Source: Emticicia sp. 21SJ11W-3
GTDB taxonomy: Bacteria; Bacteroidota; Bacteroidia; Cytophagales; Spirosomataceae
Assembly: GCF_024138715.1 (NCBI RefSeq)
Contig: NZ_CP092074.1
Location: forward strand, 3,286,001-3,350,000
Length of the DNA stretch: 64,000 nucleotides
Reading direction: 5' to 3'
Part shown: one piece after another, positions 1 to 64,000 of the stretch
Layout of the letters: every line of letters begins with the position of its first letter
Numbering within the stretch: position 1 is the stretch's first letter
Notes under the pieces: generated by a model
Told to the model about the DNA's origin: nothing
The model's input: the letters and a program-made list of their open reading frames with translations, nothing else
Database searches by the model: none
Position numbers and translations under genes: made by a program

Positions 1-483
1 GTTAGAAACCGACAGAATAGCTGCCCCCAGCAGCGGAGCCAGCACCGGGGCAATCAGAAAAATAGTCAGTATCAGCGACATCGTACGAGCCATTTCGTTG
101 CCCGAAAACCGGTCGCGCACGCAGGCCAGCACGCTTACAAACATAGCCGAAGACCCCACGCCCATCACAAACCGCGCCGCCGACAGCCAGATAATATCAG
201 GAGCCAGCGCGCCACCCACACAAGCGCTTATAAACAACACAAAACCTGTGCGCATAACGGGTATGCGGCCGTATTTATCAGCCATCGGCCCAAAAATCAA
301 CTGGCAGACCTGTCCCATAAAAAAGAAAGTAACCAGCCGCGCCGTAGCCGCCGACACACTGCTTAGGCCAAAATGCCTGCGTACATCGGCAAAAGTGGGT
401 AGCATAATATCAATGGCCAAAGCCGTAAGCAACTCAATGCAGGCCATCATGGCAATAAATTCGGCGCGGCTTATGTTTTTCAT
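1..483 (-). CDS. MFS drug-efflux transporter, Bcr/CflA type (C-terminal part outside window)
   Basis: The N-terminal 161 residues of an inner-membrane proton-driven exporter are visible; the gene runs off the left edge. The protein begins MKNISRAEF and has a run of hydrophobic helices. An AIDIMLP segment (about 23-29) at the end of helix 1 resembles the conserved D-x-x-LP of Bcr/CflA pumps. Loop 2-3 carries the MFS motif A as GPMADKYGRI (65-74). APVLAPLLGA (145-154) matches the motif C region of drug/proton antiporters. The start is the ATG at 481-483, the first in frame before the hydrophobic region. Substrate is unknown; members export drugs or small metabolites. Confidence 0.85.
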   Translation of the reverse strand, partial: MKNISRAEFIAMMACIELLTALAIDIMLPTFADVRRHFGLSSVSAATARLVTFFFMGQVCQLIFGPMADKYGRIPVMRTGFVLFISACVGGALAPDIIWLSAARFVMGVGSSAMFVSVLACVRDRFSGNEMARTMSLILTIFLIAPVLAPLLGAAILSVSN

Positions 484-655
484 GTAGGGTTTGGTCTTAC
501 TTATGGTTGGCGTGGTAAATTGGCCATCCGTTTACACCTGCAAAGATACCCCGGCTTATGTGCCCGGCAACGGTGCAAAAACGCCAAAATGAGGGGTAAA
601 CGAGACAATTATGCTCAAAACCGGCAAACAGTATAAAGTGTGGGGGCTGGCAGTA

Positions 656-1585
656 TTATTTACGCACAAATTCATAAACCAGCAGGTCATCTTCCATGGG
701 CGATACGTACTCATCATACTGATACACAAATCGCTTCATTACTCCGTTTGGCTTTTCAAAAACAGCCAGCATGGTCTCTTTTCTTTGTGGTTGAAATGCC
801 TCCAGCCGCGCTTTGGCTGTAGCCATAGATTCTACCGGCAAACCCATCTCAATCCAGGCTTTTTCAAAACCGGCCGTTTTGAATTGCTTGAAAGCAGCAG
901 GCGAAAGCGCAGTATTAAGGCTAACCTCATAGCCCGCTGCTGAGGTGCGCACCGCTCTGTTTATTGTTTTGGGTATCTCCATCCTACCAGCCAGCTCGTT
1001 TTCCATTACTGTAACGGTATCGCGGGTCAGGTGAGAGTCTGCTTTTAATAACATTAAAGACTTAAAAAACTGTTTAACCTCAGGTACATAACCAGACAAA
1101 AAATCTGACGAATCGCCCTGCGACTTACGTATAAAATCCTGCATATAAAAGCAGTCGTCGCTCCGTTTCTGATGGTTACTCAACCCTTGGGTGGCCAACA
1201 GTGCATTCCTGAGGCCGGGCAGGTCTGTCCATCCTTCAAACCCACCATCTTTACTGAAACTAAGCCGCAGGGGCGTATGCAATAAAAATTTCCTTACAAG
1301 GTTCAGGCAACTGTCATATTTGTTTTCGTCAGGCAGGGTATTAATAGACAAATACCGCCATTCAGCTTCGTAGCTCCCGGCCTTGCCGGGCTTGCGGCCT
1401 GTTATTTTCAGCTCAAAAACAATCAGGCTCTTTTCATCTCGTTCCTGCCATCTGGTAGCCTCACGCTTTTTTAATTCGTAAGTCCATACATCCCCAGCCT
1501 GCCAGTCAGTCGGTACGTCATTCGGCTGCCCAAAAACAACTGCCGAACCTAATAAAAAAATAAAGCACACCAAAATTGTTTTCAT
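656..1585 (-). CDS. Secreted protein of unknown function
   Basis: A 309-residue protein with a clear signal peptide (MKTILVCFIFLLGSAVVFG, residues 1-19, cleavage before Gln). I prefer this ATG over one three codons upstream because it starts the signal peptide directly. The mature part opens with DWQAGDVWTYELKKRE and is rich in charged beta-type segments (for example LIVFELKITGRK), suggesting a periplasmic or surface beta-rich protein. I do not recognise a catalytic motif. It stands alone, transcribed away from the VOC gene, and nothing around it indicates a role. Confidence 0.65.
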   Translation of the reverse strand: MKTILVCFIFLLGSAVVFGQPNDVPTDWQAGDVWTYELKKREATRWQERDEKSLIVFELKITGRKPGKAGSYEAEWRYLSINTLPDENKYDSCLNLVRKFLLHTPLRLSFSKDGGFEGWTDLPGLRNALLATQGLSNHQKRSDDCFYMQDFIRKSQGDSSDFLSGYVPEVKQFFKSLMLLKADSHLTRDTVTVMENELAGRMEIPKTINRAVRTSAAGYEVSLNTALSPAAFKQFKTAGFEKAWIEMGLPVESMATAKARLEAFQPQRKETMLAVFEKPNGVMKRFVYQYDEYVSPMEDDLLVYEFVRK

Positions 1586-1704
1586 TTTAGCCACAAAGTT
1601 TTGTTTCAGGGCGCAAAATAAAAAAAAACCAAAACATTGACACGCCTAAACGCGCAAATAAAAAAGAGCCTGGCTAATCTGACCAACCGTACATTTACCC
1701 TGCC

Positions 1705-2157
1705 CTATCTCGGCGAATACGTTACGATATCAATGCCAATGCCGTTGGGGTCAACAATGGCAAAGTGGCGGTCGCCCCAGGGTTCATCTCTCAGGTCGAC
1801 ACTGATAGCCACCCCCTTTTTCTTCATCTCTTGGTACACGCGGTCAACGTCGGCCACCTCAAGGGTCAGGTACATGCCCTGCCCGTTAAAAGGCGTCTGA
1901 AAAAGCGGCTGCTGACTGGGGTGGTTAGGCAGCAGAAAACTGATTTCGGCCTCCTGCCCCGGTGTGTGCATCAGCAGATAAAATTCGTTTTCAAACGTAA
2001 CCCCAAAGCCCAGATTCCGCGTATAAAAAGCCTTGGTTTCGGCCAGCTTCCGGGTAATAATGCCTGCATTCAGTTTCATGTGTTTGTTAGTTTGGTTTTG
2101 CGCAACGGCAGGGTTCAGCAATGCCTGCAGCCACACAAAAATAAAGATACGTTTCAT
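1705..2157 (-). CDS. VOC (glyoxalase/bleomycin-resistance) family protein
   Basis: The 120-residue core from MKLNAGIITRKL onward is a complete vicinal-oxygen-chelate domain: a first beta-alpha unit containing KAFYTRNLGFGV, a second with LTLEVADVDRVYQEMKKKGV, and the closing FAIVDPNGIGIDIV strand pair. Such proteins isomerise, cleave or bind small molecules, usually with a metal. The reading frame extends 26 codons upstream into a hydrophobic stretch (MKRIFIFVWLQALLNPAVAQ) that reads like a signal peptide, so the protein may be exported; alternatively translation begins at the ATG at 2077-2079, which follows an A-rich leader typical of this phylum. The choice between the two starts cannot be settled here. 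Confidence 0.8.
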   Translation of the reverse strand: MKRIFIFVWLQALLNPAVAQNQTNKHMKLNAGIITRKLAETKAFYTRNLGFGVTFENEFYLLMHTPGQEAEISFLLPNHPSQQPLFQTPFNGQGMYLTLEVADVDRVYQEMKKKGVAISVDLRDEPWGDRHFAIVDPNGIGIDIVTYSPR

Positions 2158-2228
2158 GTTTAAGCTGATTGATTACCCCACAAAGTTCGGCAGACGGCAA
2201 AAGCCATCCTTGTAAAAAACGGACATCA

Positions 2229-3044
2229 TCAGCGGCCGAAAGCCCGGCTGGGTGTAACCCCGTAGAAATTCCTGAATTCTTTTATGAAATGCGCCTGGTC
2301 GTAGTACCCCGTATCAAAAAACAACGGGTTTTTATGTAGGCTTTGAGAAGAAGGCCTGGCCCGCAGAATATGCTGAAAACGCACCACCCGGGCGAAGGTC
2401 TTGGGGGTGTCGCCCACATAAAATTCAAAAAGCCGCCGCAATTGCCTGACGCTTATACCCGTATCCAGGTCTTTTTCAACATTCAGCACACCGCAATTTT
2501 GCAGAATAAGCCCAATGGCGCCATACAGCCGGTTATCAAAATCAGGCACAATTTGCGCCAGATGCCGCAGCAGGTAAGCATCAAGCTGGTGGCGCAGGGT
2601 ATCCATGCCAGCTATGCCAGGCGGTAAAGCAGCCATCAAACCAGCCATCTGCGGCAGCACATCAGCCAGCGGCAGGTAGCGGTTGCTTAGCCCGGCGGCA
2701 TCCACCCCAAACAACTGCGGAAATTGCGCAGGCAAAAACCTGATACCCACATAATGAAACACATTACCCAGCGGAAACTCAGTAAACTGCCTGCAAAAAC
2801 CCATTACGTAGGCATCGGCAGGGTTGTTTATTTCAAAGTAAATATCAATACAGCCATCGGCCACCACCCTATACACAAACGCATCTTGCAGCGGTTGCAC
2901 CGTTTTCAGCTCCCAGTAGCAATACACAAAGGGCAGCAGCCGCTCATGCGGCGCCCACTCCTGATAAACCACATGATCCGCCGACTGCCGCACAGTAGGC
3001 TGCACAGGCATATAGAGGTTACGTATGTCGGGGAGCGAGGGCAT
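2229..3044 (-). CDS. AraC-family transcriptional regulator
   Basis: A 271-residue protein with an N-terminal sensor-like domain (HERLLPFVYCYWEL, DGCIDIYFEI, YVMGFCRQF, HYVGIRFLP) of the kind often paired with AraC domains, followed by a C-terminal double helix-turn-helix. The second HTH is well preserved as GYYDQAHFIKEFRNFYGVTP near residues 245-265. The first (LDTGISVRQLRRLFEFYVG) contains the usual I-S-x-R-Q-L-x-R core. It probably senses a small ligand and controls nearby genes. It is divergent from the restriction-modification operon with about 225 bp between them, so it could influence either side. Function of the ligand domain is unknown. Confidence 0.85.
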   Translation of the reverse strand: MPSLPDIRNLYMPVQPTVRQSADHVVYQEWAPHERLLPFVYCYWELKTVQPLQDAFVYRVVADGCIDIYFEINNPADAYVMGFCRQFTEFPLGNVFHYVGIRFLPAQFPQLFGVDAAGLSNRYLPLADVLPQMAGLMAALPPGIAGMDTLRHQLDAYLLRHLAQIVPDFDNRLYGAIGLILQNCGVLNVEKDLDTGISVRQLRRLFEFYVGDTPKTFARVVRFQHILRARPSSQSLHKNPLFFDTGYYDQAHFIKEFRNFYGVTPSRAFGR

Positions 3045-3270
3045 GGAACTTATGAATGAATGCCAAACAGGCTTATTTTGTAAATACCAGGCTAAAAATC
3101 AGCATTTGTTGCTAAAAATTGCAAACTTATAACCTATTTTTTTTATCTTCATGGGCTATCTGAAGGCTGGTGCAAGCTGCTTTGGCCTTATGTGCCTTAA
3201 AATGAACATTAAATTTCATTAGCTCATCAGAAAAACTTAAATTTCCGGATTGAAAATATAAATCTGTAAA

Positions 3271-3948
3271 ATGCCGGAAGAAAAAACTGAAAGAAAGATA
3301 GAAAAACAGGTAAAATCAAAAAAGAGAGTAACTGACCACGGCGAGGTATTTACTAACGAAAGGGAAGTAAACGCCATGCTGGATATGGTAAGCAACGAAA
3401 CCGACAGAATAGAGTCGCGCTTTTTAGAACCTGCCTGCGGTAACGGAAATTTTCTGGCTGAGGTACTACGGCGCAAACTGAATGTGGTTGATGCACGCTA
3501 TGGCAAAAGCCAGACAGAGTGGGAACGCTACGCCATTATTGCGGTGTCGAGCATCTATGGGGTGGATATTCTGGAAGACAACGCGCAGGAATGCCGCGAA
3601 CGCCTGTATGGCATTTTCGACCAGCGCTATACAGCCCTATTCGGCGCCAAAGGCAAAGAAGAGTCCCGCCGCAGCATACGGTTCTTGTTACATAGAAACA
3701 TACTCTGGGGCGACGCCCTCGATTTCACAAATCCGCTTACCAAAGAGCCCATTGTGTTTTCGGAATGGAGCCCTGTAAACGGCTCGTTGTTGAAACGCCG
3801 CGACTACGTTTTTCGTTTTCTGGTGCAAAAAACACATCAGTTTTCATTGTTTAATGATGAGGGGCAACCGGCTGCTATTGACGAACCGGTGAAAGACTAC
3901 CCGCTCATACATTTTTTAAAGCTTGGTGAAGATGACAACCCCGATTAA
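3271..3948 (+). CDS. Small N6-adenine DNA methylase-like protein, first gene of R-M operon
   Basis: A 225-residue protein with the entry part of an N6-adenine methyltransferase: HGEVFTNEREVNAMLDMV followed by the SAM-binding motif I FLEPACGNGNFLAEVL (about 50-65). The usual catalytic NPPY/F motif is missing; its place seems taken by VFSEWSPVNG near residue 170. It may therefore be a non-catalytic or atypical partner of the next gene, which has NPPY but a poor motif I. The coding sequence overlaps the next gene by 17 bases, indicating translational coupling. Lysine-rich N terminus (KIEKQVKSKKR) could contact DNA. Families of this size next to Eco57I-like methylases occur in several phyla; the assignment to restriction-modification is from motif and context. 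Confidence 0.75.
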   Translation: MPEEKTERKIEKQVKSKKRVTDHGEVFTNEREVNAMLDMVSNETDRIESRFLEPACGNGNFLAEVLRRKLNVVDARYGKSQTEWERYAIIAVSSIYGVDILEDNAQECRERLYGIFDQRYTALFGAKGKEESRRSIRFLLHRNILWGDALDFTNPLTKEPIVFSEWSPVNGSLLKRRDYVFRFLVQKTHQFSLFNDEGQPAAIDEPVKDYPLIHFLKLGEDDNPD

Positions 3949-5443
3949 CTACAACCCGGACGTGCTCAGTTGCCTGGCCAACCTGAGTAACGACGAGGTA
4001 TTTACCCCGCCTGCGCTGGTAAACAACATGCTGGACCTGCTACCTAACGACCTTTGGAAAAACCCCGAAGCGAAGTTTCTGGACCCTGTAAGCAAAAGTG
4101 GCGTTTTTTTGCGCGAAATTGCCAAACGCCTGATAGCCGGGCTGGCAGATACCATACCAGACAGGCAGGCGCGTATTAACCATGTTTTTAGTAAACAGCT
4201 GTATGGCATAGCCATTACCGAGCTGACGGCATTGCTGAGCCGCCGCAGCGTGTATTGCGCCAAGTTAGCCAATGGCAGATATGCCGTTTGCGACACCTTT
4301 ACCAACGAGCAGGGCAATATTCTATACAACCGCATGCCACACACCTGGCAAAACGGCAAATGCACTTACTGTGGTGCAAGCCAGGAGGTATATGACCGCG
4401 AAGACGCCCTTGAAACCTACGCTTACCCTTTTATACATACCGAACAACCAGAAGAAATATTTAATATGAAATTTGATGTAATTGTAGGAAACCCGCCGTA
4501 TCAAATGACAGATGGGGGTGCTCAAAAAAGCGCAGGGCCAATCTATCAATTATTTGTTGAACAAGCAAAAAAACTAAAGCCTCGATATTTAACTATGATT
4601 ATACCAGCCAGATGGTATTCTGGTGGCAAAGGATTAGATGAGTTTAGAAAGGAAATGTTAGAAGATAAAAGAATGAAAGTTTTACATGACTTTCCAGAAA
4701 CCTCTGATTGTTTTCCAGGTATTAATATAAGAGGTGGAGTTTGTTATTTCATGTGGGATAAAGAACATAATGGTGAGTGCACAATTATTACCCACAAAGG
4801 AGGAGAAGTAAGTGAACCTGTAACTAGACCTTTACTGGAAAAAAACGCAGATGTCTTCATTAGGTATAATAAAGCAATTGAAATATTAAAAAAAATCAGA
4901 TTACACAATGAAAAGTCATTTTCTGAATTCGTTAGTAGCCACAAAGCATTTGGACTAAGAACCTATGTGAAAGGTTCAAAAGAAAAATTTGAAAACTCCA
5001 TAAAGCTTTATCAGAACGGAGGTATTGGATACATTAATAAGAAAGATGTAGTGAAAAACACACATTGGATTAATGAATGGAAAGTAATAGTTCCCTATTC
5101 AAGTCCAGGTGATGACTCTTACCCTCATTTGATTTTAAGTAAACCTTTAATTTCCGAACCTGGTTCTTGTTCAACTGAGACATATTTAGTAGTCGGCCCA
5201 TTTGCTAATGAGAAAATATGTAAAAATGTTGCAACTTACATGTGTACAAGTTTTGTAAGGTTTCTAATTTTATTGCTAAAACCATCACAACATGTTACTC
5301 AAAAAACTTACGCCTTAGTACCTCAGCAAGACTTCAATAAAAAATGGACTGATACAGAACTTTATAAAAGATATAACATTACAACTGAAGAGATAAATTT
5401 TATTAACACATTAATTAGACCAATTAATGTTCAATATGACTAA
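3932..5443 (+). CDS. Eco57I-like N6-adenine DNA methyltransferase (NPPY)
   Basis: A 503-residue methyltransferase. Visible parts: DEVFTPPALVNNMLDLLP near residue 21, a degenerate motif I FLDPVSKSGVFLREI (about 49-63; the GxG glycines are partly lost), a CTYC pair (144-147), and the catalytic motif IVGNPPYQMTD (NPPY 187-190). The C-terminal 300 residues should hold the target-recognition domain. The ATG at 3932 is preferred over the TTG at 3923. The DNA changes character inside the gene: before about 4450 it is moderately GC-rich like its neighbours, while from just before NPPY to the stop it is distinctly AT-rich with A/T-ending codons. This suggests exchange of the specificity domain. The 3' end overlaps the helicase gene by a few bases. 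Confidence 0.85.
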   Translation: MTTPINYNPDVLSCLANLSNDEVFTPPALVNNMLDLLPNDLWKNPEAKFLDPVSKSGVFLREIAKRLIAGLADTIPDRQARINHVFSKQLYGIAITELTALLSRRSVYCAKLANGRYAVCDTFTNEQGNILYNRMPHTWQNGKCTYCGASQEVYDREDALETYAYPFIHTEQPEEIFNMKFDVIVGNPPYQMTDGGAQKSAGPIYQLFVEQAKKLKPRYLTMIIPARWYSGGKGLDEFRKEMLEDKRMKVLHDFPETSDCFPGINIRGGVCYFMWDKEHNGECTIITHKGGEVSEPVTRPLLEKNADVFIRYNKAIEILKKIRLHNEKSFSEFVSSHKAFGLRTYVKGSKEKFENSIKLYQNGGIGYINKKDVVKNTHWINEWKVIVPYSSPGDDSYPHLILSKPLISEPGSCSTETYLVVGPFANEKICKNVATYMCTSFVRFLILLLKPSQHVTQKTYALVPQQDFNKKWTDTELYKRYNITTEEINFINTLIRPINVQYD

Positions 5444-7982
5444 AAAAGACTTTTTCCCTCCCCGGCCTGTGGCCAACCCCACCATTTATGCCTACGAGCT
5501 AGAGGGGGTTGAAACCCACAAAAACTGGCTGAAAATTGGCTTTACCGACCGCAACGCCCAGACCCGCATCAGAGAGCAGCTCGGCACGGCCGCCATCAGG
5601 TATAAAATTGTTTTGGAGGAATCGGCTATGCGGCGCGACGGCAGCTCTTTTACCGACCGCGACGTGCACCGCCTGTTAAGAAAAAACAACATTGAAAACC
5701 CGGAGGGAGAATGGTTTAAATGCAGCATAAACGATTTACGCCGGGTAATACATGAAATAAAAACGGGCGAAAAAACAGAAGAAAACCGCGTGCTTGATTT
5801 CGGCATGCGCCCCGAGCAACAGGCCGCCGTTGATAAAGCCATCAACTATTTCAGCCAGTTTAAAGCAGAAAACCCGGATACGACCCCCCATTTTTTGTGG
5901 AACGCCAAAATGCGTTTTGGCAAAACCTTTGCCGCTTACCAGCTGGCCAGAAAAATGGGCTGGCAAAAACTACTGGTACTTACCTTTAAACCAGCCGTTG
6001 AAGACGCCTGGAAAGAAGACCTTGAAAACCACCTAGACTTTAAAGGCTGGCAGTTTATATCTAAAAACAGCCTCGATACAAACAACGCAGCCATCAACCC
6101 CCAGCAGCCAGTTGTTTGCTTCGGCTCGTTTCAGGACTACCTCGGCACCACCACCGACGGCCGCATAAAACCCAGAAACGAATGGGTGCACGCCACCAAC
6201 TGGGACTGCGTGGTGTTTGACGAATACCACTTTGGCGCCTGGCGCGAAAACGCCCGCGACCTGTTCGGGAAAGACACCGAAGCCACCCGTGAGCTGGAGG
6301 ATTTCAAAAAACTGGAAAAAGACGGTTTTCAGGAAGAAGATAAAATTGAGCATTTCGAAAAAATATTGCCTATCACCACCCATCATTATCTGTACCTGTC
6401 TGGCACGCCTTTCAGGGCCATTAATTCAGGCGAATTTATTGAAGAGCAGATTTTTAACTGGACGTATGCCGACGAACAACGCGCCAAAGAAAACTGGAAT
6501 GACCCCGGGATGAATCCGTACGCAGCCCTGCCCCGCATGGTGATGCTTACCTACCAGCTGCCCGACTCGCTTCGGCAGATAGCCATGCAGGGAGAGTTTG
6601 ACGGGTTCGACCTCAACGTTTTCTTTTCTGCCGAAGGCACAGGGCATAAAGCACACTTCAAATATGAAGACGAAGTGCAGAAATGGCTCGATCTGATCAG
6701 AGGTTCGTTTGCTGAAACCACTGTAGATAACCTGAAAATGGGCGCACAAAAGCCCCCTTTGCCATTCTCTCATGCACCATTGCTGAAAGTACTTAACCAT
6801 ACGTTTTGGTTCTTGCCGTCGGTAGCTGCCTGCCATGCTATGGACAACCTGCTGAAGCAACGGCAAAATAAATTTTATCAGGACTACAAAATTGTAGTAG
6901 CCGCTGGCACACAGGCAGGTATTGGGGTAAAAGCCCTTGAGCCGGTGCAACACGCCATGACAGATAACCCACTGGAATCAAAAACCATTACGCTTTCCTG
7001 CGGTAAACTCACCACAGGGGTTTCGGTAAAACCCTGGACAGGCATTTTCATGCTCCGTAACTCATCCAGCCCCGAAACCTATTTTCAGGCGGCGTTCAGG
7101 GTACAAACACCCTGGGTGATACACAACCCCGATGCCCTTACGCCCAATAAGCAGCAGATACTGAAAGAAGAATGCTACGTTTTTGACTTTGCCCCCGACA
7201 GGGCTTTAAGGCAGATTGCCGAATACAGTTGCAGGCTGAATATCAATGAGACTAATCCGGAAGCAAAAGTGGCCGAATTTATCAATTTTCTGCCTGTGTT
7301 GGCTTATGACGGTAGCTCAATGAAACAGATAGATGCAGCAGGCATACTGGATATGGCCATGAGCGGCACCACCGCCACCCTGCTGGCCCGCAGATGGGAA
7401 AGCGCCCTGCTGGTAAATGTAGACAACAGCACCCTTAGCCGCCTGATGGCCAATGAAGAGGCCATGAGAGCGCTGATGAACATAGAGGGTTTCAGGAATC
7501 TGAATCAGGATATTGAAACCATCATCAATAAGTCGGAAGCCGTAAAAAAAGCAAAGAAAGAATCGGCAGACAGAGAACTGTCACCACAGGAAAAAAAGGA
7601 GCTGACCGACGAAGAAAAAGAGTTTAAGAGCAAGCGGAAAAAGATTCAGGAGAAACTCATAAAATTTGCCACGCGGGTGCCGGTTTTTATGTACCTGACC
7701 GACTACCGCGAACGAAGCCTGAAAGACGTAATAACCCAACTGGAACCGGCGCTGTTTAAAAAAGTAACCGGCCTTACCGTACGCGACTTTGAGTTACTGG
7801 TGAGCCTGGGCGTTTTTAATTCTGCCCTCATGAACGACGCCGTCTATAAATTCAAACGTTATGAAGATGCCTCTCTTGAATACACCGGCATCAACAAACA
7901 CGCCGGCGAAAATGTTGGCTTGTATGACACCGTTTTAAACGCCGACGATTACGCCAGAGCATTTGTAAACGAGCCGGATTGA
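5427..7982 (+). CDS. GIY-YIG-like (T5orf172/MUG113) nuclease domain fused to DEAD/DEAH helicase, restriction subunit
   Basis: An 851-residue protein likely to be the restriction/translocation component. The N terminus (about 18-110) matches the T5orf172/MUG113 branch of GIY-YIG nucleases: TIYAYELEG, NWLKIGFTDRNAQTRIREQL, and later EGEWFKC. The superfamily 2 helicase follows: Walker A MRFGKT (162-167), motif II DEYH (265-268), motif III YLSGTPFRA (about 323-331), and late motifs KLTTGVSVKPWTG and YFQAAFRVQTPW. A charged stretch near 700-745 (KKAKKESADRELSPQEKKEL) is probably coiled coil. Start may be ATG 5427 or ATG 5436; both overlap the methylase stop. Together the three genes would make a self-contained R-M system with a split methylase. 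Confidence 0.85.
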   Translation: MFNMTKKDFFPPRPVANPTIYAYELEGVETHKNWLKIGFTDRNAQTRIREQLGTAAIRYKIVLEESAMRRDGSSFTDRDVHRLLRKNNIENPEGEWFKCSINDLRRVIHEIKTGEKTEENRVLDFGMRPEQQAAVDKAINYFSQFKAENPDTTPHFLWNAKMRFGKTFAAYQLARKMGWQKLLVLTFKPAVEDAWKEDLENHLDFKGWQFISKNSLDTNNAAINPQQPVVCFGSFQDYLGTTTDGRIKPRNEWVHATNWDCVVFDEYHFGAWRENARDLFGKDTEATRELEDFKKLEKDGFQEEDKIEHFEKILPITTHHYLYLSGTPFRAINSGEFIEEQIFNWTYADEQRAKENWNDPGMNPYAALPRMVMLTYQLPDSLRQIAMQGEFDGFDLNVFFSAEGTGHKAHFKYEDEVQKWLDLIRGSFAETTVDNLKMGAQKPPLPFSHAPLLKVLNHTFWFLPSVAACHAMDNLLKQRQNKFYQDYKIVVAAGTQAGIGVKALEPVQHAMTDNPLESKTITLSCGKLTTGVSVKPWTGIFMLRNSSSPETYFQAAFRVQTPWVIHNPDALTPNKQQILKEECYVFDFAPDRALRQIAEYSCRLNINETNPEAKVAEFINFLPVLAYDGSSMKQIDAAGILDMAMSGTTATLLARRWESALLVNVDNSTLSRLMANEEAMRALMNIEGFRNLNQDIETIINKSEAVKKAKKESADRELSPQEKKELTDEEKEFKSKRKKIQEKLIKFATRVPVFMYLTDYRERSLKDVITQLEPALFKKVTGLTVRDFELLVSLGVFNSALMNDAVYKFKRYEDASLEYTGINKHAGENVGLYDTVLNADDYARAFVNEPD

Positions 7983-8002
7983 AAACCCCCACCCCCACCT
8001 AC

Positions 8003-8031
8003 AAAAAAGCCCCTAAACAAAGGGGGTTTTT
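8003..8031 (+). terminator. Rho-independent terminator after R-M operon
   Basis: AAAAAGCCCCT, a 7-base loop, then AGGGGGTTTTT immediately downstream of the helicase stop; one internal mismatch. The T-run makes it a convincing terminator for the preceding operon. Confidence 0.8.
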
Positions 8032-8039
8032 GCTTTAAT

Positions 8040-8300
8040 TACAATTTATTTTAACTTTTTATACAAATAAAAGCACATAAGGGTGAAGTACAATACATTT
8101 TTATAAAAAAAACAGGTTTTTAACCCATAATTAATAAAATAATTTAATAATATCTCAAAATAGCAAAAAACAGGGTTTATTCTCAACTTTCAGCATAGCT
8201 AAACCGCTAAACCTCCAATCAGGAATAAACCCTTTTCAAACACCCCACAAAAAACCCAAAGCCAACCAAAAATTGAACAAAACCCCAGCCAGCTAATCCA
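8040..8300. other. AT-rich intergenic spacer, no gene seen
   Basis: Between the R-M terminator and the first octamer array. The DNA is very AT-rich with A-runs and no plausible open frame or strong hairpin. I see nothing functional in it beyond spacing convergent genes. Confidence 0.5.
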
Positions 8301-8393
8301 ACGGAACGCCACTCACTAATTCACTCATTCACTAATTCACTCATTCACTAATTCACTCATTCAGCGGAACGCCGCCAGCTCATTCGTTCACTC
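8301..8393. repeat. Degenerate 8-bp repeat array with CGGAACGCC motifs
   Basis: Read on the plus strand it is a series of TCACTAAT and TCACTCAT octamers (minus-strand unit GTGAWTKA) interrupted by CGGAACGCC at 8302 and CGGAACGCCGCC at 8364. It abuts, and supplies, the stop codon of the permease gene on the minus strand (GAG-TGA-ACGAATGAG). Because the unit is 8 bp and contains TGA/TAG, stops appear in all three frames. The same array type recurs at 11041, 11280, 14066, 14297, 15305, 51130 and 57060. Confidence 0.8.
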
Positions 8394-11030
8394 GCTTTTC
8401 AAGCTCTTCACCGGATTCACCAAAGCTGCTTTCACAGCCTGAAAACCAACTGAAACAAGTACTAATATAATAGATGACACCAGCGTAACTATAAACACGC
8501 CTACACCTATGCCAATGCGATAACTAAAGCCCTGTAACCATTTTTCCATCGCAAACCAGCCTATGGGCGCGCCAATGGCAAAAGCAACCAGCAGCAAACG
8601 AATAAAATCTCTGGTTAGCAGTTGCACAATGCTGCTTACAGGTGCGCCAAGCGCCTTTCGTATGCCTACTTCTTTTGTACGTTGCTGTGCCGTATAAGCG
8701 GCCAGACCAAATAAGCCCAGGCAAGCAATTAATATAGTAAGCCCTGTAAACAAGCCCGTAAGTGCGCCGGTGCGTTGTTCATCGGCAAATTTTGCCTGAT
8801 ACGACTGGTCAGCAAAGCTGTATTCAAATGGATACGCCGGGTTATATCTGGCAAATATGCGTTCCAGTATTTCCAGATTCTCTTGCATAGAAAGCCGGTT
8901 GTTGAGCCTTATGCTCAGCCAATTTTTAGCCATTGCGCCGCCGGGGCCCTCTATCAATACCGGATTGATGGGGTCATAGGGCGAGGCAAAAATGAAGTCT
9001 TTCACCACCCCTACCACATGCCAGTCGGTCCGTTGCATACGGATAGTTGTACCCACCGGATTCCTGAGATTCATTTTTTTAACGGCAGCTTCATTCAACA
9101 TAATGGCCGTAGAATCGGTGCTGTATTTATTAACATCAATCTCTCGCCCGGCCAGCAGCTGCGTACCGGTGGTTTTCAGAAAATTAGCGTCTGTTCCAAA
9201 CTTGTCAAATTCAATATCCTTATCGGCCTGAGTGCTACCCGGCCATGCCACCCCCCATTGGCGCGTGTTTATTTCTGTAAGAGGCCCTAATGATTTGCTT
9301 ATAGAAACAGCCACCCCGCTTTGCATCAGTTCTTGCCTCAAGGCCGTGTAATGCCCGGGCATATCGCCAGACAGATAGGTAAAAAGCAGGTTGTTCTGGT
9401 CATAACCCTGATTCCTCGATTGCGCGTGGTCAATCTGCCTGTTTATTATCAGCGTGGCTACAATAAGGACAATGGCAAATGTAAACTGCACTACAACCAG
9501 AATTTTTCTTGGTGTAAAAGCTGCTCTCTGAGATTTCAGCGCACCTTTTAACACCTTTGAGGGCTGGTAGCCTGCCAGCACAAATGCCGGATACGCCCCC
9601 GCCAGTATACCGGTAAACATTAAAACACCCAATGCACCCAGCCAGAAACTACCCGAGGCAAAGTTTAAGGCAAGTCTTTTGCCTGTCAGGTCATTAAAAA
9701 ATGGCAACGCCAGCTGTACTACAAGCAATGCGATGATGCCCGCCAAAAAAGTTAGCAGCAACGATTCGCCGATAAACTGTAAAATCAATGCGCCCTTTTG
9801 TGCACCGGCAACTTTTCTTACCCCCACTTCTTTGGCTCTTTTCTCGCTACGGGCGGTACTCAGGTTAATGAAGTTAACAGCGGCTATCAGCAGAATAAAA
9901 AAAGCTATCAGCCCTAACAAACGCACGGTTACTATTCCTCCATCTACAAGCTGCCCGTTTTCCTGCTTCGAATACAGGTGCCACCTGTCAGCCGGATGCA
10001 AAAAAACTTCCCGATTATTCAGGTCTTTAATAATGCCCGTCAGATACCTCGCGGTCAACTTTTTAATCTTTCGGTTTATCGATGCCTCATCGGTGTTTTC
10101 TTTCAGCAATACATAAGTATAATCATTGTTCGACTCCCAGGCGTCAGAACCCCAGCCCAGTGCTACAAAGTAATTGTAAGGCAATAGGTAAGATACTTGG
10201 CTGAACTTACTGTTATGGGGTATGTCTTCCAACACACCTGTTACCGTAAAAAGGTCTTTATTCTGAATCTGCACCACCTTACCAATGGCCATGCTGGTAC
10301 CAAACAATTTCTCTGCCAGTGTTTCGGTAATCACCATGCCATTGTTGCCATTAAGCATCGTTTGGGCATTGCCTGATTTCAGCTGGAAATCGAATAGTTT
10401 TATAAAAGCAGGGTCAACAAAAGCGCCGGAAGCGTTAAGTCGGGTGTTATATGCGCTTAACAGCAAATCCGTCGGTCTTACCCTTATGGCCTCCTCAACC
10501 TCTCCATAATTCTGTTTCAGGGCAGGGGCCAATGGTCTTGGTGTGGCATCCCAAACATTGGGTTCACCATTAAAAACATCTTTATTATAGACCTGATACA
10601 AACGGCTGGTTTTTCGATAAATACGATCATACTGCCACTCGCTTTGTATCCATAGAATAATAAGTGTACTGGCAGCTATACCCACAGCCAGACCAGTAAT
10701 GTTAATAAACACATAACCTTTGGCACGCAACAGGTTACGAAAAGCGATTTTCAGGTAATTTTGTAGCATACCAGAATTGATTAAAAAGTAAAAGTCTTTC
10801 ATAGATTCAGCCTTAGCAGATAATTTACGTTTCAGAAAATACGGCCTGCAAAACCGCAGCACCTCCCACACATACAGCCATCTGGCTTTAAAAAGACCCT
10901 TTTCTTCTACCATCAGCTCAAACTGCTCGTGCATATCGCCCTGAAGTTCTTCGGCCAGTTCATCCGGCAGCAGAACCCTCAGCAGCTTATCTGCCAGCTT
11001 GGGTGGTGATATGTTTACGGGTTCTTTCAT
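8388..11030 (-). CDS. MacB/FtsX-type ABC permease with N-terminal permease prefix domain (copy 1)
   Basis: An 880-residue inner-membrane protein. Residues 1-70 form a cytoplasmic prefix (ISPPKLADKLLRVLLPDELAEEL, then FKARWLYVWEVLRFCRPYF) found on permeases linked to PadR regulators. The rest is a typical eight-segment MacB arrangement: TM1 in YVFINITGLAVGIAAS, a periplasmic domain, three helices around residue 370-480 with the motif KRAKEVGVRKVAGA, a second periplasmic domain, and a C-terminal FtsX unit with RTKEVGIRKALGA. Such permeases, with a separate ATPase not present here, act in lipoprotein, peptide or drug extrusion or in stress sensing. It is followed upstream by a paralogue and a PadR repressor. 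The first 215 bp are nearly identical to the paralogue while the rest has diverged, which suggests gene conversion. Confidence 0.88.
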   Translation of the reverse strand: MKEPVNISPPKLADKLLRVLLPDELAEELQGDMHEQFELMVEEKGLFKARWLYVWEVLRFCRPYFLKRKLSAKAESMKDFYFLINSGMLQNYLKIAFRNLLRAKGYVFINITGLAVGIAASTLIILWIQSEWQYDRIYRKTSRLYQVYNKDVFNGEPNVWDATPRPLAPALKQNYGEVEEAIRVRPTDLLLSAYNTRLNASGAFVDPAFIKLFDFQLKSGNAQTMLNGNNGMVITETLAEKLFGTSMAIGKVVQIQNKDLFTVTGVLEDIPHNSKFSQVSYLLPYNYFVALGWGSDAWESNNDYTYVLLKENTDEASINRKIKKLTARYLTGIIKDLNNREVFLHPADRWHLYSKQENGQLVDGGIVTVRLLGLIAFFILLIAAVNFINLSTARSEKRAKEVGVRKVAGAQKGALILQFIGESLLLTFLAGIIALLVVQLALPFFNDLTGKRLALNFASGSFWLGALGVLMFTGILAGAYPAFVLAGYQPSKVLKGALKSQRAAFTPRKILVVVQFTFAIVLIVATLIINRQIDHAQSRNQGYDQNNLLFTYLSGDMPGHYTALRQELMQSGVAVSISKSLGPLTEINTRQWGVAWPGSTQADKDIEFDKFGTDANFLKTTGTQLLAGREIDVNKYSTDSTAIMLNEAAVKKMNLRNPVGTTIRMQRTDWHVVGVVKDFIFASPYDPINPVLIEGPGGAMAKNWLSIRLNNRLSMQENLEILERIFARYNPAYPFEYSFADQSYQAKFADEQRTGALTGLFTGLTILIACLGLFGLAAYTAQQRTKEVGIRKALGAPVSSIVQLLTRDFIRLLLVAFAIGAPIGWFAMEKWLQGFSYRIGIGVGVFIVTLVSSIILVLVSVGFQAVKAALVNPVKSLKSE

Positions 11031-11040
11031 TTAGATATTG

Positions 11041-11393
11041 AGTGAATGAGCGGCCGCCGTTGCGGTGAATTAGTGATTGAGCGAATGAGTGATTTAGTGA
11101 ATGGTGAATGAGCGATTTAGTGAATGGTGAATGAGCGATTTAGTGAATTAGCGGCCGCCGTTGCGGTGAATGGTGTATTGAACTTTGCCGCGATGGCGTA
11201 TCGATTTTAACTGATTTACCTGATTGTTATGTTTTTTAGTTTTATTCAATGCTCACGACTATTTGATTATTATGTACAATTAATCACTAAATCACTAATT
11301 CGCTCAATCACTCATTCGCCATTCCGCGGAACGCCGCCCGCTAATTCACTAAATCACTCATTCACTCATTCACCATTCGCTCATTCGCTCTTC
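11041..11393. repeat. Octamer arrays around a 130-bp spacer element (left inverted copy)
   Basis: Three parts: a minus-oriented octamer array (GTGAATGA/GCGATTTA units) with two GCGGCCGCCGTTGCGG motifs at 11050 and 11151; a unique-looking core (about 11159-11290) running from TTGCGGTGAATGGTG to AATTAATCACTAA; and a plus-oriented array (TCACTAAA, TCACTCAT) with CGCGGAACGCCGCCCGC near 11325. The core is repeated in inverted orientation at 14167-14296. No gene is visible; the first permease gene lies to its left and the second ends at its right edge. Confidence 0.8.
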
Positions 11394-14059
11394 AGGCTCC
11401 TCACCGGATTCATCAGGGCAGCTTTAATGGCCTGGTAGCTCACTGTCAGCAAAGCAACCCCAATGGTAAATGCCCCAGCCACTGCAAAAACCCACCACTC
11501 AATGTCTATGTGATAGGCAAAATCCTGCAGCCACCGGTGCATCAGATAATAGCCCGCCGGAAACGCCACCAGCATGGCCACCGCCACCAGTACCATAAAC
11601 TCGCGGGTAAGCAGGGTGTACACACTTCTGATGCTTGCGCCCAGCACCTTTCTGATGCCTATCTCTTTGGTGCGCAATTCTACCGCATACAGCACCAGCC
11701 CCAGCAGACCCAGCGACGCAATCAGAATAGCCAGCAAAGCAAAGCTCGTTGCTATTTTACCTGTTTTTCTGTCTACGTCATATTGGCGGTTAAAGTCTTC
11801 GTCCATAAAGCTGTAGTTCATGGCCTGCTCTGGTACGCGCGCTTTCCACTTTGATTCTACCTGACTGATTACACCGGGTAGGTCTTGCGACGAAATCTTA
11901 AGTGAAAGGCTATTAGCCTGTTTGGAATAAATAAATGACAGTGGGGTTATTTCTTCGCGCAGATTGCTGAAATTAAAATTCTTTACGATTCCTATTACCG
12001 TATAAGACCCTACCTTTCCGGAATTAATATTACTAAGATAGAAAATCTGTTTATTAAGTATAGACTCCCCGCCAAACTTTTTGGCCGCTATTTCATTCAG
12101 AATGATGGCTGATGAGTCGGTACCAAACTCTTTCGAGAAATTTCGTCCTTTCAATAGCTTAATACCCAAAGTACTGAGGTAGTCTTCATCAACCCACCAG
12201 TTCTGCATAGTAACTGATCCACTAACATCAGCCGTCGCTGTTTTAAAGAATGTGTTGTTGGATCGATAATTATTAACCGGAAGGAAGTCGCTGAGAGCCA
12301 CTTTCTCAACCCCGGCTATGGTCAGTAATTCTTTTTTAAAGCTCTCTGTTTTGTCGCCAAATGACCCCATATTATGTAATATCAACACCTGATTGCGGTT
12401 GAAACCGAGGTCTTTATGCTTGATGAAATCGAGCTGACGGTAAATCACAATCGTACCTATCAGCAAAATAATAGTGATACTGAACTGAAACACCACCAGC
12501 GAATTACGGAACCAGCCCGACCTGAACCCATTGGCAACTTTGCCTTTCAGTACCTGGCTCGGCACAAAAGAAGAAATATAAAAGGCCGGATAGGCACCCG
12601 AAAATAGAGACAAAGCAAACATCAAAGCCAACGACGATAGTAACAAACCGGGTTGAAGTATCTCTGCATAGGCCAAAGATTTACCCGCCAACTCGTTGAA
12701 AGACGGCAATAGCACAAACAACAAAGCATAAGAAATAAACAGGGCAATGAACGATAAAGCGAACGATTCTGTAAGGAACTGCATCACAATGCTCAGTTTG
12801 CCGCTTCCCATTACCTTGCGCATGCCCACCTCTTTGGCCCGGCTGGCAGCCACGGCTGTAGACAGGTTGGTATAATTGAAACTGGCCAGCAGCAAAATCA
12901 GAAAACCAATTACCGAGAAAATGTACACGTTTTCGGGGTTACCGTTGCCGTCCAGCTCAGCTACTTTATGCGATCTCAGATGTATATCTCTTACAGGCAT
13001 CAGGCTGATATCGGCCAGCCCACCACCTTTCAAGAAATCAGCCAGGGTCTGGTTTATTACTGCCTTTAGCTCCAGCGACAGTCTTTCGTGGTTCATTTTA
13101 TACAACTTACGTTCTAAGGCCATCACGTTGGCATCTTTCCTAAGCAATAGATACGTGTTGTAATTCTGACTCAGCCAGGTGTTTTTCCTGCTCCACTCAT
13201 CGTTTTGCATAGGCACAAAGGCATCAAAATTATAATGCGTTTGTTTAGGAATATCATCAATAACAGCAGTTACCTTATAGATTTTATTGTCTGAAACAAA
13301 ATTCTGCCCTACTATATTGGTGCTGTTATAGAGCTTCAGCGCAATTTTTTTTGTAAGTACAATGGCATTGGGTTCATTCAGAGCCGTGCTCAGATTACCG
13401 GCCAGCTGCTTGAAAGTAAAAATTTCAAAGAGTGTTGAATCGGCAAAAGCCACCCGGTTTACGTTCTGAATCTGACCATCTTTTTTAAATATCAGGTCAC
13501 CCAACCAGCGCAGGCGTACGTAGTTTTCAATTTCGGGGAATGCCCCTTTAAAGACTTGCCCCATAGCCGGAGAACTCACCGCCATATCATAATGGTTGCC
13601 ATTAAATTTCAATTCGTTATCAATTCTGTAAATTCTGTCGGCCTTTGTATGATACTGGTCAAAGCTCAGTTCGTCGCTCACATATAAAAATATGAGCAGG
13701 CAGGTGGTAAGGCCCGTAACCAGACCAAACAGATTGATAGACCCGAAGGTCATGTTCTTGCGTAGATTCCTCCACGCTATTTTAAAGTAATTGCTTATCA
13801 TAATTGTTGAAAATATAGAAACTTGTTGATACTCATTTGTTTTCCGGATCAGCCGGCGTTTCAGAAAATACGGCCTGCAAAACCGCAGCACCTCCCACAC
13901 ATACAGCCATCTGGCTTTAAAAAGACCCTTTTCTTCTACCATCAGCTCAAATTGTTCGTGCATATCGCCCTGCAGTTCTTCTGCCAGTTCATCAGGCAGC
14001 AGAACCCTCAGCAGCTTATCTGCCAGCTTGGGTGGTGATATGTTTTCAGGTTCTTTCAT
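11381..14059 (-). CDS. MacB/FtsX-type ABC permease with N-terminal permease prefix domain (copy 2)
   Basis: An 892-residue paralogue of the gene to its left. The prefix domain (1-70) is almost identical to copy 1. TM1 lies in FGSINLFGLVTGLTTCLLIF. The middle FtsX motif is SRAKEVGMRKVMGS and the C-terminal one RTKEIGIRKVLGA. The last residues AALMNPVRSLKSE parallel AALVNPVKSLKSE of copy 1. Both periplasmic domains differ strongly between copies, so they probably handle different ligands. The gene is bracketed by inverted copies of a roughly 150-bp spacer, so the whole gene sits between inverted repeats. Upstream is the PadR gene on the same strand, likely controlling both permeases. No ATPase is encoded nearby. 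Confidence 0.88.
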   Translation of the reverse strand: MKEPENISPPKLADKLLRVLLPDELAEELQGDMHEQFELMVEEKGLFKARWLYVWEVLRFCRPYFLKRRLIRKTNEYQQVSIFSTIMISNYFKIAWRNLRKNMTFGSINLFGLVTGLTTCLLIFLYVSDELSFDQYHTKADRIYRIDNELKFNGNHYDMAVSSPAMGQVFKGAFPEIENYVRLRWLGDLIFKKDGQIQNVNRVAFADSTLFEIFTFKQLAGNLSTALNEPNAIVLTKKIALKLYNSTNIVGQNFVSDNKIYKVTAVIDDIPKQTHYNFDAFVPMQNDEWSRKNTWLSQNYNTYLLLRKDANVMALERKLYKMNHERLSLELKAVINQTLADFLKGGGLADISLMPVRDIHLRSHKVAELDGNGNPENVYIFSVIGFLILLLASFNYTNLSTAVAASRAKEVGMRKVMGSGKLSIVMQFLTESFALSFIALFISYALLFVLLPSFNELAGKSLAYAEILQPGLLLSSLALMFALSLFSGAYPAFYISSFVPSQVLKGKVANGFRSGWFRNSLVVFQFSITIILLIGTIVIYRQLDFIKHKDLGFNRNQVLILHNMGSFGDKTESFKKELLTIAGVEKVALSDFLPVNNYRSNNTFFKTATADVSGSVTMQNWWVDEDYLSTLGIKLLKGRNFSKEFGTDSSAIILNEIAAKKFGGESILNKQIFYLSNINSGKVGSYTVIGIVKNFNFSNLREEITPLSFIYSKQANSLSLKISSQDLPGVISQVESKWKARVPEQAMNYSFMDEDFNRQYDVDRKTGKIATSFALLAILIASLGLLGLVLYAVELRTKEIGIRKVLGASIRSVYTLLTREFMVLVAVAMLVAFPAGYYLMHRWLQDFAYHIDIEWWVFAVAGAFTIGVALLTVSYQAIKAALMNPVRSLKSE

Positions 14060-14065
14060 TTAGAT

Positions 14066-14402
14066 ATTGAGTGAATGGTGAATGAGTGAATTAGTGAATG
14101 AGCGATTTAGTGAATGGTGAATTAGTGATTTAGTGAATGGTGAATGGTGAATTAGTGAATGGTGAATTAGTGATTAATTGCAATTAATAATCAAATAGTC
14201 ATGAGCATTAAAAAAACTAAAAATCATAACAATCAGGTCAATCAGTTAAAACTATACGCCTTCGAGGCAAAGTTCAAGACACCATTCACCGCAACGCGGC
14301 CGCTAATTCACTAAATCAGTAAATCACTAATTCGCTAATTCACTAAATCGCTCATTCACCATTCACTAAATCAGCGGAACGCCGCCCGCTCAATCACTCA
14401 TT
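14066..14402. repeat. Octamer arrays around a 130-bp spacer element (right inverted copy)
   Basis: The counterpart of the 11041-11393 region. A minus-oriented octamer array (about 14066-14166), then the core (14167-14296) in opposite orientation to the left copy, then GCGGCCGC and a plus-oriented array ending with CGGAACGCCGCCCGC near 14385. By eye about 87-90% of core positions match the reverse complement of the left copy. The second permease gene lies between the two copies. Confidence 0.8.
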
Positions 14403-14728
14403 CAATTAAACGACAGCTTCGGTATGGCGCTCCAGAGTTCGTTTCTCATGTCTCGCATTTCGTCGAGCGTACGTTTACCTAAGCCCGTAATGCTGAAATA
14501 TCTTTTCCGGCGGCCACCTCTTTCGTTGGTAGCACCACCCAACTCCGACTGCACAAAACCCTTTTCTTCCAGCCTATACAAAGCCACATGAACCCCGCTC
14601 AGACTGATAACCCGGTCGGTGCGTTTTTTGAGTTCTGCTGCTATGGTTACACCGTAAGCGCTGCCTTCAAGCACCGCCACGGTAAGCAAAACCAGCTCTT
14701 CAAATTCTCCTAAATAGGGTCTTCCCAT
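14402..14728 (-). CDS. PadR-family transcriptional regulator
   Basis: A 108-residue winged-helix repressor. It begins MGRPYLGEFEELVLLTVAVL and contains GSAYGVTIAAEL, the recognition helix segment SLSGVHVALYRLEEKGFVQSE (about 42-62) and a wing with GGRRKRYFSITGLGKR. The short C-terminal helix is that of the small PadR subfamily. It is head of the run containing two prefix-domain permeases, the genes this subfamily usually regulates. Two near-identical 27-bp motifs upstream (14737 and 14807) are candidate autoregulatory operators. The effector is unknown. Confidence 0.9.
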   Translation of the reverse strand: MGRPYLGEFEELVLLTVAVLEGSAYGVTIAAELKKRTDRVISLSGVHVALYRLEEKGFVQSELGGATNERGGRRKRYFSITGLGKRTLDEMRDMRNELWSAIPKLSFN

Positions 14729-14736
14729 AATCTTAC

Positions 14737-14833
14737 TATTTCATTAGTATTTGCTAAACAAATCAGGCCTACAAACCCACATTCCCTTCAACGCCACCCG
14801 ACTTTTTATTTCATTATATTTTGTTAAACAAAT
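14737..14833. promoter_or_regulatory. Twin operator-like motifs upstream of padR
   Basis: Two 27-bp motifs, 14737-14763 and 14807-14833, both read TATTTCATTA, four or five variable bases, then TAAACAAAT. They are 70 bp (about seven helical turns) apart, and each contains a TTTG-N5-CAAA type inverted repeat. The first lies just upstream of the PadR start codon. This is what a cooperative PadR site would look like; binding itself is inference. Confidence 0.5.
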
Positions 14834-15300
14834 GCAGTGCCAAACCAAAAGCAACTGCAAGTACTAAAGCGGGGATTCAGAATAATATTTGGTTTCAAAA
14901 CACCCCTCACCCAAAACCCTCATCACACACAGCTCGCTACAACAATAGAAAGGCGCTTTCTAATTTCCTCCACACAGTTGAGGAAGGTTAAGTGGAGTTA
15001 AAACCAAATAATATTTCATATACATTTGTTGGATATTTTAAAATACCCATCCCCCACCTGTCCGAAATCGGACATCCGTCGTCCGTTTTTGGGCATATCA
15101 AACGGCGGCTTTACTGCCCTGCAAGTTTCACCCCAAACTAACAAGAATCAAATGCCCCGACATAGACCACCGTACGCACCAGCGCAAAGCCAGGCAAGGG
15201 GATGCTGTGGCCAGGGAGGCATCCAAACCCCAAAACAAAAAAAAGCCAGCACCAGGCTGGCTTTCAATATATAAAATGTCTCGACAAAGGCTGTCGTTCG
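14834..15300. other. Intergenic region with one hairpin, no gene
   Basis: No open frame here looks coding. It contains a perfect hairpin AAAGCCAGC-N5-GCTGGCTTT at 15242-15264 preceded by A-rich DNA, which could serve as a terminator, and a GTCCGAAATCGGAC-like palindrome near 15060. Confidence 0.5.
15242..15264. terminator. Perfect 9-bp hairpin, terminator-like
   Basis: AAAGCCAGC, loop ACCAG, GCTGGCTTT, with an A-rich 5' flank, so it could terminate transcripts from either direction. No gene ends immediately beside it, which lowers confidence. Confidence 0.5.
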
Positions 15301-15304
15301 CACC

Positions 15305-15437
15305 AGCCACTCATTCACAAGTAAGCCAGTCGCTAATTTACCAACCGCTCATTCAGCGGAACGCCGCCCGCTAATTCACTAATTCAGCGGAACGCCGCCC
15401 GCTAATTCACTAAATCACTAATTCGCTCATTAGCTCA
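15305..15437. repeat. Octamer array with two CGGAACGCCGCCCGC motifs
   Basis: Plus-strand TCACTAAT/TCACTAAA/TCGCTCAT units with AGCGGAACGCCGCCCGC at about 15354 and 15387. It ends at the stop codon of the sialidase-like gene on the minus strand, the same gene-end position as the arrays beside both permeases. Confidence 0.75.
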
Positions 15438-16658
15438 CTCCACCACCTTCACGCTTAAAGCGGTTTTTTGGTTGGGTTTGGCTACTTCGTGGGCTATCAG
15501 TAGCTTGCCGTTGGCTAATAATGTGGTGGCGTTCTGGCCGTAGTCAGAGCCTTGCAGTACTTGTTCGTCCTGTGCTTTGCCGCCTGCCACTTTGCTGTAT
15601 AAAATCCGGCTGGCACCGCCTTCGGTGGTTTGTTCCCACACAAAAAAGGCCTGCTTGTCGTCGGCAGTTACGGTGCCGTTTTTGGCGTTGGCGTTCAGTA
15701 CCTTCAGTAAATGGCCATCGGTGGTGGCCAGCCGCACGCCAGCCTGCACGGCGGCTCCTGAAAACCACGTTACCAATGCGCCATTTCCCGTTGCCACAGA
15801 AGTAGCCCCTGAATGCGGGCAACCTTTAATTTCCCATTTGTCGTCATGCAGAATCTCCGGTTTTGTCCATGTCAACCCATTGTTGGCCGAGGTCATGCGC
15901 GCAATATCGCGGATATCATCATTGTTATCTCTATAAAAAACATTCAGCACACCTTTGGTATCAACCAAAAGGCTGATGTTGCAACAGTCGCACACCACAG
16001 GGTCAATCACTTTTTCAGGCTGAAACACTCCGTTTTTGGTAATTACCATGCGCAGGTCGCGTTCTTCATGTTTGGTGCTGCCTTTTACATCTTTCAGGTA
16101 AGCCACGGCTATTTCATCATTAGCCAGCACAACGGCATCAAAAAAGCCACGCGTCAGACGCGACGTGTCCGAATCAACCGATGCCGGGGCTGTCCAGCTT
16201 TGGCCATTGTCTTTAGAAACCGTGAATCTGATCTGCAAATCGCGTTTGGGTTTGGGCGCCGGGGCAGCAGGTTTGTCATGATTGGCATGGCCGCCTTCTG
16301 CAACTGCCGGAGCCGCCACCTCGTTTCTGAACGAGAAAACCGCCGCCATGCTGCCATCTTTTTTAAACAGCAATTTTGGGCGCATCAGGCGGCTGCTGCC
16401 CATGAGTGGGCTGGCAAAAATCAGTTTTTTGTCGCCAAAGGTTTTGCCGCCGTCATTAGATACCGCAAAGAACAGGCTCAGTACATTGGCTGCATCTTTT
16501 TCGGTCCAGTACAAAACGGGTTCACCCTTATTATTTTTAGTAAAAGTAGGCAAAGTGTAGGCGCTGGCCGTGTTGCCGAACGGATTGCTCTGCGCAACGG
16601 CTACCCCAAATAGCCCGGCCACGAGCAGGGCCGTCATCAAAAAAACATTCTTTTTCAT
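15435..16658 (-). CDS. Secreted sialidase-like BNR/Asp-box repeat protein
   Basis: A 407-residue exported protein: signal peptide MKKNVFLMTALLVAGLFGVAVA, then a predicted six-bladed beta-propeller with Asp-box motifs SNDGGKTFG, SKDNGQSWT and SANNGLTWT. A His/Ala/Pro-rich linker (GGHANHDKPAAPAPKPK) interrupts it. A cysteine cluster DPVVCDCCNISL and a later CPHSGA are unusual for extracellular sialidases and could bind metal. The ATG at 16656-16658 is used because it starts the signal peptide; the longer frame adds an unlikely extension. It may act on glycans, but the catalytic arginine triad cannot be verified by eye, and many family members are not sialidases. Confidence 0.8.
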   Translation of the reverse strand: MKKNVFLMTALLVAGLFGVAVAQSNPFGNTASAYTLPTFTKNNKGEPVLYWTEKDAANVLSLFFAVSNDGGKTFGDKKLIFASPLMGSSRLMRPKLLFKKDGSMAAVFSFRNEVAAPAVAEGGHANHDKPAAPAPKPKRDLQIRFTVSKDNGQSWTAPASVDSDTSRLTRGFFDAVVLANDEIAVAYLKDVKGSTKHEERDLRMVITKNGVFQPEKVIDPVVCDCCNISLLVDTKGVLNVFYRDNNDDIRDIARMTSANNGLTWTKPEILHDDKWEIKGCPHSGATSVATGNGALVTWFSGAAVQAGVRLATTDGHLLKVLNANAKNGTVTADDKQAFFVWEQTTEGGASRILYSKVAGGKAQDEQVLQGSDYGQNATTLLANGKLLIAHEVAKPNQKTALSVKVVE

Positions 16659-16943
16659 TGTTTCTATAATGGTTGAGTTTCCTGTAAAGGAATAATTTAG
16701 AAGAACCTTAAATACCAAAGCTAATAGAGTAACCATAGCAAAACAAGAAAAATCGGTTTAAAATCATTTTCATAGCGCAGGGGCATCAACTGCTGATATT
16801 CAAAAATGTAGTCGATGCAGACCTTGGCCTCTTATGCGCGGCTATATATCTGATCATCAGCCTGATGCCATATAATAAAAACCAAAGTAATCATTTGCAC
16901 CTGGTCTGTTTTCAATCGTACATTAGTAAAAACCTTTGCTACC

Positions 16944-18401
16944 ATGCCCGACAAAAAAGAACCCGAATTTGATGTGCAACGCCAGGCCATTATCGTAATA
17001 CATGGCATTGGCGAACAAAGACCGATGGATACCCTCCGCGACTTTGTGCAGTCGATAGCCCCTCCGGTACCCCTTGCCGGCAATGCCGATGCCCATGAGC
17101 CACCCAAAAGGAAGTTTTTTAACAAGCCCGATGCCCTCTCTGAAACCTTTGAGCTGAGACGCCTCACGGCCAGCGAACACGCCAGAACTTTCAAGACCGA
17201 CTACTTTGAGTATTACTGGGCCTATAAAATGAGCGGCACGAAGTTATCTGATATTGGCTGGTGGATGAAAGAGATTCTGTGGCGACCCAGGCGAAACATC
17301 CCGCCGCGCATCAGGTGGATATACTCTTTTTTCTGGTCGGGTATAGTGTTGGCATTACTGGCTACACTAACCTACTTTGCCGACAAAACCTTTGAGCTGA
17401 ACTGGAAAAACAGCCTCTATGCCTGGCTGACTTCGGTTTCGCCACTGTTACCCAAGCTGCTCACCATCAGTAAAGTGCTGCTTCCGCTTTTGTGGGCGGT
17501 TATCAGCTTTTTTCTGATTTACTTTTTAGGCGATGCCGTCAGGTATATGACGCCCCGCACGGGCAATATTGAGCAAAGGCAGGACATCAGGCAAACAGGC
17601 ATTGAACTACTTACCCGGCTGCATGAGGCAAAAATTGAAGTACCTGCACCCAAGAAAACAGGCGACAGCCCCGCCCACGAGAAACCCGCCAAACGCTATG
17701 TAAACAAATATGACCGCATCATTCTGGTTGGCCACAGCCTGGGTTCAGTTATTGCCTACGACCTAATCAAGTTTCTCTGGACCAGGCAAAACGAGTTACT
17801 TAAACTGACAAAAACCCAACTGGAAGCCATTGAAGACGCCGCAGATAAACTGAATACCGACCCGACAGAAACCAACCGGAACGCCTACCGCGAAAAGCAG
17901 TTTGAGCTTTGGGCCAGCCAGTATCAATCGCTTGGCTCATGGCGTATATCAGACTTCATTACGCTGGGCAGCCCGCTGGCACATGCCGAACTGCTGCTGG
18001 CCTCCAGCCCCGCCGACCTGCAACAAAAGCAGGAAGAACGCGAGTACCCCACTTGCCCGCCAACACCTGAAACAGGTAAAAAATTTACTTTCTTTAGCTA
18101 CCAGACGCGTAAAACAGCCTTGCACCATGCCGCGCCTTTTGCACTTACCCGCTGGACAAACATAACCTTTGCCAAAGATTTTGTGGGTGGCAATATTGAT
18201 ACCTTCGGGCATGGGGTAGAAAACCATTATATAGCTGCTGAGGCAAAAGCTCTGAACAAAATACCGTTTTTGTCGCACGTGGCATACTGGAACAGCACCG
18301 AACCGAAAACCATAGATTTGATACGCAGCAAATTACAGCTGAGAATAAATAAAAAACCTGCAACAAACGTTGTCACAAACACGCAGATTGATAAAGATTG
18401 A
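16944..18401 (+). CDS. Membrane-anchored alpha/beta hydrolase (lipase-like GHSLGS)
   Basis: A 485-residue protein. The early strand and oxyanion segment AIIVIHGIGEQRPMDTL (15-31) is followed far downstream by the nucleophile elbow IILVGHSLGSVIAYDLI with Ser265. Between them are two membrane helices, WSGIVLALLATLTYF (about 131-145) and LLPLLWAVISFFLIYFLG (about 179-196). The large insertion makes the enzyme membrane-bound with its catalytic parts on the same side. Later segments ISDFITLGSPLAHAELLL and NIDTFGHGVENHYI probably provide the Asp and His. Substrate unknown; esterase or lipase activity is the family expectation. It sits just before the DNA alkylation repair gene on the same strand. 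Confidence 0.8.
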   Translation: MPDKKEPEFDVQRQAIIVIHGIGEQRPMDTLRDFVQSIAPPVPLAGNADAHEPPKRKFFNKPDALSETFELRRLTASEHARTFKTDYFEYYWAYKMSGTKLSDIGWWMKEILWRPRRNIPPRIRWIYSFFWSGIVLALLATLTYFADKTFELNWKNSLYAWLTSVSPLLPKLLTISKVLLPLLWAVISFFLIYFLGDAVRYMTPRTGNIEQRQDIRQTGIELLTRLHEAKIEVPAPKKTGDSPAHEKPAKRYVNKYDRIILVGHSLGSVIAYDLIKFLWTRQNELLKLTKTQLEAIEDAADKLNTDPTETNRNAYREKQFELWASQYQSLGSWRISDFITLGSPLAHAELLLASSPADLQQKQEEREYPTCPPTPETGKKFTFFSYQTRKTALHHAAPFALTRWTNITFAKDFVGGNIDTFGHGVENHYIAAEAKALNKIPFLSHVAYWNSTEPKTIDLIRSKLQLRINKKPATNVVTNTQIDKD

Positions 18402-18430
18402 ATATTTTTAAGGATTAATACTATTCAGCT

Positions 18431-19096
18431 ATGACCATTGACGAGATATTGACCGACCTGAAAGCCCGCGCGAACGAGAAGGTGTGGAAGATGAACAAGA
18501 AAAACGGTGCGCACGACAACCAGTTTGGGGTAATGATGGGCGACATCAGAAAGATAGCTAACAAGATAAAAACCAACCACACCCTGGCTTTGGAGCTATG
18601 GGCAACGGGGAATATTGAAGCCAGACTGTTGGCAACTTTGATAATGGTGCCAAAGAATTTATCGGCTGACGAGCTGGATAAAATCGCCCGTTCGGAGAAG
18701 TTTCCGCAACTGGCCGACTGGCTGTATTCATACATAATTAAACTACACCCCCACAAAGAAGAACTACGTATAATGTGGATGCAGGAAACCGAACCCACTG
18801 TGGCACGCCATGGCTGGAGCCTGACGAGTGGCAGAATAACCCGCGAGCCGGAAGGAATAGATATACCCGGGCTGCTCAATAGAATAGAAACCGAAATGCC
18901 CACCGCCGACCCATTTGTACAATGGACCATGAACTCGGCATTGGCACAGATAGGCATCAATCACCCTCAATACAGGCAACAGGCATTAGCTTTAGGTGAA
19001 AAACTGGGCATATACCGCGATTACCCCGTTTCCAAAGGCTGCACCAGCCCCTTCGCCCCCATCTGGATAAACGAAATGGTGAAACGGCAGGGGTGA
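18431..19096 (+). CDS. DNA alkylation repair protein (AlkD-like, HEAT-type fold)
   Basis: A 221-residue all-helical protein matching the AlkD/DNA alkylation repair family, which removes or recognises alkylated bases. Characteristic pieces are GVMMGDIRKIANKIKTNHTLALELWATGNIEARLLATLI near the start, the segment FPQLADWLYSYIIK, and ETEPTVARHGWSLTSGRI. Tryptophans and arginines on these helices line the DNA groove in the family. A 100-bp fragment of a second, diverged copy lies at 23169-23272. The start follows the hydrolase stop by about 30 bp, so the two may be co-transcribed. Confidence 0.85.
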   Translation: MTIDEILTDLKARANEKVWKMNKKNGAHDNQFGVMMGDIRKIANKIKTNHTLALELWATGNIEARLLATLIMVPKNLSADELDKIARSEKFPQLADWLYSYIIKLHPHKEELRIMWMQETEPTVARHGWSLTSGRITREPEGIDIPGLLNRIETEMPTADPFVQWTMNSALAQIGINHPQYRQQALALGEKLGIYRDYPVSKGCTSPFAPIWINEMVKRQG

Positions 19097-19320
19097 TAAT
19101 ATGATTGTATAACAAACTAATTACATTTTAATATAACATTCAGTAACGTAATTTTTAATAAAATTAATTTTTCACTACATATACTCAATTATAGTAGCTA
19201 TAAAACTTATTCCACAAAATAAATTTGCTTTATATTAATTTCTTGATTTCCTTTAGAATTAAATATTTGGTGGAAATAAAATTCATCAAATTCTCTTAAA
19301 AAAATTCAAATTTCAAATAC
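19097..19320. other. AT-rich promoter region of the ATPase/DUF4435 operon
   Basis: Abrupt switch to very AT-rich sequence after the AlkD gene, continuing through both following genes to about 21700. No clear TAnnTTTG box was found. A promoter is expected here because the next gene is preceded by no other plus-strand gene of similar composition. Confidence 0.45.
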
Positions 19321-20694
19321 ATGCAAATACAAAGCTTTAAAGTATTTCAATTACATGGGACAGCTAATTATAATATAGACTTTGTCGATAATTACTTAAT
19401 TCTTGTAGCGGAAAATGGTTCTGGTAAAACCACTCTTGTGAATATATTTTATTATTTCTTATCAAGACAATGGAAAAAGCTAAATGAATTTAAGTTCGAG
19501 AAAATTGAGTTAAAAATTGATGATACTATTTACACCTATGAAATGAAATGGAAAAATATTGCTTTAAGAGAAGCAAAAATTTTCAAGAGATTTCCTGGAC
19601 AATATCAAATTATTGCAGAAAAAATTCTTCGCGAATATAGTATTAGTGAAATTGCTGAACCACATGAGTTTATTGATTATATAATGTCAGAATATGATAT
19701 TCCTCGTAGTATTGCTTATGAGATTGCTCGAATGCTGCGAAATGAAGAAATATCTATTGATAGTTCTAGTGACTTAAAAAAAATAGATGAGGCATTAAAT
19801 GAAATTTTCAAAAACATACAAATTGTTTATTTGCCCACATACAGAAGAATTGAAAAAGATTTAAAAAATATATTTCCAGAGCTTGAAGGAAATATGAAAG
19901 AATACGAACTCCGTAGAAGACTTAGATCAAGAGGTGATAAAACACCTTCTTTTATTGAGCTTGTAGAATTTGGGATGGAAGATGTTAAGGAGAGGATTCA
20001 AAATAGGTGTCAGGAATTAAGACATCATTTTTACAATAATTTGAGTAGAAAAATAACTGGGTCTTATTTAGAAGATATACTAAATAAAAGGTATAAAAGT
20101 TTTGATTCAGAGAAAATTCAAATTTTTAATAGAGAAGCGCTTGATTATTTACTAAATCGACTTGATGATAGTATTATAAGCAAATCCGGAAAAGAAGCTC
20201 TTAATGGTTTCGTAGAAATGGTTCAAAAAAAGGGAGCAATTAGCGATGAAGATAAAATTAACGCTTATTTTGTATGGAAACTATTTCAAATTTACGAAGA
20301 GCAACAAAAAGCGGAACTAGACATAAATAAATTTGTAGATATATGCAACGATTATATTGGCTCATCAAAACGTTTTTTTTACGATAATGACAATTTTAAA
20401 GTTGATATTCAGTTATCGGATTCCTTTTCATCAATTGAATATAAAGATTTGTCATCAGGTGAAAAACAAATAGTATCACTTTTTAGCCATTTAATTTTAT
20501 CAAAACAAAAATACTTTGTAATTATTGATGAACCAGAGCTTTCTCTTTCTGTACCATGGCAAGAAAGATTCCTTCAAGATATTGTTAATACAGAAGACTG
20601 CGCAGGTATTCTAGCTGTAACCCATTCTCCATTCATTTTTAGAAACTTTTTAAAATCATATTCTCATTCTTTAGAAGAGTTTAAGTTCAATTAA
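19321..20694 (+). CDS. AAA/ABC-type ATPase, PARIS AriA-like
   Basis: A 457-residue ATPase of the SMC/ABC-like AAA15 group. Walker A is AENGSGKTT (30-38), the signature-like LSSGEKQIVSLF starts at residue 377, Walker B is FVIIDEPELSL (about 399-409), and the switch histidine is in AVTHSPF. The central 250 residues are helical and charged. The next gene encodes a DUF4435 (TOPRIM) protein one base downstream. This ATPase plus DUF4435 order is that of PARIS, where the ATPase assembly holds a TOPRIM nuclease until a phage anti-restriction protein is sensed. AT-rich codon use differs from all flanking genes, indicating horizontal acquisition. Other ATPase/TOPRIM systems (OLD, AbiL) are alternatives. 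Confidence 0.8.
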   Translation: MQIQSFKVFQLHGTANYNIDFVDNYLILVAENGSGKTTLVNIFYYFLSRQWKKLNEFKFEKIELKIDDTIYTYEMKWKNIALREAKIFKRFPGQYQIIAEKILREYSISEIAEPHEFIDYIMSEYDIPRSIAYEIARMLRNEEISIDSSSDLKKIDEALNEIFKNIQIVYLPTYRRIEKDLKNIFPELEGNMKEYELRRRLRSRGDKTPSFIELVEFGMEDVKERIQNRCQELRHHFYNNLSRKITGSYLEDILNKRYKSFDSEKIQIFNREALDYLLNRLDDSIISKSGKEALNGFVEMVQKKGAISDEDKINAYFVWKLFQIYEEQQKAELDINKFVDICNDYIGSSKRFFYDNDNFKVDIQLSDSFSSIEYKDLSSGEKQIVSLFSHLILSKQKYFVIIDEPELSLSVPWQERFLQDIVNTEDCAGILAVTHSPFIFRNFLKSYSHSLEEFKFN

Positions 20695-20695
20695 T

Positions 20696-21670
20696 ATGTC
20701 CTTTCTCAAAACCTTACTATTAGCTGCAGAAATACCAGAGGCTTCTTATATTAAATTTCTACAACAGTATAAACTCAAAAAAAACACGTTCCACGTATTT
20801 TTTGAAGGAGAAGAAGATAGGTCATTTTATGTAAATTATATTGAGACATTGATTCCAGAAAATTATGCAAAATTTTATTATGTATGTAATGGAAAAGATA
20901 ACGTTTATCAAAACCACGATTCAATTAATTGGAAAATATATAATAAGAACCGAGCACTATTTTTTACAGATAAAGATTTTGATGACATTTTAAATGTTAA
21001 AAGGAAATCGGATGAGAATATATTCGTTACTGCATTCTACTCATTCGAAAACTACTTAGTTAATGGATCAATATTAGAAAGGTTTTTGCGAGAATTATGC
21101 CGCTTAGAAGTAGACAATCATGTTAAGGCCCTAAAAGACATTTTTGAAATTGAATTGAAGAAATTTTCAGACAATGTTTTAGTAATGTCAGCTTGGCTTA
21201 TTTATGTTATAAAAAATGATTATCCAACAAATTTTAACGAAATTGATTTGGATAAAATATTTGTTATTGATAATGATTTAAAAATCAAAAGAAGACAACG
21301 AAAGGATTATAAATCTTTATATACTTATTTATGTAAATCAACTGGGACAAATCATAATTTATCATTTAGGGATGTATTACTAATAGCTAGACAACTGAAG
21401 CAATTAAGCGTTCCAAAGGTCTATATTAGAGGCAAATATGAGCTTTGGTTTCTTTTTATCTTTTGCAGAAAAGTAGGTAATAGTACTATTGAAGAGATTA
21501 AAGAAAACATTAAAGCTTTTAATAAAAATAACAATGTTAAAATTTCTAAACCTAATTTGAGTATAGAACTAAAACTACAAAATATTGTTCATATCATGGC
21601 ACCTAGGATACCTATCCCTAGTGATGTAAAAAAGTTTTTAGATTTAAATATAGCAAAACTCCAAAATTGA
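20696..21670 (+). CDS. DUF4435 TOPRIM-like nuclease, PARIS AriB-like
   Basis: A 324-residue protein with the DUF4435 pattern: FHVFFEGEEDRSFYVNYIE (32-50) carrying the first acidic TOPRIM motif (Glu37, Asp41), FFTDKDFDDI (89-98) with the DxD-type second motif, and TAFYSFENYL (112-121), a conserved block of the family. C-terminal part is basic and helical. In PARIS the equivalent AriB is a toxin that cleaves tRNA once freed from AriA. The acidic residues needed for metal binding appear intact, so the gene is probably functional. Tight linkage to the ATPase gene and shared AT-rich composition support a two-gene defence operon. Confidence 0.8.
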   Translation: MSFLKTLLLAAEIPEASYIKFLQQYKLKKNTFHVFFEGEEDRSFYVNYIETLIPENYAKFYYVCNGKDNVYQNHDSINWKIYNKNRALFFTDKDFDDILNVKRKSDENIFVTAFYSFENYLVNGSILERFLRELCRLEVDNHVKALKDIFEIELKKFSDNVLVMSAWLIYVIKNDYPTNFNEIDLDKIFVIDNDLKIKRRQRKDYKSLYTYLCKSTGTNHNLSFRDVLLIARQLKQLSVPKVYIRGKYELWFLFIFCRKVGNSTIEEIKENIKAFNKNNNVKISKPNLSIELKLQNIVHIMAPRIPIPSDVKKFLDLNIAKLQN

Positions 21671-21726
21671 TAATTATTAAAATCCTACGTTGTAGTCGCT
21701 CCTATCGCTAATTAAATAGGCTAAAC

Positions 21727-21781
21727 TTAACCGTGGCACGCCTATACTCTATTGGTGCTGGAAGGCGGGTGTGCCGCGTAC
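21727..21781. repeat. Palindromic repeat, CGTGGCACGCC family
   Basis: ACCGTGGCACGCCTATACTC, a short spacer, then GGCGGGTGTGCCGCG. The same pattern in better-preserved form occurs at 54994-55033 and 62348-62389, each time just after a gene. Imperfect arms here. It may act as a terminator-like or REP-like element. Confidence 0.65.
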
Positions 21782-21818
21782 CCAATTCGACAATCTGCAA
21801 TTGAAAATCGACAATCCC

Positions 21819-22016
21819 CTAGTTCGCTATTCTATACTCACTAGGCGACTGCCCTACCCATTGCTTAAAGAAGCGCGTAAAATGTGGAGGATATTTAAAG
21901 CCCATTTCGTAAGATACCTCGCTGATAGACTTGCTGAAATCAACCACTTTTTCTTTAGCCAAATCAATCACTTTCCATTGAATATACTCCTGCGCCGATT
22001 TCCCTGTTTCTTTTTT
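21819..22016 (-). pseudogene. AraC regulator remnant, truncated by repeat array
   Basis: The C-terminal HTH of an AraC-type regulator remains: TGKSAQEYIQWKVIDLAKE, then SISEVSYEMGFKYPPHFTRF, and QSPSEYRIAN before a TAG stop. Upstream the reading frame runs directly into the 147-bp repeat array at about 22020 and loses all similarity, so the N-terminal sensor and the first part of the domain are gone. This looks like an older gene cut by repeat insertion or a recombination event. Confidence 0.75.
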
Positions 22017-22019
22017 TTT

Positions 22020-23048
22020 CCCAGCAGAGTCTCCCGCCTGCATAAGCCCAAAGCCCGGCAAGGGGACTCTGCCGCAGCAGCTTGAGTTACTCATTACATT
22101 AGAGTTCTAAGCGCAATCCCCCTGGCTCAAAACCTTGCCATTTGTATAGGTCTCTGCTTTTGTTATCCCGGCAGAGTCTCCCGCCTGCATAAGCTCAAAG
22201 CCCGGCAAGGGGACTCTGCCGCAGCAGCTTGAGTTACTCATTACATTAGAGTTCTAAGCGTAATCCCCCTGGCTCAAAACCTTGCCGCTTGTAGAGGTCA
22301 CTGCTTTTGTTGTCCCGGCAGAGTCTCCCGCCTGCATAAGCCCATTGCCCGGCAAGGGGACTCTGCCGCATCGGCTTGAGTTACTCATTACATTAGGGTT
22401 CTAAGCGCAATCCTCCTGGCTCAAAATCTTGCCGTTTGTAGAGGTCTCTACTTTTGTTGTCCCGGCAGAGTCTCCCGTGTGCATAAGCCCATTGCCCAGC
22501 AAGGGGACTCTGCCGCAGCGGCTTGAGTCACTCATTACATTAGAGTTCTAAGCGCAATCCCCCTGGCTCAAAACCTTGCCGCTTGTAGAGGTCTCTGCTT
22601 TTGTTGTCCCGGCAGAGCCTCCCATGTGCATAAGCCCAAAGCCCGGCAAGGGGACTCTGCCGCATCGGCTTGAGTTACTCATTACATTAGGGTTCTAAGC
22701 GCAATCCTCCTGGCTCAAAATCTTGCCGTTTGTAGAGGTCTCTACTTTTGTTGTCCCGGCAGAGTCTCCCGTGTGCATAAGCCCATTGCCCAGCAAGGGG
22801 ACTCTGCCGCAGCGGCTTGAGTTACTCATTACATTAGGGTTCTAAGCGCAATCCTCCTGGCTTAAAACCTTGCCGTTTGTAGAGGTCTCTGCTTTTGTTG
22901 TCCCGGCAGAGTCTCCCGCCTGCATAAGCTCAAAGCCCGGCAAGGGGACTCTGCCGCAGCGGCTTGAGTCACTCATTATATTAGAGCTTTAAGCAGAGTC
23001 TCCTGTGTGCATAAGCCCATTGCACGGCAAGGGGACTCTGCCGCAGCG
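22020..23048. repeat. Tandem repeat array A, 147-bp unit, seven units plus a truncated one
   Basis: The landmark GCAGAG recurs at 22024, 22171, 22318, 22465, 22612, 22759 and 22906, exactly 147 bp apart except for one 1-base shift not altering the spacing; a final truncated unit begins at 22993 (87 bp later). Each unit contains an imperfect hairpin: GGCAGAGTCTCCC, about 26 bases, GGGGACTCTGCC, and a linker with GAGTTACTCATTACATTAG and GGTCTCTGCTTTTGTTGTCC. Units differ at a handful of positions (CCTGCATAAGC or GTGTGCATAAGC, AAAGCCC or ATTGCCC). No open frame is conserved, and there are no unique spacers, so it is not CRISPR. Confidence 0.95.
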
Positions 23049-23055
23049 TAAAATC

Positions 23056-23142
23056 ACTTCTTTCTTGCTCTAATGGTAACAGCCTTGCCGTCATTATCAA
23101 CAAAATAAAACTCCAGTATTTGCCCGGTTACCAGCCCGACTT
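23056..23142 (-). pseudogene. Duplicated 3' end of the 24927-25319 lipoprotein gene
   Basis: The sequence from ACTTCTTTCTTGCTC to CCAGCCCGAC is identical over 86 bases to 24929-25014, covering the last 29 codons of that lipoprotein gene including its stop. It is attached to the end of array A just as the intact gene is attached to array B, so the array and gene end were duplicated as one segment. Confidence 0.9.
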
Positions 23143-23168
23143 CAAACTAGGTACACGGGTGCCACGGT

Positions 23169-23272
23169 CAAATTAGGGTAATAATTGGCGACATCAGAAA
23201 GTTAGCTAATAAAATAAAGACGAATCATGCCCTGGGTCTGGAGCTATGGAAAACTGGTAATATTGTAGCAAT
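23169..23272 (+). pseudogene. Fragment of a second AlkD-like gene
   Basis: Translates as QIRVIIGDIRKLANKIK then TNHALGLELWKTGNI, matching residues about 35-69 of the DNA alkylation repair protein at 18431 (QFGVMMGDIRKIANKIK, TNHTLALELWATGNI). Nucleotide similarity is roughly 80% by eye and stops abruptly on both sides. It is a remnant of a diverged paralogue or foreign copy, not a recent duplication. Confidence 0.8.
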
Positions 23273-23382
23273 AAGTATAACTCGTAGTGCATTTATAAAG
23301 AATACACTAATAGACCTCAAATTAGCACTAATCAAAGATGGTTGAATTTAATCAGTTAACCTTCCATTCAAACGGAATCTCA

Positions 23383-23536
23383 TAGGGATGGTATATCAGT
23401 AGACGTAGATTTGGCTTTTTGCTGCGTATCCCGTCAGGGATAATATATTTATTGTTGAGTATTTAATATATCGTCCCGATGGGACTTTATATGTGTATGA
23501 GCAATATTTACTACCGATATACCATCCCTACGGGAT
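23383..23536. repeat. Non-coding element with terminal inverted repeats and three CCC/GGG hairpins
   Basis: Terminal arms TAGGGATGGTATATCAGTAG (23383-23402) and CTACCGATATACCATCCCTA (23511-23530) are inverted, with one mismatch over 20. Inside are mini-hairpins ATCCC-GTCA-GGGAT (23428-23441) and GTCCC-GAT-GGGAC (23473-23485); ATCCC-TAC-GGGAT closes the right end (23524-23536). No reading frame. It resembles the short CCCGTAGGGA-type intergenic repeats seen in many Bacteroidota genomes. Confidence 0.75.
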
Positions 23537-23781
23537 ACCCAATCTTTCAAAAAGCGCAGAATCAATCTAAAAGCAATCCAAAGCAAGTGCAGATTCATTT
23601 CTGCATCAAATGACTTGAAGATGTTGAACTGAATGTTTCAATCAAACCCTTTAGAATAGTTATTGGCAGCTTATATTCTCCGATTCCAGATGCACTACGG
23701 GTTAACTACAAGAATTTGCCAGAATAAACTAAAAAAACACGGTAAAAAGAGATTAAGAAACAGAAACACAACAATAGTATT

Positions 23782-24351
23782 CTATTTTATCAGCTTAAGC
23801 TTAGTGCAAATATATGGATCGATTGTAATTGTATTCGACCATACCATACCACTCTGAGCATAAGCCCTATATCTATAGTCTCCTGCTTGCTTTATTACGG
23901 TTACAAAACCTGTTGTTCCACACGAAATAGATGAAACCTGGCTACTACGTGTTATTACACCCTCTTTAATATCATCCATATACACCGTGATGGTGCCCGA
24001 GTCGGTAATATTAGTCCAGAACATTAAGGTACCTTTAGGTTGGACAGTAACTATTTTTACAGTAGTGGTCTTTGAGTTTTGCCCGGCTTTTCCTCGGGCA
24101 TGCAATGTCACAGAGAACTCTTTATTCTCATCAAATTGATAAGTGGGATTCCTTAAATTTGAAATATCACCGGTTCCAAAATCCCATTCAAAAGATTCTG
24201 CATTTAGTGATTTGTTCTGAAACGTAACTTTACCCAAGTCATTTTGTTTATAACTAAAATCTGATATTACTGGCGGGATTTCATCCTTTTTGCACCCAAA
24301 GAAGAACAATTGAAATAATAACAAAATAGCAAAAGAATACTTTTTAGTCAT
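23782..24351 (-). CDS. PKD-domain lipoprotein
   Basis: A 189-residue lipoprotein: hydrophobic leader MTKKYSFAILLLFQLFFFG followed by the lipobox Cys and a KKDE spacer. Residues about 45-100 are a PKD fold (VTFQNKSLNAESFEWDFGTG, then NPTYQFDENKEFSVTLHARG). The C-terminal half contains beta strands with SGTITVYMDDIKEG and a CGTTGF motif, and ends in KLKLIK. Likely exposed on the outer membrane; ligand unknown. It sits between the two 147-bp repeat arrays. Confidence 0.8.
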   Translation of the reverse strand: MTKKYSFAILLLFQLFFFGCKKDEIPPVISDFSYKQNDLGKVTFQNKSLNAESFEWDFGTGDISNLRNPTYQFDENKEFSVTLHARGKAGQNSKTTTVKIVTVQPKGTLMFWTNITDSGTITVYMDDIKEGVITRSSQVSSISCGTTGFVTVIKQAGDYRYRAYAQSGMVWSNTITIDPYICTKLKLIK

Positions 24352-24476
24352 CGGAAAAGTTTATTTATCGATGCCAAAGTTAATAAATTCAGTCAAAAAA
24401 AACCAAATCTAAAGTTTGATTTAACACAAATAAGCTTGCGAAGGTAATGGAATAACAAGGCGGTTTCATTTATTGT
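24352..24476. other. Short AT-rich spacer before array B
   Basis: Upstream of the PKD lipoprotein gene; no feature recognised beyond the probable promoter of that gene on the minus strand. Confidence 0.4.
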
Positions 24477-24912
24477 CCCGGCAGAGTCTCCCGTGTGAAT
24501 AAGCCCATTGCCCGGCAAGGGGACTCTGCCGCAGCGGCTTGAGTTACTCATTACATTAGGGTTCTAAGCGCAATCCTCCTGGCTCAAAACCTTGCCGTTT
24601 GTAGAGGTCTCTGCTTTTGTTGTCCCGGCAGAGTCTCCCGTGTGCATAAGCCCAAAGCCCGGCAAGGGGACTCAACCGCAGCAGCTTGAGTTACTCATTA
24701 CATTAGAGTTCTAAGCGCAATCCCCCTGGCTCAAAACCTTGCCGCTTGTAGAGGTCTCTGCTTTTGTTGTCCCGGCAGAGTCTCCCGTGTGCATAAGCCC
24801 AAAGCCCGGCAAGGGGACTCTGCCGCAGCGGCTTGAGTTACTCATTACATTAGAGTTCTAAGCAGAGTCTCCCGTGCGCCAAGCCTTGCGGTTTGAAGGG
24901 GACTCTGCTTTG
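24477..24912. repeat. Tandem repeat array B, 147-bp unit, about 2.6 units plus a terminal variant
   Basis: GCAGAG landmarks at 24481, 24628 and 24775 (147 bp apart) and at 24863 (88 bp). Same unit as array A. The last, shortened unit ends CGCCAAGCCTTGCGG and GGGGACTCTGC and adjoins the 3' end of the small lipoprotein gene. One unit reads GGGGACTCAACCGC, breaking its hairpin. Array A and B end structures match, so one derives from the other. Confidence 0.93.
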
Positions 24913-24926
24913 TATCATAGGTAAAA

Positions 24927-25319
24927 CTACTTCTTTCTTGCTCTAATGGTAACAGCCTTGCCGTCATTATCAACAAAATAAAACTCCAGTATTTGCCCGG
25001 TTACCAGCCCGACTTTTTGTTTGTCTTTTTGCAGTTCGGTTGACTCCTCCTTCTTTACAAGACTGACTTCCATCTTGCCTGCTTCAGAAGCATTGGGTAT
25101 CACTGACGAGGTTCTCAAAGTACATTTACTTTCAGACTGTGGAATTAACTCCAGCAAGAACTCTCCGCCGGCAAATGGGGCCGGATACTCCTTTGCATCA
25201 ATAATAACATCAAAAGCCTGATAAGTTCCTTTTATTTCAGTCGACAAATCCGGCTCAGAAGATTGCTTGCCGCAAGCAAAAAACATAATCGCGAGCATAA
25301 GTAGTAAAAGTTGCTTCAT
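24927..25319 (-). CDS. Small lipoprotein of unknown function
   Basis: A 130-residue protein with a lipoprotein signal (MKQLLLLMLAIMFFAC, Cys16) and a GKQSSEPD linker. The mature domain looks beta-rich (GTYQAFDVIIDAKEY, EFLLELIPQSESKCTLR, ILEFYFVDNDGKAVTIRARKK). It resembles the next gene in size, leader, and ending (a final basic strand), so the two are probably diverged paralogues. Its last 29 codons are duplicated at 23056-23142. Function not recognised. Confidence 0.75.
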   Translation of the reverse strand: MKQLLLLMLAIMFFACGKQSSEPDLSTEIKGTYQAFDVIIDAKEYPAPFAGGEFLLELIPQSESKCTLRTSSVIPNASEAGKMEVSLVKKEESTELQKDKQKVGLVTGQILEFYFVDNDGKAVTIRARKK

Positions 25320-25395
25320 TAGGTAGAATTTAAGATTAGTAAATAATACGTTTGCTTAAAACAAAACACTCATTACTTCCTACAATCATTGATAA

Positions 25396-25809
25396 TTATA
25401 TTCTTTTTGCTCTAACCATTCTGCTGCTGCCTGTAACTCCGCCGTCATATAGTTGTAATACCTGATTGTAGAAAAGTCCATAATCCCCACCGCTATCTAA
25501 TAAATTAAATTCAATTGCAGTACCTTTCTTTCTTAAAAGAAATCTACTATAAAACGGTTCTGTATACATTTTGCCTTCTAAATTAGTTAATTTGAAAACA
25601 ATTTTATTTTCTCCAATACTAATAATTTCAATTATTACTTCGGGTTGCCTAGGGTCAACTGCCTCGGTTTTCGTATCCACTACAGTTTCATAGACCCGAT
25701 ATTTACCCACCACCTGTACCGCCAAATCGGTTTGGGGCTCAGGTTCAGCAGTTGGTTTGCCACAGCCAAAAAATGCAAGCACCGGCAATAGCAGTAAAAA
25801 GTTTTTCAT
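25396..25809 (-). CDS. Small lipoprotein, paralogue of neighbour
   Basis: A 137-residue lipoprotein with leader MKNFLLLLPVLAFFGC and Cys16. The mature part (GKYRVYETVVDTKTEA, VIIEIISIGENKIVFKLTN, AIEFNLLDSGGDYGLF, MVRAKRI) follows the same pattern as the protein at 24927: a GxY strand near residue 35, a central strand pair, and a final basic strand. Seventy-six bp separate the two genes, so they may be an operon. Role unknown. Confidence 0.7.
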   Translation of the reverse strand: MKNFLLLLPVLAFFGCGKPTAEPEPQTDLAVQVVGKYRVYETVVDTKTEAVDPRQPEVIIEIISIGENKIVFKLTNLEGKMYTEPFYSRFLLRKKGTAIEFNLLDSGGDYGLFYNQVLQLYDGGVTGSSRMVRAKRI

Positions 25810-25960
25810 GCCACAGGTCTTAAGATTAGTGATATGTAAAAATAGATATATTGGCTACAATTTGCAAGGGTTGAAATTGCTGTGCATCCTTTTTTAGAAA
25901 TACTTTTAATTAAAATAAGAATTAAATGAGAAAAAGTCATCAAAATTTCTGTACGCGAAT

Positions 25961-25992
25961 CAGTAGGGGTTCAATATTTTGAACCCCTACTG
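25961..25992. terminator. Perfect 14-bp hairpin
   Basis: CAGTAGGGGTTCAA, loop TATT, TTGAACCCCTACTG: a perfect 14-bp inverted repeat. It lacks a T-run, so it may be a terminator variant, a cruciform or a protein-binding site. It separates the divergent lipoprotein and thiamine transcripts. Confidence 0.65.
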
Positions 25993-26058
25993 AAATAGGC
26001 TATCAATTCAAAATCCAACAGCGTACTGAAAGTTCGCCCCACAATCCCCAACCATAAT

Positions 26059-26088
26059 TTGCCATTCCCCTCAAAAGCCTTATCTTTG
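26059..26088 (+). promoter_or_regulatory. Bacteroidota-type promoter of the thiamine operon
   Basis: TTG at 26059-26061 and TATCTTTG at 26081-26088, 19 bp apart: the -33/-7 pattern of the Bacteroidota primary sigma factor. Transcription would begin within a few bases of the riboswitch start. Confidence 0.75.
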
Positions 26089-26092
26089 CCAC

Positions 26093-26169
26093 GGCTTTAG
26101 GGGTATTCTGTATAGAATTGAGAGAGTCCCTTTGAACCTGATACGGTTGATACCGACGTAGGGAAAAGC
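26093..26169 (+). ncRNA. TPP riboswitch (THI element)
   Basis: The conserved core is readable: TAGGGGTATTC, then TTGAGAGAGTCCC, then GAACCTGATACGGTTGATA, then CCGACGTAGGGA. These correspond to the two arms that grip thiamine pyrophosphate. It lies 90 bp upstream of thiM in the sense direction, so rising TPP should shut down expression of the salvage operon. An AATAATATATAGCTGC stretch follows; whether control is at termination or translation is not evident. Confidence 0.95.
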
Positions 26170-26258
26170 GAATAATATATAGCTGCACAGCGCATATCTT
26201 ATCCTCTTTTTTTTCAAAGCATTCTCGCCCGGGCCATTGTATCCTAAAATCCCGAACA

Positions 26259-27050
26259 ATGGAAAAAACCCTCTGGAAACACATCCAGACTGTCCGCACA
26301 CAGTCGCCACTGGTACACAACATTACCAATTTCGTTGTCATGAACAACACCGCCAACGCGTTGCTGGCTGTGGGGGCGTCGCCCATTATGGCACATGCCC
26401 ACGCCGAAGTGCAGGATATAACCCGTATCTGCCAGGCATTGGTTATCAACATCGGCACGCTAGACCAATACTGGGTGCAATCAATGCTTCTGGGCGCTCA
26501 GCAGGCACAAAAACTCAACAAACCCTGGGCACTTGACCCCGTTGGCGCCGGAGCTACTCCCTACCGCGACAGCTCACTGAGCGAGTTATTGTCATATAAA
26601 CCAACCGTTATCCGCGGCAATGCCTCTGAAATACTGGCACTGGCACGCGCCAACACCACCCCAACTAAAGGGGTAGACAGCACCGCCGAAAGCAACGAGG
26701 CCATTGATGCCGCCCAACAAATAGCCACCGAATATGATACCCTGGTGTGTATATCCGGCAAGACCGATATCATCGTCAGCAAAGACAAGCGCATTTACCT
26801 CAACAACGGCCATGCCCTCATGACCCGAGTTACGGGCCTGGGTTGCTCGGCCACTGCCGTTATCGGTGCGTTTATAGCTGTTATTGAAGACAAAACCGAG
26901 GCATTGACAGCCGCTATGGCTTTGTTCAGCATTTGTGGTGAACTGGCCGCCAAAAAAGCAAAAGGCCCCGGCACTTTGCAGGTATTGCTGCTTGACAAGC
27001 TCTTCAACATAACCGAAAAAGAGTTTTTGCAAACCATCAAACTTTCCTGA
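26259..27050 (+). CDS. thiM: Hydroxyethylthiazole kinase
   Basis: A 263-residue cytoplasmic ribokinase-fold enzyme that phosphorylates hydroxyethylthiazole for thiamine salvage. Motifs: SPLVHNITNFVVMNNTANALLAVGASPIMAHA at residues 16-47, the phosphate-binding PVGAGATPYR, NASEI, and the C-terminal VTGLGCSATAVIGAF containing the catalytic Cys/Gly anion hole. Length is normal for ThiM. First gene of the operon and directly under the TPP riboswitch; the next gene starts two bases after its stop. Confidence 0.95.
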   Translation: MEKTLWKHIQTVRTQSPLVHNITNFVVMNNTANALLAVGASPIMAHAHAEVQDITRICQALVINIGTLDQYWVQSMLLGAQQAQKLNKPWALDPVGAGATPYRDSSLSELLSYKPTVIRGNASEILALARANTTPTKGVDSTAESNEAIDAAQQIATEYDTLVCISGKTDIIVSKDKRIYLNNGHALMTRVTGLGCSATAVIGAFIAVIEDKTEALTAAMALFSICGELAAKKAKGPGTLQVLLLDKLFNITEKEFLQTIKLS

Positions 27051-27051
27051 C

Positions 27052-27687
27052 ATGGCCGGGCATCCGCAGTTTCCGTACGCTTTATATCTGGTTATTTCAG
27101 AAGCCGCCTGCGCGGGTCGCAGCTTTCTGACAGTGGCAGAACAGGCCATTGCCGGAGGCGTGGAGATTATTCAGCTGAGAGAAAAAACGCTGCCCACGCC
27201 CGCTTTTATAGAAAAAGCCCTGCAACTGAAAGAAATAACCGAGCGCTACGGCATACCGCTCATCATTAACGACAACCTGGCTGTGGCCAACGCGGTTGGG
27301 GCTTTTGGGATACACGTAGGGCGGAGTGATACTCCGCCAACAGAAATCAGAAAAAAATGGGGTACGCAATTACAAATCGGCTATTCGATAGAATACCTGA
27401 GCCAGCTGGATACCGCAGAAGCCGAAACGGCCGACCATTACGGCATCAGCCCCATTTTTGCCACGCCTACCAAAACTGATACCGTTACAGAATGGGGGCT
27501 GGAAGGCCTGCGGCACATCAGAAGCCTGACCAACAAACCCCTCATAGCCATAGGCAGTATTAACCAAACCAATGCTGCCGCCATTTGGCAGGCCGGAGCC
27601 GACAGCCTGGCGGTGGTGTCGGCCATTTGCGCTGCGCCGCACCCCCAAAAAGCGGCTTACGAATTACGAAACCTGATTTTGAAATGA
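27052..27687 (+). CDS. thiE: Thiamine phosphate synthase
   Basis: A 211-residue TIM-barrel enzyme joining hydroxymethylpyrimidine pyrophosphate and thiazole phosphate. Recognisable pieces are the early strand GGVEIIQLREKTLPT, IPLIINDNLAVANAVGAFGIHVGRSDTP, the segment IGYSIEYLSQLDTAEAETADHYGISPIFATPTKTD, and PLIAIGSINQTNAAAIWQAGADSLAVVSAI, which binds phosphate. The HVGR variant replaces the common HLGQ. Its stop overlaps the ThiD start (ATGA). Confidence 0.95.
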   Translation: MAGHPQFPYALYLVISEAACAGRSFLTVAEQAIAGGVEIIQLREKTLPTPAFIEKALQLKEITERYGIPLIINDNLAVANAVGAFGIHVGRSDTPPTEIRKKWGTQLQIGYSIEYLSQLDTAEAETADHYGISPIFATPTKTDTVTEWGLEGLRHIRSLTNKPLIAIGSINQTNAAAIWQAGADSLAVVSAICAAPHPQKAAYELRNLILK

Positions 27688-28520
27688 AGCAAAAATACAC
27701 CTATTCATCTGCCCTCACCATTGCCGGGTTCGACGGCAGCGGTGGCGCAGGCATTCAGGCCGATATCAAAACCTTCTCGGCGCTGGGTTGTTACGCCACA
27801 TCGGTACTTACCGCCCTGCCGGTGCAAAATACACAGGGCGTGCGCAGCATTTACCCTATACCCTATCAGGCAGTGGCCGGGCAGATAGAAGCCATCATGG
27901 ACGACATCCCCCCGCGTGCCATCAAAATCGGCATGGTGCATACCGCAGAGCTGGTGCATACCATTGTTGCCACCTTGCAGCAATACCCTGCCGTTCCGTT
28001 GGTGTTTGACCCCGTAATGGTGGCCACCAGCGGCCACAAACTGATAGAAGACGCCACCATTCAGGCCATTATTGAAAAGCTGTTTCCGCTGGCTTCGGTT
28101 ATTACACCCAACATGGACGAGGCCGCCATTCTGGCTAATATGCCCATTAAAACGCTGGACGATATGTACCTGGCCGGAGAAAAAATACTGGCTCTGGGCT
28201 GCAAATCGGTATTGCTGAAAGGCGGGCATCTTGATTTACCCGTCATTACTTCGCTGTTTTTCGACGGACAGGGCAACATCCTCCCGTTTGAGTTCGAGAA
28301 ATTCGCTACCAATAATACGCATGGTTCGGGTTGTACGTTGTCGTCTGCCATTGCGGCTTATCTGGCGCAGGGCAATGGCCTGAATGAAGCCGTAAAACTC
28401 GGGCAGACTTACGTGCATAAGGCCATCAGGCATGGTGCAAATGTGGCCATCGGTAAAGGCAATGGCCCGCTGAATCACTTCTTCAATCCTCAAAAACTGA
28501 TTAAAAATGAAATGGTCTGA
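27684..28520 (+). CDS. thiD: Hydroxymethylpyrimidine (phosphomethylpyrimidine) kinase
   Basis: A 278-residue ribokinase-family enzyme. The N-terminal ALTIAGFDGSGGAGIQADIKTF (about 9-30) and the C-terminal NTHGSGCTLSSAIAAYLAQG (the phosphate-transfer loop with Cys) identify ThiD. It phosphorylates HMP and HMP-P. The ATG at 27684 overlaps the ThiE stop, the usual coupling; an alternative longer frame from 27585 lies inside thiE and is not credible. The next gene overlaps by 14 bp. Confidence 0.95.
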   Translation: MKQKYTYSSALTIAGFDGSGGAGIQADIKTFSALGCYATSVLTALPVQNTQGVRSIYPIPYQAVAGQIEAIMDDIPPRAIKIGMVHTAELVHTIVATLQQYPAVPLVFDPVMVATSGHKLIEDATIQAIIEKLFPLASVITPNMDEAAILANMPIKTLDDMYLAGEKILALGCKSVLLKGGHLDLPVITSLFFDGQGNILPFEFEKFATNNTHGSGCTLSSAIAAYLAQGNGLNEAVKLGQTYVHKAIRHGANVAIGKGNGPLNHFFNPQKLIKNEMV

Positions 28521-29157
28521 CAACGCCTGGCAAAACATAGCTCCGGTGTATGAATCTATTCTGCAAATGCCCTTTATTCAGGAACTGACCAACGGCACCC
28601 TGCCGCTTGAAAAATTTCAGTTTTATCTGATGCAGGATTCACTGTACCTCGAACATTTCGGCAGGGCGCTGGCCATTGTGGGTGCCAGAGCCAATGCCAT
28701 ACCCGATATGCTGGCCTTTTTCCGCTTTGCCGAAACCACCATTATTGTAGAAAACGCCCTGCACGAATCTTACTTTAAAGATTTTGGCGTTGATACCAAA
28801 GATGACATACAACCAGCCTGCCATCACTATGCGCATTTTCTGAAAAGCACCTGCGCGCTTGACGCCGTTGAAGTTGGCATGGCAGCCGTGCTACCCTGCT
28901 TCTGGATTTACAAAGCCGTTGGCGACTACATTTACGGGCATCCGCAAAAAGTAAATAACCCGTATCAGAAATGGATTGATACTTATGCCGGAGAAGAATT
29001 TGGCGTGGCCGTACAGGCAGCCATAGATATATGCGACAGAAATGCGGCGCAAACAACAGACGCCATCAGGGCTAAAATGACAGAAGCCTTCGCAGCATCA
29101 TCCCGGCTGGAATATGATTTCTGGGAAGCAGCCTACCTTAACCGCCGGTGGAAATAG
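28507..29157 (+). CDS. tenA: TenA thiaminase II / aminopyrimidine aminohydrolase
   Basis: A 216-residue all-helical TenA enzyme that recovers HMP from degraded thiamine. Visible are the start helix FIQELTNGTLPLEKFQFYLMQDSLYLEHFGRAL, the segment ETTIIVENALHESYF, and the catalytic cysteine in VGMAAVLPCFWIYKAVGDYI. C-terminal ASSRLEYDFWEAAY is the usual closing helix. With thiM, thiE and thiD but no thiC, thiG or thiF in view, the operon is built for salvage. Confidence 0.95.
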   Translation: MKWSDNAWQNIAPVYESILQMPFIQELTNGTLPLEKFQFYLMQDSLYLEHFGRALAIVGARANAIPDMLAFFRFAETTIIVENALHESYFKDFGVDTKDDIQPACHHYAHFLKSTCALDAVEVGMAAVLPCFWIYKAVGDYIYGHPQKVNNPYQKWIDTYAGEEFGVAVQAAIDICDRNAAQTTDAIRAKMTEAFAASSRLEYDFWEAAYLNRRWK

Positions 29158-29160
29158 CCG

Positions 29161-29218
29161 CGGCACGCCTCAACCGTGCCAAACCAAATATGCTTATGCA
29201 AAAGAGTCTGGCACGGTT
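29161..29218. terminator. Inverted repeat after tenA, palindrome family member
   Basis: AACCGTGCCA (29172-29181) and TGGCACGGTT (29209-29218) form a perfect 10-bp stem with a 27-base loop, preceded by GCGGCACGCC. Shares its arm sequence with palindromes at 21727, 54994 and 62348. It separates convergent genes and could end transcription from both. Confidence 0.65.
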
Positions 29219-29235
29219 ACAAACAGCTTAAAACC

Positions 29236-30081
29236 CTAGTAATTAGGTATAACGGTTACCACCTGCCGGGTAGGTTCTACTTTTGAAGCCTCATATCTGG
29301 TTTTCCATACCGGGTTTTTACCAATACCCTGCACGGTGGTGTTGTCTCTGATAAAATCGCCGGTGTCAACCACGTAGTAAGCCAGCATATTCAGCATACC
29401 CGCAATTTCATGTGCTTCGTACTTACGAAACGAACACTGAAAATCAGCAATGCCATAAGCATGAAGGCCAAGGGTATCCATCAGTATTTCTCCGTTGCTC
29501 AGCTCAAACAACCTGAAATTCATCGCGCCCTCCAGAAACTCCGGCTCCTGCGCATCGCAGGCCTCCATAAATTTCGTCGCATCCAGCAGTTTATTACTGT
29601 TTCTGTAATATACCACCTGTGCACCGGTAGCCTGCACCACGGCACAAACCAGGGTATTAAAAAACTCTAGCCTTGCCTGATGCGGCAAACCTTTAGACAG
29701 CAGCTCGGTAACACTTACCTGATACCTGCACTTTTTCATGGCGTCTTCAGCACCAGACCACTGTATCGAATCAGCAATGGCTTCTTTATACTTATCCAGG
29801 TCAATTTCAACGTCTGTATTTAAAATAAGGCCTTGTGCAGGTACGTTTACGCCGTTAAAATCTGTCATAAAATCAGGGAATGCAAATGCCGTTGTGCCGT
29901 CAATCTGCAAGGGCTCAACGTTGGCAAAACGTTGTTTCAGTTCAGCCAGAATAGCATCCGTATTTATTTCAGGTTTGTTTTCATAAAAGAGGCTTACAAA
30001 CTGAATAGCCGGTTGGTTAGGTGCAATACTTTGCGGAGTAGTCTCAGCAGATTTCTTCTTAAAAATGTCGAATAGTCCCAT
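29236..30081 (-). CDS. DUF4261 family protein (copy 1)
   Basis: A 281-residue cytoplasmic protein. It starts MGLFDIFKKKSAETTP and has a first domain SLFYENKPEINTDAILAELKQRF, a central segment CRYQVSVTELLSKGLPHQARLEFFNTLVCAVVQATGAQVVYYRNSNKLLD, and MNFRLFELSNGEILMDTLGLHAYGIADFQCSF, matching the DUF4261 pattern. No signal peptide, no catalytic motif. It is a diverged duplicate of the following gene (shared layout and about one third identical residues by eye). Function unknown. Confidence 0.75.
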   Translation of the reverse strand: MGLFDIFKKKSAETTPQSIAPNQPAIQFVSLFYENKPEINTDAILAELKQRFANVEPLQIDGTTAFAFPDFMTDFNGVNVPAQGLILNTDVEIDLDKYKEAIADSIQWSGAEDAMKKCRYQVSVTELLSKGLPHQARLEFFNTLVCAVVQATGAQVVYYRNSNKLLDATKFMEACDAQEPEFLEGAMNFRLFELSNGEILMDTLGLHAYGIADFQCSFRKYEAHEIAGMLNMLAYYVVDTGDFIRDNTTVQGIGKNPVWKTRYEASKVEPTRQVVTVIPNY

Positions 30082-30234
30082 TATTGTTGGTTGTTATGGT
30101 TAAGTTTCCGGTAAAACTAATCAGAAACGTTTATCCACACAATTCAGTAACAATAAATAAGAAATTCTTAACGAACCATCACAAATTGCAAGCCTGGCAG
30201 GGCGCATTCAATACAACTGCAACCGTAATCATCA

Positions 30235-31089
30235 TCAGGCAGGTATCAGCTTAATTACCAGTCTGTCAGGCCCGTTTGATGCTTGTTCCATCCGGGTTTT
30301 CCAGCTTTCGTTTCTGCCCTGCGCTTTTAAGAGGTCGTTATCACTGATAACCCGGCCACTTTCCAGCATTTCATAAGCCAGGTCGGTCAGAGTGCCTGCC
30401 ATGCCAGCCGGTTCAAGTACGCCGGGCAGGCATTCAAAGTCTGGCAGGCCCAGAGCATACAGCCCGAGGGTATCTGCCAACACCTTTCCATCTGCCGTCT
30501 GCATCAGGCGCACGCTCATGGCGCCGTATAAAAAAGCAGGTGGTTCATGGCTCAGGGCGTTCAGAAAATCACCGGCATCCACCAGTTTATGGCTATGCCT
30601 GAAATAAACCACCGCAGGCTTACAGGCACTGATAACCACCCCGGCAAACTTCTGAAAAAACTCCAGCCTTATGGCCGCAGGCAGGTTTTCCGGCATCAGT
30701 TCTTGCAGGCTTATTTCGTAACGGCAATTTTGTATTTCAGCGGCGGCGTCTGGCCAATGCCAGGCATGGTTTGCGGCGTTTATATATTTTTCTGTGGCTG
30801 CTTCGGTTACCTGGGGCATAATGGCTGCTGCGGCCTTCATTGGCCCGCGGTTGGTGCCTGTGGTGTATTCGGGCATAAAATCCACACTGAAGCTACCGTC
30901 GGGCGCCAATTCAACGTTTCCGAAAACCGTCTTCAGCTCTGCCAGTAGGTGCGGGGTATTAACATGGGGTTTATGCCTGAATAAAAGTTTAATGATTTGA
31001 AAGGATGGCGCATAAGCAGGTAGGTAGCCTGACCACTGGTGCGATAGACTGTCGGCCGATTTCGTATTAAAAAAATCAGAAAAACTCAT
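30235..31089 (-). CDS. DUF4261 family protein (copy 2)
   Basis: A 284-residue paralogue of the gene to its left: KLLFRHKPHVNTPHLLAELKTVF, CRYEISLQELMPENLPAAIRLEFFQKFAGVVISACKPAVVYFRHSHKLVD, MSVRLMQTADGKVLADTLGLYALGLPDFECL. The conserved CRY, RLEFF, VVYFRHS and DTLGL blocks define the pair. Tandem duplication in the same orientation, with 150 bp between copies. Unknown role. Confidence 0.75.
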   Translation of the reverse strand: MSFSDFFNTKSADSLSHQWSGYLPAYAPSFQIIKLLFRHKPHVNTPHLLAELKTVFGNVELAPDGSFSVDFMPEYTTGTNRGPMKAAAAIMPQVTEAATEKYINAANHAWHWPDAAAEIQNCRYEISLQELMPENLPAAIRLEFFQKFAGVVISACKPAVVYFRHSHKLVDAGDFLNALSHEPPAFLYGAMSVRLMQTADGKVLADTLGLYALGLPDFECLPGVLEPAGMAGTLTDLAYEMLESGRVISDNDLLKAQGRNESWKTRMEQASNGPDRLVIKLIPA

Positions 31090-31265
31090 ACAAATAATAG
31101 GTGAAAAGCTAAAGGGTAAAGGTTTTTTCTTAAATAGTAGAAACAGCTTTGGGCAGGCTTTGTTTAAACTTAAAGCCGAAATTCAGAAAAAAACCAGCTA
31201 ATTACCTGCAACCGCCAAAGCTCACAGGCAGCGCCCTGCCTGAACCGGGGCGTTAAATGGTGTTG

Positions 31266-32006
31266 TCAGGCGCTCTCGTTCATAAACTTCAGGTGTTCGC
31301 GGGCCAGTTCACGCATGGAATCAAACCGCCTGTACACCCACGACGATTTCGATTTCAGCCCCTTTTGCCTGGCACGGGCGTAGGTTTTAAGGCTCAGGTC
31401 GCTCAGGTCGGTTATTTTCCTGATAATCCCCCATAATTTGGTATCTACAATGGCACCTACCACGCAATCAACGGCTTCTATATTTTTATCAAGCTGGGTG
31501 TCGAGAATCTCAAACAGGTCGGCATCTTTATGAGGCTTGTGGTAAAGGTACACCAGAGCTGTAATGATTTCTTCTGCCGAATCAGACTCCAGATACTCAT
31601 GTACCTGCCTGGGTTTAAGCTGAACCCCCAGATGAACAACCGTCTGGCCGTCTTCTCGCTGACCCGATGGCCTGATGAGGCTGTCCAGCCCGGTCTGGCT
31701 GGCCTGCCTTACTGCCTCTTTAGTGCTACCCAGGCCTTTAATTAACACTGGCAGCACCAGCGGCAGGCTTACTACCGGCGCATGGGCAAGCAATTTGCCC
31801 AGGCATACAAAGGCAATGGTTTCAAGCTCGGGGTCTTTTATCAGTTTCAGAAACAGGTTCATATTACCCAGGCTGTTTTCGTTGCTGAGCGCCCTGTTAA
31901 GCAATGCAAATTCTTTTTCCCTGACCGACCCCGACTTAAGGATAAGTTTTAATCCGGAATCGAAAAGCGGTTCGCCGGAGTCTGCTGTTGATAAATTATT
32001 ATTCAT
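31266..32006 (-). CDS. Helical HEAT-like hypothetical protein
   Basis: A 246-residue protein of repeating paired helices (LFLKLIKDPELETIAFVCLGKLLAHAPVVSLPLVLPVLIKGLGSTKEAVRQAS) that looks like HEAT or ARM-type repeats, with later helices rich in Lys/Arg (YARARQKGLKSKSSWVYRRFDSMRELAREHLK). No signal peptide. Probably a protein-interaction scaffold. I do not recognise the family; it is transcribed with the DUF4261 genes on the same strand, but 180 bp apart. Confidence 0.55.
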   Translation of the reverse strand: MNNNLSTADSGEPLFDSGLKLILKSGSVREKEFALLNRALSNENSLGNMNLFLKLIKDPELETIAFVCLGKLLAHAPVVSLPLVLPVLIKGLGSTKEAVRQASQTGLDSLIRPSGQREDGQTVVHLGVQLKPRQVHEYLESDSAEEIITALVYLYHKPHKDADLFEILDTQLDKNIEAVDCVVGAIVDTKLWGIIRKITDLSDLSLKTYARARQKGLKSKSSWVYRRFDSMRELAREHLKFMNESA

Positions 32007-32768
32007 TCTAAAATTGGTGTGTGTTGGCCTGACGGATATTAATATTTAAAACAGCATCTGTAAATCAGGCGCATATACCAAAAATTACAAGCAGATAATG
32101 CCCTGGTATAGTTGCATGAATTCAGATTGTTATAAATTATTGGTTTTCAGACCTTACAAAAGAAGTATCAATCAAATAGCTATTATAGGGTTTCAGCAAT
32201 TGTAGTAAAAACGTAATTTGAACTGCCGTATTACACTACCTGACAAATCTGGTAACACGACATCAAAACTGAAAAACAAAGACAAGCATACGCAACTACT
32301 CACCGGGCCTTGTCTTCAAAAAATCACCCGGATTGGTGCAGAGAACAATTCAATCTCAAATAGTAATTATCAACGGTATTTGTATTCAAAGCCGAGCAGG
32401 TATTCACTCCTCTCTTTGGTTTACTTTGTTATTTGTAAAACAGGCCATCAGCCGGTTTAAAATCAAAATCACCAGCCACATTGCCGGTTCCGGGCGCTCA
32501 TTGGCTATCGGCAGGATTCCCTGACACAACGCCGGATAGCATTATACTTTATATTCTTTCTAAATTAAAGAATTTTAACAATAATAAGCATATTTTTTTA
32601 CTTCATGTTTGTTTTTTGAAAAAAATTCTTGCAACATTTGCAAACTTTTTTAGTCACAGCAAAAAAATCTTAAAAAATCAGGATTTTGTCCTGATTTTTT
32701 TTCTTTTCATCGTTATAAATCACAAAAGCATCGCAATTACCAGTTATTAACCAACAAACCTGCCGTGC
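32007..32768. other. Long intergenic region before TauE gene
   Basis: About 760 bp without a credible gene; short open frames inside have no codon bias or start context. It holds one strong terminator-like hairpin at 32673-32703 and an AT-rich stretch around 32580-32660 that may contain the TauE promoter. Confidence 0.5.
32673..32703 (+). terminator. Bidirectional terminator hairpin
   Basis: AAAAATCAGGA, loop TTTTG, TCCTGATTTTT followed by more T. Perfect 11-bp stem. No coding gene ends just before it, so a small untranslated transcript from upstream is possible. Confidence 0.7.
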
Positions 32769-33509
32769 ATGAATTACGCTCCCGGCTTTCTTTTTTATTT
32801 CCTAACCCTGCTTGCTGAAATAATCGGAACCGTAGGCGGCTTTGGTTCTTCGGTATTTTTTGTACCTATCGCCAATCATTTTCTTAGTTTTCATCAGGTG
32901 CTGGGCATTTTATCTCTGCTGCATATTTTCAGTAATCTTTCAAAAATTGTGCTTTTCAGAAAAGGCTTCAATAAATCTATTTTTCTCAAAATCGGCATCC
33001 CCAGTATCATCTTTGTAATTATTGGCGCCTATTTTTCAAAGTATGTCAATACCAGCATAGCTAATCTGTTGCTGGGCTTGTTTTTGTCGCTTTTTGCAGG
33101 GTTGCTGATTTTAAAGCCCGACTTCGCTTTTAAACCCACATTGGTAAATGCCGTTATAGGCGGTGGGTTGTCTGGTGGGATGGCCGGCTGGCTTGGCACG
33201 GGCGGAGCCGTAAGAGGCCTGGCGCTGGCCTCATTTAATGTACAGAAAGATACTTTTCTGGCCACTTCGGCCCTTATTGATTTTATGGTAGACCTAAGCC
33301 GTTTCGGCGTATATAGTTTTCAGGGATATTTAACCCGAGATATGCTGTGGCAGGCGCCTGCATTGCTGGTTATCAGCTTTACAGGCTCATGGCTGGGTAA
33401 AAGGCTGCTGAACCACATTCCGCAGGAGCCATTCCGCAAGTTATCGTTATGGCTTATCCTGCTCATAGGCGTCTACAGCCTTATACAGTATTTTATAGAT
33501 AGGCAATAA
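32769..33509 (+). CDS. TauE/SafE family membrane transporter
   Basis: A 246-residue protein with eight hydrophobic segments. The first repeat starts LAEIIGTVGGFGSSVFFVPIANHFLSF and the second VNAVIGGGLSGGMAGWLGTGGAVRGLAL, the paired Gly-rich motifs of TauE/SafE sulfite or organosulfur exporters. Length is normal. Substrate cannot be told; anion export is the family expectation. It stands as a single gene. Confidence 0.85.
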   Translation: MNYAPGFLFYFLTLLAEIIGTVGGFGSSVFFVPIANHFLSFHQVLGILSLLHIFSNLSKIVLFRKGFNKSIFLKIGIPSIIFVIIGAYFSKYVNTSIANLLLGLFLSLFAGLLILKPDFAFKPTLVNAVIGGGLSGGMAGWLGTGGAVRGLALASFNVQKDTFLATSALIDFMVDLSRFGVYSFQGYLTRDMLWQAPALLVISFTGSWLGKRLLNHIPQEPFRKLSLWLILLIGVYSLIQYFIDRQ

Positions 33510-33575
33510 GTGCGTGTGCGCAAAACAGGTATTAAAGAGGTGTTGAGTAGCCTGCCTGCTTAGCTGGTGGCTGGC

Positions 33576-33944
33576 TCAATAAAAGGTAACGGCAGTTTTT
33601 CTGACTGCCAGCGACGACAAAAACCCTCTGAAATTACCCTTGAAAACCTCATATTTTTCAATCAGGTTGTTGATTTCTTCTTTCAGGCGGCAATAGTGGC
33701 TTTCGGGCAGGGTTTCTTCATTGGTTATCAGCTCAAGCCCTTCCTGCAGGTGTTTCGACTGATGAAAGAAATACTGAAAATGGTTGAAGAAAATACTGGT
33801 GCGGTCGTCATACTTATGGGTCAGAATCTGCTCTGCCTGTAACGATGCCAGCAGGCTAAGCATAAAGTCGTTGTCTTCGGCCATCAGCTCCAGTTCTTTC
33901 TGCCAGAGCTTCTGTTGCGGGTGTTGGCTTGCAGTGCTTTTCAT
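33576..33944 (-). CDS. Hypothetical helical protein
   Basis: A 122-residue, mostly helical and charged protein (LWQKELELMAEDNDFMLSLLASLQ, RLKEEINNLIEKYEVFKG). It has many Glu/Lys/Leu residues suggestive of coiled coil. No known family recognised. It shares direction with the stress genes to its right, so it may belong to that cluster. Confidence 0.55.
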   Translation of the reverse strand: MKSTASQHPQQKLWQKELELMAEDNDFMLSLLASLQAEQILTHKYDDRTSIFFNHFQYFFHQSKHLQEGLELITNEETLPESHYCRLKEEINNLIEKYEVFKGNFRGFLSSLAVRKTAVTFY

Positions 33945-34051
33945 AGCGGTATTGTTGTTTGGTGTTTGTGCGTATAGATGCCCACAAAGGTAATGGCCAG
34001 GCCTGTTTTAAAACATGAGCAAAGCTGAATGCCACCTATGATAAAACTCAT

Positions 34052-34083
34052 AAAAAAGGCAGAGCAAACCCTGCCCTGCCTTT
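34052..34083 (-). terminator. Terminator after Hsp20 gene
   Basis: On the minus strand AAAGGCAG is followed by a loop and CTGCCTTTTTTA, a hairpin with T-run placed 26 bp after the Hsp20 stop codon. Confidence 0.7.
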
Positions 34084-34108
34084 CAACGCTAACATTAAAC
34101 CTCTATAA

Positions 34109-34516
34109 CTATACAATTGCTACAGTCTTTTTCTTATCTGTTTTTTCTTCTGCCTGCCGGGGCAGGGTTACTTTCAGCACGCCGTCGGCGTAGCTGGCCG
34201 CAATTTTATCGGTGTCTAATCCTTCAGGCAAAATAAACTGCCTGCTGAACGACTCAAAACTATATTCTTTTCTGTAATACTTGCCGGTGTCGTTTTCTGT
34301 GCTGCTTTCTGCCAGCCCTGTCACCGTCAGTAAACCATTATCTACCTCTAGTTTAAAACCTTCTTTTTTTATACCCGGCGCAACAATATCCATTTCGTAG
34401 GCATTTTCTGTCTGTTTGATATTTATAGCCGGAACGTTGTCTTTGTGTAGCAAACCTGAAAAGAACGAATCATCCTTAAACAAATCTGCAAGCGGATTTT
34501 TCACTAACGATTTCAT
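34109..34516 (-). CDS. Hsp20/alpha-crystallin small heat-shock protein
   Basis: A 135-residue chaperone. The alpha-crystallin domain begins at AINIKQTENAYEMDIVAPGIKKEGFKLEVDNGLLTV and ends with AASYADGVLKVTLPRQAEEK, containing the typical ADGVL-x-V-x-LP block and a basic tail. It holds unfolding proteins. Last gene of the minus-strand set with an HMA-like protein and a UspA protein, consistent with stress response. Confidence 0.92.
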   Translation of the reverse strand: MKSLVKNPLADLFKDDSFFSGLLHKDNVPAINIKQTENAYEMDIVAPGIKKEGFKLEVDNGLLTVTGLAESSTENDTGKYYRKEYSFESFSRQFILPEGLDTDKIAASYADGVLKVTLPRQAEEKTDKKKTVAIV

Positions 34517-34563
34517 ACATTTAAAGATTGAAAAATTAAAAAAATTACAGCTGCTGTTAATAC

Positions 34564-34785
34564 TTATGCCACAAAAGCCACCTTATAACCCAGGGCTGCC
34601 AGTGTGGCGGTTATGCTCTCGGTATCGGTAAAGTCTTCATGCTCTACTTCTACCCAGTGTTCGGCGGGGTTTACCTGCACCTGCAATACGCCCACCAAAG
34701 CCATCAGCTTGTGCTTCAGGGCGGTTGCGGTTTCGGCATTGTTCAGGTTATTGCTTACCCATATTTTATCTGTTACTGCATTCAT
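34564..34785 (-). CDS. HMA-like small protein lacking the CxxC
   Basis: A 73-residue beta-alpha-beta-beta-alpha-beta protein of the heavy-metal-associated type: IWVSNNLNNAETATALKHKLMALVGVLQVQVNPAEHWVEVEHEDFTDTESITATLAALGYKV. The metal-binding CxxC is replaced by NNLNN, so it is unlikely to carry copper in the usual way. It might be a protein-interaction or regulatory module in the stress operon. Confidence 0.65.
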   Translation of the reverse strand: MNAVTDKIWVSNNLNNAETATALKHKLMALVGVLQVQVNPAEHWVEVEHEDFTDTESITATLAALGYKVAFVA

Positions 34786-34817
34786 GGCTATCGGTTTGTT
34801 ATCATGGCGGTTTGTTT

Positions 34818-35636
34818 TCAGGCTATGGCTATCAAGGGCAGCCCGGTTCTGAAAACCAGCTCTTCGGTATTAGATACCGTCAGCCAGCGTTTCAGCCAGT
34901 TGTGCTGTTTCGGAAACACCACCAGCAGGTCGGCTTTATTGGCATGTGCATGGCTCAGAAAAGTATCTGTAAAGTTATCACCCTGGCTAATGTCTATTAC
35001 GTGCGGGTACTCATGCAGCATTTCGCGCAGCCTGGTAGTAACCTCTTTCACCGCCGGAGCCTCAGGGTCTTTAACCACCGTAAAAATGGTTATTACAGCC
35101 TTAAAGGCCTTCAGCCGGTCTATCATCTGTTGCAGTGCTACGGCATCTATCTTTTCGTTCACATCTATGCCCACATACACGTTTTCATAAGGCTTAAAAC
35201 CTGCCTTGGGCGGCACAAACATGGTGGGTACCGTTACTTTGCCTATCATTTCGCTGGCTACATTCCCAATCACCTCAGAGCTCCTCGGCAATTGCCCTAC
35301 GGTGCTCATCAGCAGCAGGTCTGGTTTAAACCTGGCGGTTGTTTCGGCAATTACATCTGCTGCCAGGCCTACCCTATTAACAGGCTCTATATAAACTGCG
35401 CCTTCGGTTAGTCTGGTTAATCTGGCTGCCAGGCGTTTCAGCCTTGCCTGATAATAAAGCTCAACAGATACGTCTTCTACAGGCATTACCTGAAGGTCGG
35501 GGTTGAATGTATAGGATGGATGCGAGGCGTGCAGCAAGTAAAGCTCTGCCCCTGTTTGTGCTGCCAGTTGTGCGGCATAGCGGCAAACCTTAGAGGCTGC
35601 TCTTGAAAAGTCGGTTGTGCAAATTATCTTTTTCAT
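34818..35636 (-). CDS. Universal stress protein, UspA family (two domains)
   Basis: A 272-residue protein with two Usp domains in tandem. The first starts MKKIICTTDFSRAASKVCRYAAQLA and includes DLLLMSTVG, the second NVYVGIDVNEKIDAVALQQMIDRLKAF to DLLVVFPKQHNW. The start at 35636 is preferred because MKKIIC is the domain start, whereas the longer frame adds a hydrophobic 15-residue extension. The ATP-binding G-x-x-G-x(9)-G(S/T) motif is not obvious. Head of a minus-strand operon with the HMA-like and Hsp20 genes. Confidence 0.88.
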   Translation of the reverse strand: MKKIICTTDFSRAASKVCRYAAQLAAQTGAELYLLHASHPSYTFNPDLQVMPVEDVSVELYYQARLKRLAARLTRLTEGAVYIEPVNRVGLAADVIAETTARFKPDLLLMSTVGQLPRSSEVIGNVASEMIGKVTVPTMFVPPKAGFKPYENVYVGIDVNEKIDAVALQQMIDRLKAFKAVITIFTVVKDPEAPAVKEVTTRLREMLHEYPHVIDISQGDNFTDTFLSHAHANKADLLVVFPKQHNWLKRWLTVSNTEELVFRTGLPLIAIA

Positions 35637-35844
35637 GTCGGGCTTTAAATTTACACCACAAAATTGCCACACAAATACCATTCATAACCTGACACCAGAC
35701 AGCCGCATATATGATTCCGGTCAGGTCTGTGCCTGATATCCCGCACTTGTCGGGCATCATCCGGCTTCATGATTTTACTCATAATTTTTATACGCCGGCT
35801 TTCGTTGCTTTGCCCCGCGTTTATCATTCAATCTTATCAGCTTT

Positions 35845-36654
35845 ATGAACAACATCATTCAGGATTTATTCGGACTACAAAATAAAACGGCCATTGTAAC
35901 CGGTGGCGCTATGGGTATAGGTAAAGGTATTGCCACCAGGCTGGCATTAGCCGGGGCGTCGGTATTGATTGCCGACATCGTAAGTGAGCAGGACGCCGCC
36001 CCTACCGTAGATGGTATCAGGCAGCAGGGTGGTAAAGTGGCCTATATACAGGCCGACTTAAGCAATACTGCCCTTTTACCGGGTATAGTAAAGGCCGCGG
36101 TTGATACTTTTGGCGACATTGATATTCTGGTGAATAACGCTGGGATTTTTAAATACATGCCCATTACTGAACTGAACGAAGACCTATGGGACAAAACCCT
36201 GAACATAAACCTGAAAGCAGTGGCGTTTTTGTCGAAGGCGTTTATTAATACGCTCATTGAAAAAAAACATGGCGGCAAAATAATTAATATTTCGTCTATT
36301 GACAGCCTGAAACCAACCGGAAACCTGGCTCAATATGATGCCTCTAAAGGTGGTATAAGAATGCTGACCCGCTCTTTTGCCAAAGAAGCCGGCAAATATG
36401 GTATTACCGTAAATGACATTGCACCGGGCGGGGTAAATACCCCGGGTGTACAAAAAATAGCAGGCGACAACCTGCCCAAAGAGCAACTGGAGGCCATGCA
36501 GGCCCAGACAGCGCAGTTTATACAAACCCTGCCGCTGCAACGCATAGGCGAGCCTGACGATATTGGCAATGCGGCGCTGTTTCTGGCCGGAAAAGCATCT
36601 GACTACATAACCGGAAGCACCATTGTGGTAGACGGCGGCCTGCTTTTAATGTAA
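35845..36654 (+). CDS. SDR-family oxidoreductase
   Basis: A 269-residue classical short-chain dehydrogenase. Rossmann motif TGGAMGIG (19-26), NNAG within VNNAGIFKYM, Ser-containing INISSIDS, active-site Tyr-x3-Lys in QYDASKGG, and the C-terminal DYITGSTIVVDGG signature. It interconverts an alcohol and ketone using NAD(P)H; substrate is unknown. Followed by a strong terminator. Confidence 0.9.
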   Translation: MNNIIQDLFGLQNKTAIVTGGAMGIGKGIATRLALAGASVLIADIVSEQDAAPTVDGIRQQGGKVAYIQADLSNTALLPGIVKAAVDTFGDIDILVNNAGIFKYMPITELNEDLWDKTLNINLKAVAFLSKAFINTLIEKKHGGKIINISSIDSLKPTGNLAQYDASKGGIRMLTRSFAKEAGKYGITVNDIAPGGVNTPGVQKIAGDNLPKEQLEAMQAQTAQFIQTLPLQRIGEPDDIGNAALFLAGKASDYITGSTIVVDGGLLLM

Positions 36655-36666
36655 GCAATTAAAAAA

Positions 36667-36708
36667 AGCAAAGCCTCCTTCTCTGTTTTGGAAAAGGAGG
36701 CTTTTGCT
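36667..36708 (+). terminator. Rho-independent terminator after SDR
   Basis: AGCAAAGCCTCCTT, a loop, AAGGAGGCTTTTGCT: long near-perfect stem 13 bases after the SDR stop. Confidence 0.85.
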
Positions 36709-37048
36709 TATGGCATAGTTATGCAAAAAGGCAGGTATTTTACCTGAACCGACTGAATTAGATTATACAGCACCGCCTGATAATTAATCAATAATAACTA
36801 GTAAAAAATAACTAGTTGTGTAATTAAGCAATAAAATAAAATACCTAATTTTAAGAAATAATTAGTAACAACGCCGGACAAACCTACCGGCTTCATAACA
36901 AGCGTATAAACTGTAAGTCAAAAACCTTATTCTTTTCGTAAGATAAACACCGTATATACCTGTGCAGGTATAGATCTTAGCAACCAATTATAGCCAATAT
37001 AAATTTCCATATTTTTCATGTTATTTTAACTTTTAAACAATTAAAAAA
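36709..37048. promoter_or_regulatory. Upstream region of precursor peptide 1 with direct repeats
   Basis: AT-rich, no gene. AATAACTAGT occurs twice, 36793-36802 and 36807-36816 (14 bp apart), a direct repeat that could bind a regulator. The A-rich leader TTTTAAACAATTAAAAAA precedes the small ORF. Confidence 0.45.
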
Positions 37049-37198
37049 ATGAGCTTAGAACAGACCAAAACCGGTCATGAGTCACCAGCCATGAACCCCA
37101 AAAAGAAATGGGTAAAACCGCAAATGGAGGTACTCAAAGTTAACAGTGGAATTGTAATCCTTCCGATTGAAATAATGGGTATTCAGGGACCAAGTTAA
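37049..37198 (+). CDS. Lasso-like peptide precursor 1
   Basis: A 49-residue open frame, starting ATG after an A-rich leader. The middle shares KKKW-V-K-P-Q-M-E-V-L with the other precursors, the W/Y-x-x-P-x-L recognition pattern of lasso leaders. The C terminus, after VNS, is GIVILPIEIMGIQGPS: Gly1 and Glu8 are set for an 8-residue ring, the spacing needed for a Gly-Glu isopeptide bond. It is followed by a terminator and faces the convergent cyclase gene. Inference rests on pattern agreement with three neighbours; no processing enzymes other than the cyclase are seen. Confidence 0.7.
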   Translation: MSLEQTKTGHESPAMNPKKKWVKPQMEVLKVNSGIVILPIEIMGIQGPS

Positions 37199-37222
37199 TT
37201 TAGCAGCAAGAAATAAATAAAC

Positions 37223-37262
37223 TTAAACACTCGGCATACTTTATGGCATAAGTGTTTTTTTT
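37223..37262 (+). terminator. Terminator between precursor 1 and the cyclase
   Basis: AAACACT (37225-37231), loop, AGTGTTTTTTTT (37251-37262). Stem of seven pairs plus T-run; ends the precursor transcript, with the cyclase gene converging from the right. Confidence 0.7.
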
Positions 37263-37342
37263 TGCTGCCACCGTGCTAAAAAAAACTTTAGCAGGTAACT
37301 TAAACAACATTCGTTCAGGTTTAAACAATTATCTACCCCCAC

Positions 37343-39166
37343 TTAATTTGCTTTTGCAGGCATATATTTGTTAACAAAGTAGTCTATGTAGTAATAATTA
37401 AGCCTCATTAACATATCCATCAGGTCGGCATCTGGCGCCAGCCGTTTATCGGGCAACATCATTTGCAGAGGGTCTGTAACCTGGTAAGTCTTCAGGTCTT
37501 CAATGTTTTTTTTCTTCCAGTATTCGGCAAATGCCAGTGTCATGGCTCCGCTAAACTTCGGTTGCAGCCTTACGGTATCGGGCAGCATATCTTTGCACAT
37601 ATTTCTGAAAAGCGCACGGTTATAAGTAGCAGGGGCAAACATTTCTACAGGCAGACTATACGCCAACCTGACTAAACGTATATCGGCCATCGGATACACC
37701 GTTTCCATGCCATGTGTAAGGGCATACGCACCTTCAGACTCTGTCCGGTGGCAGGTATGCGGGCGGGTTATCTGTTCTTTAAACCATTTTTTAAATGTAG
37801 GATAAAACAAAAAACTTTCGTCTTTCAGCTGCTGATGCCAGGGGCTGTCGGCCCGTAGCAGGTTTCTGCCCTGCTGTATTTTATCATAGCCCTTTACAAG
37901 AGAACCCCGCCATCTGGCCCGCAGGTAATCAAGCATTCTTTTGGGGCCACGTAGCGGATATTTCATAAAGAACCTGCATATAGCCGGAATATCAAAATTC
38001 CCGAAATACTCATAATAATAGTTACTTCCGGAGCATGATATCCCTTCGTCGCCCGGGAAACCGCTCATCATCACACCCACGTTATCGGCCGAGGCCGTCT
38101 TGAACAGCGAGTCCTGCCACAGGCAGTCAGAGTTGGCAAACCCACCCATTACCAAATCGGTGCGCTCCAGTTGCTCATATACATCTTTAAAATGAAAATC
38201 ATCTATTTTATGATGATTCTGCGGCAGCAAGCCGGCATAATCAATAATGGCTTGTTGTGTTCCCTGTTCGTCAATACCCCTCTCTGAATACGGCCGTGTT
38301 TTGTCAGACAACACAAATGAGTACGTATGCAGGCGTTGTTTAGGGATGTTTCTGGAAAGCAAAACCGCAATGGCCGACGAATCTAACCCACCGCTTAGCT
38401 GGCAACCTACGTTTTTGTACGTGCGGGCGCGGCATACCACTGCTTCGGTAAAACGCCTGTTGAGCTCTGTATACAATTCGGCCTCGTTCCTGAACCCCGA
38501 TATATCCTCGGCCTCCAGCTCCCAGTATCTGGCGGTTTCAAACATTCCCCTTGCCGTATCTGCCAGCGCATAGTGCGCAGGCAAAAACCGGTGTATATTC
38601 TCAAACAAGGTGGGCGCGTAATCCTGCACATAATTTTTAAGCTCAATGGCTATGTAGCGCTGGTTCAGCACAGGTGTAATAACTGCCTTGATGGCCTGCA
38701 TGGTGGTTGAAAAAACCAGCTTTTGGGTATCCTGATAATAAAACAGCGGCCTGATACCCAGTTGGTCTTTAGCCATAAAAAGCGTGCGGGTGTGGGTATC
38801 CCATACCACAAAAGAGAAGTCGCCCACGAGATGCTTCACACAGTCTTTACCAAACTTAATATAGGCTTCCAGCAGATACGTATAATCGGTAAGGGTTTCG
38901 CTAAGGCCTAGCTTTTGTGCCAGTTCAGGGCGGTTATCCAGCCTGCAAGTAGCCACCAGCACATAACGTTCATTGCGGCAAAGCTGGGTTTGCCCAACCG
39001 ATTCGGGCGTAATAAATACTATATCATTGGCTAAAACCGCCTCTGCCGATTGATAATCAACGTGGGCGTCGGCCTTGAAGAATTCCATGCTTTTCTGCAT
39101 CTGATGGTAGATGCCGGTAGCGTCAAAATCAGATGAAAGGCTTATGCAGCCCCAGTAGTGACTCAT
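37343..39166 (-). CDS. Asparagine-synthetase-like protein, candidate lasso-peptide cyclase
   Basis: A 607-residue protein with the two-domain AsnB fold. The N-terminal glutaminase-type domain begins MSHYWGCISL: cysteine is at position 7, not at position 2 where AsnB needs it as nucleophile, so glutamine hydrolysis is unlikely. This mirrors McjC-type lasso cyclases. GDFSFVVWDTHTRTLF and DQLGIRPLFYY are the usual glutaminase-domain strands. The synthetase domain has the PP-loop SGGLDSS (258-264), with RRFTEAVVCRART upstream. It adenylates a Glu/Asp side chain in the cyclases. Start: the ATG at 39164-39166 begins the fold; a longer frame adds 37 hydrophobic residues without role. Flanked on both sides by precursor peptides. 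Confidence 0.8.
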   Translation of the reverse strand: MSHYWGCISLSSDFDATGIYHQMQKSMEFFKADAHVDYQSAEAVLANDIVFITPESVGQTQLCRNERYVLVATCRLDNRPELAQKLGLSETLTDYTYLLEAYIKFGKDCVKHLVGDFSFVVWDTHTRTLFMAKDQLGIRPLFYYQDTQKLVFSTTMQAIKAVITPVLNQRYIAIELKNYVQDYAPTLFENIHRFLPAHYALADTARGMFETARYWELEAEDISGFRNEAELYTELNRRFTEAVVCRARTYKNVGCQLSGGLDSSAIAVLLSRNIPKQRLHTYSFVLSDKTRPYSERGIDEQGTQQAIIDYAGLLPQNHHKIDDFHFKDVYEQLERTDLVMGGFANSDCLWQDSLFKTASADNVGVMMSGFPGDEGISCSGSNYYYEYFGNFDIPAICRFFMKYPLRGPKRMLDYLRARWRGSLVKGYDKIQQGRNLLRADSPWHQQLKDESFLFYPTFKKWFKEQITRPHTCHRTESEGAYALTHGMETVYPMADIRLVRLAYSLPVEMFAPATYNRALFRNMCKDMLPDTVRLQPKFSGAMTLAFAEYWKKKNIEDLKTYQVTDPLQMMLPDKRLAPDADLMDMLMRLNYYYIDYFVNKYMPAKAN

Positions 39167-39680
39167 TGTGTACGGGTTGTGTATGACAATTTGAAAAGTT
39201 GGCAAAATAACTAAAACAAAACCATTGTTAAAACTGCCAGCCAGCAAAATGACTAAGAGGTACCAAAATATACACAATTGCCTTTATCAATTGTTTGCCT
39301 GGCCTTATGGCAATATATTTCCCACCTCCACTGCACTTTGGTAATGGCGCCGTTCAATAATTTTTTAACCTTTTAGTAACTTATCACCCGGGAATATTTT
39401 TGAATTTTTAAAACCATTTCGCATTTTTACGCCCCGGTACGCTCAAGAAAACCGCTGTGAATGTTTAATCCACTCAATCACTCTTTCTTTCTACCGCCCA
39501 TAATTAATTATTCGTCAATGGCTGATTGACGGATACATAAGTAAGCACAATTAATAATTAACAGAGAATCTACCCAAAAAAATGAAGACCGTTTTCTGTA
39601 TTCATCCATCTCCATTTTTCAATTACCAGCTAATTCGTTACGTAAACCAACAACATTAACTTATAATCTACCAAAAAAAA
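39167..39680. promoter_or_regulatory. Divergent promoter region between cyclase and precursor 2
   Basis: No gene. Includes inverted repeat CGTCAAT-GGCTG-ATTGACG (39513-39531), a possible operator between the divergent cyclase and precursor genes, and the first copy of the 5' leader cassette (CAATTACCAGCTAATTCG from 39620 on), which is repeated before precursors 3 and 4. Confidence 0.55.
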
Positions 39681-39833
39681 ATGAAGAAAGAACCAACCAA
39701 AAAACACAACAACATAGCTAATGCTAGAGGAAAGAAAACATGGATAGTACCCAAAATGAGGATTTTGGCTGTCAATAATGGAAGTATAAGAGATATTAAT
39801 GAAAGTGGAATTTATAACAATGATCTTTCATAA
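39681..39833 (+). CDS. Lasso-like peptide precursor 2
   Basis: A 50-residue frame: leader MKKEPTKKHNNIANARG, then KKTW-I-V-P-K-M-R-I-L and AVNN, then candidate core GSIRDINESGIYNNDLS with Gly1 and Glu8. Preceded by a leader cassette (CTAATTCGTTACGTAAACC) shared with precursors 3 and 4. Differs from precursor 3 only in the N-terminal part of the leader. If processed, cleavage would fall after Asn-Asn. Usual Thr at position -2 is absent, which is the main doubt. Confidence 0.7.
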   Translation: MKKEPTKKHNNIANARGKKTWIVPKMRILAVNNGSIRDINESGIYNNDLS

Positions 39834-40035
39834 ACTTTAAAAATTTATTCTGGCATAATAAACCGGGGCTAACTCAAAAGTTTTTGGTCGGCCCCATGCT
39901 TGACTATGAATGTACTGGTCTGGTAAAGGTGTGGCTTACTGAACACTGTTTCTGTATTCATCCATCTGTATTTTTCAATTACCAGCTAATTCGTTACGTA
40001 AACCAACAACATTAACTTATACTCTACACAAAAAA

Positions 40036-40188
40036 ATGAAAAAAGAACCAACCAAAAAACACAACAACATAGCTAAAGCTAAAGGAAAGAAAACATGGAT
40101 AGTACCCAAAATGAGGATTTTGGCTGTCAATAATGGAAGTATAAGAGATATTAATGAAAGTGGAATTTATAACAATGATCTTTCATAA
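40036..40188 (+). CDS. Lasso-like peptide precursor 3
   Basis: A 50-residue frame. Leader MKKEPTKKHNNIAKAKG differs from precursor 2 at two residues; the rest (KKTWIVPKMRILAVNN) and the candidate core GSIRDINESGIYNNDLS are identical. A recent tandem duplicate of precursor 2, which would raise peptide dose without new chemistry. Conserved core and unconserved leader N terminus are consistent with a functional peptide. Confidence 0.7.
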   Translation: MKKEPTKKHNNIAKAKGKKTWIVPKMRILAVNNGSIRDINESGIYNNDLS

Positions 40189-40392
40189 ACTTTAAAAATT
40201 TATTCTGGCATAATAAACCGGGGCTAACTCAAAAGTTTTTGGTCGGCCCCATGCCTGACTATGAAAGTACTGGTCTGGTAAAGGTGTGGCTTGCTGAATC
40301 CAATTTCTGTATTCATCCATCTGTATTTTTCAATTACCAGCTAATTCGTTACGTAAACCAACAACATTAACTTATACTCTACCCAAAAAGAA

Positions 40393-40527
40393 ATGAAAAC
40401 CGTACACACCACTAAAACTCCTGCTAAGAAAAAATGGCAAACACCAGTAATACAGAAAATTACTTTGAGAAGTGGCCCTGGCTATAATTACAGGGAAGAG
40501 TCTGAATACCACGTTCAAATATCCTAG
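40393..40527 (+). CDS. Lasso-like peptide precursor 4 (diverged core)
   Basis: A 44-residue frame behind the third leader cassette. Leader MKTVHTTKTPAKKKW-Q-T-P-V-I-Q-K-I then TLRS; candidate core GPGYNYREESEYHVQIS with Gly1 and Glu8 (Glu9 also possible). Retains the KKxW-x-x-P pattern but has a different core, as expected of diversifying precursor cassettes. A terminator follows at 40627. Confidence 0.7.
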   Translation: MKTVHTTKTPAKKKWQTPVIQKITLRSGPGYNYREESEYHVQIS

Positions 40528-40626
40528 GAGAGTTGACAGGTTTGCAACAGACATCTTATATTCTAAAACTTAAGCGAAATTTAAAAAAAGAGACTGCGTC
40601 TCAAAACAATCTGCCAATTACATTTC

Positions 40627-40657
40627 AAAAATCCGGCAGGGCTTCTGCCGGATTTTT
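40627..40657. terminator. Terminator after precursor cassettes
   Basis: AAAAATCCGGCAG, loop GGCTT, CTGCCGGATTTTT: a perfect 13-bp stem, usable in both directions. Confidence 0.85.
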
Positions 40658-40659
40658 CA

Positions 40660-41007
40660 TTTTGTCTTTACAACCATTGCGAAAAGTCTAATTTCTATCT
40701 GAAGCATCAAAACAGCATTTTCACTTTTGTTATACAAGCTGTACCGATTTATCCCACGGCCACTCTCTAAAATAAACACGCCCAATGGCCTTGAAAACCC
40801 CATGCTTTTCAGCATCTTTGCATAGGCGCTTCCGGCATTAAACAGAAGGTTGCAGGCTTGACTCATTCCTCATCCGGGGCTTTAACCAAAGGCTTTCAGA
40901 GAGAGCTAAACTGATAAAAATTAAAGCCATACTTACCTGCCTGTTTGCCTGATGGCTCAACGCCACCAAACCGTTTCTGAACACAAAACATAAACCTATT
41001 TATTTCT
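40660..41007. other. Intergenic region; weak small ORF on minus strand
   Basis: A 69-residue minus-strand frame (40657-40866) lies here and ends on the terminator, but I see no family and no start support, so it is not called as a gene. The rest holds the probable promoter of the YciI-like gene. Confidence 0.4.
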
Positions 41008-41274
41008 ATGAAAGCAGTAGTAATTGGCGAGCCGTCTGGCGCAACAATGGAGACTATCATGGCGGCATATCCGCGCCATCTGGAAGTAGTACAAAAATAC
41101 ATTGAAACAGGCCAGGTAATTGGCATCGGGCCGTTTAGCGACTTTGGCAATATGGCTATTTTCAAGACCCGTGCCGCCGCCGAGCAATTTGTAACCGAAG
41201 ACCCGTTTATACTGGAAGGGCTGGTGAAATCATTTACCATCCGCGACTGGAACGACAGCCTACTGCCTGAGTAA
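41008..41274 (+). CDS. YciI-like protein
   Basis: An 88-residue alpha-beta protein of the YciI/ferredoxin-like group: MKAVVIGEP, PRHLEVVQKYIETGQVIGIGPFSD, FKTRAAAEQFVTEDPFILEGLVKSFTIRDWND. The conserved H and D/PF positions are present. Role not known; such proteins are small enzymes or chaperone-like. Next gene starts 19 bp downstream, probable operon. Confidence 0.8.
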   Translation: MKAVVIGEPSGATMETIMAAYPRHLEVVQKYIETGQVIGIGPFSDFGNMAIFKTRAAAEQFVTEDPFILEGLVKSFTIRDWNDSLLPE

Positions 41275-41292
41275 AACTTAAACACCAATCAA

Positions 41293-41499
41293 ATGACTGA
41301 AAAAGTAAAACCTGCAAAAATGTGCTACCAACACATAGGTGGTAAACTGGGCATGCTGCTGGCTGAAACCTTTATAAACAAAGGCTGGATTGCCAGACAA
41401 ACGCCAACCGACAAACATTTTTATATTACCGCCGAAGGAGAAAAAGCATTTACAAAACTGGGGGTTGACGTAACGCAGATAAAAGAAGAAACCATTTAG
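41293..41499 (+). CDS. Standalone C-terminal domain of ArsR-type regulator
   Basis: A 68-residue protein with the pattern CYQHIGGKLGMLLAETFINKGWIA, then FYITAEGEKAFTKLGVD. This is the dimer/ligand half of certain ArsR repressors (C-Y-D-H-x-A-G-x-L-G), here without the winged-helix domain. It may be a remnant, or a small binding protein. A clean start codon and normal codon use argue for expression. It follows the YciI gene in the same direction. Confidence 0.6.
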   Translation: MTEKVKPAKMCYQHIGGKLGMLLAETFINKGWIARQTPTDKHFYITAEGEKAFTKLGVDVTQIKEETI

Positions 41500-41614
41500 C
41501 CTTCTGTTTGGCGCATTGAATTAAAAACCGATAGCAGGTGTTTTCAAAAATCGTGTTCAGCCACTGCTTTTAAAATTAAAATCTGTGGCTGAACAAAATA
41601 GGCATGACTAAAAA

Positions 41615-42175
41615 ATGGAATTGGAAGATTACGTAATCAGGCATTTACCTTCAGCGCTTGCTGCCGTTCAAAAACTTGATTTATCTGATGCCCGACTCAC
41701 TAGCTTTGAAATTGCGCTGATATATCATTATTCGGAGGAAGGCTATGAAGCAACAAACGAATTATTGATTAAAAGTAATGGCAACCTAATGAGTGATTAT
41801 GCCAGGTTTTTAAGTTTAACCTTACAAAAATTACCTGTTTATAACCAGTTGGTATTCAGGGGTTGCCAGCTAAATAAATTACAAAAACAAAGATACATTG
41901 AAGCATTTAATTCTCGAACCACTATCCAGGAGCCACTATTTTTGTCTACCAGCAAATCTTCTTTAATTGGTAATCTGTTTTCTAAAGGTGATACCTTGTT
42001 TACAATTTATGGCAAATCTGGCAGGGATATTGAAAATTTCTCTAAATTCGGAGTAAAATCAGGTCAAAACGAAAAAGAGGTTCTATTTTTACCTAATACA
42101 AGTTTTGAAGTGCTGGAGGTAACTAAATCAGGAACAAAAACGTTAATTACCTTAGAAGAAATTTTAATATTATGA
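41615..42175 (+). CDS. ADP-ribosyltransferase-like protein (R-S-E type), candidate toxin
   Basis: A 186-residue protein whose order of motifs matches mono-ADP-ribosyltransferases of the exoenzyme class: Arg82 in QLVFRGCQL, Ser-Thr-Ser at 111-113 in PLFLSTSKSS, and Glu153-x-Glu155 in NEKEVLFLPNTSFEVLEV. The last segment is a close match to the EVL-F/L-P strand of these toxins. N-terminal 75 residues are helical and could be a substrate or partner-binding region. No signal peptide, so it acts in the cytoplasm or is delivered. The ExE type usually modifies arginine. The next gene overlaps its stop by four bases and is a good candidate antitoxin or immunity protein. Confidence 0.8.
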   Translation: MELEDYVIRHLPSALAAVQKLDLSDARLTSFEIALIYHYSEEGYEATNELLIKSNGNLMSDYARFLSLTLQKLPVYNQLVFRGCQLNKLQKQRYIEAFNSRTTIQEPLFLSTSKSSLIGNLFSKGDTLFTIYGKSGRDIENFSKFGVKSGQNEKEVLFLPNTSFEVLEVTKSGTKTLITLEEILIL

Positions 42176-42489
42176 CAACTACTGATACAGATATTAAACA
42201 AAGAGAAATCTTTCATATCAAACGCGAAGACTTCAATCTGGTATCTGATGCCATCTACGATTCCATCAGTTCGTCTCCTGCATTGGCTGATGGCTTTGCC
42301 GAATGGCTCAAAGATGTTTTAGATAAAAATGTATTTACCCAAAGAGAACAAAGAGCTGCAATCATTGGTTTTTTGACCAAATTGCAGACATTAAAAGAAA
42401 TTTCAGAAACTTTACAGGACAACTCTTTACTTGAAGAAAAAAAGCGTGCTGCTCGTTCTTTCTCAGTAAAGACCCGTATTAACCCATAA
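42172..42489 (+). CDS. Small helical partner of the ADP-ribosyltransferase, candidate antitoxin
   Basis: A 105-residue, mostly helical acidic/basic protein starting with MTTTDTDIKQREIFHIKRED and containing ALADGFAEWLKDVLDKNVFTQREQRAAIIGFLTKLQTLKEISETLQ. The start overlaps the ART stop in ATGA. No known domain recognised. Size, overlap and orientation are those of a neutralising partner; nothing in the sequence proves it. Confidence 0.6.
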   Translation: MTTTDTDIKQREIFHIKREDFNLVSDAIYDSISSSPALADGFAEWLKDVLDKNVFTQREQRAAIIGFLTKLQTLKEISETLQDNSLLEEKKRAARSFSVKTRINP

Positions 42490-42561
42490 TTTAGCCATTT
42501 TAATGGCCTTAAAGCTGCAATTCAGATTATTTTCAGTGCTTATTGCCTTTACTCTTCTGCG

Positions 42562-45096
42562 TTACCCCTTCCCGGCTCCCTGAAAATGCCTGAAAAACCA
42601 GACTTTCAGTATATCGGCCGTAATAATATAGGCCAGCACAATTAACAGCATGGTTCCCAGATAAACAGGTGGCAAAGGCACCAGCCCAATGCTTGCCGCA
42701 AACGGCAGATAGGGCAATGCGATGGTGAGCACCAACCCTGCTATACTCAACAGAAACAACGAGCCGCCCGGCTTGCTTTTGAAAAAATTCTTATGCGTGC
42801 GAATGATAAACAAGATGCACAACTCAGACAAAACAGACTCAATAAACCAGCCTGTCTGAAACGTGGCCTCCTTAGCCTTCAGCACAAACATCAGGGTTAG
42901 AAACGTAATGATATCAAACAAAGAGCTGTGGATCCCAAAAACTACCATGTAGTTTCTGATTACCTTAAGCCGCCACTTGCCCGGCTTGTCCAGTTGCTCT
43001 TCATCCACGTTGTCAGACGCCACCATCAGGTAAGGCAAATCGGTAAGAAAATTAGTAAGCAGCAATTGTTTGGGCAACATGGGCAAAAACGGCAGTATCA
43101 ACGAGGCAAAAGCCACACTGCACATATTACCAAAGGTAGACCCCGTGCTTATATAAATGTACTTGAGCGTGTTGGCAAATGTTTTGCGGCCTTCGCGCAT
43201 GCCATCTGCCAGCACCGATAAATCTTTTTCCATCAGCACAAAATCGGCTGTTTCTTTGGCGGCATCTACGGCATTATCTACCGATATCCCCACATCGGCA
43301 GCATTCAGGGCAGCCACATCATTAATGCCGTCGCCCATGTAAGCCACCGTGTACGACTTCCGCAATGCCTGAATAATGCTCTCTTTTTGTTGCGGCTCAA
43401 CCTCGGCAAAAATATGCACACTTTTTACCTTTTGTGTCAACGCCTCGGTGCTGGTGCTCATCAGTTCTTTGCCTGTCATCACCAGCGGTTGCGCAATGCC
43501 TATGTTTTGTGCAATGGTGCGGGCTATGTTCTGGTTGTCGCCGGTAATGATTTTCAAATCTATGTGCAATTGTTTCAGCAGGGCAAGGGTGTCTGTTATG
43601 CCTGCCTTAATGGGGTCTTGCAGCAATACAAAGCCTGCAAAAATCATGTCGGTCTCTTCAGCTTTTCCGGGGTTGCCTATGGTTATGTTTTTATAGGCCA
43701 CAGCAATTACCCTTAGCCCCTGGCTACCATACTGGGCATAACGGTCTTCTGTTTGGGCGCGGTAGGTATCAAAGGCCTCCAAAGTACCGTCAGATAACCG
43801 TATCCGGCTGCATATAGCCGTAATCTGCCCAAATGCACCTTTGCTTATCAGTAGCTTTTCGCCTCCGGTTTCAACCGCAATGCTCAGGCGTTTCCTGATA
43901 AAATCATAAGGTATTTCTCCGGTTTTGGTGGCTGGCTGTATATCGCCAACCGTCATTTGCCTGAGCGCATCATCAATCGGATTACTGTAGCCAGATTCAA
44001 ACGTAGCATTCCAGAACGCCAGTTGTTTCACAAACGGGCTATCTTTACCCGTGCCGTCAAGCACCGCATTTACTACTATTACGCCTTCGGTTATGGTGCC
44101 GGTTTTGTCGGTGCAAAGCAGGTTTACCTCACCCAGATTCTGTATAGAAGCCAGCTTTTTTACAATTACTTTCTTTTTCAGCATGCGCCTGGCTCCGGCA
44201 CTCATGGCAATGGTGGTAATGGCCGGCAGCAGTTCTGGAGCCATACCCACGGCCAGCGCCAGCGCAAAGAGTGTCGACTCTATCACACTTTCGTGTTCAA
44301 GCAAATTAACAACCAGTATAAAAATAGACAGGATGAGCGTAATGCGCATCAGAAAAAAACCAAAATCCCTGATGCCTTTTTCGAACGACGTTTCTGTGGT
44401 AACACCGCTGCTTTTAATAATGCTGCCAAATATGGTGTCGGCTCCGGTATGAACCACCAGCGCTTTGGCTGTGCCACTTACAATATTGGTGCCTTCCCAC
44501 AGGCAATTGGTTCTTTTGGCAAGCGCAGTTTCTTTCTCTATCAGGCCGGGTTCTTTCCTGACCGGGAACGACTCGCCCGTCAGGCTTGCTTCGTTTACAT
44601 ATAATTCATTGGCCTCCATCAGCAGGCAGTCGCCGGGTAAAATGTCACCGGCTTTCAGCACGAGCAGGTCTCCGGCCACCACCCCTGCCGACGCCACCTT
44701 TTGCGGCTGGCCGTCTCTGATAACCATGGCTTTCAGGCTGATAAGCCCCTGCAACTGCTCTACAATGCGCCCTGCGTTGCGTTCTTGCAGAAAACTAAGC
44801 ACGCTTGTACTTAAGATAATGAACAGAATAATGAAAACGTCTGAGCTGTCGCCCAGAAAAGCCGAGAGAATAACCGCGCCTATCAGCAAAAGCATAAGCG
44901 GATTTTTAAACTGCCCCAAAAACAAATCAAGGTCTTTTCTGAAACCAGACCTGTTTTTGCGGCCGGAAAGCGATGCCTTGTAACGCTGCTGTGCAGATGC
45001 CCCGGTTAAGCCAGTGTCTGAACTGCCAAGCCATTGAACCCAGTCTGAAACATTATATTGCCAGAAAAACTTAGAGTCGGGTGTTTGCATTATCAA
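42562..45096 (-). CDS. mgtA: Magnesium-translocating P-type ATPase
   Basis: An 844-residue P-type ATPase of the P3B/Mg group. Motifs in order: NEASLTGESFPV, LAVGMAPELLPAITTIAMSAGARRM (membrane helix 4), CTDKTGTITEG (phosphorylation Asp), KGAF, and MGDGINDVAAL (hinge). N-terminal cytoplasmic part and ten membrane segments match MgtA length. It imports Mg2+. The start can be ATG 45096 or the one two codons later (MQTPDSK). It stands alone, transcribed leftward, with a long upstream intergenic region. Confidence 0.93.
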   Translation of the reverse strand: MIMQTPDSKFFWQYNVSDWVQWLGSSDTGLTGASAQQRYKASLSGRKNRSGFRKDLDLFLGQFKNPLMLLLIGAVILSAFLGDSSDVFIILFIILSTSVLSFLQERNAGRIVEQLQGLISLKAMVIRDGQPQKVASAGVVAGDLLVLKAGDILPGDCLLMEANELYVNEASLTGESFPVRKEPGLIEKETALAKRTNCLWEGTNIVSGTAKALVVHTGADTIFGSIIKSSGVTTETSFEKGIRDFGFFLMRITLILSIFILVVNLLEHESVIESTLFALALAVGMAPELLPAITTIAMSAGARRMLKKKVIVKKLASIQNLGEVNLLCTDKTGTITEGVIVVNAVLDGTGKDSPFVKQLAFWNATFESGYSNPIDDALRQMTVGDIQPATKTGEIPYDFIRKRLSIAVETGGEKLLISKGAFGQITAICSRIRLSDGTLEAFDTYRAQTEDRYAQYGSQGLRVIAVAYKNITIGNPGKAEETDMIFAGFVLLQDPIKAGITDTLALLKQLHIDLKIITGDNQNIARTIAQNIGIAQPLVMTGKELMSTSTEALTQKVKSVHIFAEVEPQQKESIIQALRKSYTVAYMGDGINDVAALNAADVGISVDNAVDAAKETADFVLMEKDLSVLADGMREGRKTFANTLKYIYISTGSTFGNMCSVAFASLILPFLPMLPKQLLLTNFLTDLPYLMVASDNVDEEQLDKPGKWRLKVIRNYMVVFGIHSSLFDIITFLTLMFVLKAKEATFQTGWFIESVLSELCILFIIRTHKNFFKSKPGGSLFLLSIAGLVLTIALPYLPFAASIGLVPLPPVYLGTMLLIVLAYIITADILKVWFFRHFQGAGKG

Positions 45097-45255
45097 GATT
45101 GTTTGAAGCCTGTCAGACCCTGAACATCAAGACATTAGCTTTAGTTTTAAGAAAGTATTAAATACCTGTTAAAAGAATTTTCAACCGGTATTTTACAGGC
45201 TGTACGTGTACCCTGAAAAAAGAATAGCTGACGGCTGAATGCCATAATCAGAAAA

Positions 45256-45433
45256 AAGACAGGCATGGCCTGTCTTCTTCTAACCTAACTGTTCTAATCC
45301 TAAGCTTTTATAAAAATCATTATACCAATGTCTATTGTGCGAACCGTTCACGCTTATTTACTACATACTAAAATGAAAAACCTGCAGCCACCGGGCAATT
45401 GTAGAAAAAAGGCAGGCAACGCCTGCCTTTTTA
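45256..45433. terminator. Two terminator-like hairpins followed by AACCTAA-rich tracts
   Basis: AAGACAGGC-ATG-GCCTGTCTT at 45256-45276 and AAAAAAGGCAGGC-AAC-GCCTGCCTTTTT at 45405-45432. After each comes a tract with CTAACCTAAC or TTAACCTC, the same arrangement seen at 51685-51990. Could terminate small RNAs originating between them. Confidence 0.6.
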
Positions 45434-46321
45434 ACCTCATCTAGAACCTAATTCTACAAACCCTTGACAAATACTTTTAAGCTCTTGTTGTGTAAATTTT
45501 TCGCGTTTCTAACTACATGAGCTAATCGAAAAAAAAAAGAATGTTTGCTAAACTACTACAGCACAACATTACCGTATTGTCTTTATTGCGGTTCAAAATT
45601 AGAATCAGGCCCCTACATAAATTATGATACCAACTAGGTAGAATTATGATTTTTATCATGAAATATGCCGCCGTGCCTACGGTGCCTGGCAAAGCCCACG
45701 CCCAATACCCAGGCCAAAAAAAAACCTGAAAATTATTGTTTTAAATATTTTCTTATTATTTTGCCACCGGTACCAAGGGTACTAAATACTTTTAACCTAT
45801 TATTTATGACATTCTTTTCTTTTGCAAAGGCATTATTGCCTCTGCCTCTATTGCTTAAAATACCCTTACATAATGCATTTGAAAAATCTGTAAATTAATA
45901 TTTACGGGCTATAATCGGCATGGCATTTGATTTGCCTGTTTATAAAAAAACGCTTCCCATACCACAACCAAAGGCATAACCGGGCAAGGCAAAGCCCGGC
46001 TTGCAGAAAAAAATTAAAAACATTTTAGGGTAAATAATTGATGTGTTTTAAAGATTGAAATCGAGAGGTTAAACTTTAAGTCGGAAAGGCAGGGTATTTT
46101 ATACCTTGTCTTTTTTTTGGGTGAAAATACCCGCGCAATCTTTCAGATAGGTTATCAGGCCATGGTTTTGCCATCCATCTCAATCAGGCTCAGGTTCTGT
46201 TTTATTATAGTACAGCTTCGGTGTTATGATTCAATTTTTTTTACTTTTTTTGTTGATTTTTAAAGGTTTAACCGTGAGTCTTCAAAAATAAAAAACGAAA
46301 ATCTTTTGTATTTAATCTTAT
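45434..46321. other. Long AT-rich non-coding region
   Basis: No gene supported. One hairpin, AGGCAGGGTAT-TTT-ATACCTTGTCTT followed by T8 at about 46085-46118, looks like a terminator. A TAAATTAATATTTACGG tract near 45893 and a cluster of AT palindromes are of unknown meaning. Confidence 0.45.
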
Positions 46322-46322
46322 T

Positions 46323-46357
46323 ATCGTAATATTGCAATGTAATCGTAATATTACGAT
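46323..46357. promoter_or_regulatory. ArsR operator palindromes
   Basis: ATCGTAATATTGCAAT (46323-46338) and the perfect palindrome ATCGTAATATTACGAT (46342-46357), 17-20 bp upstream of the arsR start. Two copies one helical turn and a half apart fit an ArsR dimer pair that represses the operon until arsenite binds. Confidence 0.75.
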
Positions 46358-46373
46358 GTAAATAAATGTAGAA

Positions 46374-46703
46374 ATGGGAGTTACAAAAACAGAAATATAT
46401 AAAGACGAGCAAAATAAACTGGCATCGCTTCTTAAAGTTTTAGGGCATCCAGCCAGAATAGCAATCCTGCAGTATATTATCAACCAAAAAGCATGTATTT
46501 GTAATAATCTGGTTGAGGAATTAGGATTAGCGCAGGCAACTATCTCACAACATTTAAAAGAATTAAAAACCATAGGGATTATTCAAGGTTCAATTGAAGG
46601 AAAATCAGTTTGTTACTGTATTGACGAAAAGGTATGGAAACAATTTCAAGAAGAATTTAATGGCTTTTTCAATCAGAATGTTAACGTAAAGCAGTGCTGT
46701 TAA
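46374..46703 (+). CDS. ArsR-family metalloregulator
   Basis: A 109-residue winged-helix repressor: LLKVLGHPARIAILQYIINQKACICNNLVEELGLAQATISQHLKEL, wing IIQGSIEGKSVCYCI. Cysteines at ACIC (47-49 region), CYC and the terminal CC (NVKQCC) give candidate thiol ligands for As(III). Binding sites lie just upstream. First gene of the arsenic operon. Confidence 0.9.
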   Translation: MGVTKTEIYKDEQNKLASLLKVLGHPARIAILQYIINQKACICNNLVEELGLAQATISQHLKELKTIGIIQGSIEGKSVCYCIDEKVWKQFQEEFNGFFNQNVNVKQCC

Positions 46704-46778
46704 GGCATTTTTTTACATTTTAACATCGCCATATTGCTATATAACGTTTATCTATTTTATCATTTTAAATTTAGTATT

Positions 46779-47252
46779 ATGAAGTTATCTGAAATCAAAG
46801 AAATTTTACCAGCATTAGAAAATGTTGAATTTCAATTAGAAAACGGAACATTTGTTCCTGAACACTTCCACGTTACCGAAATCGGACAAATCAACAAAAA
46901 TTTTATTGATTGTGGCGGCGTAATCCGCAATGAAAAAGCAGTCAATTTTCAATTGTGGGATGCCAATGATTATGAGCACCGATTGAAACCAGGAAAGCTA
47001 TTAAGTATAATCAGACTTTCGGAAGAAAAATTAGGAATTGAAGATGCTGAGATAGAAGTGGAATACCAAAGTAATACTATTGGTAAGTACGGTTTGGATT
47101 TCAATGGAAATACATTTGTATTGAAAAATAAAACGACGGCTTGCCTGGCTCAGGATGCTTGCGGAATTCCTTCAGGAAAACAAAAGAAAAGCCTTTCCGA
47201 ATTAACTGCAAATCAATCAAATTCCTGCACTCCAAATTCAGGATGCTGTTAA
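46779..47252 (+). CDS. DUF6428 protein, arsenic-operon type
   Basis: A 157-residue cytoplasmic protein: MKLSEIKEILPALENVEFQLENGTFVPEHFHVTEIGQ, DCGGVIR, NFQLWDANDYEHRLKPGKLLSII, ending in PNSGCC. Small family repeatedly seen between arsR and arsenate-reductase genes in this phylum. The ATG at 46779 is preferred to the upstream one (which would add an unrelated 15 residues). Cys-rich tail (TACLAQDACG and GCC) may bind arsenite. Confidence 0.75.
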   Translation: MKLSEIKEILPALENVEFQLENGTFVPEHFHVTEIGQINKNFIDCGGVIRNEKAVNFQLWDANDYEHRLKPGKLLSIIRLSEEKLGIEDAEIEVEYQSNTIGKYGLDFNGNTFVLKNKTTACLAQDACGIPSGKQKKSLSELTANQSNSCTPNSGCC

Positions 47253-47272
47253 ACCCTTAATTTAGACTATTT

Positions 47273-47887
47273 ATGTATCCAATGTTGTCAGAGACCATTC
47301 AACAGTTAGAATGGGAAAAATTTAATAACAATGAGCGCAAAAGAACCTTACAGCCATTGATTGATTTTATTCAGCTGAAAGTCAATAGCAGGCAGCAAAT
47401 AAATATAAATTTCATTTGTACCCATAATTCGCGCAGGAGCCATTTATCACAGGTTTGGGCACAAGTAGCCGCCTCTCATTTCGATATTGAGAATGTGAAT
47501 TGCTATTCAGGAGGCACAGAAGAAACAGCATTGTTTCCAAAAGTAGCAGAAACTTTATCCAATCAGGGATTTAATATTTTCAAAATACATGATGGCACTA
47601 ATCCTGTTTATGCCATAAAATATAGTGATAATTCTCAACCGATAATTGGATTTTCTAAAAAGTATGACAGTCCTTTTAATCCTGTATCTACTTTTGCTGC
47701 TATCATGACCTGCTCACAGGCCGACGGCGGATGTCCTTTTATCGCTGGTGCTGAAAAAAGGATTCCCATCACTTTTGAAGATCCTAAAATTTCAGATAAT
47801 TCCCCTGAACAGACAACAGTATATTCAGAAAGGAGCTTACAGATAGCATTGGAAATGTTTTATGTTTTTTCAAAAATCACAAAGTAG
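47273..47887 (+). CDS. LMW-phosphatase-like arsenate reductase
   Basis: A 204-residue protein with the P-loop FICTHNSRRSHLSQVW: Cys and Arg of C-x5-R are in CTHNSRR (about 49-55). Later Cys residues in MTCSQADGGCP supply the resolving thiols. It reduces arsenate to arsenite, which the next gene exports. The N-terminal 40 residues extend beyond the standard LMW-PTP fold. Followed three bases later by acr3. Confidence 0.85.
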   Translation: MYPMLSETIQQLEWEKFNNNERKRTLQPLIDFIQLKVNSRQQININFICTHNSRRSHLSQVWAQVAASHFDIENVNCYSGGTEETALFPKVAETLSNQGFNIFKIHDGTNPVYAIKYSDNSQPIIGFSKKYDSPFNPVSTFAAIMTCSQADGGCPFIAGAEKRIPITFEDPKISDNSPEQTTVYSERSLQIALEMFYVFSKITK

Positions 47888-47890
47888 CCA

Positions 47891-48922
47891 ATGCAACCAA
47901 AACTAAAATTTCTCGACCGTTACCTTACCTTGTGGATATTCCTTGCAATGGCACTTGGTTTAGGCATAGGATATTTCTTTCCGGGTTTTTCAAAAATTAC
48001 AAATACGCTATCCTTTGGCACTACTAATATTCTGCTGGCCATAGGTTTGATATTGATGATGTACCCGCCACTGGCAAAGGTGGATTACTCATTGTTGCCT
48101 TTAGTATTGAAGGATAAAAAAGCTATCGGCATCTCGCTATTGTTAAACTGGATTATCGGACCAATTTTAATGTTCGGTTTAGCCATTCTTTTTTTAAGAA
48201 GTGAGCCGGATTATATGATAGGATTGATACTGATAGGTTTAGCAAGATGTATTGCAATGGTTATAGTATGGAATGACCTGGCAAAAGGTAACCGAGAATA
48301 TGCAGCCTTATTAGTTGCATTAAACAGCATCTTTCAGGTATTTAGTTACAGTTTCTTAGTTTGGCTGTTTATTAATGTACTGCCAAACAAATTAGGCTTG
48401 GCAAGTTTCAATGTAAGCGTATCTATAAAAGACGTGACCGAAAGTGTTTTGATATATTTAGGCATCCCTTTCTTGACTGGTTTTCTAAGCCGTTATTTCC
48501 TTGTAAAATCAAAAGGCATAGAATGGTATAACCGTAAATTTGTGCCAAAAATTTCGCCGATTACATTGTATGCGTTACTGTTTACCATAATATTGATGTT
48601 CAGCCTGAAAGGTGATAAAATAATAGAGTTGCCTATGGATGTCGTGAAGGTTGCGATACCATTAGTCGTCTATTTTGTACTCATGTTTTTCTTAAGCTTC
48701 TTTATCAATAAATCTTTGGGTGTGCCGTACGACAAAAACGCAGCCATTGCATTTACCGCCACAGGAAACAATTTTGAACTAGCTATTGCGGTGGCAATAG
48801 CGGTATTCGGAATCCATTCACCTCAGGCATTTGTAGGCGTAATCGGGCCGTTGGTAGAAGTTCCCGTTCTGATTTTATTGGTAAAAATAAGCCAGTGGCT
48901 TAAAAAAAAGTACTATAATTAA
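47891..48922 (+). CDS. acr3: ACR3-type arsenite exporter
   Basis: A 343-residue membrane protein of ten helices: [72 protein letters not shown] (with the catalytic Cys), and [23 protein letters not shown]. The Cys-Ile-Ala-Met segment is the ACR3 hallmark. It pumps As(III) out, ending the operon. Confidence 0.92.
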
Positions 48923-48975
48923 ATGCAAATGGAGTTCAGGTTTTGTAGCCAAACGCTAAATCTCTTACACAGATT

Positions 48976-49005
48976 ACAAGGGAAGCGACTTAAGGCTTCC
49001 CTTGT
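48976..49005 (+). terminator. Hairpin after acr3
   Basis: ACAAGGGAAGC, loop, GCTTCCCTTGT: perfect 11-bp stem 54 bases after the acr3 stop. No T-run directly after, so the function is less certain. Confidence 0.6.
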
Positions 49006-49367
49006 ATAATAAACAGAATAAGTTGAATATTTTTAAAATAGGCTGCCACACTTCCAAATGCTTTCCAAACCAAACTTCGCAATGGTTTGTGATGCGCTCC
49101 TGTCAGTAATGATCTTTATGTCAAGGGGTTTTCTATAATTACTGGTATTGCTTGAAAAAAGGATACTGACCTGTTTTAGACAACTGTAAATTTATTAGGC
49201 TAAGGATTCATGGTAATTATTGTACAAACTAAAAAGCTGCAAAAATCATGTAAATAATGTTTGCGCAATGAAATACTTTTTAACCGACTGCCCCATCAAA
49301 AAAAACAAGCCAACAGGCAAATCCGTTTTGCCGGTGGCTGCATCAAGAACAGAAAACGCCCCCTTAC
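49006..49367. other. Intergenic region, nothing coding
   Basis: Mixed-composition spacer between convergent acr3 and the DnaC-like gene. Short frames here lack support. Confidence 0.5.
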
Positions 49368-50369
49368 TCAGCCCCCGTACCGCCTGTTGGGCGCTTTGGG
49401 GTCAAAAGTTATAACATTAAACATATCATAAATGCGGCTGGCGGCGGCTTCGCCATACAGAGCGGCCAGTTTTTCGGGGGTTTCGGCATTAGATATCAAA
49501 TGCACCCGCACGCCGGGGCGGTCGTAGAGTTCAAGCAAAACCTTTTCCATTACGTTCACGGGTGTGGTTTTGTAAGACTCGCCCCTAACATTTACCGATA
49601 GCTGCTCTCGCCCAACTTCCTCAATCAGCAGGTCATATCTGGTAAATCCATAGCAGTTTTCATCACCGCCAAGCGGTTTTTCGGCCAGAATTTCGTCGAT
49701 GGTCTGCTCAGGGTTATTCACATAGCTTTCTACAATTTCCTGTGCTTTTATACCCCTGAAAGACGCCAGCGGGTTATCCTGAAAAGCCGCCATCAGGGTA
49801 GACTTGCCCGTGCCAACCTTGCCCAGCAAACATATCCCCTTGTTTCTGTTCATGGCCGAGGCACCCGCTGCATGAAAATAACCGAGGCATAATTCAAAGG
49901 CTTTAACACAATAATTATCAAGCCTGAATTTACGCCCCGGGTTGCGTGCTGCCACCAGTGCATCCAGATTTGCCAGTATCCTGCCCTTAAAGTCGGCGGC
50001 AGATATATTCCGCATGGCGGCTATACGGGCTTCTTTTTGTTCCTGCAGTTTTCTGGCGGTTTCGGCGGCTTCCTGTTTCTGTTGTTTTTTCAGGTAGTCA
50101 AAGGCTTTAGAGAAATACTCGCTCGTCAGCCTGTCGGCCAGCTCCTGCACAAAAGCCTGCTGCATGGCCGGGCTCAACCTGGCCGAATTGGCATGCCTGC
50201 CCAGCACCGGAAAAATAGCCTTGAACAGTTCATCCTGCAAAGGTCTGTACTCCCGTTCCCGAAATTCGGCGTAAGACCCCGTCAGCTCCCTGCTCAACAA
50301 CTGAGTGGTCGTCGGCAGGTTGTTCAACAATCTGTCGGCCGGTGGTCTTGTGGGTATTACTTTTTCCAT
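49368..50369 (-). CDS. DnaC/IstB-like helicase-loader ATPase
   Basis: A 333-residue P-loop ATPase from the start at 50369 (MEKVIPTRPPADRLL). Helical N terminus with charged LKKQQKQEAAETARKLQEQ, then Walker A LLGKVGTGKST (181-191), Walker B-like LLIEEVGREQL with Glu-Glu, and arginine-containing ISNAETPEKLAALYGEAAASRIYDMF (sensor/finger region). Resembles loaders coded by phages and plasmids. It overlaps the preceding replication gene by 140 bp in another frame. Confidence 0.8.
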   Translation of the reverse strand: MEKVIPTRPPADRLLNNLPTTTQLLSRELTGSYAEFREREYRPLQDELFKAIFPVLGRHANSARLSPAMQQAFVQELADRLTSEYFSKAFDYLKKQQKQEAAETARKLQEQKEARIAAMRNISAADFKGRILANLDALVAARNPGRKFRLDNYCVKAFELCLGYFHAAGASAMNRNKGICLLGKVGTGKSTLMAAFQDNPLASFRGIKAQEIVESYVNNPEQTIDEILAEKPLGGDENCYGFTRYDLLIEEVGREQLSVNVRGESYKTTPVNVMEKVLLELYDRPGVRVHLISNAETPEKLAALYGEAAASRIYDMFNVITFDPKAPNRRYGG

Positions 50370-51117
50370 ATTTATTGAGGTTGTTCTGTTTATAGTAGGG
50401 CAGCCAGTACAAAAAATTCTCACGTGCGCTGCTTATATCTTTCCATTGCTTTTGCTTGCCCAGGCCAAATTTCATTTCCACAAAACTGTTTACTGCGGTG
50501 GCATATTCTTCAGGCTTAATATCATTTTTACCTGCCGCCATTTTACATATTTCGCTATCCTGTAAATCGGCGCGCAGGTCGTCTTTCGTGAAAGGCTCAC
50601 TTCTGTGTCCGGCGGCCTGCTTGCGGTGTTGCTCCACAAAGGGCAGCGCGTCTGGGTTTTCGTTTAGGGTTTTGTCTTGCTCCGTCGGTTCCGCCTGCAA
50701 ATGGGCAGGCATGGCAGACGGCCCAGTGTCGTTCTGTTTCATAAACAAGGGCATTTCGGGTATATATTTACTGCGCGAGACCCCCTTGCTGCCCTCTGCC
50801 CCTGCTTCTGCTCTGGCTTTATGCCAGACCTCCGGCGGCAGAATCTGATACCTGGTTTTGTTGCCATGCCCCTTGCCCCCGGCTATAAAGTTTATCAACC
50901 CGGCCTGTTTCAGACGGTTACGCGAAGTCTTCAGCGTATTAATGCTCATTCCGACATTGGCAGACACCCGCCCGTCTGAATGCCAGAATTCATTTACCCA
51001 ACCTAAACCATTAGCAGTTTTTAATAGATAAAAATACAGCTTGGTTTCCCAACCCGTAAATTGAGCACCGTCATCCAATCGCCAGAAATGATTTACCAAA
51101 TCAATATAATTCATCAC
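50230..51117 (-). CDS. Winged-helix replication-initiator-like protein
   Basis: A 295-residue protein: MMNYIDLVNHFWRLDDGAQFTGWETKLYFYLLKTAN, then a wHTH NVGMSINTLKTSRNRLKQAGLINFIAG. The variable, polar C terminus runs into the ATPase gene. This DnaD-like head with a DnaC-like ATPase behind is the replication module of temperate phages. Charged ENFLYWLPYYKQNNLNKYGKS near residue 235 is the likely partner-binding segment. Overlap with the next gene is 140 bp. Confidence 0.75.
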   Translation of the reverse strand: MMNYIDLVNHFWRLDDGAQFTGWETKLYFYLLKTANGLGWVNEFWHSDGRVSANVGMSINTLKTSRNRLKQAGLINFIAGGKGHGNKTRYQILPPEVWHKARAEAGAEGSKGVSRSKYIPEMPLFMKQNDTGPSAMPAHLQAEPTEQDKTLNENPDALPFVEQHRKQAAGHRSEPFTKDDLRADLQDSEICKMAAGKNDIKPEEYATAVNSFVEMKFGLGKQKQWKDISSARENFLYWLPYYKQNNLNKYGKSNTHKTTGRQIVEQPADDHSVVEQGADGVLRRISGTGVQTFAG

Positions 51118-51129
51118 ACGGTGTTATTT

Positions 51130-51156
51130 GTGGAGTCAATTCACTAATTCACTCAC
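51130..51156. repeat. Short octamer-repeat fragment
   Basis: TCAATTCACTAATTCACTCAC, three units of the octamer family, between the replication gene and the small protein gene, in the 5' region of the former. Confidence 0.5.
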
Positions 51157-51159
51157 CCC

Positions 51160-51426
51160 TCATTGCTCCAACATCTCTACCTGGGCTACGTTGCTAAGAT
51201 AAACCGTGCCAACGGCCAGCCGGCTTTCGCGCACTATCTTGCCTACCCTGCCCGAGCATATAAAATCTTGTTGAATAGCTATTTTGTGTAAGCCGCCGTT
51301 GGTTTCGTCCGGAATCACGTCGAGTATCTTTCCCCTGATAGAAACTTTGTTTCGTTGGGTTATTTTTACTCTCTGGTAAAGCATCTGTTCAAAATCGGCT
51401 GGTTGAAAAGTTCTGAATAAAGTCAT
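51160..51426 (-). CDS. Small hypothetical protein in phage-like module
   Basis: An 88-residue protein with beta-rich pattern: YQRVKITQRNKVSIRGKILDVIPDETN, HKIAIQQDFICSGRVGKIV. Possibly an OB-like or SH3-like small barrel. It lies upstream of the replication genes on the same strand. Family unknown. Confidence 0.55.
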   Translation of the reverse strand: MTLFRTFQPADFEQMLYQRVKITQRNKVSIRGKILDVIPDETNGGLHKIAIQQDFICSGRVGKIVRESRLAVGTVYLSNVAQVEMLEQ

Positions 51427-51684
51427 TGTGGTATTGATTGAAGGTTTAAAAATGGGATTGTTACGTTTTCTCTGGCAGGAATAAAACCATAGCAGATATA
51501 ATCACAGGCAAAAATTTTAACTAATTATGGGCCAAAAACCCGGTTTATTGGCCGTTTCATGCACAGATAGCATATCGGCAGCGCAGGCATTACCTGCTTT
51601 TATGGCCGGTGGTTGTCAGTAACCCGGCCTTGTATATATATTGTTGTTGGTTCAAATAATTAATTGCCGATGTCAGAAAAAACA

Positions 51685-51987
51685 CCTCCTCTAAAGCAGA
51701 GGAGGGTTTTCGTTAATCGTTCCTAAAACTAATATAAAACCTAAACTCTTCTCTTGTTTAAAGCAACCAGCACCCTACCCTCGCTTCGCTCCTGACTGAT
51801 TGTTGAAAAATGCCTCCCCCGAAACGGAGGAGGATTTGTTAGTTATATCTATTCTTACCCTAAAAAAAATGACTAAAAATTCTGGCGGCCGGAAAAAATG
51901 CCCCTCCGAGCCGGAGGGGATTTTCAGACCTCTATAAACCTAACTTAACTAAACCTCTAAAGAAATGCCTCCTCCAGCCGGAGGAGG
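51685..51987. repeat. Series of four homologous hairpins with compensatory differences
   Basis: H1 CCTCCTCT-N5-AGAGGAGG (51685-51705); H2 CCTCCCCCG-AAA-CGGAGGAGG (51813-51833, one mismatch); H3 CCCCTCCG-AGC-CGGAGGGG (51901-51919); H4 CCTCCTCC-AGCC-GGAGGAGG (51968-51987). Each is preceded by A-rich DNA and followed by ATTT or TTTT. Intervals hold AACCTAA tracts. No gene lies between. They behave like successive terminators or parts of small RNAs. Confidence 0.75.
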
Positions 51988-52044
51988 ATTTAAAACAAAG
52001 CATACGCGTCAAATCACACACTTTTTCTAGTCACAGCATTATCT

Positions 52045-52455
52045 TTAAGCCCAAAGGCTTTTTTCCGCTTCAATGGCACTCCATCTGTCGGCAGCCAACT
52101 CAACCGCCCGCTGAATATACCCGTAAACCTCAGCAGCAGTGGTACTGGCAGAAAAGGGCATTTCAATCGTGTTAAAAACGGTCGCTTCGCCGGGTGGTGT
52201 CAGGGCATCACCGCTGTCTCTGTCAAACCCGTCTACATAGCCGCACACCAGCCGGGCATCTTTTACAATAAACCCAAAACCCACAGGCATCGGCGCAAAT
52301 TCATTGTTAATCAGTAGCGCCATTTCTGCCCAGTGGCTAATCTTCCGGCATAATACGCATCCCCTTGCCTCATGTGGTTTTATATCAGGCCGCAGGTTGT
52401 TATCGCTCGCACGCTCCATACCATTCACATCTGCGTCAGGCACTGCCCCCCGCAA
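52045..52455 (-). CDS. Hypothetical protein near S24 repressor
   Basis: A 136-residue protein with CVLCRKISHWAEMALLINNEFAPMPVGFGFIVKDARLVCGYVDGFDRD, TTAAEVYGYIQRAVELAADRWSAIEAEK. A CxxC pair (33-36 region) hints at metal binding. It is the first minus-strand gene facing the repressor across an operator region, the position of an early phage gene. Start uncertain (M1 or M13). Confidence 0.5.
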   Translation of the reverse strand: MRGAVPDADVNGMERASDNNLRPDIKPHEARGCVLCRKISHWAEMALLINNEFAPMPVGFGFIVKDARLVCGYVDGFDRDSGDALTPPGEATVFNTIEMPFSASTTAAEVYGYIQRAVELAADRWSAIEAEKSLWA

Positions 52456-52575
52456 GCGGCCAGCCGGGGCAGGCCGCTTTGAGGTGTTACAGCAACCGGT
52501 TATACCCGGTTATTGTTCATAAATTTGTTTTGTGTGGATCCAGAGCTAAAAAGGCTGAATCTTTTAAAATTTTTA

Positions 52576-52661
52576 TTGCACATTTACGTATTTTCTGTAT
52601 TTTTGTCGAATAATACTTACTTGTTCGTTAAATGATGTACAAAAATAGCGAACAAGTTCGC
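52576..52661 (+). promoter_or_regulatory. Repressor promoter and operator
   Basis: TTG at 52576-52578 and TATTTTTG at 52598-52605 (19 bp apart) form a -33/-7 promoter for the S24 repressor. Overlapping and downstream are CGAA-N13-TTCG (52608-52626 region) and the palindrome GCGAAC-AA-GTTCGC (52648-52661), good candidate sites for autoregulation. Confidence 0.7.
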
Positions 52662-52714
52662 ATTATGCAAGTAAATAACAAAAAAAAATTTAATTCTTTA
52701 ACGGAACACACATC

Positions 52715-53407
52715 ATGAATATGAGCGCAACTGCCATAAGCGGAACGGAAATCAGAAGTTTCCGGAAGAAAAATAAGCTCTCTCAAACCGAGTTCGCCGA
52801 ACTTGTTGGTGTTTCTATGAGAGCAGTACAACTATGGGAAAGCGGCGACAGGAATGTATCAAGCCTGGCCGAACGTACTATAAAAGAAGTATTTCTGACC
52901 TATAAACCTAAAGAAGCTACTGGCAGCAAAAGCCGTAATATACATACCTTTGTAAACAATGAAAACGGCGACCTGATAGTGCAGGCACCTTTACTGGGCG
53001 CCGAAGCCTTTGCCCGCTACCTGGACGAACTGGGCGAAGCAGGCGCGCTGCAGTCGGACGAGATGGTGTCTTTTATTGTAGACAAAATAGACAGGGGTAA
53101 TTTTGTAGCTTTCAGGGTTTCCGGCGATAGCATGAATGGCGGCCTGATAGACGACACCCCCGACAGAGCCATTGTGCTGGGCAAAGAACAACCAATGGAT
53201 TTATGGATGAATGGCTTCGGGGAATCAAAATTCGGGTGGGTTATCCTCACCAAACGCAATGTACTGTTTAAAGACATTGTGGGCTTTGATAAAGAAACGG
53301 CCACCATTACCTGCCACAGCCGTAACGACAGCCCCGAATACGCCGATTTTAAATTATCTTTGAACGACGTACATAAAATATTTAAAGTAATTAAAAGGTC
53401 TTTTTGA
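52715..53407 (+). CDS. Phage-type repressor: XRE HTH with S24 peptidase domain
   Basis: A 230-residue LexA/CI-like repressor. HTH at 11-60 (TEIRSFRKKNKLSQTEFAELVGVSMRAVQLWESG). C-terminal S24 domain contains VAFRVSGDSMNGGLIDDTPDRAIV with the nucleophile Ser139, and LTKRNVLFKDIVGF. An Ala-Gly pair in LGEAGALQS (109-110) could be the self-cleavage site before the catalytic domain. Start ATG 52715 (or 52721). It is divergent from a replication gene set with a palindromic operator between, typical for a lysogeny switch. No integrase or structural genes are present. Confidence 0.88.
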   Translation: MNMSATAISGTEIRSFRKKNKLSQTEFAELVGVSMRAVQLWESGDRNVSSLAERTIKEVFLTYKPKEATGSKSRNIHTFVNNENGDLIVQAPLLGAEAFARYLDELGEAGALQSDEMVSFIVDKIDRGNFVAFRVSGDSMNGGLIDDTPDRAIVLGKEQPMDLWMNGFGESKFGWVILTKRNVLFKDIVGFDKETATITCHSRNDSPEYADFKLSLNDVHKIFKVIKRSF

Positions 53408-53428
53408 AAAATTATAGCTAATTGTAAG

Positions 53429-54082
53429 ATGGAAATCTTAATACTAATCTCAATTATTGTTGTAATTGCATTGATTGCATTTGGCATTGTAGCCTCTCTG
53501 CAAGACAAAACCAGAAAGAAAAATATTGCCTCACACCCGGCACTTGGTTCATTTACGTTTCATTATGGAACAAGTTTAAACACATCTCTAGGCCTTGATT
53601 TAATTAACAAGAAGATTTGCTTTGTTACAACTGATTATGAGCCAAAAATTTACAATTTCTCTCAAATTAAGAGTATTAAGTCGGTTGAAAGATCCATCAT
53701 AAAGGATTACAGGAAACCCCGCAACATTGACTTTGACAATACAATTGCTAATAGCTATGATAGAAATTATTTTGGCGTAGATTTGGATATTGAAATAAGT
53801 GCCCCCGAAAAAATAATTTATTCTATCGCCTTTCTTAAAACCCGCACATCTTATGGTGAACTTTTGTACAAGGCAGCCGATAGAGAACGCCAAAAATGGA
53901 GAAGCATGATTGAAGAGCATATCGGTAAACGAGGAGATATTGAAATAACAGGCACTATTACCGGTGATATTCCGGTAACATCGGTAGCTGATGAAATTCA
54001 AAAACTTAAAAATCTTTTAGATGCAGGAGTATTAACCACAGATGAGTTTGACAGGCAAAAGGCAAAATTGTTAAATTCCTGA
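53429..54082 (+). CDS. Membrane-anchored protein with SHOCT-like tail
   Basis: A 217-residue protein: one N-terminal membrane helix ILILISIIVVIALIAFGIVA, then a beta-rich domain (FTFHYGTSLNTSLGLDLINKKICFVTTDYEPKIYNFSQIKSI) resembling bacterial PH-like/DUF4429 strands, and a C-terminal helical hairpin ADEIQKLKNLLDAGVLTTDEFDRQKAKLL of the SHOCT type. Probably cytoplasmic domain tethered to the membrane. Role unknown. It follows the repressor on the same strand. Confidence 0.7.
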   Translation: MEILILISIIVVIALIAFGIVASLQDKTRKKNIASHPALGSFTFHYGTSLNTSLGLDLINKKICFVTTDYEPKIYNFSQIKSIKSVERSIIKDYRKPRNIDFDNTIANSYDRNYFGVDLDIEISAPEKIIYSIAFLKTRTSYGELLYKAADRERQKWRSMIEEHIGKRGDIEITGTITGDIPVTSVADEIQKLKNLLDAGVLTTDEFDRQKAKLLNS

Positions 54083-54145
54083 ATCCGGCTCTTCACAAGG
54101 CTTTAACAAACCACATTTTTTTATTTTTTCATAACTGCCATTCAT

Positions 54146-54153
54146 TAACTTTG
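54146..54153 (+). promoter_or_regulatory. -7 promoter box before small regulator
   Basis: TAACTTTG matching TAnnTTTG, 27 bp before the next start codon. Confidence 0.6.
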
Positions 54154-54179
54154 CTGTTAGTAAACCAAATTTAACTAAC

Positions 54180-54506
54180 ATGCAATCTGATAAAAGTCAG
54201 GAGGTAACCCGGCGTTTCTTCGAAATTCTGGACGAACTCGTGCAAATGGGCCACATCCATTTCATGAACGATTTCTACACCGAAAACAACATCAACAGCC
54301 GCAATATCTATCAGCTTCGCAAAGACCACAGCCGCGATATTCTGCAACTGGAATGGCTGACCATTCTGATTGAAAAATACAAAGTATCAGGCGACTACCT
54401 GCTTACCGGTAAAGGCAAAAAATACAAAAAACCACTGGTGTATATTGAACGCCCCAAACGCCGCAAATATACCAAACATAAGTTACCAATGGCCGCAGGC
54501 TTATAG
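54180..54506 (+). CDS. Small regulator-like protein of phage type
   Basis: A 108-residue basic protein. RFFEILDELVQMGHIH opens it, and YKVSGDYLLTGKGKKY resembles the V-S-x-x-W-L-L-T-G-x-G ending of phage HTH repressors. The C terminus is strongly basic (ERPKRRKYTKHK). May bind DNA. No complete HTH seen. Confidence 0.55.
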   Translation: MQSDKSQEVTRRFFEILDELVQMGHIHFMNDFYTENNINSRNIYQLRKDHSRDILQLEWLTILIEKYKVSGDYLLTGKGKKYKKPLVYIERPKRRKYTKHKLPMAAGL

Positions 54507-54558
54507 GCGCCTTCACGCCAAAAATTAAAACAACTTTAACCAATTAAACGGAGACGAA

Positions 54559-54984
54559 ATGAGTAATCAACCCACAAAAATTACGGTAGCGGCCACTGTG
54601 AACGCACCAGTAGAAAAAGTCTGGAAATATTTTACCACGCCCGAAATGGTAATGCAGTGGAACAACGCATCGCCCGACTGGCACACGCCAAAGGCTGAAA
54701 ACGATTTACGTATTGGCGGGCAGTTTGTATACACCATGGCTGCCAAAGACGGCAGCTTTAGCTTTGATTTCGGCGGCATTTATGACGACGTACAAGAAAA
54801 CCAGCTGATTGCCTACACAATGGGCGACGGCCGACAGGTAAGTATTGTTTTTACAGACATAAACGGTACTGAAACACAGGTAGAAGAAACTTTCGACGCC
54901 GAAACCCAAAACCCCGTAGAAATGCAGCAAATGGGCTGGCAGGCCATATTAGATAATTTTAAGGCTTATACCGAAGCAAATTAA
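54559..54984 (+). CDS. SRPBCC/AHSA1 domain protein
   Basis: A 141-residue START-like protein: KITVAATVNAPVEKVWKYFTTPEMVMQWNNASPDWHTPKAENDLRIGG, FTDINGTETQVEETFDAE, MGWQAILDNFKAYTE. Typical of the AHSA1 branch; a hydrophobic ligand pocket, cytoplasmic. Biological ligand unknown. It is followed by the CGTGGCACGCC palindrome. Confidence 0.88.
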   Translation: MSNQPTKITVAATVNAPVEKVWKYFTTPEMVMQWNNASPDWHTPKAENDLRIGGQFVYTMAAKDGSFSFDFGGIYDDVQENQLIAYTMGDGRQVSIVFTDINGTETQVEETFDAETQNPVEMQQMGWQAILDNFKAYTEAN

Positions 54985-54993
54985 GTAATTGCT

Positions 54994-55033
54994 CGTGCCA
55001 CGCCTATACTCATGAGTAAAAGGGCGTGGCACG
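54994..55033. repeat. Palindromic repeat, best member of the CGTGGCACGCC family
   Basis: CGTGCCACGCC (54994-55004) and GGCGTGGCACG (55023-55033), perfect 11-bp arms with the TATACTC motif in the loop, as in the copies at 21727 and 62348. Sits directly after the SRPBCC gene. Confidence 0.85.
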
Positions 55034-55137
55034 GGTAAAGAATAATAGCTATGGTTTCATTGCCACAATGTTATCAATGAACGCAATGTCTCACAACTTG
55101 AAATAGTATTTACTACACCAATCAATGATTCACCAAA

Positions 55138-55431
55138 TCATTTCTTCTCCGCCTTACGCGCAATAACCCTATAAGTTTGGTTGATATGAATGGTATCGCC
55201 CTCCAAATTTAGCTTATCCCCTACCTCCCAGCGTTTAAATTGATCAGGCCCCATATTCGGAATCGAAAACAGCGCTTCAAAACGCTTGCCGTTTTCGTCT
55301 TTCAGAGTAGCCACGTAGCCATCCTTCCCGGTCTCAATGCTTTCTATCACCCCCGAATAGCCATCAGAATCGGCACAGGTAGCAGCCGTAAAAAGCATCA
55401 TAATCAGCAAAAAAGTAGTTATGGTTCTCAT
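55138..55431 (-). CDS. Small lipoprotein of unknown function
   Basis: A 97-residue protein with signal ITTFLLIMMLFTAATC and a plausible lipobox ending in Cys19. The rest is beta-rich and charged: SGVIESIETGKDGYVATLKDENGKRFEALF, VGDKLNLEGDTIHI. No family recognised; the surrounding genes give no hint. OB-like strand pattern is possible. Confidence 0.65.
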   Translation of the reverse strand: MRTITTFLLIMMLFTAATCADSDGYSGVIESIETGKDGYVATLKDENGKRFEALFSIPNMGPDQFKRWEVGDKLNLEGDTIHINQTYRVIARKAEKK

Positions 55432-55615
55432 GGTAAAATGTTTTTTTATATCTGGTAAAACTATCTAAACGCCTGAAACATTTATTTTCTTATAACCCCC
55501 AAAATAACTATGCCAGAGCCAATAATTTAGCTACACAGTTACTCAACGCCTTCAGATACACACATCATAAATTAAGAAATCTTTAATTTCAACTTAAATT
55601 ATGCCCAAATACTCC

Positions 55616-55623
55616 TATTTTTG
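55616..55623 (+). promoter_or_regulatory. -7 promoter box of Fic gene
   Basis: TATTTTTG, consensus TAnnTTTG, 42 bp upstream of the Fic ATG. Confidence 0.6.
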
Positions 55624-55665
55624 TAAAGATTGGTTTTTGCAAAAATAGACACCAGGTTAATTATC

Positions 55666-56991
55666 ATGTACGAAAGCGATAAAATAAGTTCTTTGTTGCA
55701 AGAATTAGCTGCCCTGCCGCCGATTTCTGAAGAAAATGCCAGAAAACTGGATGATAAATACAGGTTAGAATTTAATTATAACAGCAATCATATTGAAGGC
55801 AATACCCTTACCTATGGCGAAACAAAGTTATTGTTGATTTTCGATAAAACCGATGGCCAGCATGAAATGCGCGAATTTGAAGAAATGAAAGCACATGATG
55901 TTGCGTATCGCTGGATAAAAGAAATAGCTGAAGACCAATCGTATGTACTCATTGAAAGAGACATAAAGCAACTCAATGAAATTATTCTGGTAAGACCATT
56001 CTGGAAAGACGCTATTACAGCAGACGGACAATCGACCAGAAGAAAAATTCAGGTCGGAGAATACAAGCAGCATCCAAACTCTGTTCTTTTACAAAACGGA
56101 GAGATGTTTCATTATACCTCCCCAATGGATACCCCAATGGCTATGAACGATTTAATGGCTTGGTTTCATTCAGAAACAGAAAAACAAGAATTAAGCCCGG
56201 TTGAGTTAGCCGCTATATTCCATTACAAATTTGTCCGGATTCATCCTTTTGATGATGGTAACGGCAGAATCTCTCGACTGTTGATGAATTATGTTTTGCT
56301 GAAAAATGGCTTGCCTCCCATTATTATTAAATCGGCTGACAAAAAGAATTATCTGAACGCACTTAATCAGGTTGATTCTGATATTAAAAAACTTCCGGTC
56401 TTTGTAAATTACATTAGCGAACAGTTAATCTGGTCCTTACAAATCAAATTAAAAGCCACCAAAGGTGAAAGCATAGAAGAAGAGGATGATATTGATAAGC
56501 AAGTGGCATTGTTTAAGAGGGAGCAGTTAGGTAAAGATATATCGAACCCAACAAAAAGTTCTGAAAAAACATACTTTTTGTTTAAGGAGGTGATAAAACC
56601 TATTCTTATCGAATTAGATAAAAAATCAACCGATTTTGAGGAACTATTCAAAGTAAGAAATAAATTTTATGACATTTATTTCGTCGGAAAAGATGGCAAA
56701 AGATTTACATTTTTAGATGAATTAACCAGTGAAATTAATACATCTACAGACATAGATACGATTACCTGGGATAAGGAATTGCAGCACTCGATAAATGAAC
56801 AAATTAACGACTCTCGTCTGCTATTAAGTTTCGTTTTTAGAAGTCGAAGTTTCCATATTAAGTTAGATAGAACACAAATTGACCTTCAGTTTAGCTACGC
56901 TCACGTTTTTAAGGAAACAGAAATTAAAAATCTGGTCAGAACTCTATTCAAAGGCATTTTTGAAATAATCCAATCAAACACAAAAAAATAA
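55666..56991 (+). CDS. Fic-family protein with N-terminal inhibitory motif
   Basis: A 441-residue cytoplasmic AMP/NMP transferase candidate. The inhibitory helix has S40-NHI-E44-G45, the [S/T]xxxE[G/N] motif placed before the Fic core. The catalytic loop is H193-P-F-D-D-G-N-G-R-I-S-R204, complete. After the core, about 200 residues (IDKQVALFKREQLGKDISNPTKSSEK onward) form an uncharacterised helical region. Start at 55666 chosen over an extended frame because MYESDKISSLLQ begins the fold. Monocistronic. Confidence 0.9.
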   Translation: MYESDKISSLLQELAALPPISEENARKLDDKYRLEFNYNSNHIEGNTLTYGETKLLLIFDKTDGQHEMREFEEMKAHDVAYRWIKEIAEDQSYVLIERDIKQLNEIILVRPFWKDAITADGQSTRRKIQVGEYKQHPNSVLLQNGEMFHYTSPMDTPMAMNDLMAWFHSETEKQELSPVELAAIFHYKFVRIHPFDDGNGRISRLLMNYVLLKNGLPPIIIKSADKKNYLNALNQVDSDIKKLPVFVNYISEQLIWSLQIKLKATKGESIEEEDDIDKQVALFKREQLGKDISNPTKSSEKTYFLFKEVIKPILIELDKKSTDFEELFKVRNKFYDIYFVGKDGKRFTFLDELTSEINTSTDIDTITWDKELQHSINEQINDSRLLLSFVFRSRSFHIKLDRTQIDLQFSYAHVFKETEIKNLVRTLFKGIFEIIQSNTKK

Positions 56992-57009
56992 TCTGAGCAA
57001 ATCTCAAAC

Positions 57010-57108
57010 GCTGCCATGCCAAGTCTATATTCAAAAGAACTGAGGCATGACACAGGTATTCACTCATTCCCCAGAACGCCACCCGCTCATCCACTAATTC
57101 ACAATTAG
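57010..57108. repeat. Diverged palindrome followed by octamer-array remnant
   Basis: GCCATGCCAAGTCTATATTC...GAGGCATGAC (about 57013-57051) looks like a diverged member of the CGTGGCACGCC family. It is followed by CACTCATTCCCCAGAACGCCACCCGC and CCACTAATTCAC, a degenerate octamer array. It sits downstream of the Fic gene and the TetR gene, which converge. Confidence 0.55.
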
Positions 57109-57112
57109 CTCC

Positions 57113-57787
57113 CTACCCTAACACCCTGAAAACCAGATCTTCCAGATACGCCGCCACGTAGGCCGAGGCATCTTCGTCGGTTTTTACGTCTGTCAGCCTT
57201 TTCAGATGCGAACTGAAAAACTGTTGGTTATGCGAAGTCTCAATCAGTGTACTACTCAATGAATGCGGATACGGATAGCCGGGGTCCAGCTCCAGAATAA
57301 TACCAGCAATCGTATTGCACAAATCTTTAAACTGCTTAAAAACCTTTGCCTCGTTTATTTCATTTATCTCTTTTACCAGATAAACTTTACTACTTTCTGT
57401 AATTACAATCTGGTTCAGATACGTTATATTGTACTCAATTTTACCGGTATTCTCCGGTAGTTCACGCGTTAGTAGCTGAATCACCGTCTTTAGCTTCAGG
57501 TGAGGGTCGCTTATGTTTTTTAACTGAAACATGAGCAGAAACTCAAGGTAGCTCCAGTACCAGTTCAATATATACACCAAAAGCAGGTGTTTATTCTTAA
57601 AATACCTGTATATACTGGCCTCGGTTGTACCAATATCAATGGCCAGTTTTTTGAAAGTAAAATGTTCATATCCCACTTCGTATATCAGATCAATGGCCTT
57701 ACGAACAATCTGCCGGCCCAATTCGCTGCTCTCTGGGTCTCTGATATAGATGTTATGGTTTACGTTAAAATTTAATTGATACTCCAT
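57113..57787 (-). CDS. TetR-family transcriptional regulator
   Basis: A 224-residue repressor. HTH in ELGRQIVRKAIDLIYEVGYEHFTFKKLAIDIGTTEASIYRYFKNKHLLL (22-70) with the Tyr-Arg-Tyr-Phe recognition motif. The C-terminal helical ligand domain is divergent. It is divergent from the ABC-HlyD-TolC operon, with operator-like palindromes in the gap, so it probably controls that operon. Confidence 0.9.
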   Translation of the reverse strand: MEYQLNFNVNHNIYIRDPESSELGRQIVRKAIDLIYEVGYEHFTFKKLAIDIGTTEASIYRYFKNKHLLLVYILNWYWSYLEFLLMFQLKNISDPHLKLKTVIQLLTRELPENTGKIEYNITYLNQIVITESSKVYLVKEINEINEAKVFKQFKDLCNTIAGIILELDPGYPYPHSLSSTLIETSHNQQFFSSHLKRLTDVKTDEDASAYVAAYLEDLVFRVLG

Positions 57788-57862
57788 TTTGCGCTAGTTT
57801 TGAACAAAACTAAACAAATAATAGTTATTATACAATAAATGATATTACAACAATATTATATA

Positions 57863-57899
57863 ATAGTAACACTATCATAACTTAAGTTTTTTATCTTTG
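57863..57899 (+). promoter_or_regulatory. Promoter and operator of the ABC operon
   Basis: ATAGT-AAC-ACTAT at 57863-57875 is a candidate TetR operator, and TATCTTTG at 57892-57899 the -7 box, 17 bp before the ABC start codon. Further AT palindromes (ATAATAGTTATTATA near 57818) lie toward the tetR start. Confidence 0.65.
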
Positions 57900-57915
57900 C
57901 AAAAAATATTACCCA

Positions 57916-59553
57916 ATGGCCGACAATCACACTATTCATCCTTTTATAAGAATCTTCAACTTACTAAGGCTTGACCAGAAAGACATAACCTCCCTCTACT
58001 TTTTTGCTATCCTTTCGGGTATTATACAGCTGGTTATGCCACTGGGCATTCAGTCAATCATCAACTTTGTCATGTACAACACCGCCTCTACTTCGCTGGT
58101 TGTACTGATAGGGCTGGTAATAGTAAGCGTTTTTCTGGCTGGCTTGCTGCAGATAAACCAGATGAAGTTAAGCGAGAAAATACAGCAGAAAATATTTGTA
58201 AGATATGCCTTTGAATATGCCGACACCCTGCCGAAAATAAGGCCGGAAGCCACCGAAGGCTATTATATGCCAGAGCAGACCAACCGGTTTTTTGATACCA
58301 TCAATCTGCAAAAAGGCCTTTCTAAATTATTGCTGGGGGTACCCACCGCCATCGTGCAGATATTGTTCGGCATTCTGCTTTTGTCTTTTTATCATGCTAT
58401 TTTTATTGCTTTTGGCGGTTTGCTTATACTCATTGTCTACCTGATATTCAGACTGAGCTCAGACCGCGGCCTTGAAACCAGCCTGAAAGAAAGCGACTAC
58501 AAGTATAAAGTAGCTGCCTGGCTGCAGGAAATAAGCCGCAACCAGAATACATTTAAAAACTACGAATATACCCACCTGAATATACAACGGACCGACGAGT
58601 TCACGCAGGGGTATCTCCAAAACCGCACCCGTCACTTCGGAATCCTGAAAACCCAATACTGGAGCCTCGTGGCCTTTAAGGTTATTCTCACCGCGGCCAT
58701 GCTGATAATCGGCTGTGCGCTTTTGCTCAATCAGCTCATTAATATCGGCCAGTTTATAGCCGCCGAAATCGTAATCATAGCCATTACGGCTTCGGTCGAA
58801 AAACTCATCACCAGTATTGATATCGTTTACGACGTGCTCACGGCCGTTGAAAAACTCAACAAAGTGCTGCAAAAACCCACCGAATCGAGCGGTAAACTAA
58901 AATTAAACAATGCCAACCCGCTAAAGGTTGAATTTAAAAATGTAAGTTTTGCTTACACCAGACACTCAACCATACTTAATGGCTTGTCGTTCGTGATTCA
59001 GCCCGGCGAAAAAGCCCTGCTCATGAAAACCCTCTCTGGCAGAGGCACCAGCACGGTTATGAAACTAATCAGCAATAATCTGACGCAGTATCAGGGTCAT
59101 ATTTATATCAATGATGTACCGATAGATAACTACGACATTCTGAGCATCAGAAAGCACCTGACCTACCTGAGCGGCCAGAACGAAATTTTTAACGGTTCGC
59201 TCTGGGACAACATCAGTATAGGTAATACCGACATCAAGCCCGAAACCGTAACGGCTTTAATAAAAATACTAGGTTTTGACGGTTTCATTGACGAGTTTGA
59301 CAATGGCTATGACACTGAGCTTTTCACCAAAGGCGCCAAGTTGTCGTCGCATCTTATTCAGGAAATCCTGTTGCTGCGCACTTTTGTACAGCCCAGCTCG
59401 CTGATGGTGCTGGATGAGCCGTTCAAAAACCTGAGCGCCACCAAAGCACAAAAAGTGGCAGAGTACATCTGCAATTTGCCCATTACGGTAGTGGTTGCCT
59501 CTGAGCAGCAGGAAATCAAACCCCATTTCAATAAAATACTAGAGTTAAAATAA
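57916..59553 (+). CDS. ABC exporter subunit with degenerate nucleotide-binding motifs
   Basis: A 545-residue protein, N-terminal six-helix exporter domain (VMPLGIQSIINFVMYNTAS, then LSEKIQQKIFVRYAFEYADTLPK) and C-terminal NBD from about 337. The Walker A position reads LSGRGTSTVMKL: Thr378 stands where lysine is required. The signature reads LSSHLIQEI (476-484) instead of LSGGQ, and the H-loop position is SEQQ. Walker B is intact (SLMVLDEP, Asp500-Glu501), and Gln421 of the Q-loop remains. ATP hydrolysis is therefore doubtful; it may bind nucleotide without hydrolysing, or pair with another subunit. No peptidase domain at the N terminus. Followed by HlyD and TolC genes. Confidence 0.85.
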   Translation: MADNHTIHPFIRIFNLLRLDQKDITSLYFFAILSGIIQLVMPLGIQSIINFVMYNTASTSLVVLIGLVIVSVFLAGLLQINQMKLSEKIQQKIFVRYAFEYADTLPKIRPEATEGYYMPEQTNRFFDTINLQKGLSKLLLGVPTAIVQILFGILLLSFYHAIFIAFGGLLILIVYLIFRLSSDRGLETSLKESDYKYKVAAWLQEISRNQNTFKNYEYTHLNIQRTDEFTQGYLQNRTRHFGILKTQYWSLVAFKVILTAAMLIIGCALLLNQLINIGQFIAAEIVIIAITASVEKLITSIDIVYDVLTAVEKLNKVLQKPTESSGKLKLNNANPLKVEFKNVSFAYTRHSTILNGLSFVIQPGEKALLMKTLSGRGTSTVMKLISNNLTQYQGHIYINDVPIDNYDILSIRKHLTYLSGQNEIFNGSLWDNISIGNTDIKPETVTALIKILGFDGFIDEFDNGYDTELFTKGAKLSSHLIQEILLLRTFVQPSSLMVLDEPFKNLSATKAQKVAEYICNLPITVVVASEQQEIKPHFNKILELK

Positions 59554-59559
59554 ATTCAG

Positions 59560-60906
59560 ATGAAATACTTAGAAACCATTTTTGAAGACCAGGATCTGAA
59601 CAAAAAACCGAAGTCGTTTCGCGATATTTATTTTATCAACAAACAAAGCAAAGTAAAATACTGGACCTACGGCCTGCTGGGCCTGATAGTAATGGCGGCT
59701 TTTCTGCCCTGGACCCAGAACATCAAAAGCCGGGGCAAGGTAACTACCCTCCGGCAGGAACAACGCCAGCAGGGTGTTTATAGCGCCATAACAGGCAAAG
59801 TAGTGCAATGGTATATAAAAGAAGGCGACATGATAAAAAAAGGCGACACTATTGCCCGCCTGCAAGAGGTGAAAGTTGAATACCTGGACCCCAGCCTGAT
59901 TGAACGTACCCGCCAGCAGATAATAGCCAAAGAACAAGCCAACCAGAGCTATCAGGAAAAAGCCAACACGGCCACAGTACAGACCTCGGCCATTACAGAA
60001 TCTCTGCGGCTTAAAATTGCACAGCTGCAAAACAAAATTGCTCAGACCAAAGCCAAAATACAAGCCGACAGCATGGATATGCTGGCCGCACGCAACGATT
60101 TCGCCATTGCCAGCGAACAGCTGAAACGCCAGAAACAAATGTATGACCAGGGGCTGGTATCGCTAACCCAATATGAGCAGCGTAACCAGGCGTATCAGAA
60201 CGCCCTTGCCAAGCGCACCAGCAACGAAATCAAGTTTCTGAACTCAAAGCAAGACTTAATCAACCTCTCTATCGACCTCAACGCCGCCAATCAGGACTAC
60301 CTCGAAAAAGTATCAAAAGTACGTGGCGAACGTTTCCAGTCGCTATCGCAGGTAGCCTCCGGACAGGCAGACATTGAAAAACTCAAAAACCAGTATGACA
60401 GCTATAAACTGCGTAACGAGTTGTATTATGTAATTGCCCCGCAAAGCGGACAGGTAACACGGGCCATTAAAGCCGGCTTAGGCGAGATTGTGAAAGAAGG
60501 CGAAGAACTGGCGCAGATAGTGCCAGACCACACCGAACTGGCCATTGAAATTTTTGTAAAACCGCTCGACATCACCCTGTTACAAACAGGCAGTAAAGTA
60601 AACGTAATTTTTGACGGTATACCTGCCATTGTTTTCAGCGGCTGGCCGCGGCAGTCGTACGGTACCTTCCGGGGTGTGGTAACGGCCATTTCAAACACCG
60701 TTGACGCCACCGGCAACTTCAGGGTTTTGGTAAAGCCAGACCCCACCGAACGCCCCTGGCCTAACACCCTGCGCCTGGGTACAGCCACCGACACCTTTAT
60801 ATTGCTGAAAGATGTGCCGCTGGGCTACGAAATCTGGCGTAATATTAACGGTTTCCCACCTGAATATTATGTTGACGACTCGGCCGGTAAAACAGCCAAG
60901 AAATAA
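59560..60906 (+). CDS. HlyD-type membrane fusion protein
   Basis: A 448-residue periplasmic adaptor. A membrane helix (YWTYGLLGLIVMAAFLPW, about 34-51) is followed by a barrel-sandwich strand (GVYSAITGKVVQWYIKEGDMIKKGDTIARLQE), a long coiled-coil hairpin (about 105-295), and the second lipoyl half (YVIAPQSGQVTRAIKAGLGEIVKEGEELAQIVPD). Connects the ABC subunit to TolC. Seven bp after the ABC stop; co-transcribed. Confidence 0.9.
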   Translation: MKYLETIFEDQDLNKKPKSFRDIYFINKQSKVKYWTYGLLGLIVMAAFLPWTQNIKSRGKVTTLRQEQRQQGVYSAITGKVVQWYIKEGDMIKKGDTIARLQEVKVEYLDPSLIERTRQQIIAKEQANQSYQEKANTATVQTSAITESLRLKIAQLQNKIAQTKAKIQADSMDMLAARNDFAIASEQLKRQKQMYDQGLVSLTQYEQRNQAYQNALAKRTSNEIKFLNSKQDLINLSIDLNAANQDYLEKVSKVRGERFQSLSQVASGQADIEKLKNQYDSYKLRNELYYVIAPQSGQVTRAIKAGLGEIVKEGEELAQIVPDHTELAIEIFVKPLDITLLQTGSKVNVIFDGIPAIVFSGWPRQSYGTFRGVVTAISNTVDATGNFRVLVKPDPTERPWPNTLRLGTATDTFILLKDVPLGYEIWRNINGFPPEYYVDDSAGKTAKK

Positions 60907-60967
60907 CACAAGCAGACAGAGCTAAACGGGAACCAAGCTCTTTACCACTCCATTACTTACAAGTAAA

Positions 60968-62344
60968 ATGTATAAATTAAGGTTATATATAATGTTTTTT
61001 CTGGGTTTTGCGGTTCAATTGCAAGCCCAGGAAAAACTCACGTATGATGAGTTCATTAACATTGTCAGAAAATACCACCCCGTAGCGCAGCAAGCCACCC
61101 TGCAGACCGACATGGCTAAAGCTGAGCTGCAAAGCGCCCGCGGAGCCTTTGAGCCGTCTTTTTATATCAATAAAAATCAGAAAGAATTTGGCGGCAAAGA
61201 TTATTACAACTACCTCACCACTGAACTGAAAGTACCCACCTGGTATGGGCTTGATTTGAAAGCCGGTACAGAAAACAATCAGGGGCAGTTTACAGCCACC
61301 GAGCTTACCAAGGGCCGCAGTAGTTTTGTAGGCGCATCTTTGCCCTTAGCCAAAGGCCTGTTGATAGACAAACGAAGGGCCGCAGTAAAACAGGCACGAG
61401 AAATGGTGGCTTTTTCTGACGAAGAACGACGGCTGATGCTCAACGACCTACTCTACGAAGCCACCAGTGTATATTATGAATGGCAAAGCGCCTACTACAC
61501 CAAACGCCTGGCCGACAGCCTGCTGAGAGTGAATCAGGAACGCTACCAGTTTATCAGGAATGGTGTGACTTTGGGCGACAGACCAGCCATTGACACCGTT
61601 GAGACCCTCACCCAGTTGCAGAGCTTTGAGTTTATGCTGGCCGAGGCAGAACAGACCCTGAACAACGCCACATTTGAAATGAGCAATTTTTTGTGGAAAG
61701 AAAACCAGCAGGCCTACCAGCTACCCTCATTTGTTGAGCCGGCACTGATACTAGCCGAACGCTCATTGCAAGACATAAACCAGTACCAGAGCCTGGTAGC
61801 CACCCACCCCAAGCTGCAACAGGCGCAGATAAAAACCAATGTGTTGGGCATTGAAAAACAACTGAAGTTTCAGAGCCTGCTACCTTCTTTTAATGTGCAG
61901 TATAACCTGCTCAACAAAGATTATACCTTCTTTGCCGACCCCAACCTGTTTCAGAACAACTATAAGTGGGGGTTTACGGTGGGTATCCCGCTGTTTCTGC
62001 GTGAGGCCCGCGCCGAATACCGCAAAGCCAACCTGAAAATAACCCAGCAAACCTGGGAAAACCGCCTGCTTTTTACCGAGCAGCAAAACAAGGTAAACCA
62101 ATATTATAACGATGCCGTGCAGCTACAACGCCAGACGGCCATCTACCAGCAGACGGTTATCAATTACCGACGTATGTACGATGCCGAACTGACCCGCTTC
62201 AACAACGGCGAAAGCAGCCTGTTTCTGGTAAACAGCCGCGAAAACAAGTTGTTTGAAGCCCAGCAAAAACTGATATCGCTACAAGCCAAAGCCGCCAAAG
62301 CCATCATCGCCGTTGATTACGCCACCGGTAGATTAGGCTTTTAA
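60968..62344 (+). CDS. TolC-family outer-membrane efflux protein
   Basis: A 458-residue protein with signal peptide MYKLRLYIMFFLGFAVQLQAQ and paired long helices with the internal duplication of TolC (LTYDEFINIVRKYHPVAQQATLQTDMAKAELQSARGAFEPSFY and LATHPKLQQAQIKTNVLG type segments). Length agrees with the family. Third gene of the export operon, 60 bp after HlyD. Confidence 0.9.
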   Translation: MYKLRLYIMFFLGFAVQLQAQEKLTYDEFINIVRKYHPVAQQATLQTDMAKAELQSARGAFEPSFYINKNQKEFGGKDYYNYLTTELKVPTWYGLDLKAGTENNQGQFTATELTKGRSSFVGASLPLAKGLLIDKRRAAVKQAREMVAFSDEERRLMLNDLLYEATSVYYEWQSAYYTKRLADSLLRVNQERYQFIRNGVTLGDRPAIDTVETLTQLQSFEFMLAEAEQTLNNATFEMSNFLWKENQQAYQLPSFVEPALILAERSLQDINQYQSLVATHPKLQQAQIKTNVLGIEKQLKFQSLLPSFNVQYNLLNKDYTFFADPNLFQNNYKWGFTVGIPLFLREARAEYRKANLKITQQTWENRLLFTEQQNKVNQYYNDAVQLQRQTAIYQQTVINYRRMYDAELTRFNNGESSLFLVNSRENKLFEAQQKLISLQAKAAKAIIAVDYATGRLGF

Positions 62345-62347
62345 ACA

Positions 62348-62389
62348 CCGTGCGACGTTTATACTCGGTTAGATAAGGGCGTGGCACGG
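62348..62389. repeat. Palindromic repeat, CGTGGCACGCC family
   Basis: CCGTGCGACG and CGTGGCACGG arms (one mismatch) with TATACTC in the loop. It follows the TolC stop directly. Confidence 0.8.
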
Positions 62390-62631
62390 TTAATACATCT
62401 GCAAACTTGGTAGAGCCGCACTGCGTGCGGCTTCGGGGGCATATAAGCTCCATAAATTATGTTTGAGTTTTGATTTTAAATATTTGAATCAAACCTTTCA
62501 TCCCAGCTCGGCTGAATCTTCATTCAGTCGCCGTGTCAGCCGTTCTTTGAACGGCATTCCGAAAATATGAGCACACCCTATCTTTATTTTCAGGCACATT
62601 CGCTATCTTCACAAAAAAACAAACACAAACC
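62390..62631. other. Intergenic region with a hairpin
   Basis: Perfect hairpin GCCGCAC-TGC-GTGCGGC at 62415-62431, a GTTTGA/TCAAAC repeat near 62460-62497, and a weak -7 box (TATCTTCA) at 62603 for the small peptide gene. No coding frame. Confidence 0.5.
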
Positions 62632-62745
62632 ATGAAACCCCAACACATCATATACCAACCACCGGAAGACCTTATAACCAAATATCTGATTGCAGTCTTC
62701 AGGTTAGTAAAGAAACACATCCTGCAACTCTTCAAAAAGCCATAA
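62632..62745 (+). CDS. Small cationic peptide, 37 aa
   Basis: A short frame with an A-rich leader (AAAAAAACAAACACAAACC) before ATG. Sequence MKPQHIIYQPPEDLITKYLIAVFRLVKKHILQLFKKP; the second half is an amphipathic, positively charged helix. A good terminator follows at once. The size and helix resemble small membrane-active or leader peptides; function not known. Confidence 0.5.
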   Translation: MKPQHIIYQPPEDLITKYLIAVFRLVKKHILQLFKKP

Positions 62746-62747
62746 CG

Positions 62748-62782
62748 AAAGCCCAATTATGAAACTTTGGGCTTTGTTTTTC
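62748..62782 (+). terminator. Terminator after the small peptide
   Basis: AAAGCCCAA, loop TTATGAAACT, TTGGGCTTTGTTTTTC. Perfect 9-bp stem plus T-run three bases after the small ORF's stop. Confidence 0.75.
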
Positions 62783-63058
62783 AGGCTGCTAAAGACCGCC
62801 GGCATGGCATGTCTAAAAAAGCGTTGATACCATTGCTACCGCCAGATAAATTCAACGCAAATAAAGGCAACGCCAGGTTGATTTCCTATCCGCTGCCAAC
62901 GGGCTTTTGCCTTGGCTTTTTGTTAATCCTCTTCCAACTCCTTTCTGCTCAGCCATTTAAAGCAACGCCCGCATCTGGCTGCGTATATACACTCCGTTAT
63001 GGTACCGAAAGATAATTTTAATAAAAAAAATACTTATTTACCGTAGCCAAAGCAATAG
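62783..63058. other. Intergenic region, nothing coding seen
   Basis: A low-support 82-codon frame overlaps the terminator of the preceding peptide; not called. The promoter of the following lipoprotein gene is probably near its right end. Confidence 0.4.
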
Positions 63059-63120
63059 TGGCAGATTTATTTCTTGTATCAAATGAGTATATTTACTCAA
63101 CATTGTACTTTAATCTGCCA
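63059..63120. promoter_or_regulatory. Nested inverted repeats in the lipoprotein leader
   Basis: Outer arms TGGCAGATT (63059-63067) and AATCTGCCA (63112-63120) enclose a perfect inner repeat TGAGTA-TATT-TACTCA (63084-63099). The structure ends six bases before the next ATG. Could fold in the 5' leader RNA or bind a regulator. Confidence 0.55.
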
Positions 63121-63126
63121 GACCCA

Positions 63127-64000
63127 ATGAAAAAAATGCTGTTTTTCATAACTGCTGTTATGATTCTGACTTCATGTGACGACGACGCCAAAGTAACCAT
63201 TGACCTCGACGAATATGACACCAATCTGAAGAAAGCTTTCGAAAGTAAGTTTACGCTTCAAAACGAGAAAATTATTTTTCACTACACCAATAAACCCTAC
63301 ACCGGGAATATTGAGTTTATTTCCAAAATCAACACCAATAGTGTGGTTCGCGTAGAGGATGGCAATATTATCAGCCTGACCGACAAAACGCCAAAAGGTG
63401 ATGTTTCGGGTCTTATTACGGTTCTGAACGGCCAGGCCAATATGAAAATCGACCTCGACACCCTGCTGCAATTGCATTGTACTTTTTATGCCGTAAAAAA
63501 CAGCCTCATTATTGAGCAGAAATTCGGTAATTACAGCGAACACGACTGCGATTGCCTGGTGGAGTATCCGAACCAGAAAAAGATGGCCAGAATTAAAACC
63601 TCTACCGACAGCCGCAGTGGCATTATGTTCAGTGAGTCTAAAACTACCTCTACCACCACCGGGCAGATTGTGGAAAAAGTAAAGAATTACATTAAAAAAC
63701 AACCTGACGGCACTACCCTGCGCGTTACCCTAACCGACAATTACGATGGTTCAGGCTCTAATATGCTGGTGTATGCCGAAGACCTGTCGGTACAAAAAGA
63801 TGATAAAAAAGTTGGTTTTTCGTTCAGATACACGTATGACAAAAACGTGTTTCTGCACGGCGAAATAGAGAACTTTAATGAAAAACACTGCCAGGAAATA
63901 GACAGGCTGCGAATGGCCGAATCTTCTTTATTGGGGCAACCGGCACAAGACCGCTCCGGCTGCGTTTCTGAGGTATTGAATTTGGTGAGCCAGGCTTTCA
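63127..64000 (+). CDS. Lipoprotein of unknown function (3' end outside window)
   Basis: The first 291 codons of an exported lipoprotein: leader MKKMLFFITAVMILTSC with lipobox Cys17, then DDDAKVTIDLDEYDTNLKKAF. The domain is rich in beta strands and polar residues (KIIFHYTNKPYTGNIEFISK, SGLITVLNGQANMKIDLDT), with Cys residues in HCTFY, CDC and HCQE that may pair. No recognised family. The last visible residues are LNLVSQAF. Confidence 0.75.
   Translation, partial: MKKMLFFITAVMILTSCDDDAKVTIDLDEYDTNLKKAFESKFTLQNEKIIFHYTNKPYTGNIEFISKINTNSVVRVEDGNIISLTDKTPKGDVSGLITVLNGQANMKIDLDTLLQLHCTFYAVKNSLIIEQKFGNYSEHDCDCLVEYPNQKKMARIKTSTDSRSGIMFSESKTTSTTTGQIVEKVKNYIKKQPDGTTLRVTLTDNYDGSGSNMLVYAEDLSVQKDDKKVGFSFRYTYDKNVFLHGEIENFNEKHCQEIDRLRMAESSLLGQPAQDRSGCVSEVLNLVSQAF

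Follow-up and report, generated by a model that had tools for sequence, protein, structure and literature searches.

A stretch of 64,000 nucleotides from Emticicia sp. 21SJ11W-3 (contig positions 3286001-3350000; hereafter the window) carries four small genes around a single gene for an AsnB-like cyclase, and contains no match to the RRE (PF05402) or the B2 peptidase (PF13471, NF033537). This raises the question of how such an assemblage could give rise to lasso peptides. An earlier note on this DNA, which had likewise seen neither an RRE nor a leader peptidase in the window, proposed a diverged or split system, and both adjectives appear apt: the four small genes and the one ring-closing enzyme very probably make lasso peptides, and the genes of a familiar type of peptide pathway seem in this case to be scattered along the chromosome. 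As judged from sequence, this is likely to be a satellite lasso locus, whose leaders would be recognized and cut in trans by an RRE/B2 pair encoded at 919 kb, and whose own cyclase would join Gly1 to Glu8. The features of the locus are:

37049..37198, forward strand: lasso precursor 1 (49 aa), ATG start; leader ending in KKKWVKPQMEVLKVNS, core GIVILPIEIMGIQGPS
37343..39166, reverse strand: AsnB-like lasso cyclase (607 aa), N-terminus MSHYWGC, no Cys at position 2
39593..39703, forward strand: 111-nt repeat D2, first of three copies, ahead of precursor 2
39672..39971, forward strand: 300-nt unit D1 with precursor 2; second copy at 40027-40326 (96%)
39681..39833, forward strand: lasso precursor 2 (50 aa), ATG start; core GSIRDINESGIYNNDLS
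39949-40059 and 40304-40414: copies of D2 ahead of precursors 3 and 4 (86% and 83% to the reference copy)
40036..40188, forward strand: lasso precursor 3 (50 aa), ATG start; near-copy of precursor 2 with an identical core
40393..40527, forward strand: lasso precursor 4 (44 aa), ATG start; core GPGYNYREESEYHVQIS

The coordinates and motifs that had been given for the four frames of 44-50 aa were recovered in each case. All four precursors possess a KKxWxxP motif in the leader, which conforms to the [Y/W]xxP pattern of lasso leaders, and a Gly followed seven residues on by a Glu, i.e. the Gly1-Glu8 spacing; with Trp counted as 0, precursor 1 has Gly at W+13, Glu at W+20 and a C-terminal Ser. The general rule for lasso peptides is a small residue 1 and an Asp/Glu at positions 7-9. 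KKxWxxP is found in 4 of the window's 439 frames of 30-80 aa, and the same four fit the extended pattern KKxWxxP-x9-G-x6-E; in 60 dinucleotide shuffles of the window the means were 0.13 (maximum 1) and 0, respectively. Comparison with lasso leader models, a check proposed earlier, gave no match over the cut-off: among precursors 1, 2 and 4, which were scanned, the leader of the first does match NF033524, but at 12.2 bits, short of the cut-off of 27, and the other two had no match to the curated precursor models, NF033524 included. Precursors 2 and 3 sit in a 355-bp tandem repeat (300 nt at 96%), and, being near-copies with the same core, reduce the set to three independent sequences rather than four. 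The D2 repeat is likely to be a common upstream region of precursors 2, 3 and 4. The precursor 1 gene is convergent with the cyclase gene, an arrangement also seen in loci L021, L023 and L003.

The cyclase is recognized by the Pfam models Asn_synthase (95.7 bits) and GATase_7 (76.3 bits). Against the lasso cyclase model NF033535 it scores 237.2 bits, under the cut-off of 525; five cyclases from other lasso loci likewise fall below (234-349 bits), so that this cut-off does not separate here, and across the family genomes AsnB and lasso cyclases are not separable by score. The glutaminase Cys2, reported missing from this enzyme, is indeed absent from it and from the clade as a whole (0/7 full-length members). 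A plain asparagine synthetase was considered and rejected, given the lack of Cys2 together with a score of 173.9 bits against TIGR01536, below its cut-off of 267.1. A scan of genome contigs with the single protein as query returned no matches; with an alignment as query it returned 228 relatives, and among the best 80 of these, kept as 79 loci, eight lie at 43-55% identity and the other 71 at no more than 32%. In a phylogenetic tree the locus cyclase falls in a clade of 8 rows (support 100/100), whose sister is the 921-kb cyclase of the same genome (support 100/100); the L091 cyclase (51% identity) was left out of this tree. Five other clade members occur in loci with both RRE and B2, namely L021 (G100:C22), L022 (G145:C1), L093, L094 and L095, and all 10 of these RRE and B2 proteins score over the Pfam cut-offs. 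The clade loci G127, L024 and L091 lie on contigs of at most 4.2 kb and have no bearing on clustering either way; no WxxP frame occurs in L024, and neither of the two in L091 has Gly at W+13.

Counterparts of the precursors, whose presence in relatives was another proposed check, do stand beside cyclases of the same clade, and it is these relatives that supply the strongest evidence. Fifteen distinct precursors were compared, with precursor 3 (core as in precursor 2) and two L093 peptides near the other RRE of that locus set aside. W+13 is Gly in 13/15 and Ala in 2/15, and W+20 is Glu in 10/15, a count reached by 0/20,000 permutations (1/20,000 for Asp or Glu at W+20). The five precursors lacking this Glu comprise three with Glu at W+19, one with Asp at W+19, and G145_c, which has a 9-residue core and Asp at W+18; Glu at W+19 is the state of some of the precursors from G145 and from the 700-kb region of the Emticicia genome. 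The W+13 Gly is linked to the cyclase clade: all 4 family genomes that encode a clade cyclase have it, against 0/9 other genomes with a precursor match (Fisher p 0.0014), a comparison in which the profile, built partly from clade members, leans towards detection in the clade and in which the W+13 residue played no part in choosing matches. It drew on 28 matches; an L075 (G100) peptide with Gly at W+13 and Glu at W+20 went uncounted, G100 having entered via another precursor. Further WxxP peptides in the loci of those nine non-clade genomes included none with a W+13 Gly.

These observations favor Gly1-Glu8 closure, as had been suggested, as the better of two possible registers. The other supposes the same system cut one residue earlier, with an X1-Glu9 ring and an aliphatic residue at -2, and seems to us unlikely. 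It draws on W+10 being Val, Leu or Ile in 15/15 precursors, which makes such a cut possible, and on published precursors with Ile/Val(-2), among which Ile(-2) in BsfA has experimental support (PMC10368454). Against it, residue 1 would then vary among Gly, Ser, Asn, Thr, Ala and Lys, whereas W+13 is only Gly or Ala; furthermore, in L065, L067 and L068, from three further family genomes, Ala at W+13 accompanies Asp at W+19, which suits W+13 as residue 1. If the core begins at W+13, position -2 is Asn, Asn, Asn and Arg in the four locus precursors, and Asn in 7/15 and Asp in 2/15 of the clade set. The missing Thr(-2) had accordingly been noted correctly; it is less odd than had been supposed, as Ile/Val(-2) is on record (PMC10368454), so that Thr(-2) is not strictly defining, and Thr seems to be absent from this position in further precursors of the genome too.

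The RRE and peptidase genes that the earlier note proposed to seek in the rest of the genome are both present there: the RRE (B1) and B2 are missing from the window, and outside it are four RREs and one uninterrupted B2. With these genes present, the small frames recurring in relatives and Cys2 absent from the clade, none of the outcomes that the note would have taken as refuting came about. The 919-kb RRE/B2 pair lies 2.4 million bases from the locus. Its RRE has 50% identity to the RRE of G145 and 52% to that of G100, versus 19-26% to the three further RREs encoded in the genome; the 919-kb B2 passes PF13471 and NF033537, and is 50 and 51% identical to the full-length B2s of G145 and G100. 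The neighboring kinase-like gene has no Pfam match and scores only 23.6 bits against HprK_rel_A, whose cut-off is 200. The 919-kb precursor and precursor 1 have WVKPxM in common. The register of the former (Asn at W+13, Ser at W+20) differs from that of the locus precursors and counts against the proposed scheme, in which the 919-kb B2 would have to accept their shorter leader.

A somewhat less probable alternative than the earlier cut is that the locus is a decaying remnant which has lost its RRE/B2 operon and from which nothing is now made. In place of the kinase, sulfotransferase, RRE and B2 genes that L003 and L021 have upstream of the cyclase, the locus indeed has the precursor array, and a tblastn search of the window with 13 partner proteins found no remnant of an RRE, B2, kinase or sulfotransferase (best E 0.23); a stop interrupts another B2 of this genome, at 3.6 Mb. 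Against decay, all five frames are open, the cyclase keeps every column invariant in an alignment of six cyclases, including SGGxDSS, the precursors have multiplied, and a related RRE/B2 pair exists in the genome. Moreover, precursors 2 and 3 agree at all 93 nt between Trp codon and stop, versus 8 differences in the non-coding part of the unit, which has 147 nt (Fisher p 0.025, a weak value, as the stretch was picked after the differences were seen); over the whole frame it is 3/153 versus 8/147 (p 0.13). That the locus instead serves another RiPP, such as linear phosphorylated peptides (LPP), or a metabolic asparagine synthetase is very improbable: the [Y/W]xxP motif and a kinase are also seen with LPP precursors (PMC13381572) and TIGR01536 does give a score, but that score is below the cut-off, Cys2 is absent throughout the clade, an acidic residue lies at ring distance, the W+13 Gly co-occurs with the cyclase clade, and the locus has a cyclase gene, LPP being defined by the lack of a macrolactam cyclase.

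Returning to the satellite locus served in trans, what the sequence establishes is the set of genes, the register, the association of that register with the cyclase clade and the presence of RRE, B2 and kinase-like genes elsewhere; from these we infer the cleavage site, ring, threading, phosphorylation and action in trans as follows. The WxxP leader would be bound by an RRE encoded elsewhere, most likely the 919-kb one, and the 919-kb B2 cysteine peptidase would cut just ahead of W+13, freeing Gly1. The cyclase would then activate Glu8 and link it to the Gly1 amine, forming an 8-residue ring round the tail. The C-terminal Ser, a target of lasso kinases (PMC9266682), would probably receive a phosphate from a kinase of the 919-kb type, ahead of cleavage. 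Two orphan precursors at 700 kb, which have Gly at W+13 and no adjoining cyclase, are probably further substrates of the locus cyclase. Two G100 precursors, encoded on separate contigs, are identical over their first 29 residues but have different cores. More tentatively, the genome might harbor a distributed factory, in which the 919-kb RRE, B2 and kinase mature the precursors of several satellites, those in the window and at 700 kb and perhaps more, six cyclases have separately diversified, each with a ring register of its own, and the leader of the clade is a new, short one, its Trp at -13 and its -2 residue mostly Asn.

Among known systems, the paeninodin type of Bacillota is reminiscent of the locus in its WxxP leader, separate B1 and B2, C-terminal Ser, AsnB-like cyclase and kinase-like gene, here found beside the clusters of relatives; furthermore, PadeB1/PadeB2 are reported to act independently of PadeC (PMC5067487). 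It differs in that the locus has Trp at -13 rather than -15 (the W of PbaA is at -15; PMC13381572), has four precursors with B1, B2 and kinase outside, and stays under the NF033524 cut-off. The Bradymonas BsfA type with Ile/Val(-2) likewise lacks Thr(-2) and has a Gly1 and a ring of 8, and a Gly1-Asp8 precursor is described with it (PMC10368454); it differs from the clade in its -2 residues, and from the locus in having YxxPxL instead of WxxP and an aromatic-to-cut distance four residues greater. The Emticicia/Algoriphagus loci L021, L022, L094 and L095 share the cyclase clade and W+13 Gly, but unlike the window contain RRE and B2. A leader protease encoded elsewhere in the genome has been described for lanthipeptides with unclustered proteases (PMC8960859), a different peptide class with different enzymes. 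Titles and abstract openings in the open-access literature yielded no Cytophagales lasso peptides with such a leader and no lasso B1/B2 acting in trans.

Lasso mining usually relies on the adjacency of precursor, cyclase, RRE and peptidase genes, and would miss or discard loci such as this one. Should a single RRE/peptidase pair act for several cyclases and precursor loci, recognition of the leader would evolve separately from closure of the ring, and a genome could gain new cores cheaply. The W+13 register also offers a simple test of which residues a B2 peptidase accepts at -2. Genome-wide, 74 KKxWxxP-like sites were found versus 33 in a reversed control, and inspection of all 74 by eye placed 16 in precursor-like frames. 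A 17th WxxP peptide, at 700 kb with QKxW, lies outside this pattern, so that the peptide inventory is incomplete. A C-terminal Ser is present in 16 of the 17 WxxP peptides counted.

The AsnB-like gene of the window is flanked by four short precursor frames:

37049-37198, forward strand: precursor 1, short ATG frame
37343-39166, reverse strand: AsnB-like cyclase, 607 aa, with asparagine synthase and glutaminase-like domains
39681-39833, forward strand: precursor 2, short ATG frame
40036-40188, forward strand: precursor 3, short ATG frame
40393-40527, forward strand: precursor 4, short ATG frame

Each frame shows the KKxWxxP leader motif and a Gly with a Glu seven residues on, as the earlier note had claimed, nine residues separating motif and Gly; of the window's 439 small frames these four alone match the full pattern, and 60 dinucleotide shuffles never produced it. 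That observation is real and its reading good. Precursors 2 and 3, near-copies of each other, sit in a tandem repeat unit of 355 bp, and the regions ahead of precursors 2, 3 and 4 have a 111-nt stretch in common. The cyclase starts with MSHYWGC and is devoid of Cys2, again as claimed, and Cys2 is absent from all seven full-length members of its clade, judged by the start codons taken. A maximum-likelihood tree of 20 rows places it in a clade of eight (support 100/100), together with G127, G100 (two rows), G145, an uncultured Bacteroidetes bin (L093) and two Algoriphagus (L094 and L095), with the 921-kb cyclase of its own genome as the sister row.

At five other loci of this clade (L021 on contig C22 of G100, L022 on contig C1 of G145, L093, L094 and L095) we recovered both a leader-binding RRE (B1; PF05402, 41-49 bits, cut-off 23.4) and a leader peptidase (B2; PF13471, 41-84 bits, cut-off 26), the B2 of L093 being the least similar to the others (21-26%). 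Six clade loci offer sufficient flanking sequence (G127, L024 and L091, on contigs of at most 4.2 kb, do not), and of these the window alone lacks both, bearing out the reported gap. The genome, a single contig of 5.18 Mb (99.94% complete), was searched for these genes as the earlier note had proposed, and contains four RREs above the Pfam cut-off and one uninterrupted B2 (919 kb), all outside the window; a second B2 match has an internal stop and scores below the NCBIfam cut-off. Neighboring the 919-kb B2 are an RRE, a sulfotransferase, a kinase-like gene (no Pfam match; HprK_rel_A 23.6 of 200 bits), a cyclase and a precursor. This RRE shares 50 and 52% identity with those of G145 and G100 but 19-26% with the genome's three other RREs, and matches the PDB lasso RRE TfuB1 and the paeninodin-type RRE 9x90 (E 0.00028 each). 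The genome has six cyclase-like genes to its one uninterrupted B2. With the window cyclase as query (E <= 1e-15), ten other genus members yielded two matches each in G105 and G100, one in G103 and none in the remaining seven; the window genome stands out within its genus.

Further clusters of this genome include a second lasso cluster at about 3616 kb (L004, 9592-11630), whose B2 is broken by a stop and, by eye, followed by a transposase-like gene. At about 2969 kb (L027, 5748-10219) two precursors with, by eye, G1-D8 cores and Ile at -2 accompany a cyclase and kinase-like and sulfotransferase-like genes; the 20 kb read held no RRE or B2 match, and this is apparently another split lasso locus. 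A long-branch cyclase at about 3202 kb (L028, 9021-11008) adjoins a single WxxP precursor; here, too, the 20 kb read gave neither an RRE nor a B2 match.

Conservation in relatives is seen: of the nine clade cyclase loci (the eight of the tree, the window's included, plus L091), seven hold a precursor whose W+13 residue, counting from the leader Trp as 0, is Gly; six of the seven carry Glu at W+20, and G145 has it at W+19. Across 15 distinct precursors, including two from 700 kb of the window's chromosome and one from contig C7 of G100, W+13 is Gly in 13 and Ala in two, and W+20 is Glu in ten; cores permuted 20,000 times never matched the W+20 count for Glu and did so once for Asp or Glu. A family survey found precursor matches in 13 of 222 genomes, with Gly at W+13 in all four that have a clade cyclase versus none of the nine others (p 0.0014), nor in further WxxP peptides from loci of those nine.

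A core from W+13, closed as Gly1-Glu8, is the probable form. It places Asn (7/15) or Asp (2/15) at -2, consistent with the noted absence of Thr. A core from W+12, closed as X1-Glu9, would instead place Val, Leu or Ile there in 15/15, though residue 1 would then include Asn, Thr and Lys; Ala at W+13 with Asp at W+19 in three other family genomes speaks for W+13 as the start, and the X1-Glu9 ring appears rather unlikely. According to PMC10368454, Thr(-2) had been present in every lasso precursor described before; that paper reports precursors with Ile/Val(-2). The choice of RRE is steered by WxxP versus YxxP, according to PMC13381572, where the Trp of PbaA lies at -15.

The missing B1 and B2, the missing Thr(-2) and the unmet cut-offs of curated models (237 bits for the window cyclase against 525 in the NCBIfam lasso cyclase model, which cyclases of L003, L021, L022, L094 and L027, five other lasso loci, also miss at 234-349 bits) speak against an ordinary lasso cluster. 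In favor of one speak its cyclase clade, leader and register. We predict that the locus is a lasso-type system whose leader cleavage would be supplied in trans. The best, if indirect, argument for action in trans comes from orphan precursors. Two lie at 700 kb beside sulfotransferase-like genes, with no cyclase, RRE or B2 in 20 kb (frames read plus genome-wide matches); both have Gly at W+13, and one has Glu at W+20, the other at W+19. As the genome's sole member of its clade, the window cyclase is most likely their enzyme and would close their rings in trans. A similar orphan on contig C7 of G100, 1.1 kb from the contig's end, shows no cyclase across the 12 kb read and shares its first 29 residues, though not its core, with the C22 precursor. 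A C-terminal Ser ends 16 of the 17 WxxP peptides counted in the genome; in paeninodin, per PMC9266682, a kinase acts on this residue of the precursor. The window yielded no partner kinase, so such phosphorylation would also depend on a kinase supplied in trans. The open-access literature searched gave no description of this leader type or gene arrangement.

Six further KKxWxxP peptides of this genome, in another register with Gly at W+13 in none, lie five in tandem at about 3209 kb (L028, 17018-18338) and one apart at 3939.9 kb (L186, 401-544). Three have LxLDP or LLDP near the end, and like tails (LLDPLS or RDPLAS) occur in two G145 peptides and L066; these might be linear peptides sharing an RRE. 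Three lasso loci, each in a different genome, have runs of phage tail collar domain proteins next to them (PF07484, one protein tested per run):

L003, 14641-18455: phage tail collar run
L023, 1056-2131: phage tail collar run
L025, 12591-16327: phage tail collar run

Tandem WxxP peptide arrays, many with ADGGSK-like tails, are present at L069, L070, L072, L076 and L077, in three family members (G004, G013 and G005) with genomes of about 3.1-3.2 Mb.
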